This document shows, in pieces, positions 1 through 33,741 of a stretch of DNA of 33,741 nucleotides. The position numbers and the translations under genes are program-made. This stretch comes from Actinotalea fermentans ATCC 43279 = JCM 9966 = DSM 3133 (GTDB lineage Bacteria; Actinomycetota; Actinomycetes; Actinomycetales; Cellulomonadaceae), in contig AXCX01000014.1 of assembly GCA_000767215.1 (NCBI GenBank), forward strand, positions 1-33,741. Direction: 5' to 3'. The notes under the pieces are model-generated. The model ran no database searches, was not told the origin of the DNA, and worked only from the letters and a program-made list of their open reading frames with translations. Each line of letters opens with the position of its first letter. Position 1 is the first letter of the stretch.

Positions 1-183
1 GGCCCGGCGTCGTTCGCCGCCTGGCGGGTCGGTGCGCTCGTGCCGGCCGGCGGGCGCGCCGGGGCCACCGCCGAGCATCCCGGCGAGGGCCTCTGGCTGC
101 CGGACCTGTCGGACCCGGCGGAGCGGCCCCGCTGCGTGCACGCGGTGCGGGACGGCGTCGTCCTGTACGCCGAGACGGCGTGA
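1..183 (+). CDS. C-terminal end of an unrecognised protein (5' end outside window)
   Basis: Frame 1 is open from the first base and ends at a TGA at 181-183, giving 60 codons. The visible tail includes the segments LWLPDLSDPAERP and VLYAETA and carries no motif I recognise. Codon use (G/C in nearly every third position) looks like real coding sequence. It lies upstream of lnt on the same strand, separated by about 350 bp. Function is unknown, and no family can be assigned from so short a fragment. Confidence 0.5.
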   Translation, partial: GPASFAAWRVGALVPAGGRAGATAEHPGEGLWLPDLSDPAERPRCVHAVRDGVVLYAETA

Positions 184-293
184 GCGACACGCCGTCCGAC
201 ACGCCGTCGACACGCCGACAGGGCCGTCATCACCCGAACGGACCAACGGCCGCGTGACCTGCGAATATGGCTCTGACCTGCGACGACGTCGCC

Positions 294-321
294 TTGACGC
301 TGGCGCTGGAACGGGTAGTTT
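294..321 (+). promoter_or_regulatory. SigA-type promoter candidate upstream of lnt
   Basis: TTGACG (294-299) is followed after 16 bp by TAGTTT (316-321), in one of the few AT-containing patches of the region. Transcription would start near 328, leaving a leader of about 205 nt before the lnt start codon, or producing a short separate RNA. Confidence 0.45.
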
Positions 322-521
322 TCCCATCGTTCCTCCCCGCGGATGCCGCGCCCAGGCTGCGCCCGACCGGTGCGCCGGATGTGCCCGCGGGGGACACCGG
401 CTGGGCCCGTGCGTTCAGTAGACAACGGTCGTGGATGGATCATCCCGACCGGTCCGAAGGACGCGCGGGCCAGTCGGTCGGTGTCAGCCGGCAGCCGGCA
501 CTCGGCCCGCTGGTCTGGCCG

Positions 522-527
522 TACGAT
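522..527 (+). promoter_or_regulatory. -10 element of a probable leaderless lnt transcript
   Basis: TACGAT lies exactly 6 nt before the GTG at 534. No Shine-Dalgarno sequence precedes that GTG, so transcription would begin at or next to the start codon. No clear -35 is visible. Confidence 0.5.
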
Positions 528-533
528 CGTGCG

Positions 534-2096
534 GTGCTCCTGCCCACTCCGCGCCGACGCGCGACCTTGCTTCTCGCCGTCGGGGGAGGGGTGCTCACGG
601 AGGCGGGCTTCCCCGGCCTCGGGTGGTGGCCGCTGACGGTCCTCGGACTCGCCCTGCTCTTCGTGGCGCTCGCCCGGGACAGCGCGCGCTGGAACGCCCT
701 CGTCGGCCTGGTGTTCGGCCTGGCGCTGTTCGTCCCGCACGTCACCTTCGTGGAGGCGGCCGTCGGCCTCGTGCCGTGGCTGGCGTTGGCGACGGCCGAG
801 GCGGGACTGGTCGCGCTGTTCGCGGCAGCGTGGGCGTGGGCTCGCCGCGGCGAGGTGATCTGGGGCGCCGCGCGCCTGCAGATCCCCGTGTTCGCAGCGT
901 TGTGGGTGGCAGTCGAGGAGCTCCGCTCCGTCTGGCCGTTCGGTGGCTTCCCGTGGGGCCGTCTCGCGTTCGCGCAGGCGGACTCCCCGCTGGGTCGATG
1001 GGCCTGGGCCGGCGGCGTCCCCCTGGTCTCGTTCCTCGTGGCTGCGGCGGGGGCGGTCCTGGCTCTCGGGCTCGTGGCGCTGCGGCGCGCGAACCTCGGC
1101 AGGGCGAGCGGGGCGCTGCTGGGCGTCGCCCTGATCGTGGTCTCCGGTGTGTTCCTTCCCCTGAGCAGCGCACCCACCGACGGGCGGCTCGAGGTCGGCG
1201 CCGTCCAGGGCAACGTGCCGGACCGCGGGCTCGACTCGTTCTCACAGGCCCGCGAGGTGCTCCGCAACCACGTGACCGGCACCGAGCAGCTGGCGCAGCG
1301 CGTCGAGCGGCCTCTCGACGTCGTGCTCTGGCCGGAGAACAGCACGGACATCGACCCGCGGGCCGACGCCGAGGCGGCCGACCTGGTGACCCGAGCCGCG
1401 CAGGCCGTGGGCGCACCGATCCTCGTGGGCACTGACCACTACCCGGAGAGCGGGGGGCGCCTCAACAGCGCGCTGCTGTGGGATCCGCAGACGGGTCCCG
1501 GCGTGAGCTACGACAAGCTCCACCCCACGCCGTTCGCCGAGTACATCCCGCTGCGGTCGATCGCGCGCGCGGTGTCCGACGCCGTGGACCGGGTCCGCAC
1601 GGACATGATCCCGGGCAGCGCCGTCGGCGCGCTCGACGTCGAGGTGCCCCGCCTGGACCGCACGGTGACCCTGGGCGTGGGCATCTGCTTCGAGGTCGCC
1701 TACGACGACATCATCCGCAACACCGTCCAGGACGGCGCCGAGCTGATCGTGATCCCGACGAACAACGCGACGTTCGGGCGCACGGACCTGTCCGTGCAGC
1801 AGCTGGCGATGTCGCGCATCCGGGCGATGGAGCACGGCCGGGCGACGGTCCAGATCTCGACCGTCGGCGTGAGCGCGCTCATCGACCCGGCGGGCGTCAT
1901 CCTCGAGCGCACGGAGCACTGGTCGGCCGAGCAGATGTCCGCCGCTCTGCCGTTGCGCAGCTCCCTCACGCCGGCCACGCGCTTCGGTGACGCCGTCGTC
2001 TGGGCGTTCCGCGGACTCGGCGTCGCCGTGGTCCTCGCCGGGATGGCCGGCGCGGCCCGCGTGCGCCGCAGCGACCGGGCACTGGTGGACGCATGA
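534..2096 (+). CDS. lnt: Apolipoprotein N-acyltransferase (Lnt)
   Basis: The protein transfers a third acyl chain to the N-terminal cysteine of lipoproteins at the outer face of the cytoplasmic membrane. It is 520 aa from the GTG at 534. The N-terminal part (about 1-220) is strongly hydrophobic, with several membrane segments. The C-terminal part is a nitrilase-type CN-hydrolase domain. The Glu-Lys-Cys triad is visible: E268 in VVLWPENS, K328 in YDKLHP and C385 in GVGICFE, close to the E. coli positions 267/335/387. A longer reading from 267 lacks an RBS and spans a promoter match, so I prefer 534, which has a -10-like hexamer 6 nt upstream. The stop overlaps the next start by 4 bp, so lnt and ppm1 are translationally coupled. 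In M. tuberculosis the two are one fused protein (Rv2051c); here they are separate genes. Confidence 0.93.
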   Translation: MLLPTPRRRATLLLAVGGGVLTEAGFPGLGWWPLTVLGLALLFVALARDSARWNALVGLVFGLALFVPHVTFVEAAVGLVPWLALATAEAGLVALFAAAWAWARRGEVIWGAARLQIPVFAALWVAVEELRSVWPFGGFPWGRLAFAQADSPLGRWAWAGGVPLVSFLVAAAGAVLALGLVALRRANLGRASGALLGVALIVVSGVFLPLSSAPTDGRLEVGAVQGNVPDRGLDSFSQAREVLRNHVTGTEQLAQRVERPLDVVLWPENSTDIDPRADAEAADLVTRAAQAVGAPILVGTDHYPESGGRLNSALLWDPQTGPGVSYDKLHPTPFAEYIPLRSIARAVSDAVDRVRTDMIPGSAVGALDVEVPRLDRTVTLGVGICFEVAYDDIIRNTVQDGAELIVIPTNNATFGRTDLSVQQLAMSRIRAMEHGRATVQISTVGVSALIDPAGVILERTEHWSAEQMSAALPLRSSLTPATRFGDAVVWAFRGLGVAVVLAGMAGAARVRRSDRALVDA

Positions 2097-2884
2097 TGCG
2101 GGTGATCGTCGTGGTGCCCACGTACGACGAGGCGGAGACGCTCCCGGGCACCCTGGCGCGGCTGCGGGCCGCTGTGCCCGAGGCCGACGTCCTCGTGGTC
2201 GACGACGGCAGCCCCGACGGCACGGGGGAGCTCGCCGAGCGGGCGGCCACCGTCGACCCGGCTGTGCACGTGCTGCACCGGTCGGGCAAGCAGGGCCTCG
2301 GGAAGGCGTACGTCGCGGGGTTCGCCTGGGCGCTCGAGCGTGGCTACGACGTCGTCGTGGAGATGGACGCGGACGGGTCCCACCAGCCCGAGGAGCTCCC
2401 GCAGCTGCTCGCCGTCATGGCGGGCGTCGACGGTGCGCAGCCGCGGGCAGACCTGGTGATCGGCTCGCGGTGGGTGCCGGGCGGCAGCGTGGTCAACTGG
2501 CCGTGGCAACGGGAGGTGCTGTCCCGCGGGGCGAACACCTTCACCCGGATCGCCATGGGGCTGCCCGTCCACGACGCGACGGCGGGATTCCGCGCCTATC
2601 GGGCGCCCGTCCTCGCCTCGCTGCGCCTGGACGAGGTCGAGTCGCAGGGGTACTGCTTCCAGGTGGACATGGCCTGGCGGGTGCACCTGGCCGGTGGGGT
2701 CATCCGCGAGGTGCCGATCGAGTTCGTCGAGCGCGCGCAGGGCCGGTCGAAGATGAGCAACCGGATCGTGGCGGAGGCTCTCGTGCGGGTCACGGCGTGG
2801 GGCGTGGCGCGTCGTGCGTCCCAGGTCCGTTCCGGTCTGCGCAGAGTTGTGGCCGCCGTGCGGCGGCCACAACAGGGGAGCTGA
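2093..2884 (+). CDS. ppm1: Polyprenol monophosphomannose synthase (GT2 family)
   Basis: The enzyme transfers mannose from GDP-mannose to polyprenyl phosphate; the product is the mannosyl donor for lipoglycans and protein O-mannosylation in actinobacteria. It is 263 aa, a single GT-A domain of the Dpm1 type without a C-terminal membrane domain. Visible motifs are VVVPTYDEAETL at the N-terminus, VVDDGSPDGTGE, the metal-binding DAD (D92-D94 in EMDADGSHQ), and the acceptor-side region DATAGFRAYR and GYCFQVDM. The start overlaps the lnt stop as ATGATG (2093-2098). The gene ends with a perfect 12-bp inverted repeat inside its last codons. Its neighbours lnt and rbpA match mycobacterial gene order. 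Confidence 0.92.
   Translation: MMRVIVVVPTYDEAETLPGTLARLRAAVPEADVLVVDDGSPDGTGELAERAATVDPAVHVLHRSGKQGLGKAYVAGFAWALERGYDVVVEMDADGSHQPEELPQLLAVMAGVDGAQPRADLVIGSRWVPGGSVVNWPWQREVLSRGANTFTRIAMGLPVHDATAGFRAYRAPVLASLRLDEVESQGYCFQVDMAWRVHLAGGVIREVPIEFVERAQGRSKMSNRIVAEALVRVTAWGVARRASQVRSGLRRVVAAVRRPQQGS
2846..2873. terminator. Perfect 12-bp stem hairpin inside the 3' end of ppm1
   Basis: GTTGTGGCCGCC (2846-2857), loop GTGC, GGCGGCCACAAC (2862-2873). All 12 pairs match, and the element ends 11 nt before the ppm1 stop codon. It is symmetric, so it forms in both transcripts and could terminate or stabilise the 3' ends of both ppm1 and the convergent rbpA. There is no T-tract, as is usual for actinobacterial terminators. 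Confidence 0.6.
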
Positions 2885-2886
2885 GC

Positions 2887-2902
2887 ACCGCCCTCAGGCG
2901 GT
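2887..2902. terminator. Short hairpin between ppm1 and rbpA
   Basis: ACCGCC (2887-2892), loop CTCA, GGCGGT (2897-2902). The element is in the 37-bp convergent gap, a second stem next to the longer one at 2846-2873. Both genes could use it. Confidence 0.5.
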
Positions 2903-2921
2903 CGTGCGACAGGGACGCGCG

Positions 2922-3266
2922 TCAGGCAGAGCGGCGCAGCTTGCCGGCGCGGAGCAGCTCGAGGCGTTCGGTGAGGAGCTCCTCGAGCTCGCCGACGGTG
3001 CGGCGCTCGAGCAGCATGTCCCAGTGGGTGCGCGGCGGCTTGGTGGCCTTGGGCTCGGGCTTGCTCGCGTCGCGCAGCAGCGCCTCGGCGCCGCAGCGGC
3101 ACTCCCACACCACGGGGACGTCGGCCTGCGCGGCGAAGGGCAGCACGATGGTGTGCCCGTTCGGGCAGTCGTAGTACGCCTCGAACCGCTCGGCGAACTC
3201 GACGCCCTCCTCGGACTCCATGCTGTGCGCGCCGATGCGGGTCCCGCGTAGCGATCGGTCCGCCAT
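2922..3266 (-). CDS. rbpA: RNA polymerase-binding protein RbpA
   Basis: RbpA is an actinobacterial transcription factor that binds RNA polymerase and the principal sigma factor and stabilises open promoter complexes. The 114 aa match the usual length. The core region (about 30-60) reads YYDCPNGHTI to WECRCG, with zinc-type ligands C34, H38, C56 and C58. A basic linker with SKPEPKATKPPRTHWDMLLERR leads to the C-terminal sigma-interacting helices (TVGELEELLTERLELL). The ATG at 3266 is preceded by GGGGAGGA at about 4 nt spacing. The gene converges on ppm1, as in mycobacteria (Rv2050/Rv2051c). A SigR/SigH-type promoter lies upstream. Confidence 0.97.
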   Translation of the reverse strand: MADRSLRGTRIGAHSMESEEGVEFAERFEAYYDCPNGHTIVLPFAAQADVPVVWECRCGAEALLRDASKPEPKATKPPRTHWDMLLERRTVGELEELLTERLELLRAGKLRRSA

Positions 3267-3320
3267 CGCGTCCTCCCCTCGTCAGGACGAGCACCTGTCC
3301 CTCGCTCGTCGTACCTGCAC

Positions 3321-3346
3321 AACGCGCCGCCCTCGGGCGGTGTTCC
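3321..3346 (-). promoter_or_regulatory. SigR/SigH-type (thiol-stress) promoter of rbpA
   Basis: Read on the minus strand, GGAAC (3346-3342) is followed after exactly 18 bp by GTT (3323-3321), matching the GGAAY-N18-GTT consensus of the SigR/SigH/SigE ECF sigma factors. The 18-bp spacer contains CCGCCC-GA-GGGCGG, a small palindrome. Transcription would start about 45 nt before the rbpA ATG. rbpA of Streptomyces coelicolor is known to be under SigR control, so the position makes sense. Confidence 0.65.
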
Positions 3347-3451
3347 GGGAGCGCGTGAAGGTCCGGTGAACATCGGGGGTGAAAAATCCTGCCGCTCGTC
3401 GGCACAACGTTCCCGTGGTGTGCGGGCGACCGCAACCGGAACGGGCGCTCC

Positions 3452-4726
3452 TCAGGCGCGGGGATGGTCCGCGTCGTACGCGAGGAAGCGCGGTTGCCAG
3501 AACGCGAACGCCGCCACGACGGTCGCGCACGCCAGGCCTCCGGCCACGGCAGCCCACGCCTCACCCACGCCCTCCGCCGCACCCCCCAGGACGACGTCGC
3601 CCAGCCTGGGCCCGCCGGCCACGACGACGATGAAGATCCCCTGCAGTCGCCCGCGCAGCGCGTCCGGCGTCGCAGCCTGCAGGATCGTGGACCGGAAGAT
3701 GGCGCTGACGGTGTCCGCGGAGCCCGCGACCACCATGCAGGCCGCCGCGAGCCAGAGCGTCCAGTGGGCACCGTCCGACGGCGGACGGTCCGGGGCGGCG
3801 AGCACCACGGCTCCGAAGAGGGCCACGGACAGCCCCCAGCCGACGACGGCGACGACCACGGCCCGCCCCTGGAGCCGCACCCGGCCGAGTGGCCCGGAGA
3901 AGAGCCCGCCGAGGATGGCGCCCGCCGCGATCCCCGCGGTGAGGACACCCACCGTCGTCGCCCCGCCGCCGATGAGCGTGGCGCCGATCGCGGGGAACAG
4001 GACCCGGGGCATCGCGAGCACCATGGCCGCGAGGTCGACCACGAACGTGGCGCGCACGTTGGGTCGCGTGCGCAGGAACCGCACGCCCTCCAGGACGCTC
4101 GCGAGGCCGGGCCGCCCCACCTCGCCCCGGGGCGGCATCGGCGGGAGCGACGCGAGACCGGCCAGCGCGCCGAGGAGGAGCACGGCCTCGACGGCGTAGG
4201 TCGCGCCGTACCCGGGACCCGCGACGAGCACGCCGGCGAGCAGCGGTCCCGCCGTGCTCGCGATGCCCATCGAGAGGCTCGACAGGGCGTTCGCCGCGGG
4301 CAGGAGCCGGGTGCCGACCAGGTGCGGCACGATCGCCATCCGCGCGGGGGAGTTGACGCCCATGAGGCCCGCCTGGACCGCGACCAGCGCGTACAGGACC
4401 CGGACGTCGTCGAGGTGCGCGAACGCCTGCGCGGACAGGCCGACGGCGCAGGCGAGCTGCCCGAGCGCCGTGAGGAGGATGACGCGCCGACGGTCGTGCG
4501 CGTCGACCAGGGCGCCGCCGTACAGGCCCATGAGGACCAGCGGCCCGAGCGCCGCCAGGCCCACGAGCCCGACGCTGGCGGTCGAGCCCGTGAGCTCGTA
4601 GACCTGGAGCCCGACGACCACCGCGGTGAGCGCGCCGCCCACCCCGGCGGCCGAGGTGCCCAGCCACATCCGGCGGTACGGCACGCTCACCCGAAGCGGC
4701 GTGAGGTCGAGCAGGAGGCGTGCCAC
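3452..4726 (-). CDS. MFS-family exporter
   Basis: This is an integral membrane transporter of the major facilitator superfamily, 424 aa, with about 12 hydrophobic segments. It resembles the MFS_3 (enterobactin exporter-like) group. The cytoplasmic loop between helices 2 and 3 carries the family signature as GGALVDAHDRRRV (about residues 70-82). The N-terminus begins ARLLLDLTPLRVSVPYRRMWLG, typical of actinobacterial members. GTG codons at 4744, 4732 and 4726 are possible starts; 4726 is chosen because GGAAGGA (4740-4734) sits 7 nt upstream of it. The substrate cannot be read from the sequence. The gene is divergent from the araC-type gene at 4921 with 194 bp between them. Confidence 0.85.
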   Translation of the reverse strand: MARLLLDLTPLRVSVPYRRMWLGTSAAGVGGALTAVVVGLQVYELTGSTASVGLVGLAALGPLVLMGLYGGALVDAHDRRRVILLTALGQLACAVGLSAQAFAHLDDVRVLYALVAVQAGLMGVNSPARMAIVPHLVGTRLLPAANALSSLSMGIASTAGPLLAGVLVAGPGYGATYAVEAVLLLGALAGLASLPPMPPRGEVGRPGLASVLEGVRFLRTRPNVRATFVVDLAAMVLAMPRVLFPAIGATLIGGGATTVGVLTAGIAAGAILGGLFSGPLGRVRLQGRAVVVAVVGWGLSVALFGAVVLAAPDRPPSDGAHWTLWLAAACMVVAGSADTVSAIFRSTILQAATPDALRGRLQGIFIVVVAGGPRLGDVVLGGAAEGVGEAWAAVAGGLACATVVAAFAFWQPRFLAYDADHPRA

Positions 4727-4885
4727 GGGCACATCCTTCCGCACGCGACAGCGCGTTCGAATCGATCCATGCCCGCGCGGACGGCCGACGTGACCGATGG
4801 GGGAGGGGACGCAGGCCCAGGGGTTCCGGCGTGCTCAGCGGGCCTGGTCTCGCGCGCCCGTCGACGAAAGACCCGCTGGCACCCG

Positions 4886-4913
4886 TGTCAAAGAGGCCGG
4901 TGCGTGGGACGAT
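4886..4913 (+). promoter_or_regulatory. Promoter candidate of the araC-VOC-uvrA operon
   Basis: TGTCAA (4886-4891), a 16-bp spacer and GACGAT (4908-4913). The GTG at 4921 begins 7 nt after the -10, so the transcript may be leaderless. Confidence 0.4.
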
Positions 4914-4920
4914 CCAGGGC

Positions 4921-5376
4921 GTGGGCACGATGGAGCAGCGGCTGGCCGACCTGGCCCGGCTGCGGCGCGTCCGGGACAGGATCGACCGGGACTTCGCTCA
5001 GCCGCTCGACGTCGACGCGCTGGCCCGGGGTGCCCACATGTCGGCCGGGCACCTGAGCCGGCAGTTCCGAGCTGCCTTCGGCGAGTCGCCCTACGCGTAC
5101 CTGATGACGCGGCGCATCGAGCGCGCGATGGCGCTCCTGCGGCGCGGCGACCTGAGCGTCACCGAGATCTGCTTCGCCGTCGGCTGCTCGTCACTGGGCA
5201 CCTTCAGCACCCGCTTCACCGAGCTGGTGGGTGTCCCGCCGAGCGAGTACCGGCGCCGCGAGGCGGAGCGAGCGGCGGCCGCCGGGGCGGGCGAGCCGCC
5301 GTCGTGCCTGGTCAGAGCGGCGGTGCGACCGGTCAGGAATCGAGAAGCACCCGCGAAGGAGCTGAACCTAGCGTGA
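4921..5376 (+). CDS. Small AraC-family DNA-binding regulator
   Basis: The protein is essentially a stand-alone AraC DNA-binding domain with two helix-turn-helix units and no N-terminal ligand domain (151 aa). HTH1 lies in LDVDALARGAHMSAGHLSRQFRAAFGESPYAYL and HTH2 in SVTEICFAVGCSSLGTFSTRFTELVGVPPSEYR, the latter matching the AraC signature. The GTG at 4921 is favoured because a -10-like hexamer precedes it; an in-frame ATG at 4930 lacks an RBS. The stop overlaps the next start (GTGA, 5373-5376), so it is translationally coupled to the VOC gene. It presumably controls its own operon, although no effector domain is present to show what it senses. Confidence 0.85.
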   Translation: MGTMEQRLADLARLRRVRDRIDRDFAQPLDVDALARGAHMSAGHLSRQFRAAFGESPYAYLMTRRIERAMALLRRGDLSVTEICFAVGCSSLGTFSTRFTELVGVPPSEYRRREAERAAAAGAGEPPSCLVRAAVRPVRNREAPAKELNLA

Positions 5377-5792
5377 GCGGCATGAACCTGAGCATCCAGT
5401 ACACCTTCCTCCCGCACACCGACCCGGAGGCGTCGCTCGCCTTCTACCGCGACGCCCTCGGCTTCGAGCTCCGCCAGGACGTCGGCTACGGCGACATGCG
5501 ATGGCTCACCGTGGGCCCGCCCGGGCAACCGGGCACCGCGATCGTGCTGAACCCGCCGTCCGCCGACCCGGGGCTGACCGACGACGAGCGGCGCACCATC
5601 GCCGAGCTCATGGCCAAGGGCAGCTACGCGAGCATCGTCCTGGCGGCCGACGACGTGGACCGTGCGTTCGCGGCCGTCGAGGCGACCGGCGCCGAGGTGG
5701 CGCAGGAGCCCGCCGACCAGCCCTACGGTGTGCGGGACTGCGCGTTCCGTGACCCGGCCGGGAACATGGTCCGCATCCAGCAGCAGCTCTGA
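5373..5792 (+). CDS. VOC (glyoxalase/bleomycin-resistance fold) protein
   Basis: This 139-aa cytoplasmic protein has the paired beta-alpha-beta-beta-beta modules of the vicinal oxygen chelate family. Features are the N-terminal TDPEASLAFYRDALGFELRQD module, the central DDVDRAFAAVEATGAEVAQEP helix and the C-terminal strand RDCAFRDPAGNMVRIQQ. Members act as isomerases, dioxygenases or drug-sequestering proteins; which applies here cannot be told. The GTG at 5373 is chosen because it overlaps the upstream stop and has GAAGGAG 11 nt before it; an ATG at 5382 is possible. The gene lies between an AraC regulator and a UvrA-like ATPase, an arrangement I have seen described in other actinobacteria and which suggests a drug- or damage-response function. 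Confidence 0.85.
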   Translation: MSGMNLSIQYTFLPHTDPEASLAFYRDALGFELRQDVGYGDMRWLTVGPPGQPGTAIVLNPPSADPGLTDDERRTIAELMAKGSYASIVLAADDVDRAFAAVEATGAEVAQEPADQPYGVRDCAFRDPAGNMVRIQQQL

Positions 5793-5816
5793 GAACCTGC
5801 GCCCGAGGGGGAGCCG

Positions 5817-8198
<2,382 letters not shown>

Positions 8199-8260
8199 CC
8201 CGCACGGCCCGTCTGCGCCGTCGAGCGGCCCGTCGCTGCCCGCGGGAGGGCCTCTCGGCC

Positions 8261-8288
8261 AAAGCCGATAATGTACGTTATGACATTG
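8261..8288. other. dif-like XerC/XerD recombination site (candidate)
   Basis: The 28-mer has the dif layout: 11-bp arm AAAGCCGATAA, 6-bp centre TGTACG, 11-bp arm TTATGACATTG. Its core GATAATGTACGTTATG resembles E. coli dif (CATAATGTATATTATG), with 13 of the 15 core positions from ATAA to TTATG identical, and 16 of 28 overall. It is an AT-rich island in the gap between the 3' ends of two convergent genes, where no promoter or operator is expected. Gene orientation also changes around it. The outer XerD arm departs from the usual form, so this remains a candidate. The alternative is a TetR/MarR-type operator, as the centre is a near-perfect palindrome. Confidence 0.55.
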
Positions 8289-8317
8289 CGCCGCCGGGAC
8301 CCGCCGGGTTGAGCTCC

Positions 8318-8332
8318 CCTGGGCGGCCCAGG
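8318..8332 (-). terminator. Terminator hairpin downstream of arsR
   Basis: CCTGGG (8318-8323), loop CGG, CCCAGG (8327-8332), 13 bp beyond the arsR stop codon. It is a perfect 6-bp stem in the convergent gap and could also act on the + strand gene. Confidence 0.5.
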
Positions 8333-8345
8333 CGCTTCCGGTCCG

Positions 8346-8744
8346 TCAGGCTGGCGGCGACAGGGCGGCCGCGACGGCACCGAGGCGCTCCGGCACCAGC
8401 CGGTAGTACGCCCAGACGCCGCGCTTCTCGCGCTCGAGCAGGCCGGCGTCGACGAGCACCTTCATGTGGTGCGAGATGGTGGGCTGCGACAGGCCGACCG
8501 GCTCGGTCAGGTCGCAGACGCACGCCTCCTGTCCCGCGCTGGCGGCGACCATCGACAGCAGGCGCAGCCTCGTGGGTTCCGCCACTGCCTTGAGCACGGC
8601 CGCGAGCTGCTCGGCCTCCTCGCTGCTCAGGGCCGAACCGGACTCGGGTGCGCAGCACACCGTGAGATCGGTCAACGGCAGCTCAGGGCGCGCGGGCTGG
8701 GCGTCGGCCTGGGCGCCTCCCCCGGCACGGGTGGTCGTCGTCAT
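8346..8744 (-). CDS. ArsR/SmtB-family metalloregulator
   Basis: This 132-aa winged-helix repressor has the ArsR core from about 45 to 130. LKAVAEPTRLRLLSMV starts the domain and GLSQPTISHHMKVLVDAGLLEREKRG is the recognition helix and wing. Two cysteine sets are visible: a CVCDL motif (C75, C77) at the start of the DNA-binding helices, as in ArsR/CadC, and a vicinal pair C30-C31 near the N-terminus, as in CadC and corynebacterial ArsR. It should therefore sense As(III)/Sb(III) or Cd/Pb and leave its operator when metal binds. There is no SD; a -10-like GATGCT ends 6 nt before the ATG. No arsenic or cadmium resistance gene is next to it, so its target beyond itself is unknown. Confidence 0.9.
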   Translation of the reverse strand: MTTTTRAGGGAQADAQPARPELPLTDLTVCCAPESGSALSSEEAEQLAAVLKAVAEPTRLRLLSMVAASAGQEACVCDLTEPVGLSQPTISHHMKVLVDAGLLEREKRGVWAYYRLVPERLGAVAAALSPPA

Positions 8745-8750
8745 GACACA

Positions 8751-8779
8751 AGCATCGCTCAGTATTGACGAGTGTCAAT
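8751..8779 (-). promoter_or_regulatory. arsR promoter with overlapping inverted-repeat operator
   Basis: On the minus strand TTGACA (8778-8773), a 16-bp spacer and GATGCT (8756-8751) precede the ATG by 6 nt, indicating a leaderless transcript. The perfect inverted repeat ATTGAC-GAGT-GTCAAT (8764-8779) covers the -35 element, the position expected of an autorepressing ArsR operator. Confidence 0.65.
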
Positions 8780-8799
8780 GTCTCGCCCGGCGTGGCGGA

Positions 8800-9282
8800 T
8801 CAGGCGCCCAGCTCCCGGGTCCACCGCTCCTCCGTCAGCGACCGGTCGCGCGGCACCGGCATCCGGACGCCGGACGGCGTGAAGCCGGCGGCCTCGAGGA
8901 CGTCCTGGGCGGGGTGGTCGCCGTCGAGGAGCCACGACGTCAACCGGACAGCACCGTCCGATAGCGCCTCGTCGGCGGCGGCGCCCAGGAGAGACTCCCC
9001 CACGCCCTTCCCCCGCATCTCCGGCGCTACCCAGAGCCCGACGACGTGTCGTTCGTCGGCCGGCGTCCCGGGCTCCTGGATCACGGACATCAGGCCCACC
9101 GTGCGGCGGTTGTGCGTCGCCACGAACCAGGGGCTCCCCCGCAGCCGCATCCGCCAGTGGCTCTCCTTGAAGCCCTGCTCGCGCTCGAGCGACGCCAGGA
9201 CCGGGTGGTCCTCCGTCAGCGACCGCAGCCGGATGTCCCGCAGCTGCCGCCAGTCGTCCTCGCCGAGGCGCTTCACGCGCAT
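8800..9282 (-). CDS. GNAT-family N-acetyltransferase
   Basis: This is a 160-aa acetyl-CoA-dependent acyltransferase. The acetyl-CoA binding motif is VGLWVAPEMRGKGVGESLL (about residues 80-98), with RGKGVG matching the Q/RxxGxG/A consensus. The N-terminus MRVKRLGEDDWRQLRDIRLRSL and the later AAGFTPSGVRMPVPRD fit the small-molecule GNAT group. The ATG at 9282 is chosen; longer readings run back through the upstream terminator. There is no SD, and GATGAT lies 6 nt before the ATG. The substrate is unknown. Confidence 0.88.
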   Translation of the reverse strand: MRVKRLGEDDWRQLRDIRLRSLTEDHPVLASLEREQGFKESHWRMRLRGSPWFVATHNRRTVGLMSVIQEPGTPADERHVVGLWVAPEMRGKGVGESLLGAAADEALSDGAVRLTSWLLDGDHPAQDVLEAAGFTPSGVRMPVPRDRSLTEERWTRELGA

Positions 9283-9288
9283 GGGCCC

Positions 9289-9294
9289 ATCATC
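9289..9294 (-). promoter_or_regulatory. -10 element of a probable leaderless GNAT transcript
   Basis: GATGAT on the minus strand (9294-9289), then 6 nt, then the ATG at 9282, with no SD in between. No clear -35 is seen. Confidence 0.45.
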
Positions 9295-9310
9295 GCAGCG
9301 CCCGACGCGC

Positions 9311-9326
9311 GGCGGGAGGTCCCGCC
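9311..9326. terminator. Hairpin between the PPDK-like gene and the GNAT gene
   Basis: GGCGGGA (9311-9317), GG, TCCCGCC (9320-9326) form a perfect stem 45 bp downstream of the PPDK-like stop codon and upstream of the GNAT -10. It is placed to separate the two minus-strand transcription units. Confidence 0.55.
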
Positions 9327-9371
9327 CGCCGCTGCCCCTTGTCCCGGGGCGTCTGGGGCCCGCGGGGACGG

Positions 9372-11930
9372 TCAGCGGCACACCACGCGCTGCGTCGCGA
9401 CGTCGGAGGAGACCTGCAGGCCAGGCGTCGACACGACGTGCAGCACGTGCGACAGCCGGGCGCTCTCGGGCGAGATCACCGCCAGCTCGTTCGGGCGGTC
9501 CCACAGGAGCTCCGGACGGAACGTGACCCCGGACTCCCCGTCGAACAGCGCGACGTAGAAGATGCCGGCCTCGACCAGGTCCTGGAAGAAGTGGCTGCCG
9601 TAGGAGAGCTCGGGCATGAACCCGGCACCCGGCGCCGAGAACTCCGCCAGCACGGCCATCGTCGAGATCTCCGCGAAGCGGACCGGCACGCCCAGGGCGG
9701 GCGTCGTCGTGCCCCACCGGCCCGGGCCGAGCAGCATCACGGACTCACCGCGCAGGGCGGAGTTGAGTCGCCCGATGTGCCGCGCGACCTCGTACCTGTC
9801 GCGCTGGTCGAGGTCCAGGTACTCGGCGGGGCGCACCGCGATCACCTTGTCCAGCGGGATGCGCACGTTGCCCCCCATGAAGCGACCTTCGCTCAGGAAG
9901 ACGCACGAGCCCGGGTCGATGGTCTCCGGCATCGCCACCGGCGCTCCGACCCCGCGCGTCTGCAGCGGACGGCACTGCAGGACGTTGACGCTGAACGACC
10001 CGTCGGCGCGGAAGTTGACGGTGAACTCCACGTCGACTGGGTGCTCGTACGCCGCGGACAGGATGGCGAGCACGTCCCGGAGGACCGCCGGCAGCTCCGT
10101 CTCCTCCAGCACGCGTCGGAAGTCGAGCAGGTGCGACCGCGCGCTCTCCCCCCTGCCCCGCTCGCGCGCCCGGGAGGCCGCGGCCTCGTCGACGCGCGCG
10201 AAGAGCCCGGGATCGGCCTTGAGCTCCCCCGCGAGCACCTCCTCGAGACCGCGGCTGCGCCAGGTGTTCTCCCGCAGCGAGAGCACGTCGACCCCGCGCT
10301 GGGAGTACTTCTTCTCGTCGCCGTAGCTCATCGGCGGCAGCCGGAGCGGGTCGTCCAGGCACACGATCTTGGCGTAGTCGCCGACGGTGCGGTCCACCGC
10401 CCGGGTGCCCAGGCCGAGGACGAGTCGGACCATGCCCGCCTCGGCGTCGACCGACGGGTCCCAGATGTACAGGTTCTGGGAGTTCCCGACCCCCGCGAGG
10501 TGCGGGTAGTAGTCGTCGCCGTGCTGGTCGCCCGAGACGCGCTGGACCAGGATGGCCATCTGCTCGTCGCGGTCGACGAGGCCTCGCGCGGCGCGGTAGT
10601 CCAGCGCCTCCTCGCTCATCGCGCTCGCGTAGACCTGCCGGACCGCGTTCTCGAAGGCCTTGTAGCGTTCCTCGGGCGTCCCCTGGTTGACGCACCACAC
10701 GCTGTCGTACTTCCCCGCGAACGCGTTGCCGAAGTCGTCCTCGAGGAGCGAGCTGGAGCGGACGATGATCGGCGACTGGCCGAAGTACTCCAGCATCTCC
10801 ATGAACTGCTCGCGGATGTTCGTCGGGAACACCCCGTGCAGAAGCTTCTCGCGCAGCTCGGGCGCGTGCGCGTGGAAGCCCTCGCGGGTGCGCTGACGTG
10901 CGCGGATGGGCCACCAGCCGTTCTGCACGATGTACGTGTAGAAGACGTCAGAACCCAGGTAGTACGAGTCGTGGGGCTCGAGGTACCGCGCGAGCCGCGA
11001 CCCGCCGTCATGCTCGAGGATGCGGCGCGCCAGGAGCATGCCGACGCTCTTGCCGCCGATCAGGCCGGTGCCCACCTCCCGGGACGCGATCGACAGCAGG
11101 TCCTCGAGCGTGAAGTAGCGACCGGCCAGCTCGGACATCCGGGACGAGCCACCGATGACCATGCGCATGAGCGAGAGCGCGGCCGCGTGCTGGGCGTGCT
11201 CCGGCAGCTCGAGCGCGTCCCGTGCGCGGTCGAACGCGATCGCCCACGGGTCGCGCCGGGCGCCGGAGCGGCGCAGCCGCGAGAACAGCTCGGCCGCCTC
11301 GGCGGACGCGGTGATGCAGACCGCGTCGTCGCCGGTGATGAGGTTCGGGAAGAACATCGTCGGCGAGTACCGCTGCCAGACCTTGAGCGGGTGGACGTAC
11401 GTGCGGCCGTCGATGCGGTAGAGGTCGAGCAGGAGCTGGGTCGTCTCCCGGATGCTCGCCACGGTGCCGAACGTGTGCTCGTCGCGGCGCAGCGCGAAGT
11501 AGGCGATCGTGTCGAGCTCGTACAGGAACGGGCACGTCACCTTGAAGAAGTTGCCGATCATGAGGTCGGAGTGCCAGTACCGCAGGAGGTCGGTCAGCGC
11601 GTCGAACACGTAGAAGACGCCGGGCCCCTCCCCCGCGACGAGCTCGTGCACGTCCGTCGCGAAGCGCTCGAAGCCCTGGGACGCGTCGACGTCGACCCGC
11701 ACGGCCCGGGGGTCGTCGACGAGCGGCTCGTGGTCGCCGAACCGCACGTAGACCAGCCGGCGCCCGCCCGTCAGGGTGGCCTCGACGAAGGCGTCCACGG
11801 CGGCCCGGTAGTCGTCGACGGCGTCGACCTGCCACACGACGTTGTCGCCCAGCCGCAGCCCGTCGATGACGGTGTCGACGCCTCGGGAGCCCGTCGTGAT
11901 GCGACCGTGCGCGGCCATCGCGGCTGTCAT
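9372..11930 (-). CDS. PEP synthase/PPDK-type ATP-grasp protein with a KaiC-like N-terminal domain
   Basis: Protein of 852 aa. Residues about 10-230 read like a RecA/KaiC-type domain (ITTGSRGVDTVIDGLRLGDN), but the expected P-loop GxxGxGKT is replaced by VDAVDDYR, so ATP binding there is doubtful. From about 285 to 640 lies the ATP-grasp domain of PEP synthase/PPDK: IGGKSVGML (K294), IIVRSSSLLEDDFGNAF (R391) and VEFTVNFRADG. The phosphohistidine swivelling domain and the PEP/pyruvate barrel are absent. The C-terminus has a distinctive LLGPGRWGTTTPALG and SYGSHFFQD region. It cannot be a complete PEP synthase; it may phosphorylate or activate some other substrate. The start at 11930 is preferred over an upstream ATG that overlaps the divergent gene; CATGAT lies 6 nt before it. 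Confidence 0.75.
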   Translation of the reverse strand: MTAAMAAHGRITTGSRGVDTVIDGLRLGDNVVWQVDAVDDYRAAVDAFVEATLTGGRRLVYVRFGDHEPLVDDPRAVRVDVDASQGFERFATDVHELVAGEGPGVFYVFDALTDLLRYWHSDLMIGNFFKVTCPFLYELDTIAYFALRRDEHTFGTVASIRETTQLLLDLYRIDGRTYVHPLKVWQRYSPTMFFPNLITGDDAVCITASAEAAELFSRLRRSGARRDPWAIAFDRARDALELPEHAQHAAALSLMRMVIGGSSRMSELAGRYFTLEDLLSIASREVGTGLIGGKSVGMLLARRILEHDGGSRLARYLEPHDSYYLGSDVFYTYIVQNGWWPIRARQRTREGFHAHAPELREKLLHGVFPTNIREQFMEMLEYFGQSPIIVRSSSLLEDDFGNAFAGKYDSVWCVNQGTPEERYKAFENAVRQVYASAMSEEALDYRAARGLVDRDEQMAILVQRVSGDQHGDDYYPHLAGVGNSQNLYIWDPSVDAEAGMVRLVLGLGTRAVDRTVGDYAKIVCLDDPLRLPPMSYGDEKKYSQRGVDVLSLRENTWRSRGLEEVLAGELKADPGLFARVDEAAASRARERGRGESARSHLLDFRRVLEETELPAVLRDVLAILSAAYEHPVDVEFTVNFRADGSFSVNVLQCRPLQTRGVGAPVAMPETIDPGSCVFLSEGRFMGGNVRIPLDKVIAVRPAEYLDLDQRDRYEVARHIGRLNSALRGESVMLLGPGRWGTTTPALGVPVRFAEISTMAVLAEFSAPGAGFMPELSYGSHFFQDLVEAGIFYVALFDGESGVTFRPELLWDRPNELAVISPESARLSHVLHVVSTPGLQVSSDVATQRVVCR

Positions 11931-11936
11931 GGGGGA

Positions 11937-11949
11937 ATCATGGCAGGCT
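11937..11949. promoter_or_regulatory. Back-to-back -10 elements between divergent starts
   Basis: Only 26 bp separate the ATG at 11930 (-) from the ATG at 11957 (+). CATGAT (11942-11937, minus strand) is 6 nt before the first; CAGGCT (11944-11949, plus strand) is 7 nt before the second. Both would give leaderless mRNAs, and each -35 region must lie inside the other gene. Confidence 0.4.
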
Positions 11950-11956
11950 GTGGCCC

Positions 11957-12223
11957 ATGGCCGACCGCTCCCCCGACCGCTCCCCCGACGACGACGCACC
12001 CGAGGAGAAGGTCGGCCCGACGCCCCTGACCGAGCGCTGGTGGTGGACGGGCGGCGCGCTCACCCTCGTCGGTGTCGTCGTCATCGGCTGGCAGTGGGAC
12101 GTCATCGCCAAGGGCGATGCGATCGCCGCGACGTGGGCGGTCGTCGGCCTCGGCGCCGTCGCGGTCGTGGCCGGCCTCAGGTGGATCTGGCGCGACAGGC
12201 CGCGCCGCACCAGCGACGACTGA
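11957..12223 (+). CDS. Small two-helix membrane protein
   Basis: This 88-aa protein has an acidic N-terminal tail (ADRSPDRSPDDDAPEEKVG), two hydrophobic segments (about 31-47, GGALTLVGVVVIGWQW, and 57-75, AATWAVVGLGAVAVVAGLRW) and a basic C-terminus (RDRPRRTSDD). This predicts a small inner-membrane protein with both ends in the cytoplasm. I recognise no family. Codon use is typical of the region. It diverges from the PPDK-like gene and converges on pyc. The last codons and the stop lie in the first copy of an 18-bp tandem duplication. Confidence 0.7.
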   Translation: MADRSPDRSPDDDAPEEKVGPTPLTERWWWTGGALTLVGVVVIGWQWDVIAKGDAIAATWAVVGLGAVAVVAGLRWIWRDRPRRTSDD

Positions 12224-12245
12224 GCCCTCCGCGACGACTGAGCCC
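12213..12245 (+). repeat. 18-bp tandem duplication across a stop codon
   Basis: GCGACGACTGAGCCC occurs at 12213-12227 and again at 12231-12245, with a period of 18 bp. The first copy contains the stop codon of the small membrane protein gene; the second lies in the gap before the pyc 3' end. Its frame is preserved (6 codons), so the second copy repeats the codons of the C-terminal end plus a second in-frame stop. Confidence 0.7.
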
Positions 12246-12265
12246 GACGACGGACGCGCATCGTC

Positions 12266-15200
12266 CTAGGCGATGACCATCACCAGGTCGCCGCCCTCGA
12301 GCTGCTGGACGTTCGCGATCGCGACGCGGCGGACGGTGCCCGCGACCGGCGTCGTGATTGCAGCCTCCATCTTCATCGCCTCGATGGTCGCCACGGTCTG
12401 ACCCGCCTGGACCTTCTGCCCCTCGAGGACGGTCGGGGTGACCGCGCCGGCGAAGGGGGCGGCGATCTGGCCCGGGTGCCCCGGGTCCGCCTTCTCGGCC
12501 ATCGCCTGGTCGACCTCGACCGTGCGGTCCCTGACCTGGATGGGGCGCAGCTGGCCGTTCAGGGTGAACATGACGGTGCGCATGCCCCGCTCGTCCGGCT
12601 CGCCGACGGCCTCGAGGCCCACCAGCAGGTGCACGCCGCGGTCCAGCTGGACCTCGACCTCGGACGTGGGCGTCATGCCGTACAGGTAGCGCTCGGTGTC
12701 CAGGACGCTGAGGTCACCGAAGCTCGCCCGGAACTGGCGGAACTCCTTGGTGGGCCCCGGGAAGAGCAGGTGGTTCAGCCGCTCACGCCGGGTCGCCGAG
12801 TCGCCGTCCAGGTCCGCGCGGTCCTGGTCGCTCAGCGGCACCTGACGCCGCCGCGGCGCACGGCCCTGCAGAGCGCGCGTGCGGAACGGCTCCGGCCAGC
12901 CGCCGGGCGGGTCCCCCAGCTCGCCCTCGAGGAAGCCGACGACCGAGTCCGGCACGTCGTACTCCTCGGGGTGCTCCGCGAAGTGCGCCGGGTCCGCCCC
13001 CCGCGCCACGAGGTGCAGCGCGAGGTCACCCACGACCTTGCTCGACGGCGTGACCTTGACCAGGCGGCCGAGGATCCGGTCGGCGGCCGCGTACATCGCC
13101 TCGATCTCCTCGAAGCGGTGCCCGAGCCCGAGCGCGATCGCCTGCTGACGCAGGTTCGACAGCTGTCCGCCCGGGATCTCGTGGTCGTAGACCCGGCCCG
13201 TCGGTCCGGGCAGGCCCGACTCGAACGGGCGGTAGACGCGGCGGATCGCCTCCCAGTACGGCTCCAGGTCGCACACCGCGCGCAGGCTCAGCCCGCTGTC
13301 ACGTTCGGTGTGCTCGACCGCGGCGACGAGCGCGGAGAGGGCCGGCTGGCTCGTCGTCCCGGCCATGGCGGCGCTGGCCGCGTCGACGGCGTCGACGCCG
13401 GCGTCGATGGCCGCGACGAGCGTCGCGAGCTGGCCGCCAGGCGTGTCGTGCGTGTGCAGGTGCACGGGGAGGTCGAACCGCTCGCGCAGGGCCGACACGA
13501 GCAGGCGTGCCGCGGGCGGCCGGAGCAGGCCGGCCATGTCCTTGATGGCCAGCACGTGGGCGCCGGCCTCGACGATCTGCTCGGCGAGGTGCAGGTAGTA
13601 GTCGAGCGTGTACAGGTCCTCGGCCGGGTCGGTGAGGTTGCCGGTGTAGCAGAGCGCCACCTCGGCGATCGACACGCCCTGCTCCCGCACGGCGTCGATG
13701 GCGGGACGCATCTGGGCGACGTCGTTCAGCGAGTCGAAGATCCGGAAGATGTCGATCCCGGTCGCCGACGCCTCGCGCACGAAGGCCCGCGTCACCTCCT
13801 CCGGGTACGGCGTGTAGCCCACGGTGTTGCGGCCGCGCAGCAGCATCTGCAGCGCGACGTTCGGCAGCGCCTCGCGCACCGCGGCGAGCCGCTCCCAGGG
13901 GTCCTCCCCGAGGAACCGCAGTGCGACGTCGTACGTGGCGCCGCCCCACGTCTCCATGCTGAGCAGGCCGGGCGTGAGCCGCGCGACGTAGGGCGCGACC
14001 TTCACGAGGTCGTGCGTGCGCACGCGCGTGGCGAGGAGCGACTGGTGGGCGTCGCGGAACGTGGTCTCCGTGACCGCCACGCCCGTCTGCTCGCGCAGCG
14101 CACGCGCGAAGCCCTCCGGCCCGAGCTCGAGGAGCCGTTGCCGGCTGCCCGCCGGTGCGGGGGCGGACAGGTCCACGGCGGGCAGCTTGCGCACCGCGTC
14201 CGGCAGGTCCGCGGGCGGCCCGTAGGGCCGGTTGACCGTGACGTCGCCGAGGTAGGTGAGCAGCCGCGTCCCGCGGTCAGCGCTGACGCGGGCGGCCAGC
14301 AGCTGCGGGCGCTCCTCGATGAACGAGGTGGACAGGTGCCCGGCGACGAACTCGTCGTCGGCGAGCACGGCCTGCAGGAACGGGATGTTCGTGCGGATGC
14401 CGCGGATGCGGAACTCCGCGAGTGCGCGCCGGGCGCGCCGGACGGCCGTCGGGAAGTCCCGGCCACGGCAGGTGAGCTTGACGAGCATCGAGTCGAAGTG
14501 GCCGGTCACCTCGGCGCCGGCGCTGGCCGTGGCGCCGTCCAGCCGGACGCCCGCGCCGCCCGGCGAGCGGTAGCCGACGATCCGCCCGGTGTCGGGCCGG
14601 AAGGCGTTCGCCGGGTCCTCCGTGGTGATGCGGCACTGCAGGGCGGCGCCGTTCACACGGACGCTCTCCTGGGCGATGCCCATCTCCGCGAGGGTCTCCC
14701 CCGACGCGATCCGCATCTGGGACTGGACGAGGTCGATGTCGGTGACCTCCTCGGTCACCGTGTGCTCGACCTGGATCCGGGGGTTCATCTCGATGAACAC
14801 GTGCTGACCGGCGCGATCGCCCACCGTGTCCACGAGGAACTCGACCGTGCCCGCGTTGACGTAGCCGATGCTGCGCGCGAAGGTCACGGCGTCCCGGCAC
14901 AGGGCGTCCCGCAGCGCGGGGTCCAGGTCGGGCGCCGGAGCGATCTCGATCACCTTCTGGTGGCGCCGCTGGACCGAGCAGTCGCGCTCGAACAGGTGCA
15001 CCACGTCCCCGCTCGCGTCGGCGAGGATCTGCACCTCGATGTGCCGGGGGCGCAGGACGGCGCGCTCGAGGAACACGGTCGGGTCACCGAAGGCGCCCTT
15101 GGCCTCGCGCATCGCCGCGGCGAGCGCCTGGGGCAGCCGTGCCGCGTCGTCGACCCGGCGCATGCCCCGTCCCCCGCCGCCGGCGACCGCCTTGACGAAC

Positions 15201-15664
15201 AGCGGGAAGCCGACCTCCTCGGCTGCGGCCACGAGCTCGTCGACGTCGGACGAGGGCGCCGACGAGGGCAGGACCGGGATGCCCGCAGCGCGAGCGGCCT
15301 GGAGCGCCTGGACCTTGTTGCCGGCGAGCTCGAGCACGTCGGCGGGCGGGCCGACGAACGTGATCCCGGCCTCGGCGCAGGCCCGCGCGAGCTCCGGGTT
15401 CTCCGACAGGAAGCCGTAGCCCGGGTAGACGGCATCGGCACCCGACTCGCGGGCGACCCGGATGATCTCCGCGACGTCGAGGTACGCGCGGACGGGGTGG
15501 CCCGGCTCGCCGATCGAGTAGGCCTCGTCGGCCTTCAGTCGGTGCTCGGAGTTGCGGTCCTCGTAGGGGAAGACAGCGACGGTCCGGGCTCCGAGCTCGT
15601 ATGCGGCACGGAAACCCCGGACCGCGATCTCGGCACGGTTGGCGACGAGCACCTTAGAGAACAC
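12266..15664 (-). CDS. pyc: Pyruvate carboxylase
   Basis: The enzyme carboxylates pyruvate to oxaloacetate with ATP and bicarbonate, the main anaplerotic step. It is a full single-chain protein of 1132 aa. The biotin carboxylase domain (about 1-450) has FSKVLVANRAEIAVRG, the glycine-rich VAGGGGRGMRRV loop, and EMNPRIQVEHTVTEEVT. The carboxyltransferase domain begins near TTFRDAHQSLLATRVRT (F536) and has ALCYTGNLTDP and HLHTHDTPGG. The biotin carrier domain ends the protein with EAMKMEA, biotinyl lysine K1098. I place the start at the GTG 15664, 5 nt after GAGGTGA, rather than at the GTG 15673, which lacks an RBS. The usual N-terminal NRGEIA reads NRAEIA here. It is transcribed alone. Confidence 0.97.
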   Translation of the reverse strand: MFSKVLVANRAEIAVRGFRAAYELGARTVAVFPYEDRNSEHRLKADEAYSIGEPGHPVRAYLDVAEIIRVARESGADAVYPGYGFLSENPELARACAEAGITFVGPPADVLELAGNKVQALQAARAAGIPVLPSSAPSSDVDELVAAAEEVGFPLFVKAVAGGGGRGMRRVDDAARLPQALAAAMREAKGAFGDPTVFLERAVLRPRHIEVQILADASGDVVHLFERDCSVQRRHQKVIEIAPAPDLDPALRDALCRDAVTFARSIGYVNAGTVEFLVDTVGDRAGQHVFIEMNPRIQVEHTVTEEVTDIDLVQSQMRIASGETLAEMGIAQESVRVNGAALQCRITTEDPANAFRPDTGRIVGYRSPGGAGVRLDGATASAGAEVTGHFDSMLVKLTCRGRDFPTAVRRARRALAEFRIRGIRTNIPFLQAVLADDEFVAGHLSTSFIEERPQLLAARVSADRGTRLLTYLGDVTVNRPYGPPADLPDAVRKLPAVDLSAPAPAGSRQRLLELGPEGFARALREQTGVAVTETTFRDAHQSLLATRVRTHDLVKVAPYVARLTPGLLSMETWGGATYDVALRFLGEDPWERLAAVREALPNVALQMLLRGRNTVGYTPYPEEVTRAFVREASATGIDIFRIFDSLNDVAQMRPAIDAVREQGVSIAEVALCYTGNLTDPAEDLYTLDYYLHLAEQIVEAGAHVLAIKDMAGLLRPPAARLLVSALRERFDLPVHLHTHDTPGGQLATLVAAIDAGVDAVDAASAAMAGTTSQPALSALVAAVEHTERDSGLSLRAVCDLEPYWEAIRRVYRPFESGLPGPTGRVYDHEIPGGQLSNLRQQAIALGLGHRFEEIEAMYAAADRILGRLVKVTPSSKVVGDLALHLVARGADPAHFAEHPEEYDVPDSVVGFLEGELGDPPGGWPEPFRTRALQGRAPRRRQVPLSDQDRADLDGDSATRRERLNHLLFPGPTKEFRQFRASFGDLSVLDTERYLYGMTPTSEVEVQLDRGVHLLVGLEAVGEPDERGMRTVMFTLNGQLRPIQVRDRTVEVDQAMAEKADPGHPGQIAAPFAGAVTPTVLEGQKVQAGQTVATIEAMKMEAAITTPVAGTVRRVAIANVQQLEGGDLVMVIA

Positions 15665-15700
15665 GCGGCTCACCTCGTGGTCGGCGGGTCGGGTGGCAGA

Positions 15701-15706
15701 ACGCTA
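15701..15706 (-). promoter_or_regulatory. Weak -10 candidate for pyc
   Basis: TAGCGT on the minus strand (15706-15701), the same hexamer as in the merR promoter, about 37 nt before the pyc GTG. No matching -35 is visible at 16-18 bp. Confidence 0.25.
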
Positions 15707-15818
15707 ACTGCTCGTGCGCGGTCGCGACGGAGCGTCCGCCCCACGGACCTCAAGCGCACGCCATGAACACGTCAAGCGACGTGCGCATGGGAGAAGAGTA
15801 CGTGCTGCCGGGACCGGC

Positions 15819-16400
15819 TCAGCCCGCGTGCCGGGCCCGACGGCGGACCGAGAGCTCGTCGTCGCCGTCCACGAGGGCCTCGCCGTCGTCCGCGCGCTCC
15901 GTGGGCAGCGAGGCGAGCGTTCCCTCGACCTCGCGCCACACCCGGCCCACCGCGATGCCGAAGACACCCTGGCCGCCCTGGACGAGGTCGATGACCTCGT
16001 CGGCGGAGGTGCACTCGTACACCGAGGCGCCGTCGCTCATGAGCGTGATCTGGGCCAGGTCCTCCACACCACGCTCGCGCAGGTGCCCGACGGCGGTGCG
16101 GATCTGCTGGAGGGAGACGCCGGTGTCCAGGAGGCGCTTGACCACCTTCAGGACGAGGATGTCGCGGAACGAGTAGAGCCGCTGCGTGCCGGACCCGCTG
16201 GCGGGCCGGATCGACGGCTCGACCAGGCCCGTGCGGGCCCAGTAGTCGAGCTGGCGGTAGGTGATCCCCGCGGCGCGGCAGGCCGTGGGCCCGCGGTAGC
16301 CGGTGGTCGTGTCCAGGTCCGGCAGGTCGTCACCGAAGAGAAGACCCTGGGCGCGCTGCGGGATGCCGGCAGTCTCCGGCATCGTCTCTCCGGTGCTCAC
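15819..16400 (-). CDS. MerR-family regulator, orthologous in context to Rv1830
   Basis: This 193-aa protein has an N-terminal MerR winged helix starting near YRGPTACRAAGITYRQLDYWARTGLVEPSIRPASGSGTQRLYSFRDILVLKVV, followed by a helical dimerisation and effector part (RLLDTGVSLQQIRTAVGHLRERG). The C-terminal part around SDGASVYECTSADEVIDLVQGGQGVFGIAVGRVWREVEG is characteristic of the actinobacterial group next to the garA cluster. The GTG at 16400 has GGGGAG 6 nt upstream. It is the last of the garA-ftsR-DUF151-merR series, matching Rv1827-Rv1830. A promoter with a palindromic spacer lies upstream, as for autoregulated MerR proteins. Confidence 0.88.
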   Translation of the reverse strand: MSTGETMPETAGIPQRAQGLLFGDDLPDLDTTTGYRGPTACRAAGITYRQLDYWARTGLVEPSIRPASGSGTQRLYSFRDILVLKVVKRLLDTGVSLQQIRTAVGHLRERGVEDLAQITLMSDGASVYECTSADEVIDLVQGGQGVFGIAVGRVWREVEGTLASLPTERADDGEALVDGDDELSVRRRARHAG

Positions 16401-16456
16401 GCGCCGCTCCCCTCGTCCGCCCCGGCCAGCGCCGTAGGTCGATGATCTCACCGATC

Positions 16457-16485
16457 ACGCTATGGCCGGCCCCTGGGGCCGTCAA
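16457..16485 (-). promoter_or_regulatory. merR promoter with palindromic spacer (candidate MerR operator)
   Basis: On the minus strand TTGACG (16485-16480), a 17-bp spacer and TAGCGT (16462-16457). The spacer region holds the perfect inverted repeat GGCCCC-T-GGGGCC (16468-16480), between the -35 and -10 as in MerR-type promoters. Transcription would start near 16450, giving a leader of about 50 nt. Confidence 0.6.
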
Positions 16486-16525
16486 CGACGCCACGCGGGC
16501 GCGCGACGGCGTGTTTCGCGGTCCA

Positions 16526-16548
16526 AGTCTCAATCTTCGGTTGAACCT
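16526..16548. promoter_or_regulatory. Inverted repeat upstream of the merR promoter
   Basis: AGTCTCAA (16526-16533), 7 nt, TTGAACCT (16542-16548 with 16541), an imperfect inverted repeat with 6 of 8 positions symmetric. It lies in an AT-richer patch about 40 bp upstream of the merR -35 and may be a second regulator site, for example for FtsR or the MerR protein. Confidence 0.35.
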
Positions 16549-16603
16549 GATGGTTGTGTCCGATGTGGGCCGAATTCGCCCGTTTCGGCGTCAGGTCGCG
16601 GCG

Positions 16604-17119
16604 TCAGGAGCTGGGGCCCTTGTCGCCCTCGTCCGTGCCGACGAAGTCGTCCGCGTTCACCGTGTCGAGGAACGCGCGGAACTCCTCCACCTCCTCGTCC
16701 TCGTCGCTCGCCGCGTCCTGCACGTCGAGCGCCGAGTCCTCCAGCACCGAACGCTCGCAGAGCACCGGACTGGACGTGCGCACCGCCAGGGCGATCGCGT
16801 CGGACGCCCGCGAGTCGATGCGCCGTCCGTCGCCGAGCACGAGCTCGGCGTGGAAGACGCCGTCGATGAGGGCGACGATCTCGACGCGCTCCAGCACCGC
16901 GCCGAGCGACTGCAGGACGGAGGCCAGCAGGTCGTGCGTCATCGGGCGAGGCGGGACGACGCCCGCCTGGCCGGCCGCGATCGCCTGGCCCTCCGTCAGC
17001 CCGACGACGATCGGGAGCACCCGCCCGCCGGCCATGTCGAGGAGCAGCACCACGACCTGGTCGAGCGGCACCTGGCGCCGCACTCCCAGCACCTGCAGCT
17101 CGACGAGGTCCTCGTGCAT
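16604..17119 (-). CDS. DUF151 (bifunctional nuclease-fold) protein
   Basis: The 171-aa protein has the DUF151/BFN domain through most of its length: VELQVLGVRRQVPLDQVVVLLL, LPIVVGLTEGQAIAAGQAGVVPPRPMTHDLL, and VFHAELVLGDGRRIDSRASDAIALAVRTSSPV. The C-terminal tail is strongly acidic (ASDEDEEVEEF). Some family members have been reported to cleave nucleic acid; the role of the actinobacterial protein (Rv1829 context) is unsettled. The ATG at 17119 is preceded by TAGCGT at 7 nt and no SD, suggesting a leaderless start. It lies between ftsR and the MerR gene on the same strand. Confidence 0.88.
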   Translation of the reverse strand: MHEDLVELQVLGVRRQVPLDQVVVLLLDMAGGRVLPIVVGLTEGQAIAAGQAGVVPPRPMTHDLLASVLQSLGAVLERVEIVALIDGVFHAELVLGDGRRIDSRASDAIALAVRTSSPVLCERSVLEDSALDVQDAASDEDEEVEEFRAFLDTVNADDFVGTDEGDKGPSS

Positions 17120-17126
17120 ACCGCTC

Positions 17127-17132
17127 ACGCTA
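17127..17132 (-). promoter_or_regulatory. -10 element before the DUF151 gene
   Basis: TAGCGT on the minus strand (17132-17127), 7 nt before the ATG at 17119, with no SD. This is the same hexamer as in the merR promoter. The -35 is weak. Confidence 0.35.
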
Positions 17133-17225
17133 CGACTCCGGCGCGACGAGAGCACCCCTTCCGCCCGGCCTAGCCGTGTCCAGGGAGGCGGTGTCGGCGT
17201 CGACCGTCCGCGGCCGTCGCCCGGC

Positions 17226-18014
17226 TCACAGCGGCAGGTCCGAGACCCCGCCACGGACCAGGACGGTGTGCAGCCGGCTGAAGAGCTCCGCGAGCTCGTC
17301 CGCCACGGACGCAGCGTGCGCCTGCGCGGCGACGGCGCGCTGGCCCCGCAGGGGCGCCACGATCTGACCGACCATGTCGACCTGCTTGTCCACGGCACTG
17401 CGCAGCGGGCGCAGGTGGCGCGGCTCCACACCGTGCTCGGCGAGCGCCACCGCCACCTCGAGCGCCTCCCGGGACCACGGTTCCAGGTGCCCGGCGGCGT
17501 CCCGGCGGAGGATGCCGGCCTCGAGGAGCGCGGTGACGACCTCTTCGCCGGTCCCCACGTGCTCGGCCAGACCCGCGACGGTCCACCGGCCCCCCGTCGG
17601 CCCCGGGCTCGTCGCGCGTTCACCGTCGGCCGCGGCGAGCCGGGGTGCGGGAGCCTGCCCGGTCTCCCCCGCGTCGAGGGCGTCGAGCTGCTCGCGGATC
17701 ACGCGCAGCGGAAGGTACCTGTCGCGCTGCTGGGTGAGCACGAACCGGAGCCGCTCGAGGTCGGCCCGGCTGTACTGCCGGTATCCCCCCGCGGTCCGCC
17801 GAGGCTCCACGAGGCCCTGCTCCTCGAGAAAGCGCAGCTTGGACGGCGTGAGGGCCGGGAAGTCGCCGCCGAGGTCTGCCAGGACGTCCGAGATGCGCAT
17901 CGTCGGCTCGCGCGAGACGCCCGGCGGCCAGGGCTCGACGAGCCGCGGCCGCGCAGCCACGTCGACGGCGGGCTCCGACGCACCGTCCGGCTCGGGTCGG
18001 ACGACGGGGCTCAC
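17226..18014 (-). CDS. ftsR: MerR-family division regulator FtsR
   Basis: The 262-aa protein is homologous in sequence and context to Rv1828 and corynebacterial FtsR, an activator of ftsZ. The DNA-binding domain starts about residue 40 (MRISDVLADLGGDFPALTPSKLRFLEEQGLVEPRRTAGGYRQYSRADLERLRFVLTQQRDRYLPLRVIREQLDALD). A linker rich in Ala/Pro and a second helical domain (WTVAGLAEHVGTGEEVVTALLEAGILRR) follow. The GTG at 18014 overlaps the garA stop (GTGA), so the two are coupled. The start could also be the internal ATG before RISDVL, which would remove a 38-residue unconserved tail. Confidence 0.88.
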   Translation of the reverse strand: MSPVVRPEPDGASEPAVDVAARPRLVEPWPPGVSREPTMRISDVLADLGGDFPALTPSKLRFLEEQGLVEPRRTAGGYRQYSRADLERLRFVLTQQRDRYLPLRVIREQLDALDAGETGQAPAPRLAAADGERATSPGPTGGRWTVAGLAEHVGTGEEVVTALLEAGILRRDAAGHLEPWSREALEVAVALAEHGVEPRHLRPLRSAVDKQVDMVGQIVAPLRGQRAVAAQAHAASVADELAELFSRLHTVLVRGGVSDLPL

Positions 18015-18496
18015 GACGCGGTGCCCGCTCCCTGGTCCGCGGCGCCGCCCGCGCGCACCGGACTCGGGTGGAAGGTCATCCGGAACTTGCCGATCTGGAC
18101 CTCGTCGTTGGCCCGCAGGGTCGCTCGCTCGATCCGGTCGCGATTGACGTACGTGCCGTTGAGCGAGCCGACGTCCCGGACGACGAAGCCGTCGCCGTCG
18201 CGCACGAACTCCACGTGCTTGCGGGACACGGTGACGTCGTCGAGGAAGATGTCCGCGTCCGGGCTGCGGCCTGCGACGGTCCGGTCCGCGTCGAGCAGGA
18301 AGCGCGCTCCCGCGCTCGGACCGCGCTGCACGATGAGCAGCGCCGACGTCGGCGGCAGGGCGGTGACCGCAGCCTGCTCCTCGGGCGTCAGGCCGGCGGG
18401 AGCGTCGTGCTCCACCGGGCCGACGACCCCCTCGCCGAAGCTGATCGTGGTCTCGGCGGCGGTCCAGCGGCCCTCGGACGGATCGCGCTGTGTCAT
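18011..18496 (-). CDS. garA: FHA-domain regulator GarA/OdhI
   Basis: GarA/OdhI is a cytoplasmic phospho-switch. When it is unphosphorylated its FHA domain inhibits 2-oxoglutarate dehydrogenase and modulates glutamate metabolism; phosphorylation by PknB/PknG on an N-terminal ETT motif makes the FHA domain bind its own tail. Here (161 aa) the ETT motif is at 15-17 (AAETTISF). The FHA domain occupies about 52-145: GR at 76-77, S91-x-x-H94 (SRKH) and GSLNGTYVN. The ATG has GAGGAGGA 3-4 nt upstream. It is followed directly by ftsR. gcvH, which sits between DUF881 and garA in mycobacteria, is missing. Confidence 0.93.
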   Translation of the reverse strand: MTQRDPSEGRWTAAETTISFGEGVVGPVEHDAPAGLTPEEQAAVTALPPTSALLIVQRGPSAGARFLLDADRTVAGRSPDADIFLDDVTVSRKHVEFVRDGDGFVVRDVGSLNGTYVNRDRIERATLRANDEVQIGKFRMTFHPSPVRAGGAADQGAGTAS

Positions 18497-18539
18497 CGGT
18501 CCTCCTCGAGGTCGGCGTCGGCCGGGGTTCGTGCAGCAC

Positions 18540-18545
18540 AGCCTA
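18540..18545 (-). promoter_or_regulatory. -10 candidate for the garA-ftsR unit
   Basis: TAGGCT on the minus strand (18545-18540), about 43 nt before the garA ATG, in the 93-bp gap after the DUF881 gene. The -35 is not clear. Confidence 0.3.
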
Positions 18546-18589
18546 GGCGCCCGCGGGGGGTCCCGGCAGCCCTGGGCGGCAGCGGGCGG

Positions 18590-19354
18590 TCAGCCCACCT
18601 CGTCGGCGGGGACCGGCGTCGCGTAGCGGGGCGCGTCGACAGCGCGCACGGCGGTGATCTGCACCAGGTCGCTCGGGGTCACGCTGGTCGTCCCACCGGC
18701 GTTGCGGACGACGGCGAGGGCCCCACCGGGGATGCCGAGCGCCGTCGTCATCGTGTCCGGGTCGCCGATCGCGAGCCACCGGTAGGGGGACTCCACCAGG
18801 ACGCCGTCGACCTCCACACCCCCCGGGGCGTCGACGATGTAGCTCGAGGCGGTGATCCGCAGGTCCGCCAGCTGCACCGCCTCGGCGCCCGCGTTCCGCA
18901 GCTCCTCCAGGACCGTGTACAGCGTCGTCGCCGCCACCTCGTCGCCGGGGTCAGCGATCACCAGCTCGATCCCCGGGCCCTCCGCGGGCAGGCGGCCCGC
19001 CAGGATGCCCTGCACCTCGGCGCGCTCCCGGGCCGCGTCCCGCGCGGCCCGGTCACCGTCCGACGCGGTCACCAGGTCGTTGCGCTGTCCGCGCAGCTCG
19101 GCGACCTGGTCGGCGAGCTGCTCGCCGTTGCGCGTGACGTCGTCGAGGAGTCGCACGAGCTCGTCCTGGCGCAGCGTGGACAGCGGATCCGCTCGGTTCG
19201 CCTGCACCTGCACCACGACGGCGAAGCCGAGGACGGCGCAGAGCACCCCGGTGAGCAGCTGCCCACGGGTCGCCCTGGGCATGGCCGCGCGCGCAAGGAC
19301 CCGCCAGGGGTTCGGCGCCGGCTCCTCGTTCGCCAGGCGGTGGTCGGGCGGCAC
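18590..19354 (-). CDS. DUF881 membrane-anchored protein (second copy)
   Basis: This 254-aa protein has a short cytoplasmic N-terminus, one membrane segment (GQLLTGVLCAVLGFAVVVQVQ, about 31-51), a coiled-coil region (RQDELVRLLDDVTRNGEQLADQVAELRGQRN) and an extracytoplasmic DUF881 domain with GPGIELVIAD, TTLYTVLEELRNAGAEAVQLADLRIT and the late strand IGDPDTMTTALGIPGG. The family pairs with Sbp next to division or envelope genes in Firmicutes and actinobacteria; its job is unknown. The GTG at 19354 comes 3 nt after the sbp stop. It corresponds by order to Rv1825. Confidence 0.85.
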   Translation of the reverse strand: MPPDHRLANEEPAPNPWRVLARAAMPRATRGQLLTGVLCAVLGFAVVVQVQANRADPLSTLRQDELVRLLDDVTRNGEQLADQVAELRGQRNDLVTASDGDRAARDAARERAEVQGILAGRLPAEGPGIELVIADPGDEVAATTLYTVLEELRNAGAEAVQLADLRITASSYIVDAPGGVEVDGVLVESPYRWLAIGDPDTMTTALGIPGGALAVVRNAGGTTSVTPSDLVQITAVRAVDAPRYATPVPADEVG

Positions 19355-19357
19355 GGG

Positions 19358-19690
19358 TCAGGCCTTCAACAGGTGGCGGCGGATGGCCGCGGCGTTGGAG
19401 AAGATGCGGATCCCGAGGACGACGACGACGGCCGTCGAGAGCTGCGTCCCGACACCGAGCTGGTCCCCCAGGAACACGATCAGCGCGGCGACCACGACGT
19501 TCGACAGGAACGAGACCACGAACACGCGGTCGTCGAAGATCCCGTCGAGGAGGGCCCGCAGCCCGCCGAAGAGGGCGTCGAGGGCGGCGACGACGGCGAT
19601 CGGCAGGTAGGGCGCCAACCCGACGGGGACCGTCGGGTCGAGGTACAGGCCGATCACGGCACCCACGACGAGGCCGATCAGCGCGATCAT
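19358..19690 (-). CDS. sbp: Small basic membrane protein Sbp (DUF1290)
   Basis: This 110-aa integral membrane protein has three hydrophobic segments: IALIGLVVGAVIGLYL, YLPIAVVAALDALFGGLRA, and a long C-terminal one over VVSFLSNVVVAALIVFLGDQLGVG. It ends in a basic tail (RIFSNAAAIRRHLLKA). The conserved YLPIAVVAALDALFGGLRALLDGIF block identifies the DUF1290/Sbp family. The ATG overlaps the upstream DUF881 stop by 4 bp (ATGA). It is sandwiched between two DUF881 genes, as Rv1824 is. Confidence 0.9.
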   Translation of the reverse strand: MIALIGLVVGAVIGLYLDPTVPVGLAPYLPIAVVAALDALFGGLRALLDGIFDDRVFVVSFLSNVVVAALIVFLGDQLGVGTQLSTAVVVVLGIRIFSNAAAIRRHLLKA

Positions 19691-20559
19691 GACGAACCCT
19701 TCTCCTCGGACGCGTCCGACGATGCCACACCCGTGACGGGTCCCGCGTACTGCAGGGCCGCGCTCGGGGCGCCGGGCAGGCGGAGCTCGGTCTCCGACGA
19801 CGTGCTGACCGTGATCCCGTAGGTCCCCGTGAGGAACGTCAGGTGGTTGGCCGCGGAGGAGCGCGCGAAGGACGTCTGCATCGCGCGCACGTCCCCGATG
19901 GCCTCGACGCGGTACGGAGGCAGGACGGGCGCCAGGTCGACCAGGACCGCCTGGCTCGCGCTGCGGATCGCGCTGAGCGACGTGAGGCGGTGGCCGTTGA
20001 CGGCGATCGCCTCGGCGCCGGCCGCCCAGAGCGCGTTGGTGACGACCTGGAGGTCCACGTCCTGCACCCGCGCCTCAGGGTCGTCGTCCTCGACGGCATC
20101 CGGCCCGTCCTCGAGCACGAGCACGAGCCCGGGGCCGCTGACCGGGCTCGCGCCCGACCAGATCTCGGTCTCCGCGAGGCGCGCCAGGAAGCTCTGGTCC
20201 GTCGACAGCGCCTCCTCCTGGATCGCACTGATCTCCGCGGTCAGCCGGTCCCGCGTGGCGGCGAGCTCGGTCGCCTCCCCCGTGCGCTCGGCGATCTCGC
20301 GCGCCAGCAGCTCACGGGGCGACTCGCCCGTGCCCGTGGGCTGGCGCAGCTGGAGCACGGCGACCATGATCGTGGCCCCGAGGAGGACGGCGACCAGCAT
20401 GGCCGTCGCGGTACGACCGGCTCGCCGGCGCGTGCTCGCCGGGTGCGCGCGGGTCCGGGCGGCCGCGAGGGCGTAGTCGGGCTCGAGCGCGCGGTTCGCG
20501 ATGTCGTTCAGGAGGCCCATCGAGGCGTCGAGCGGGCGCCCCACACGCCGGCCCGTCAT
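19687..20559 (-). CDS. DUF881 membrane-anchored protein (first copy)
   Basis: The 290-aa protein has a 50-residue basic cytoplasmic N-terminus, one membrane segment (TATAMLVAVLLGATIMVAVLQ), a helical coiled-coil stretch (ELLAREIAERTGEATELAATRDRLTAEISAIQEE) and an outer DUF881 domain (GPGLVLVLEDGPDA, DLQVVTNALWAAGAEAIAVNGHRLTSLSAIRSA, IGDVRAMQTSF). It is paralogous to the second DUF881 protein. The ATG overlaps the pgsA stop (ATGA), and the stop overlaps sbp, so pgsA-DUF881-sbp are tightly coupled. Corresponds by order to Rv1823. Confidence 0.87.
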   Translation of the reverse strand: MTGRRVGRPLDASMGLLNDIANRALEPDYALAAARTRAHPASTRRRAGRTATAMLVAVLLGATIMVAVLQLRQPTGTGESPRELLAREIAERTGEATELAATRDRLTAEISAIQEEALSTDQSFLARLAETEIWSGASPVSGPGLVLVLEDGPDAVEDDDPEARVQDVDLQVVTNALWAAGAEAIAVNGHRLTSLSAIRSASQAVLVDLAPVLPPYRVEAIGDVRAMQTSFARSSAANHLTFLTGTYGITVSTSSETELRLPGAPSAALQYAGPVTGVASSDASEEKGSS

Positions 20560-21152
20560 CGCCCGCGGCTCCCCCGGCGCAGCTCGCTCACGGCCTGCCG
20601 GACGTACACCGCGCCCGCGAGCCAGTAGAGCGCGATGCCCCAGACGGCCATCGCCCAGCCGACGACGTCCGCCGTGGTGCCGAGCCAGCCCGGCCAGCGC
20701 GCCAGGAGCAGCATCGGCAGGGCGTACAGCAGCGCGAACGTGCCTGCCTTGCCCACGAAGTGCACGGGCAGCGGTCCGATCCTGCGGGCCATCAGCACAG
20801 CGAGCACCAGCGTCAGCAGGAGGTCACGGCCCACGATGACGACGACCAGCCACCACGGGACGACGTCGCGGCTGGCCAGCACCAGCAAGGTGACCAGGAT
20901 GAAGAGCCGGTCGGCGGAAGGGTCGAGGAGCTCGCCCAGCCGGGACTGCTGGTTCAGGGCGCGCGCGAGCCGGCCGTCCACCCAGTCGCTGGCGCCCGCG
21001 ACGACGAGCACGAGCAGGGCCCAGGCGTCGTGCCCCCGGAGCGCGAGCACGGCGAACACGGGCACGAGGAGCAGCCGGAGGACGCTGACGAGGTTGGGCA
21101 CGGTCGCCCAGTCAGGGCGGGTGCGCGCTGCCGCCGAGCCCGTCTCGATCAC
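20556..21152 (-). CDS. pgsA: CDP-alcohol phosphatidyltransferase (PgsA2-type)
   Basis: This integral membrane enzyme of phospholipid synthesis transfers a CDP-diacylglycerol-derived phosphatidyl group to an alcohol, glycerol-3-phosphate or similar. It has 198 aa and about 5-6 membrane segments. The full CDP-alcohol phosphotransferase motif DxxDGxxAR...GxxxDxxxD is present: D56, D59, D77 and D81 in DWVDGRLAR and GELLDPSADR. The GTG at 21152 has GGGGAGGGG 3 nt upstream. The neighbouring DUF881/sbp/DUF881 genes match the Rv1822 (pgsA2) context. The acceptor cannot be told from the sequence. Confidence 0.9.
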   Translation of the reverse strand: MIETGSAAARTRPDWATVPNLVSVLRLLLVPVFAVLALRGHDAWALLVLVVAGASDWVDGRLARALNQQSRLGELLDPSADRLFILVTLLVLASRDVVPWWLVVVIVGRDLLLTLVLAVLMARRIGPLPVHFVGKAGTFALLYALPMLLLARWPGWLGTTADVVGWAMAVWGIALYWLAGAVYVRQAVSELRRGSRGR

Positions 21153-21185
21153 TGTCCCCTCCCCAGCCGATTCCTGGTGGCGATC

Positions 21186-22640
21186 CTAGGACGCGCCGTC
21201 GGCGGCGCCGGACGGCGCCCGCCGCCCGTGGCGGACACGTCGCAGCGTCACCGTCCGCGCGGCCAGGTCGGCGGCCTCCAGGCGCACCCGGACCGCCCGC
21301 CCCGCCGGCAGGTCGTCGTCGACGGTGCGGGCGACGACCGCGGGGTCGGTGATCTGGACGGTGCGGGCGTCGAGCGCGACTCCCGCGAACACCTCGCCCA
21401 CGTGGCCCGCGAGGACTGCGGCCTCGACCGCGTCCGTGCACGCCCGGTCGACCGCGTTCGCCCGGCGTGCACCCGCGGCCATCACCTCCCCGAGCCCGTC
21501 GAGGCGCTCGAGCACCCAGGCCGGCGGCTCCCGGCCCGCTGCGGCGGCCACGGCGATCTCGAGGCCGTACCGGTCGACCAGGCGTCGCAGCGGTGCGGTG
21601 ACGTGCGCGTAGGGCGCCGCGATGGCGCCGTGCACCGGGTTCTGGGGCGGGGCGCCCTCGAAGGGCGCCCACGCAGCGCCGCGGAAGAGCGACGTGGCGG
21701 CCGCCAGGAACGCGGCGTCCGCCGGCCGGGAGGCGTCCACGCCGGCCAGCACCTGGCCGTACGACCACCCCCGGGGCCAGGCCACACCGAGCGCGAGCGC
21801 CTGTCGGCGCAGCCGCGTGACGTCGTCGGTGGTCGCCACGGGCAGCGTGCGCAGGACGCCGACGCCGGCGTCGAGCATCAGCCGGGCCGCGGCCATGCCG
21901 GTCATGAGCGAGATCTGGGCGTTGTGGTCCTCGACCGGCAGCGCGCCGCGGAACTCGAGCTCGAAGCCGCCGCCGGGCACCTCCCGGACCTCCTGCTCCG
22001 GCCGCGCCAGGGACACGCCGCCCCGCGCCCGTTCGAGGGTCGCGCGCAGCGCGCCGATCTCCGGCAGGAGAGCCGCGAGCGGGGTGTCCTCCCCCACGTC
22101 GACCGCCCGCTGCAGGTCCGGGTACGCGAGCCGGGCACGGCTGCGCACCAGGGCACGCACGACGTCGGTCCGGGTCACCTCGCCGTCGTGGTCGAGCAAG
22201 AGATCCCACACGAGCGCCGGGCGGACCTCGCCGGGCAGGAGGGACGCGGCGCCCTCGCTCAGCTCCGGCGGGTGCAGCGGCACCCGAAGATCGGGGCAGT
22301 ACACCGTGAGGACGCGTTCGTGGGCCGCGCGGTCGAGCTCTCCGCCGGGCGCGACGAACGCCGCGACGTCGGCGATGGCGTACCGGACGCGGTAGCCGCT
22401 CGGGGTACGGGCCAGGTGCATGGCCTGGTCGAGGTCCATCGCCCCTGGCGGGTCGACCGTGACGAAGGGCACGTCGGTGAGGTCGGCGTGGTCGCGCACG
22501 CGAGGTGCCCGCGCCGCGGCCGCGGCCGCCGACCGCTGGGCGGCGGTGAACTCGGCGGGCAGCTCGTGCTCGGCGCGGATCGCGGCGAAGGCGCGGCGCA
22601 GGGCGCCGTCCGCCTGCAGGCGACGTCGGGGGGTGGGCAC
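21186..22640 (-). CDS. RNB-domain ribonuclease (RNase II/R superfamily)
   Basis: A 3'-5' exoribonuclease-type protein, 484 aa. The RNB domain spans about 45-380: the metal site TVDPPGAMDLDQAMHL (D63, D69, D71; Q72 where RNase II has Asp), the YAIADVAAFV strand, DRAAHERVLTVYCPDLRVPLHPPELSEG, and the C-terminal HGAIAAPYAHVTAPLRRLVDRYG with DxxDR-type residues. A short S1-like C-terminus follows. The N-terminal cold-shock domains of RNase II/R are absent. The GTG at 22640 follows the GH13 stop by 15 bp; upstream AGGGTGA may be an SD or, as TAGGGT 6 nt before the GTG, a -10. Activity is probable but untested for this subfamily. Confidence 0.85.
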   Translation of the reverse strand: MPTPRRRLQADGALRRAFAAIRAEHELPAEFTAAQRSAAAAAARAPRVRDHADLTDVPFVTVDPPGAMDLDQAMHLARTPSGYRVRYAIADVAAFVAPGGELDRAAHERVLTVYCPDLRVPLHPPELSEGAASLLPGEVRPALVWDLLLDHDGEVTRTDVVRALVRSRARLAYPDLQRAVDVGEDTPLAALLPEIGALRATLERARGGVSLARPEQEVREVPGGGFELEFRGALPVEDHNAQISLMTGMAAARLMLDAGVGVLRTLPVATTDDVTRLRRQALALGVAWPRGWSYGQVLAGVDASRPADAAFLAAATSLFRGAAWAPFEGAPPQNPVHGAIAAPYAHVTAPLRRLVDRYGLEIAVAAAAGREPPAWVLERLDGLGEVMAAGARRANAVDRACTDAVEAAVLAGHVGEVFAGVALDARTVQITDPAVVARTVDDDLPAGRAVRVRLEAADLAARTVTLRRVRHGRRAPSGAADGAS

Positions 22641-22655
22641 GGCGTCACCCTACGG

Positions 22656-24326
22656 TCAGACCAGCCGCCTGGTGCGGGGTGTCACGACCCGCAGCCAGCG
22701 GTACCCGTAGCCGTCGAGGTCGACCTGCGCGCGGCCGTCGTCGTCGACGGGCGTCTCGCCGTCGGCCAGGACGTCCACCAGCCGCGACGCGTCCGCCACG
22801 GGTATCCGGAGCGGGACGCGCACCGGCTCCGGTGCGAGGTTGTGCAGCGTGACGATCGCCGCGTCGTCGACGGAGCTGAGGAGCGCGAGCACGCCGTCGT
22901 GCGGCTGGTCCAGCACGTGCACGCCCGACCAGCCGAGCTCGGGGCACTCCCGGTAGCGCTGCACGAGCAGGCTCACGAACGCCAGGAGGGAGTCGGGATC
23001 ACGGCGCTGGGCGGCCACGTTCACGTGCTCGGGCGCGAACCCGCCCGACGGCGGGCGGCGCACCAGACGCCGGGGCTGCGCGTCGGAGAACCCGCCCGTC
23101 GGGCCCGGCTCCCACTGCATCGGCGTCCGCACGGCGAGCCGGCCCGGGACGTCGAGGTTCTCCCCCATGCCGATCTCCTCGCCGTAGAAGAGCGTGGGGG
23201 TCCCCGGCAGCGCGAACAGGAGGGAGTACGCCAGGCGGACCCGGCGGGGGTCGCCGTCGAGCATCGGCGGCAGGCGACGGCGCAGGCCGCGCCCGTAGAG
23301 CTGCATCTCCTCCTCCGGGCCGAACGCCGCGAACACCTCCGCCCGCTCGTCCTCGGTGAGCTTGTCGAGCGTGAGCTCGTCGTGGTTGCGCACGAACGTC
23401 GCCCACTGGCAGTCCGGCGGGATCGGTGGCCGCTCGAGCAGCGCCTGCGCGAGGGGGCGGGCGTCGTGCCGCGCCATCGCCAGGTACGTCTTCTGCATCG
23501 CGACGAAGTCGAACACCATGGTGACCTCGTCGCCGTTGCCGTCCCCGAAGTAGGCCCGCTGGTCCGCGTAGGGCAGGTTGATCTCACCCAGGAGGATGGC
23601 GTCCCCCACGCGGCGGCCGACGAAGCTGCGCAGGGCGCGCAGGTAGTCGTGCGGGTCGCCGGCGGCGGCCTCCTCGGTGAGCCCGAGGGTCTCGATGAAG
23701 AACGGCACGGCGTCGACCCGGAAGCCGGAGAGCCCGAGCTCCAGCCAGAACCCGATCACCTTGGCGATCTCGTCCCGCACCCGCGGGTTCGCCACGTTCA
23801 GGTCGGGCTGGTGCTTGTAGAAGCGGTGCAGGTAGTACTCCCCGCTCGCCTCGTCAAGCTCCCAGATGCCGTCCTGCTCCCCCGGGAACACCACGTCCGC
23901 GGAGGTGTCGGGCGGCGGGTCGGACCGCCAGACGTAGAAGTCGCGGTAGGGCCCGGTGGGGTCCCGCAGCGCCGCCCGGAACCAGGGATGACGGTCGGAG
24001 GTGTGATTGACGACGAGGTCCGCGATGACCCTGATGCCCCGGTCGCGCGCCGTCCGGATCAGCTCGACGAGGTCGCCGTGGGAACCGAGCCGGGGGTCCA
24101 CGCCGTAGTGGTCGGTGATGTCGTAGCCGTCGTCGCGCTGCGCGGTCGGGTAGAACGGCATGAGCCACAGGCAGGTCACCCCGAGCTGGGCGAGGTGGTC
24201 GACGCGCTGCGCCATGCCGGCGAGGTCGCCGACGCCGTCCCCGTCGGAGTCGACGAACGTCTCCACGTCGGCGCAGTAGACGACCGCGTTCTTCCACCAC
24301 AGGTCCCCCGTGTCGGTGACCTTCAC
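22656..24326 (-). CDS. GH13 alpha-amylase-family enzyme (trehalose synthase-like)
   Basis: This 556-aa cytoplasmic enzyme (no signal peptide) has a GH13 barrel and C-terminal beta domain. All regions are visible: WWKNAVVYCADVETFVDSDGDGVGD at the N-terminus, ADLVVNHTSDRHPWF, nucleophile D205 in GFRVDAVPFF, acid/base E248 in LLGEINLP, and D316 in RNHDELTLDKLTEDER. This last stretch and the overall sequence resemble trehalose synthase (TreS), but LLGEINLP differs from the usual TreS LLAEANQ, so another glucosyl transferase or hydrolase is possible. The GTG at 24326 overlaps the stop of the LLM gene by 4 bp; the two are translationally coupled. Confidence 0.85.
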   Translation of the reverse strand: MKVTDTGDLWWKNAVVYCADVETFVDSDGDGVGDLAGMAQRVDHLAQLGVTCLWLMPFYPTAQRDDGYDITDHYGVDPRLGSHGDLVELIRTARDRGIRVIADLVVNHTSDRHPWFRAALRDPTGPYRDFYVWRSDPPPDTSADVVFPGEQDGIWELDEASGEYYLHRFYKHQPDLNVANPRVRDEIAKVIGFWLELGLSGFRVDAVPFFIETLGLTEEAAAGDPHDYLRALRSFVGRRVGDAILLGEINLPYADQRAYFGDGNGDEVTMVFDFVAMQKTYLAMARHDARPLAQALLERPPIPPDCQWATFVRNHDELTLDKLTEDERAEVFAAFGPEEEMQLYGRGLRRRLPPMLDGDPRRVRLAYSLLFALPGTPTLFYGEEIGMGENLDVPGRLAVRTPMQWEPGPTGGFSDAQPRRLVRRPPSGGFAPEHVNVAAQRRDPDSLLAFVSLLVQRYRECPELGWSGVHVLDQPHDGVLALLSSVDDAAIVTLHNLAPEPVRVPLRIPVADASRLVDVLADGETPVDDDGRAQVDLDGYGYRWLRVVTPRTRRLV

Positions 24327-25288
24327 GCGGCACCCCGAAGGGCCGGCAGGACGTCCGCCCCGAAGCGGTCGATGAACGGCCGCTGCTCCTGGCCGACGTG
24401 GTGCAGGTAGAGGTGCTCGAAGCCGAGCTCGACCAGACCGGCGAGGTACTCGACGTGCCGGCCGGTGTCGGCGGAGATGAGCACCGACTCCGCGACGTCC
24501 TCGGGGCGGGTGTGCCGGGAGGCGACGTCGAAGTGCTCGGGGGTCGCCAGGTCCCAGCACACCGGTGGCGGGAACACGTTGCTGCGCCACTGGTCGAACG
24601 CGATCCGCTCGGCCTCGGCCTGGTCCTCGTGCCAGGCCAGGTGCACCTGGATCGCGAGGGGGCCACGGCCACCGTGGTCGCGGTACGCGGCGACGATCTC
24701 CCGCAGCGTCGCGATCGGCTGGTTGATCGTGATGAGGCCGTCCGCCCAGGTGGCCGCCCGCGCCGCCGTCGCCGGCGTGACGGCCGGGCCGATGAGCGCA
24801 GGTGGCTCCGTGGGCAGGGTCCACACCCGCGCCCGGTCGACCTGGACGAGCCCGCGGTGGGTCACCTCCTGCCCGGCGAGCAGTCGCCGGATGACGTCGA
24901 CGGACTCGAGCAGGCGCGCGTCCCGGACGTCCTTCGTGGGCCAGGGATCGCCGGTCACGTGCTCGTTGGCGTTCTCCCCCGAGCCCAGGGCCACCCAGAA
25001 GCGGCCCGGGAACATCGCCGCGAGGGTCGCGGCCGCCTGCGCGACGATCGCGGGGTGGTACCGCTGGCCAGGGGCGTTCACGACGCCGAAGGGCAGCGAC
25101 GTCGTGGCCAGCGCGGCGCCGAGCCACGCCCAGGCGAACCCCGAGTGGCCCTGGCGTTCGCTCCACGGCGCGAGGTGGTCCGAGCACATCGCGGCGTCGA
25201 ACCCCGCCTGCTCGGCCGCCTGGACGGCGCTCAGCAGCGCTGACGGGTGCACCTGCTCGTGCGAGGCGTGGAAGCCGATGATGGTCAC
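24323..25288 (-). CDS. LLM-class flavin-dependent oxidoreductase
   Basis: This 321-aa luciferase-like monooxygenase has a TIM barrel with the family features IGFHASHEQVHPS, AAMCSDHLAPWS, VNAPGQRYHPAIVAQAAATL, and RFWVALGSGENANEH. It resembles the subfamily annotated as probable non-F420 flavin oxidoreductases (TIGR03885-like) in actinobacteria; I state this from memory of its sequence features. The GTG at 25288 is the first good codon; TAGACA lies 7 nt before it with no SD. Its stop overlaps the GH13 start, so the pair may act on the same metabolite. The substrate is unknown. Confidence 0.8.
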   Translation of the reverse strand: MTIIGFHASHEQVHPSALLSAVQAAEQAGFDAAMCSDHLAPWSERQGHSGFAWAWLGAALATTSLPFGVVNAPGQRYHPAIVAQAAATLAAMFPGRFWVALGSGENANEHVTGDPWPTKDVRDARLLESVDVIRRLLAGQEVTHRGLVQVDRARVWTLPTEPPALIGPAVTPATAARAATWADGLITINQPIATLREIVAAYRDHGGRGPLAIQVHLAWHEDQAEAERIAFDQWRSNVFPPPVCWDLATPEHFDVASRHTRPEDVAESVLISADTGRHVEYLAGLVELGFEHLYLHHVGQEQRPFIDRFGADVLPALRGAA

Positions 25289-25339
25289 CCGGACCTGTCT
25301 ACCTGGGCTCCGCGCAGGTCGCGCGTCGAGAGCGAGCCG

Positions 25340-25368
25340 TCGACGGACCGCGCCGCCCTGGCGATACT
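25340..25368 (+). promoter_or_regulatory. Promoter of the cupin gene
   Basis: TCGACG (25340-25345), a 17-bp spacer and GATACT (25363-25368). Transcription would start near 25375, giving a leader of about 37 nt with an SD. Confidence 0.45.
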
Positions 25369-25411
25369 GGCCGCAGTCGCCCCTGCAGCCGGCGGCACGG
25401 AGGGGGTCGGG

Positions 25412-25741
25412 ATGGACAAGCTGTCGTTGGTGGCGCTGGCACGGCACGAGATCGAGACGGCCCGGCGCGCGCCGGCCGGCCGCAGCGCGAAGACGGTGCA
25501 CGGGGGTCACGAGAAGGTGCTGCGGCAGACCGTCATCGCGCTGTGCGCGGGGCGCTCGACCGACCAGTGGGAGAGCCCCGGCGAGGCGACCGTGCAGGTC
25601 CTCAGCGGCCGGGTGCAGGTGGTCTGCGACCGGGCGTCGTGGGAGGGCAGCCCGGGCGACCTGGTGGTGGTGCCCCGAGACCGGTCGGCCATCCGGGCCC
25701 TCGAGGACAGCGTGGTGCTGCTGACGGTGGCCAAGCTCTGA
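25412..25741 (+). CDS. Small cupin-domain protein
   Basis: This 109-aa protein has a single cupin barrel: SAKTVHGGHEKVLRQTVIALCAG, the central ESPGEATVQVLSGRVQVVCDRA (first motif, with the loop lacking most metal-binding histidines) and SPGDLVVVPRDRSAIRALEDSVVLLTVAKL (second motif). The usual HxH and H metal ligands are not clearly present, so it may be a non-enzymatic binder. The ATG at 25412 has GGAGGGGG 5-6 nt upstream. It is followed by the App1-like gene after 83 bp. Confidence 0.8.
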   Translation: MDKLSLVALARHEIETARRAPAGRSAKTVHGGHEKVLRQTVIALCAGRSTDQWESPGEATVQVLSGRVQVVCDRASWEGSPGDLVVVPRDRSAIRALEDSVVLLTVAKL

Positions 25742-25824
25742 CGCCGTGCGCGCTCCCGGGACGGCGTCGCGCCGGCCTGGGGACGGATGGGCGGTGCACG
25801 CTCGTCGATGACAGACTCCACCGC

Positions 25825-26931
25825 GTGAGCGTCTCCACCAGCAGCCAGCGCCCCCACGTGGCGGCTCGCCTCGAGGACCGCGCGTACGCGGTCGTGGGCA
25901 GGTGGCTCGCCCGGCGCGGGTGGGAGCCGCGCGTCGAGGCGTACACGGGCTACGCGGGCGACGGGTGGGCCCGGATCATGGCGCGCACGGTGCTCGCGCC
26001 GCCGGGGACGCGCCCGGCGGAGGTCGCGGAGAAGGACGCCGGGTCCGCGGGCCGTGCGGTCCGCGGCTGGCGATCCTTCCTGACCGCCGCCGTCCCGCAC
26101 GCCGTGGTCGGCGTGGAGGTCGGCGGCCAGGTGCACGAGGTCCGCGCCGACCGGGGAGGGTACGTCGACGCCATGCTCGGGGCGGCGCTCGAGCCGGGCT
26201 GGCGGCAGGCGCGCCTGAGCCTGGGCGGCTCGACGTCGGTGGCGCCCGTCCTCGTGGTGCCGCCAGGTCCGGGCACCGCGCTGGTGAGCGACGTGGACGA
26301 CACCGCGATGGTGACCGCCCTTCCCCGGCCGCTCCTTGCCGCGTGGAACAGCTTCGTGCTCCACGAGCACGCGCGGCGCCCCGTGCCCGGCATGGCAGGC
26401 CTGTACCGCCGGTGGCTGGCCGCGAACCCGGGCGCACCCACGTTCTACCTCTCGACGGGCGCCTGGAACGTCGCCCCCGCGCTGCGGCGGTTCCTCGAGC
26501 GGCACGGCTACCCGGCTGGCCCGCTCCTGCTGACCGACTGGGGCCCGACGAACACGGGCTGGTTCCGCAGCGGCCGGGAGCACAAGCTGCGGTCGCTGCA
26601 GCGGCTGCTGGCCGAGTTCCCGGAGACCACCTGGGTGCTGGTGGGCGACGACGGCCAGCACGACCCGCAGATCTACGCCGAGATCGCGGCCGAGCACCCT
26701 GGCCGCGTGCGTGTCGTCGCGATCCGCCAGCTGTCGCCGGCCGAGCAGGTGCTCGCGCACGGCTCCCCCGTCCCGACCCGCGACGGCGAGCCGTCCCCGG
26801 AGGCAGCCGTGCCGTCCGCCGCCGCGGCCCACGGGGCACCGCAGGTCGGCGCGACCGTGACCGTGACGGGTGGCGACGGGAACGCGCTCGCGCTCGCGCT
26901 CATCGACCGCGGACTGCTGCCCGCGGGGTGA
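25825..26931 (+). CDS. App1-like phosphatase (DUF2183)
   Basis: The 368-aa protein carries the DUF2183 catalytic domain of yeast App1-type phosphatidate phosphatases, a HAD-like fold. The catalytic motif is DVDDT (D156, D158) in LVSDVDDTAMVTALPRP. The Ser/Thr motif is FYLSTGAWNV, and the C-terminal acidic motif is LVGDDGQHDPQIYAEIA. An N-terminal part with GYAGDGWARIMARTVLAPP precedes it. The tail after residue 320 is low-complexity. The GTG at 25825 is preceded by CAGACT at 7 nt and no SD, a further leaderless candidate. In bacteria the substrate (phosphatidate or other) is not established. Confidence 0.82.
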   Translation: MSVSTSSQRPHVAARLEDRAYAVVGRWLARRGWEPRVEAYTGYAGDGWARIMARTVLAPPGTRPAEVAEKDAGSAGRAVRGWRSFLTAAVPHAVVGVEVGGQVHEVRADRGGYVDAMLGAALEPGWRQARLSLGGSTSVAPVLVVPPGPGTALVSDVDDTAMVTALPRPLLAAWNSFVLHEHARRPVPGMAGLYRRWLAANPGAPTFYLSTGAWNVAPALRRFLERHGYPAGPLLLTDWGPTNTGWFRSGREHKLRSLQRLLAEFPETTWVLVGDDGQHDPQIYAEIAAEHPGRVRVVAIRQLSPAEQVLAHGSPVPTRDGEPSPEAAVPSAAAAHGAPQVGATVTVTGGDGNALALALIDRGLLPAG

Positions 26932-26936
26932 CCGCC

Positions 26937-26952
26937 GGTCGGCGCGCCGACC
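26937..26952. terminator. 16-bp palindrome between convergent genes
   Basis: GGTCGGCG-CGCCGACC is perfectly self-complementary and can fold as a 6-bp stem with a CGCG loop. It lies in the 33-bp gap between the App1-like gene and the convergent threonine-aldolase-like gene, so it can terminate both. Confidence 0.6.
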
Positions 26953-26964
26953 CCCGTGCCGTCG

Positions 26965-28065
26965 TCAGGCCAGGTCGCGCACCGCGGCGACGACCGAGGC
27001 CGTGAGCTCGTCCACATCCGTCTGGGTCGTGTCGAACGAGCACATCAGCCGGACCATCCCGGGCCGGCCGTCCCAGTCGTAGAACCAGTAGCGCTCCCGC
27101 ACACGGTCGGCCACACCTGGCGGCAGGATCGCGAAGACGGCGTTGGCCTGGACCGGCAGCGCGATCTCGACGCCGGGCACGGCGGCGAGAGCACCCGCCA
27201 GGCGGGCCGCCATGGCGTTGGCGTGCGCGGCCGAGCGCAGCCACAGGTCGCCGTCGTACAGCGCGAGCAGCTGCGCGGAGACGAAGCGCATCTTCGACGC
27301 GAGCTGCATGTCCATCTTTCGCAGGTAGCGCAGCCCGTCCACGGCCGAGGGCTCGAGGACGACGATCGCCTCGGCGCCCAGGGCGCCGTTCTTCGTGCCA
27401 CCCAGGCTCACGACGTCGACCCCGACGTCACTGGTGAACGCGCGCAGCGGCAGGCCCAGCGCGGCCGCGGCGTTGGCGATCCGGGCGCCGTCGAGGTGGA
27501 CGCGCAGGCCCAGGGCGTGCGCGGTGTCGGCCAGCGCACCGATCTCGTCGGGCGTGTAGACCGTGCCGACCTCGGTGGACTGCGTGATCGACACGACGGC
27601 GGGCTGGGCCCGGTGCTCGTCGCCGCGACCGCCCGCGCGTGCCTCCAGCCCCTGCGGCGTGAGCTTGCCGTCGGTGGTCGGCACCGGGAGCAGCTTGAGC
27701 CCGGCGACCCGCTCCGGGGCGGCGTTCTCGTCGGTGTTGATGTGCGCCCACTCGGTGCACACCGCCGCGCCCCAGCGAGGCACCATCGCCTGCAGCGCGA
27801 CGACGTTCGCGCCGGTCCCGTTGAAGACCGGGAACGCCTCGACGACGCGGCCGAAGTGCGCAGCGAGGACGTCCTGCAGGCGCGCCGTGTACACGTCGGC
27901 GCCGTAGCTCGTCTGGTGGCCGCCGTTGGCCGCGGCCACGGCAGCGAGCACCTCCGGGTGCGCACCGGCGTAGTTGTCTGAGCCGAAGTCGCGCCGCGTC
28001 GGGTCGTGGAGGGCAGGAGGGCCGGCGAACGTGGTGGGCTCGGTGGCGGGCTGGGTCGCAGTCAC
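26965..28065 (-). CDS. Threonine aldolase-like PLP enzyme
   Basis: A 366-aa fold-type I PLP enzyme of the beta-eliminating lyase/threonine aldolase family, which cleaves L-threonine or L-allo-threonine to glycine and acetaldehyde. Visible are DFGSDNYAGAHPEVL, GTGANVVALQAMVPRWGA, TEWAHINTDENAAPE, HLDGARIANAAAALG (PLP phosphate/ring binding Asp) and the Schiff-base lysine in SLGGTKNGALG. The GTG at 28065 has GAAGAT 6 nt upstream and no clear SD. It is transcribed on its own strand after the DUF305 gene and converges on the App1-like gene. Substrate specificity is inferred from the family. Confidence 0.88.
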   Translation of the reverse strand: MTATQPATEPTTFAGPPALHDPTRRDFGSDNYAGAHPEVLAAVAAANGGHQTSYGADVYTARLQDVLAAHFGRVVEAFPVFNGTGANVVALQAMVPRWGAAVCTEWAHINTDENAAPERVAGLKLLPVPTTDGKLTPQGLEARAGGRGDEHRAQPAVVSITQSTEVGTVYTPDEIGALADTAHALGLRVHLDGARIANAAAALGLPLRAFTSDVGVDVVSLGGTKNGALGAEAIVVLEPSAVDGLRYLRKMDMQLASKMRFVSAQLLALYDGDLWLRSAAHANAMAARLAGALAAVPGVEIALPVQANAVFAILPPGVADRVRERYWFYDWDGRPGMVRLMCSFDTTQTDVDELTASVVAAVRDLA

Positions 28066-28124
28066 CCGCGCATCTTCTCACCGGTGACGGACCTCCCGGC
28101 CCGCCCGCGCGGCCCGGGGCCGGC

Positions 28125-28766
28125 TCAGTCGTCGACGCGTGCCAGGAGGCCCTCGAGCACGGCGATCTCGGCGGTCTGGGAGTCCACGACCGCCTGGGCC
28201 AGCCGCCGCACCGCGGGGTGCTCGGCGAGGTCGAGGGCGGACCGCGCCATCGCCACGCCCCCCTCGTGGTGGGCGATCATCAGCTCGAGGAACAGTCGCT
28301 CGGCGTCGCTGCCACGGGCGTCGCGCAGTGCGGCGAGCTGCTCGGCCGTCGCCATGCCGGGCATCCCGACGGTGCCGCCCGCCTCGGCACCGCCCGCCTC
28401 CGCACCGCCGTGGCCGTGGCCCTGCGCCCAGGCCATGGGTGCGGCCGTCGTCGCCTGGGGCAGACCCCACACGGACAGCCAGCCGTACATCTGGCCCTGC
28501 TGCTGCTGCTGGGTGAGCACGATGTCGAGCGCGACCTGCCGCAGCTCGGCGTCGTCGCTGCGGTCGCGGACGAGCATGGCCATCTCGACGGCCTGCGCGT
28601 GGTGGGCCTGCATGTCCCGGGCGAATCCGACCTCGGCCGAGCCCTCGACGGGCACGTCGGCACGCAGCACGCCGCCCGCGACGAGCAGCCCGACGGCGAG
28701 CCCGGCCGCCGTCGCCACGACGACCGCGGCCACCGTGGCCGCCCGGCCCGTGAGCCGGGCGCTCAC
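28125..28766 (-). CDS. DUF305 secreted/membrane-anchored protein
   Basis: This 213-aa protein has an N-terminal signal anchor (ARLTGRAATVAAVVVATAAGLAVGLLVAGG) followed by a helical ferritin-like DUF305 domain. The conserved His pairs are HHAQAVEMAMLV and MIAHHEGGVAMARSAL, candidate metal ligands. The linker is His/Gly-rich (GHGHGGAEAGGAEAGG), which might also bind metal. The GTG at 28766 overlaps the DUF3105 stop by 4 bp, so the two genes are coupled. DUF305/DUF3105 pairs are common in actinobacteria; some DUF305 proteins are linked with copper handling, but no copper gene is present here. Confidence 0.87.
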   Translation of the reverse strand: MSARLTGRAATVAAVVVATAAGLAVGLLVAGGVLRADVPVEGSAEVGFARDMQAHHAQAVEMAMLVRDRSDDAELRQVALDIVLTQQQQQGQMYGWLSVWGLPQATTAAPMAWAQGHGHGGAEAGGAEAGGTVGMPGMATAEQLAALRDARGSDAERLFLELMIAHHEGGVAMARSALDLAEHPAVRRLAQAVVDSQTAEIAVLEGLLARVDD

Positions 28767-29389
28767 GCCCCGATGCCGCCGGAGCAGGCGGCGCCGGGCT
28801 CGGGCGTCTGCGGGCCCTGCAGGTACTTGATGAGGAAGGGCTGGAGCCGGTCGTCGTCGACGCCGTCGAGCTGGACCTGCACGCCCCACGCCGACGCCAC
28901 CAGCCCGTCGACGCCGTCGAACGGGCTGACGAGCAGGTACGGGTGCTGGTCGGACAGGCGCCGCAGCTCCGCCACGTCCGCGTCGGCCAGGTCGGGGTCG
29001 TAGGTGATCCACACGGCGCCGTGCTCCAGCGAGTGCACGGCGTGCTCCTCCGTCACCGGGGCGTCGTAGAAGCCGCAGTTCTGCCACGTCGGGTGGTGGT
29101 CGCCACCCACCGGCGGGCTCTGCTCGTAGTCGACGTCCTCGGTGGTGTGGGTGGCGGCGAGCTCCGTGAACTCCTCGGCCCCCTCGATCGGTGCCTCGGC
29201 GGCCGCCTGGGCCTCCTGCGCGTCGCGCTCCGCGTTCCACACGACGATCGCCGTCGGGACCACCAGGGCGATCGCGACTCCGACGGCCGCAGCGACGATC
29301 AGACGCGTGCGGCGCCGCTCAGCCCTGCGCTGGGCCTCCTGCAGTGCCGCCAGCTGCTCGCGCCGCTCCTGCCGTGCCGAGACGCCCAT
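28763..29389 (-). CDS. DUF3105 membrane-anchored protein
   Basis: The 208-aa protein has an N-terminal cytoplasmic helix rich in Arg/Glu (SARQERREQLAALQEAQRRAERRR), one membrane segment (LIVAAAVGVAIALVVPTAIVV) and an outer DUF3105 domain with the signature SPPVGGDHHPTWQNCGFYD, EEHAVHSLEHGAVWITYDP and AWGVQVQLDGVDDDRLQPFL. The conserved His/Cys set (DHH, C, HSLEHG) suggests metal or disulfide binding. The ATG at 29389 has GGAGGAG 5 nt upstream. It is coupled to the DUF305 gene. Confidence 0.85.
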   Translation of the reverse strand: MGVSARQERREQLAALQEAQRRAERRRTRLIVAAAVGVAIALVVPTAIVVWNAERDAQEAQAAAEAPIEGAEEFTELAATHTTEDVDYEQSPPVGGDHHPTWQNCGFYDAPVTEEHAVHSLEHGAVWITYDPDLADADVAELRRLSDQHPYLLVSPFDGVDGLVASAWGVQVQLDGVDDDRLQPFLIKYLQGPQTPEPGAACSGGIGA

Positions 29390-29426
29390 CGGGACTCCTC
29401 CCCTGGCCGTCACAGCCGGCCGTTCT

Positions 29427-29474
29427 AGGACCTTGGTCCTGACCATGGTACGTGAACGGTCAACTAAACGGTCA
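29427..29474. repeat. Inverted and direct repeats in the PilZ-DUF3105 gap
   Basis: AGGACC-TT-GGTCCT (29427-29440) is a perfect inverted repeat. AACGGTCA occurs twice in direct orientation at 29455-29462 and 29467-29474, 12 bp apart, the second overlapping the PilZ stop codon. This gap should hold the DUF3105 promoter. Either element could be a regulator site. Confidence 0.4.
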
Positions 29475-30095
29475 GATGGCGTCCCGTCGCTCCGCGATGA
29501 GGCGCCGCTGGCGGTCCAGGACGGCGCGGAACAGCGTCTCGGTGTCGCGCTCGCTCATGCCGACGAACCGTCCGCCGTGCCCGACGGCGCCGCGCAGCTC
29601 CTCGTGCCGGAGCACCTCGACCACGATCGGGACCGGGCGTTGCGGCGTCGGGTAGGTGCCCACGAGTCGCGTCCCCGTGGGGACCTGCGTCTCGGAGCGG
29701 AACCGCATCCCGTACGCGGACAGGTCGAGCACCTGCGCCGCCACGGGCTCCTCGAGCGGGACCTGCTGGTCTCCCTCCGCCACGTGCGCGAACGTGACGT
29801 GCTCCGACACGGGCACGCGGACCGCCGTGCGCTTCTGCTCCACGACGCGGATGCGCAGGTCGGCCAGCTCGAGCCGCGTCCGCGCGCTCGCCTGGACGAC
29901 GGCGTCGATCGTGCAGGAGCCCCGGAGCTGGCTCGCGACGACGAGCACCACGGGGTCGCCCGGCCACAGCGACCCGCCCGAGTACTTCGGCGCCTCGACC
30001 ACCAGGCGGTCGTCCTCGTGCGTGCGGACGTGCCCGGCCGCGATCAGCTCGCCACCCTCACCGTGCACCCAGCACGGATCGAGCTCGAACCCCAC
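29472..30095 (-). CDS. PilZ-domain c-di-GMP receptor
   Basis: This 207-aa cytoplasmic protein has a YcgR-like N-terminal domain (about 1-85) followed by a PilZ domain. Both c-di-GMP motifs are intact: RxxxR as R89-TAV-R93 (QKRTAVRVPV) and DxSxxG as D124-S126-G129 (LDLSAYGMRF). The protein should therefore bind c-di-GMP. Which process it controls is unknown; no flagellar, pilus, cellulose, GGDEF or EAL gene is in the window. The GTG at 30095 has GGGAG 8 nt upstream. A TAGGGT hexamer (30179-30174, minus strand) is a weak promoter candidate. Confidence 0.85.
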   Translation of the reverse strand: MGFELDPCWVHGEGGELIAAGHVRTHEDDRLVVEAPKYSGGSLWPGDPVVLVVASQLRGSCTIDAVVQASARTRLELADLRIRVVEQKRTAVRVPVSEHVTFAHVAEGDQQVPLEEPVAAQVLDLSAYGMRFRSETQVPTGTRLVGTYPTPQRPVPIVVEVLRHEELRGAVGHGGRFVGMSERDTETLFRAVLDRQRRLIAERRDAI

Positions 30096-30205
30096 GGCGC
30101 CACTCCCGTCGTCACCGACCGCGGCGTGCCGCGGCTCGACCTCGCCGACGCGCTCCCACGTCGAGTCGGCAGGACCCTACAACTCACCATCGGCAGGCAG
30201 TGCCC

Positions 30206-30766
30206 TCAGTCATGGCTCGCGGGCTCGTTCTCACCCGCTGCCACACGGCCGAGCACGAAGAGCAGGTCCGAGAGGCGGTTCACGTAGCCGCGGACCGCGG
30301 GGCTCACCGGGTGCCCGGCATCGCCCAGCGCGACGACGCTGCGCTCCGCGCGACGCAGCACGGCGCGAGCGAGGTCCAGCGCGGCCGACGCCGGGGTCGT
30401 GCCCGGCACCACGAACACCGGTCGCAGCGGTCGCGCGGCGACCCGCTCGTCGATCTCGCGCTCCACATCGGCCGCCATGTCCTCCGTCACGAGCGACACG
30501 CCCGGGACCAGGCGGTCACGGTGGGCCGGGTTGGTCGCCAGGTCCGCCGCGACGACGAAGAGCTCCCGCTGGCGCCGCAGGATCGCCGGCGCGAGGTCCT
30601 CGTGCGCTCCCGGCTCGCGCTCGAGCGCGGCGCGCGCCACGCCGAGCGCCGCAACGGCCTCGTCCATGTCGCCGCACGCGTCCATCAGCCGGTCGGCCTT
30701 CGAGACCCGGCCACCGAGGAACAGCCCCGTGGTGCCGTCGTCCCCGGCCCGCGTGTACACCTTCAT
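30206..30766 (-). CDS. pduO: PduO-type cob(I)alamin adenosyltransferase
   Basis: This 186-aa cytoplasmic enzyme makes adenosylcobalamin from ATP and cob(I)alamin. Motifs: the N-terminal ATP-binding VYTRAGDDGTTGLFLGGRVSK, DACGDMDEAVAALGVAR, the LRRQRELFVVAADLATNP helix, and the C-terminal TTPASAALDLARAVLRRAERSVVAL, YVNRLSDLLFVLGR. The ATG at 30766 has GAGAGGA 7 nt upstream. It diverges from the riboswitch-controlled ECF operon; the proximity suggests that imported corrinoid is adenosylated here. Confidence 0.93.
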   Translation of the reverse strand: MKVYTRAGDDGTTGLFLGGRVSKADRLMDACGDMDEAVAALGVARAALEREPGAHEDLAPAILRRQRELFVVAADLATNPAHRDRLVPGVSLVTEDMAADVEREIDERVAARPLRPVFVVPGTTPASAALDLARAVLRRAERSVVALGDAGHPVSPAVRGYVNRLSDLLFVLGRVAAGENEPASHD

Positions 30767-30873
30767 CGCCGGTCCTCTCTTCGTGCGGGCGGGCGCCGCC
30801 ATGGCGACGGCGGCGGCGTGGCCGACGCCGGACCGTCCTGGCCGCCGTGCGCACCCTGACCCAGGAGGAGGCG

Positions 30874-30996
30874 ATGTCGCAACCCGCGCCGGCCCGGGAG
30901 CCGCGCGTCGGGCAGAGGGAGTACGGTGGGCGCCGCCACCCTCGGGTGGCAGTCATGGCCCGCAGCCAGGGGAAGCCGGTCGAAGTCCGGCGCTGA
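30874..30996 (+). CDS. Short leader ORF overlapping the B12 riboswitch (tentative)
   Basis: An ATG at 30874 is preceded by AGGAGGAG (30863-30870), one of the best Shine-Dalgarno matches in the window, and opens a 40-codon frame ending with TGA at 30994-30996. The peptide begins MSQPAPAREPRVGQREYGG and ends QGKPVEVRR. The frame covers the 5' half of the riboswitch aptamer, so translating it would interfere with folding. It may be a leader peptide, or a chance SD. No -10/-35 pair is visible in front of it. Confidence 0.3.
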   Translation: MSQPAPAREPRVGQREYGGRRHPRVAVMARSQGKPVEVRR

Positions 30997-31045
30997 CCCG
31001 CAACCGTAGGTCGAGGTCTCCTCGACGAGCCGGAGCACCTGCTGA
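30921..31045 (+). ncRNA. Cobalamin (B12) riboswitch
   Basis: The aptamer core matches the family consensus: GGGGAAGCCGGTCGAAGTCC, then GGCGCTGACCCGCAACCGT (the CCCGCNACNGT block), and further down GAGCCGGAGCACCTGC (GCCNGGAGACCTGC block). The proposed ends are approximate; the GGT near 30926 fits the 5' conserved GGT. It lies 116 nt before the start of the DUF4430-like gene on the same strand. It should switch off the downstream uptake operon when adenosylcobalamin is plentiful. The downstream hairpins have no T-tract, so control is probably at translation or by Rho. Confidence 0.85.
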
Positions 31046-31087
31046 GGGCATCGAGGCTCCTACCGTCGAGGAATGCGGGGCGGAGCC

Positions 31088-31146
31088 CGGGTCGTCGGAC
31101 CCGTCCCTCGGGCGGCAGCGACGGTGCCGGGTCCTGTCGCGGACCC
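31088..31146 (+). promoter_or_regulatory. Competing hairpins between riboswitch and start codon
   Basis: CGGGTC-GTCG-GACCCG (31088-31103) and GGGTCC-TGTCGC-GGACCC (31129-31146) are two perfect stems. Their arms are related (GGGTC/GACCC), so arm one of the first can pair with arm two of the second instead. The second stem ends 5 nt before the SD AAAGAGG (31151-31157). This fits an expression platform, though neither stem directly masks the SD. Confidence 0.4.
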
Positions 31147-31161
31147 TCAGAAAGAGGCACC

Positions 31162-31890
31162 ATGCTCGTCACATCCACGCCCGTCACATCCACGCCCGTG
31201 ACCAGCCGGCGCGGGCCCCGTGCGCTGGCCACGGTCCTCGTGCTCGCCGGCGCCGTAGCGCTCCCGGCGTCGGCCGCGGTCGCGTCGTCCTGGCCTGCCG
31301 CTGTCGACGTGAGCGGCGCCTGCGCCGACGAGTCCGGCGTGACCGTCGTCGTCGACGCCACCGAGCTCGAGGGCGACGTCACGGTCGGCTGCGCGTCCGA
31401 CCCGGCGACCGGGACCGAGGCGCTCGCCCAGGCAGGGATCGCCGAGACGCGTGACCCCTCCGGCTACATCTGCGCCGTCGGCGGTCTGCCCGACCCCTGC
31501 CCGACGGAGTTCACCGGGAGCTACTGGAGCTACTGGACGGCCGCACCGGGCGGCGAGTGGACCGCGTACGCGGAGGGGTCCGACACGGCCGTCCCGGCCG
31601 CCGGGAGCGTCGAGGGATGGCGGTACGGCGACGGCACGCAGCCGCCGGCGGTCGCGCCCGCGGACGTGCGCCCGGGCGTCGCCACCGTCGAGGCCGAGCC
31701 GACCACCGACGCCGACGCACCCGCGGCGGACCAGGCGGCCGACGACGCCGTCACGGCCGTCGCGCCCCAGGACGGCGGTGACGGGGTGTCGCTCGCCGTC
31801 GGCGTCGCCGTGGGCGTCGCCATCGTCGGAGCCCTCGTCGGCCTGATCGTGCGCCTGCGTCGGCAGTCGCAGGGCTCCGCGAAGGACTGA
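31162..31890 (+). CDS. Secreted, membrane-anchored DUF4430-like protein
   Basis: The 242-aa protein has an N-terminal signal peptide (RRGPRALATVLVLAGAVALPASA), an extracytoplasmic domain (about 45-160), a low-complexity Pro/Ala/Asp linker and a C-terminal membrane anchor (SLAVGVAVGVAIVGALVGLIV) followed by a basic tail. The folded part has YWSYWTAAPGGEWTAYAEGS and later VEGWRYGDG, the pattern of DUF4430, the domain related to the C-terminal cap of transcobalamin. Four Cys (54, 77, 104, 113) could form two disulfides. It is the first gene after the B12 riboswitch and is followed by an ECF T-component, so it is a candidate surface corrinoid binder. The ATG has AAAGAGG 4 nt upstream. Similar proteins are annotated SCO2322-like. 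Confidence 0.7.
   Translation: MLVTSTPVTSTPVTSRRGPRALATVLVLAGAVALPASAAVASSWPAAVDVSGACADESGVTVVVDATELEGDVTVGCASDPATGTEALAQAGIAETRDPSGYICAVGGLPDPCPTEFTGSYWSYWTAAPGGEWTAYAEGSDTAVPAAGSVEGWRYGDGTQPPAVAPADVRPGVATVEAEPTTDADAPAADQAADDAVTAVAPQDGGDGVSLAVGVAVGVAIVGALVGLIVRLRRQSQGSAKD
31167..31196 (+). repeat. 15-bp tandem repeat at the 5' end of the DUF4430-like gene
   Basis: CGTCACATCCACGCC is present in two exact copies (31167-31181, 31182-31196), encoding two VTSTP units before VTSRR. Copy-number change would keep the frame and alter only the length of the N-terminal part before the signal peptide. Confidence 0.6.
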
Positions 31891-31896
31891 GGCGAC

Positions 31897-32961
31897 GTGA
31901 CGGCCCTGCACCCCCTCGCGTGGTGGGCGTGGGCGATGGCCCTGGCCGTCGCCGCTGCGCGCGCGCCCGGGGTCGGGGCCGTCACCGCCGTCCTCGCCGC
32001 CGTCGTCGTCGTGGTGAGCGTCCGAGCGGGCCAGGCACCGACGGCCCGTCTCTTCCCCGGCTACCTGGCGCTCGGGGTGGGCATCGTCCTCGTCCGGATC
32101 GCCTTCCACGTGGTCGTCGGCATCAAGCCGCCCGGGACGGTGGTCCTGGACCTGCCGACGGTGCGGGCACCCGACTGGGCCGTCGGCGTCCACCTCCTCG
32201 GCCCCGTGACGACGCAAGGGCTCGCCACCGCGGCGGCGGCCGGCCTGCAGCTCGCCACGCTCGTCGTGTGCTTCGGTGCTGCCTCCGCCCTCGCCGACCC
32301 GCGCCGTGCCCTGCGGTCGCTGCCGGGTGCCATGCACCACATGGGCACCGCCGTCGTCATCGCGGTGAGCGTCACGCCGCAGCTCGTCACGGCCGCCGCG
32401 ACCGTCCGCCGGGCGCAGCGCCTGCGCGGCACCCCCGAGCGAGGCTGGCGCGCTCTTCGCGCGACCGGCCTGCCCGTCTTCACCGACGCGCTCGACAGGT
32501 CGCTGGCTCTCGCCGCGTCGATGGACACCCGCGGGTTCGCGCGGTCCGGCCCGGACGGCCCCGACCGGCGGACGGGTCCACTCCTCGCGTTCGCGCTCGT
32601 CGCGCTGGGCCTCGGAGGCTACGGCCTCCTCGCGGACGACTCCGGCTGGCGCGGTGCACTGCTCGTCGGGGTCGGCGCCGCGGCCGGGTTCGCCGGCGTC
32701 GTGGTCGCCGGTCGGCGGGTGCAGCACACCCGGTACCGCCCCGAGCGGTGGGGACCGGCGGAGACCGGCGTCGCCCTCGCCGGCGCACTCACCGCCGTCG
32801 TCGTGCTGCTCGCGCCGCGGTTCGCGCCCGCGGCGGGCACGTCAGGACCAGGGACCGCCGCCGTCGCCGTGGTCGCCTTCCTCCTCGCCGTCGCCCCCGT
32901 GCTCGCGGGGCGTCGGAGCCACGCCCCTGTGACGCCCGTCCTTCAGGAGGTCGTCCGGTGA
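31897..32961 (+). CDS. ecfT: ECF transporter T-component (EcfT/CbiQ family)
   Basis: This 354-aa integral membrane protein has several hydrophobic segments. The coupling helix contains the family motif with its invariant Arg-Gly: ALDRSLALAASMDTRGFAR, R212-G213. A first related stretch is TVRRAQRLRGT. The family scaffolds the ECF transporter, joining the substrate-binding S-component and the ATPases. The GTG at 31897 follows the DUF4430-like stop by 6 bp with GAGG upstream. The S-component is not in the window; it may lie beyond the right edge. Its start and stop overlap or adjoin its neighbours, so this is one operon. Confidence 0.88.
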   Translation: MTALHPLAWWAWAMALAVAAARAPGVGAVTAVLAAVVVVVSVRAGQAPTARLFPGYLALGVGIVLVRIAFHVVVGIKPPGTVVLDLPTVRAPDWAVGVHLLGPVTTQGLATAAAAGLQLATLVVCFGAASALADPRRALRSLPGAMHHMGTAVVIAVSVTPQLVTAAATVRRAQRLRGTPERGWRALRATGLPVFTDALDRSLALAASMDTRGFARSGPDGPDRRTGPLLAFALVALGLGGYGLLADDSGWRGALLVGVGAAAGFAGVVVAGRRVQHTRYRPERWGPAETGVALAGALTAVVVLLAPRFAPAAGTSGPGTAAVAVVAFLLAVAPVLAGRRSHAPVTPVLQEVVR

Positions 32962-33741
32962 CGGCCCTGAGCTTCGACCGCGTGAGCATCACCTATCCGC
33001 GCTCGACCACCCCGGTGCTCCGCGACGTCACGCTGACCGTCCCGGAGGGCGAGCTGTGCCTCGTCGTGGGACCGACCGGTTCGGGCAAGTCCACCTTGCT
33101 GCGGGCGGCCTGCGGGCTCGTCCCCCACTTCACGGGCGGGACCCAGGCCGGCCGCGTCCTCGTGGCGGGCCGGGACACGCGGGAGCACCTGCCGCGCGAC
33201 CTGGCCGACGTCGTCGGCGTCGTCGGCCAGGACCCGGCCGCGGGCTTCGTGACGGGCACCGTGGAGGACGAGCTCGCCTACGCGATGGAGCAGCTCGGCG
33301 TCGCGCCGGCCACCATGCGCACGCGCGTCGAGGAGGTGCTCGACCTGCTCGGCCTGACCCCGCTCCGGGAGCGGGCCCTGGGTGACCTCTCCGGCGGCGA
33401 GCAGCAGCGGGTGGCGATCGGCTCGGTCCTCACGCCCGGCCCACGGCTCCTGCTGCTCGACGAGCCGACGTCGGCCCTGGACCCCGGCGCCGCGGAGGAG
33501 GTCCTCGCAGCGCTGACCAGGCTGGTGCACGACCTCGGCCTCACGGTGGTCGTCGCCGAGCACCGCCTGGAGCGGGTCGTGCAGTACGCCGATCGGGTCG
33601 TCGCCGTCGGCGCGGACGGGACCGTGGCGGACGGGCCGCCCGAGGAGATGCTCGCGGTCGTCGCGGCCGCGCCCCCGATCGTCGAGCTGGGCCGCTGGGC
33701 CGGGTGGCGCCCGCTGCCCCTGTCGGTCCGCGACGCCCGCC
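32958..33741 (+). CDS. ecfA: ECF transporter ATPase (3' end outside window)
   Basis: An ABC-type ATPase of the ECF importer, 261 codons visible and still open at the end. Walker A GPTGSGKST (K44), Q-loop VGQDPAAGF, signature DLSGGEQQRVAIGS (LSGG from residue 144), Walker B and D-loop LLLLDEPTSALD, and the switch His in VVVAEHR are all intact. The GTG at 32958 overlaps the ecfT stop (GTGA) with AGGAGG 7 nt upstream. The last visible residues (GRWAGWRPLPLSVRDAR) look like a linker, so a second ATPase domain in the same chain is possible, as known for actinobacterial ECF systems. Confidence 0.9.
   Translation, partial: MTALSFDRVSITYPRSTTPVLRDVTLTVPEGELCLVVGPTGSGKSTLLRAACGLVPHFTGGTQAGRVLVAGRDTREHLPRDLADVVGVVGQDPAAGFVTGTVEDELAYAMEQLGVAPATMRTRVEEVLDLLGLTPLRERALGDLSGGEQQRVAIGSVLTPGPRLLLLDEPTSALDPGAAEEVLAALTRLVHDLGLTVVVAEHRLERVVQYADRVVAVGADGTVADGPPEEMLAVVAAAPPIVELGRWAGWRPLPLSVRDAR

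What the first reader, a model, noticed from the sequence alone, without database searches (positions are those of the whole stretch)
30921..33741. B12-riboswitch operon pairing a transcobalamin-cap-like surface protein with an ECF transporter
A cobalamin riboswitch is followed by a secreted, membrane-anchored protein with a DUF4430-like YWSYW...GWRYGDG domain, then ecfT and an ecfA. DUF4430 resembles the beta domain that closes over cobalamin in transcobalamin and intrinsic factor. The DUF4430 protein could therefore capture or hand over corrinoid to the ECF importer, with a PduO adenosyltransferase next door. Its ligand has not been shown by anything in the sequence; riboswitch and transporter context are the evidence.
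Basis: partly seen in the sequence, partly recalled or inferred. Interest (0 to 1): 0.75.

Follow-up and report, generated by a model that had tools for sequence, protein, structure and literature searches.

The report
Vitamin B12 importer with surface lid
An actinobacterium carries a B12-controlled operon that pairs a vitamin B12 importer with a small surface protein related to the lid of the human B12 carrier transcobalamin, and its branch of bacteria appears to have kept the lid while losing the cup.

Summary
A cobalamin riboswitch (30926-31060) precedes a secreted, membrane-anchored protein, ecfT and ecfA; the contig ends inside the operon. Pfam's DUF4430 model misses the surface protein, but profile-profile comparison, once distant relatives are added, links its family to DUF4430 (E about 1e-5; score 34 against at most 17 in 60 shuffles). 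In 26 of 31 named relatives the operon continues to a second ATPase and an S-component; the other 5 contigs end too early. The S-component family strongly matches one solved structure: ECF-CbrT, a proven cobalamin transporter (E 6e-14). The genome has NrdJ and a MetH-like gene but no CbiC, so the strain probably scavenges B12.

In other Actinomycetota the lid gene usually has an alpha/alpha-toroid partner, counterpart of transcobalamin's cup (29 of 35 genomes examined). The window's branch lacks it (no hit in 14 of 16 lid-bearing genomes, weak partial hits in 2), and an S-component tree fits one loss. Burroughs et al. 2007 predicted transcobalamin-like B12-scavenging operons in low-GC Gram-positives, so the concept is known. 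The undetected actinobacterial family, its link to CbrT and cobalamin riboswitches, and the lid-without-cup branch look new.

The parts
30206..30802 (-). PduO-type ATP:cob(I)alamin adenosyltransferase, divergent neighbour of the riboswitch
   Evidence: PF01923 154.5 bits, TIGR00636 130.7 bits, both above cut-off; a homologue divergently upstream in 30 of 31 named relatives
30926..31060 (+). cobalamin riboswitch aptamer (RF00174)
   Evidence: 31.2 bits, gathering 31.5, E 2.6e-6; 31-sequence alignment, 10 of 25 predicted pairs with compensatory change
31075..31161 (+). probable expression platform: hairpin just upstream of, and a weaker one at, the ribosome-binding site
   Evidence: GGUCC/GGACC stem paired in 14 of 14 leaders; short CUC/GAG stem at the AG-rich site unchanged in 11, 11 and 12 of 14 for its three pairs; function inferred
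31162..31890 (+). membrane-anchored cap (lid) protein, 242 aa: hydrophobic N-terminus read as a signal peptide, DUF4430-like domain, linker, C-terminal transmembrane anchor
31315..31635 (+). DUF4430/transcobalamin-beta-like domain (about residues 52-158); cysteines 54, 77, 104 and 113 invariant in the 16-sequence alignment (77, 104 and 113 also in the 32-sequence one)
   Evidence: alignments; profile-profile to DUF4430 with distant members E 1.1e-5, E 6.2e-6
31795..31851 (+). C-terminal transmembrane segment of the cap protein (about residues 212-230)
   Evidence: Kyte-Doolittle mean 2.72 over 19 residues; a segment above 1.6 in the last 70 residues in 31 of 31 named relatives
31897..32961 (+). 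EcfT (CbiQ family) transmembrane protein
   Evidence: PF02361 29.2 bits, above the cut-off of 25
32958..33741 (+). EcfA ATPase, cut by the contig end
   Evidence: ABC_tran 97 bits; TIGR04520 ECF ATPase 172.6 bits, below its equivalog cut-off of 315

Best explanation
This is a cobalamin-repressed B12 salvage operon of a probable B12 auxotroph. When intracellular cobalamin is low, the riboswitch lets the cap protein and a dedicated ECF transporter be made (direction inferred from known cobalamin riboswitches). The cap is exported and stays tethered to the outer face of the membrane by one C-terminal helix. Its DUF4430-like domain, kin to the beta domain that closes over B12 in transcobalamin, binds corrinoid weakly and presents it to, or closes it onto, the CbrT-type S-component. 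The EcfT-EcfA-EcfA module then drives import, and the divergent PduO converts the product to adenosylcobalamin for NrdJ. Shown here: the operon, the riboswitch, the CbrT homology of the S-component family in relatives, B12-dependent enzymes in the genome, the family relation of the cap to DUF4430. Inferred: that the window's own S-component is of that type, that the cap binds corrinoid, and that it hands over to the S-component.
For: Riboswitch and divergent pduO in 30 of 31 named relatives. Those 31 loci were found by the cap alone; 31 have ecfT downstream, 30 also ecfA (L042 ends first) and 26 the S-component, the other 5 being at contig ends. The S-component profile (24 sequences) matches 6fnp_A at E 6.2e-14, next 5d0y at 0.25 and the folate S-component 5d3m at 0.57; 6FNP is ECF-CbrT, a demonstrated B12 transporter (PMC5997447, passages). 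Own genome: a PF02310 protein that I read as MetH, NrdJ 613.7 bits, no CbiC, a second riboswitch before a ribonucleotide reductase gene. Cap family related to DUF4430. In 46 of 58 distant genomes an RF00174 hit lies within 4 kb upstream of a lid, DUF4430 or toroid hit on the same strand. Isolated human TC-beta binds cobalamin, and its assembly with TC-alpha needs cobalamin (PMC5599065, abstract and passages).
Against: PF14478 does not match the cap, and the narrow family compares with DUF4430 at only 11% probability. The wide cap profile finds no transcobalamin in the PDB; the link runs through DUF4430, whose own PDB hits to transcobalamin are weak (E 0.11 and 1.8). No model could be made. The window's own S-component is not on the contig and was not searched for in the genome. 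No toroid, which supplies half of the binding site in transcobalamin, was found in the genome. Of 15 loci from the relatives set scanned at Rfam's gathering score only 2 reach it. The cap is not universal in the genus: 4 of 18 other genus genomes gave no match, and whether they have the transporter was not tested.
Confidence: 0.72

Rival explanations
1. The transporter imports B12, but the cap does not bind corrinoid: it is a structural or regulatory subunit, for example stabilising the ECF complex or docking a secreted carrier.
For: No toroid partner found in the window's genome; the domain is very divergent and no ligand residue could be mapped; CbrT itself gives high-affinity cobalamin binding (PMC5997447, passages).
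Against: In other Actinomycetota the cap lies near a toroid gene in 29 of 35 genomes examined and is fused to it in 4 loci, the pairing that binds B12 in animals; human TC-beta binds cobalamin by itself (PMC5599065).
Confidence: 0.2
2. A cobinamide, other cobamide or cobalt importer rather than a B12 importer: the operon answers to cobalamin but the substrate is a precursor.
For: CbiQ-family EcfT; cobalamin riboswitches also control cobalt transporters (recalled); ECF-CbrT also takes cobinamide (PMC5997447, passages).
Against: At E up to 1 the S-component profile matches only CbrT and, far more weakly, 5d0y and a folate S-component; no CbiC in the genome, so free cobalt could not be built into a corrin ring by the usual route.
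Confidence: 0.12
3. The DUF4430 resemblance is chance convergence of aromatic motifs, and the surface protein is an unrelated exported factor.
For: Below Pfam cut-off; 11% probability with the narrow alignment; the alignment covers about 71 columns at 23-25% identity.
Against: With distant members included, score 34.4 against 17.0 at most in 60 column shuffles and 7.0 reversed; three proteins match both profiles, weakly on one side (L094, L179, L196, 16-18 bits); both types occupy the same kind of operon with ECF and toroid genes.
Confidence: 0.05

Closest known systems
[quoted passage not shown] 2007, PMC1796856)
   Same: Secreted beta-grasp proteins fused to an alpha/alpha toroid in many cases, encoded with CbiO- and CbiQ-like genes in bacteria that usually lack key B12 biosynthesis enzymes, proposed to scavenge B12 (seen: abstract, passages, section 6, section 7 part 1 of 2, section 12).
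   Different: That paper places the clade in low-GC Gram-positives, planctomycetes and less often euryarchaea; 'riboswitch' does not occur in its main text. Here it is an actinobacterial family not found by PF14478, tied to RF00174 and a CbrT-type S-component, and the window's branch has no detected toroid.
ECF-CbrT of Lactobacillus delbrueckii (PDB 6FNP)
   Same: S-component homologue (E 6.2e-14); gene cluster with pduO (PMC5997447, passage).
   Different: No surface lid or toroid is mentioned in the passages seen; CbrT shares an ECF module with other S-components, whereas here T, A, A and S sit in one operon in relatives.
Human transcobalamin, haptocorrin and intrinsic factor
   Same: Toroid plus beta-grasp lid; in L094, L095, L096 and L104 toroid and lid domain are fused in the same order.
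   Different: The window protein has the lid only and is membrane-anchored; its wide family profile has no direct hit to transcobalamin.
SCO2322 family (NCBIfam NF040672)
   Same: 28.7-bit partial match over residues 121-156; Streptomyces-type cap proteins occupy the same operon slot.
   Different: Below the 85-bit cut-off; in those Streptomyces-type members the two halves of the domain appear in swapped order.

Membership tests
Cobalamin riboswitch RF00174 | score at or above the gathering score | tested here: not met
   31.2 against 31.5 bits; E 2.6e-6
Cobalamin riboswitch RF00174 | conserved core and covarying stems | tested here: met
   15-base core in 30 of 31 named relatives; 10 of 25 predicted pairs with compensatory change in 31 leaders
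Pfam DUF4430 (PF14478) | score above the curated cut-off | tested here: not met
   no match for the window protein or any of 32 family members scanned; 0 in own genome
DUF4430 homology (looser than membership) | profile-profile similarity above controls | tested here: met
   local 82% and 87%, global 71% and 80% with distant members included, E 2e-6 to 1e-5, controls far lower; only 11% local and 4% global with the narrow alignment
Transcobalamin family | alpha/alpha toroid in the same protein or genome | tested here: not met
   no hit in own genome with one toroid protein, a 4-row profile and a 48-row profile
Transcobalamin family | beta-grasp fold with beta-hairpin insert contacting B12 | not testable with these tools
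   structure prediction switched off
Transcobalamin family | corrinoid binding | not testable with these tools
   needs the bench
ECF transporter | EcfT and EcfA subunits | tested here: met
   PF02361 above cut-off; ABC_tran 97 bits
ECF transporter of CbrT type | CbrT-like S-component | tested here: inconclusive
   met in relatives; the window's contig ends first and the own genome was not searched for it
SCO2322 family NF040672 | score above the curated cut-off | tested here: not met
   28.7 against 85 bits

The most novel reading that the evidence does not exclude
A lid without a cup: after losing the toroid, this lineage uses the CbrT-type S-component itself as the cup. The membrane-tethered lid closes B12 directly onto the outward-facing S-component and so works as a built-in capture subunit of an ECF transporter, a transporter class whose S-component normally binds its substrate without any extracellular partner (recalled).
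Probability: 0.35. Interest if true: 0.78.

Novelty: new variant of a known kind. Interest (0 to 1): 0.58.

Why it matters
Identifying B12 transport systems in genomes is called an open problem in PMC6593275 (passage). This gives a riboswitch- and operon-backed marker for B12 import across Actinomycetota that the Pfam DUF4430 model misses. It extends a bacterial counterpart of the human B12 carriers to a second large Gram-positive group. The toroid-bearing and toroid-free branches form a natural experiment on what the lid does by itself.

Tried and rejected
Direct recognition failed: Pfam and NCBIfam do not name the cap, and PDB sequence searches with the window protein, the narrow family and the wide family give no transcobalamin, only chance-level hits (an oxidoreductase, antibodies, HisF barrels). 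The narrow family against DUF4430 gives only 11% probability (E 0.0026); the relation becomes clear only after distant members are added. The toroid profile hits squalene-hopene cyclases best (E 4e-50) and PF01122 in only 2 of 48 members, so by sequence the toroid is not specifically assigned to transcobalamin's alpha domain. A GGUGCC/GGCACC stem over the ribosome-binding site is visible in the window but RNAalifold did not choose it; I do not claim it. A loop-loop contact in the riboswitch was looked at by eye and not pursued. Literature searches: SCO2322 (0 papers); DUF4430 with cobalamin (2); DUF4430 (6); transcobalamin + bacteria + ECF transporter (4); transcobalamin-like + bacteria (3); ECF/cobalamin/S-component/actinobacteria/riboswitch (0); and (11 papers; 316, 15 listed; 396, 10 listed; 16, 10 listed). 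They cover only the open PMC set. Rodionov et al. 2009 (PMC2612444) is not held.

Riboswitch count: 46 of 58 distant genomes pass (positions copied by hand from earlier calls); the 12 that do not are G144, G088, G025, G040, G081, G113, G232, G156, G229, G059, G060 and G143. Some may be misses, because the listing was cut and its filters were strict, and some loci start at contig ends. Many of the 46 hits are at E up to 1e-3 and some are below the gathering score. Of the 13 window-clade genomes, 11 have a listed hit at the cap operon; G008 and G014 do not. Toroid count: 35 of the 36 other cap-positive genomes were examined (G070 was not fetched); without a nearby toroid are G138, G170, G025, G202, G320 and G095, the last at a contig end. 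The 60 loci were partly chosen for toroid or DUF4430 hits, and L105 and L182 are the same place; L178 had no lid hit.
Full report
WHAT IS THERE. The window is a complete contig (G000:C45, 33741 bases) of a genome whose nearest named relatives are Actinotalea and Cellulomonas species. At its right end, in order: pduO on the minus strand (30206-30802; PF01923 154.5 bits); a cobalamin riboswitch at 30926-31060 (RF00174, 31.2 bits, gathering score 31.5, E 2.6e-6); a 242-residue surface protein (31162-31890); ecfT (31897-32961; CbiQ 29.2 bits, above cut-off); and ecfA from 32958, cut by the contig end. At the gathering threshold the window has no Rfam hit, so the riboswitch claim rests on the E-value and on comparison. 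A 15-base core is present with at most 2 mismatches in 30 of 31 named relatives, and the window plus those 30 leaders give 25 predicted pairs, 10 of them with compensatory changes. At the gathering score only 2 of 15 scanned loci of the relatives set reach RF00174.

THE OPERON IN RELATIVES. The surface protein is found in 15 of 38 other genomes drawn from the genus, family and order: 14 of 18 in the genus and 1 in the order. A pattern-based scan of the GTDB species genomes with a 16-member alignment found 31 loci in Actinotalea, Cellulomonas, Georgenia, Ruania, Occultella, Pseudactinotalea, Homoserinimonas, Cryobacterium and others; it is not exhaustive. All 31 have ecfT downstream, 30 also have ecfA (L042 ends first), and 26 have an S-component; L033, L042, L043, L046 and L063 end too early. 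A pduO homologue sits divergently upstream in 30 of 31; L063, the outlier, has neither pduO nor the riboswitch core by these scans.

WHAT IT IMPORTS. The S-component is not in the window, and the genome was not searched for it. The S-component family (24 sequences from other genomes) was compared with the PDB sequences: 6fnp_A at E 6.2e-14, then 5d0y at 0.25 and the folate S-component 5d3m at 0.57, nothing else up to E 1. 6FNP is ECF-CbrT, shown to transport cobalamin and cobinamide, in a cluster nrdJ-cbrS-cbrT-pduO (PMC5997447, passages); that chain A is CbrT is my reading from its 182 residues and the match itself. The window's genome has the B12-dependent ribonucleotide reductase NrdJ (613.7 bits, cut-off 399.95), one PF02310 protein that I read as MetH, no CbiC while 7 of 14 control genomes ring, and one other cobalamin riboswitch, upstream of a second ribonucleotide reductase gene that I read as class Ia nrdA. 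Together these point to a B12-requiring strain; this is the only transporter found behind a cobalamin riboswitch in its genome.

WHAT THE SURFACE PROTEIN IS. It has a hydrophobic N-terminus and a C-terminal membrane segment, the latter in 31 of 31 named relatives too. Cysteines 54, 77, 104 and 113 are invariant in the 16-sequence alignment. PF14478 does not match it or any of 32 family members. A profile of the window's clade alone compares with a DUF4430 profile of 30 PF14478-positive sequences at only 11% probability (E 0.0026), but after adding distant members the local probability rises to 82-87% (global 71-80%; E 2e-6 to 1e-5). The alignment keeps the order of the xALxxAG helix, the G-(I/V)CxI-G strand, the W-x-YW strand and the final G-WRY strand. 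The score is 34.4, against at most 17.0 in 60 column-shuffled versions and 7.0 reversed; a separate run gives 85% and E 6.2e-6. Three proteins are reached by both profiles, weakly on one side: L094, L179, L196. The DUF4430 profile against the PDB gives four hits up to E 10: 3u7z (0.0084), transcobalamin-1 (0.11), an unrelated SUI1 homologue (0.18) and transcobalamin-2 beta (1.8). The wide cap profile itself finds no transcobalamin. So the chain is cap to DUF4430 (good) and DUF4430 to transcobalamin (weak here by sequence; DUF4430 is named as the C-terminal domain of transcobalamins in PMC4350170, passage). No fold could be predicted.

THE MISSING CUP. In the wider phylum the cap domain occurs in 37 of 296 genomes, the window's included. 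I examined loci of 35 of the 36 others: 29 have a toroid gene near the cap on the same strand, and 29 have ecfT and ecfA near it. In four loci the cap domain is fused behind the toroid and before cell-wall anchors (CWB2 in L094, L095, L096; SLH in L104): the domain order of transcobalamin plus a bacterial anchor. A toroid profile finds 82 of 292 genomes; some of these may be ordinary cyclases. Of 60 fetched loci, partly chosen for toroid or DUF4430 hits, the commonest gene orders are toroid-cap-T-A-S (15, plus 2 written T-A-A-S) and DUF4430-T-A-S-toroid (9, plus 6 where T was not detected) (neighbouring A genes are merged in that listing). In three genomes whose cap operon has no adjacent toroid (G138, G170, G202), a toroid hit elsewhere lies just downstream of its own cobalamin riboswitch hit, two of these three riboswitch hits being below the gathering score; this links toroid and cap beyond adjacency. 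In 46 of 58 distant genomes a riboswitch hit lies 134-3740 bases upstream of a lid, DUF4430 or toroid hit. The toroid family matches squalene-hopene cyclases best, complement TED domains weakly, and PF01122 (eukaryotic cobalamin-binding) in only 2 of 48 members.

The window's branch has no detected toroid: none within the fetched flanks (up to 7 kb each side) of 30 of 31 named loci (L063 has one), none in the own genome, and none in 14 of 16 cap-bearing genomes of the relatives set, with weak partial hits (23-24 bits) in G015 and G036. The 48-row profile was not itself run on a genome known to have the toroid; the 4-row profile was, and rang. In a quick tree of 72 S-components the 25 sequences of this branch form one group (SH-aLRT 99) among toroid-bearing lineages, as one loss would give. 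No bootstrap was run, the tool warned of long branches elsewhere in the tree, and three other rows labelled toroid-free (L103, L110, L195) fall elsewhere; L103's genome has a toroid at another locus (L104).

HOW IT MOST LIKELY WORKS. Low cobalamin releases the riboswitch; the cap is exported and anchored; it holds corrinoid at the membrane and passes it to, or closes it onto, the CbrT-type S-component; the ECF module drives uptake; PduO makes adenosylcobalamin. That an isolated lid can bind B12 has precedent: human TC-beta expressed alone was crystallised with cyanocobalamin and cobinamide, and TC-alpha and TC-beta assembled only with cobalamin (PMC5599065, abstract and passages). The lid function of the cap is inferred.

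WHAT IS KNOWN. Burroughs et al. 2007 (PMC1796856) defined the transcobalamin-like SLBB clade, noted its fusion to alpha/alpha toroids, its operons with CbiO- and CbiQ-like genes, and that the bacterial hosts usually lack key B12 enzymes, and proposed B12 scavenging; they name low-GC Gram-positives, planctomycetes and euryarchaea (seen: abstract, passages, section 6, section 7 part 1 of 2, section 12). The idea is therefore known as a prediction. What I did not find in print, within the searches listed in Tried and rejected, is the actinobacterial family below Pfam's threshold, its pairing with a CbrT-type S-component and RF00174 across the phylum, and the toroid-free branch.

VERDICT. The most testable new point is the lid without a cup.

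Noticed in passing
L183, L187-L191, L198, L110: Streptomyces-type (SCO2322-like) cap proteins and L110 match the cap profile as two separate stretches; reading L110, the half with the WxYW and GWRF motifs comes before the half with the VxVVID motif, which looks like a natural circular permutation of the DUF4430-like domain.
   Followed up: no
G000:C72:4554-4696 (L031): A second, stronger cobalamin riboswitch (75.4 bits) precedes a ribonucleotide reductase gene, read as class Ia, in the window's genome, while NrdJ is also present.
   Followed up: partly
G143:C8:26603-27369: A DUF4430 hit (27.7 bits) lies just downstream of a cobalamin riboswitch hit (27.1 bits), away from that genome's cap-ECF locus on C5.
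   Followed up: no
G137, G126, G067, G298, G223, G104, G276, G212, G115: In these DUF4430-type operons the riboswitch hit lies about 3 to 3.7 kb upstream of the DUF4430 hit, leaving room for an unexamined gene between them.
   Followed up: no
L102:5257-5643 and L106:11107-11502: Some loci carry a second cap gene beside the ECF genes; in G330 it has its own riboswitch hit at C5:48899-49039.
   Followed up: no
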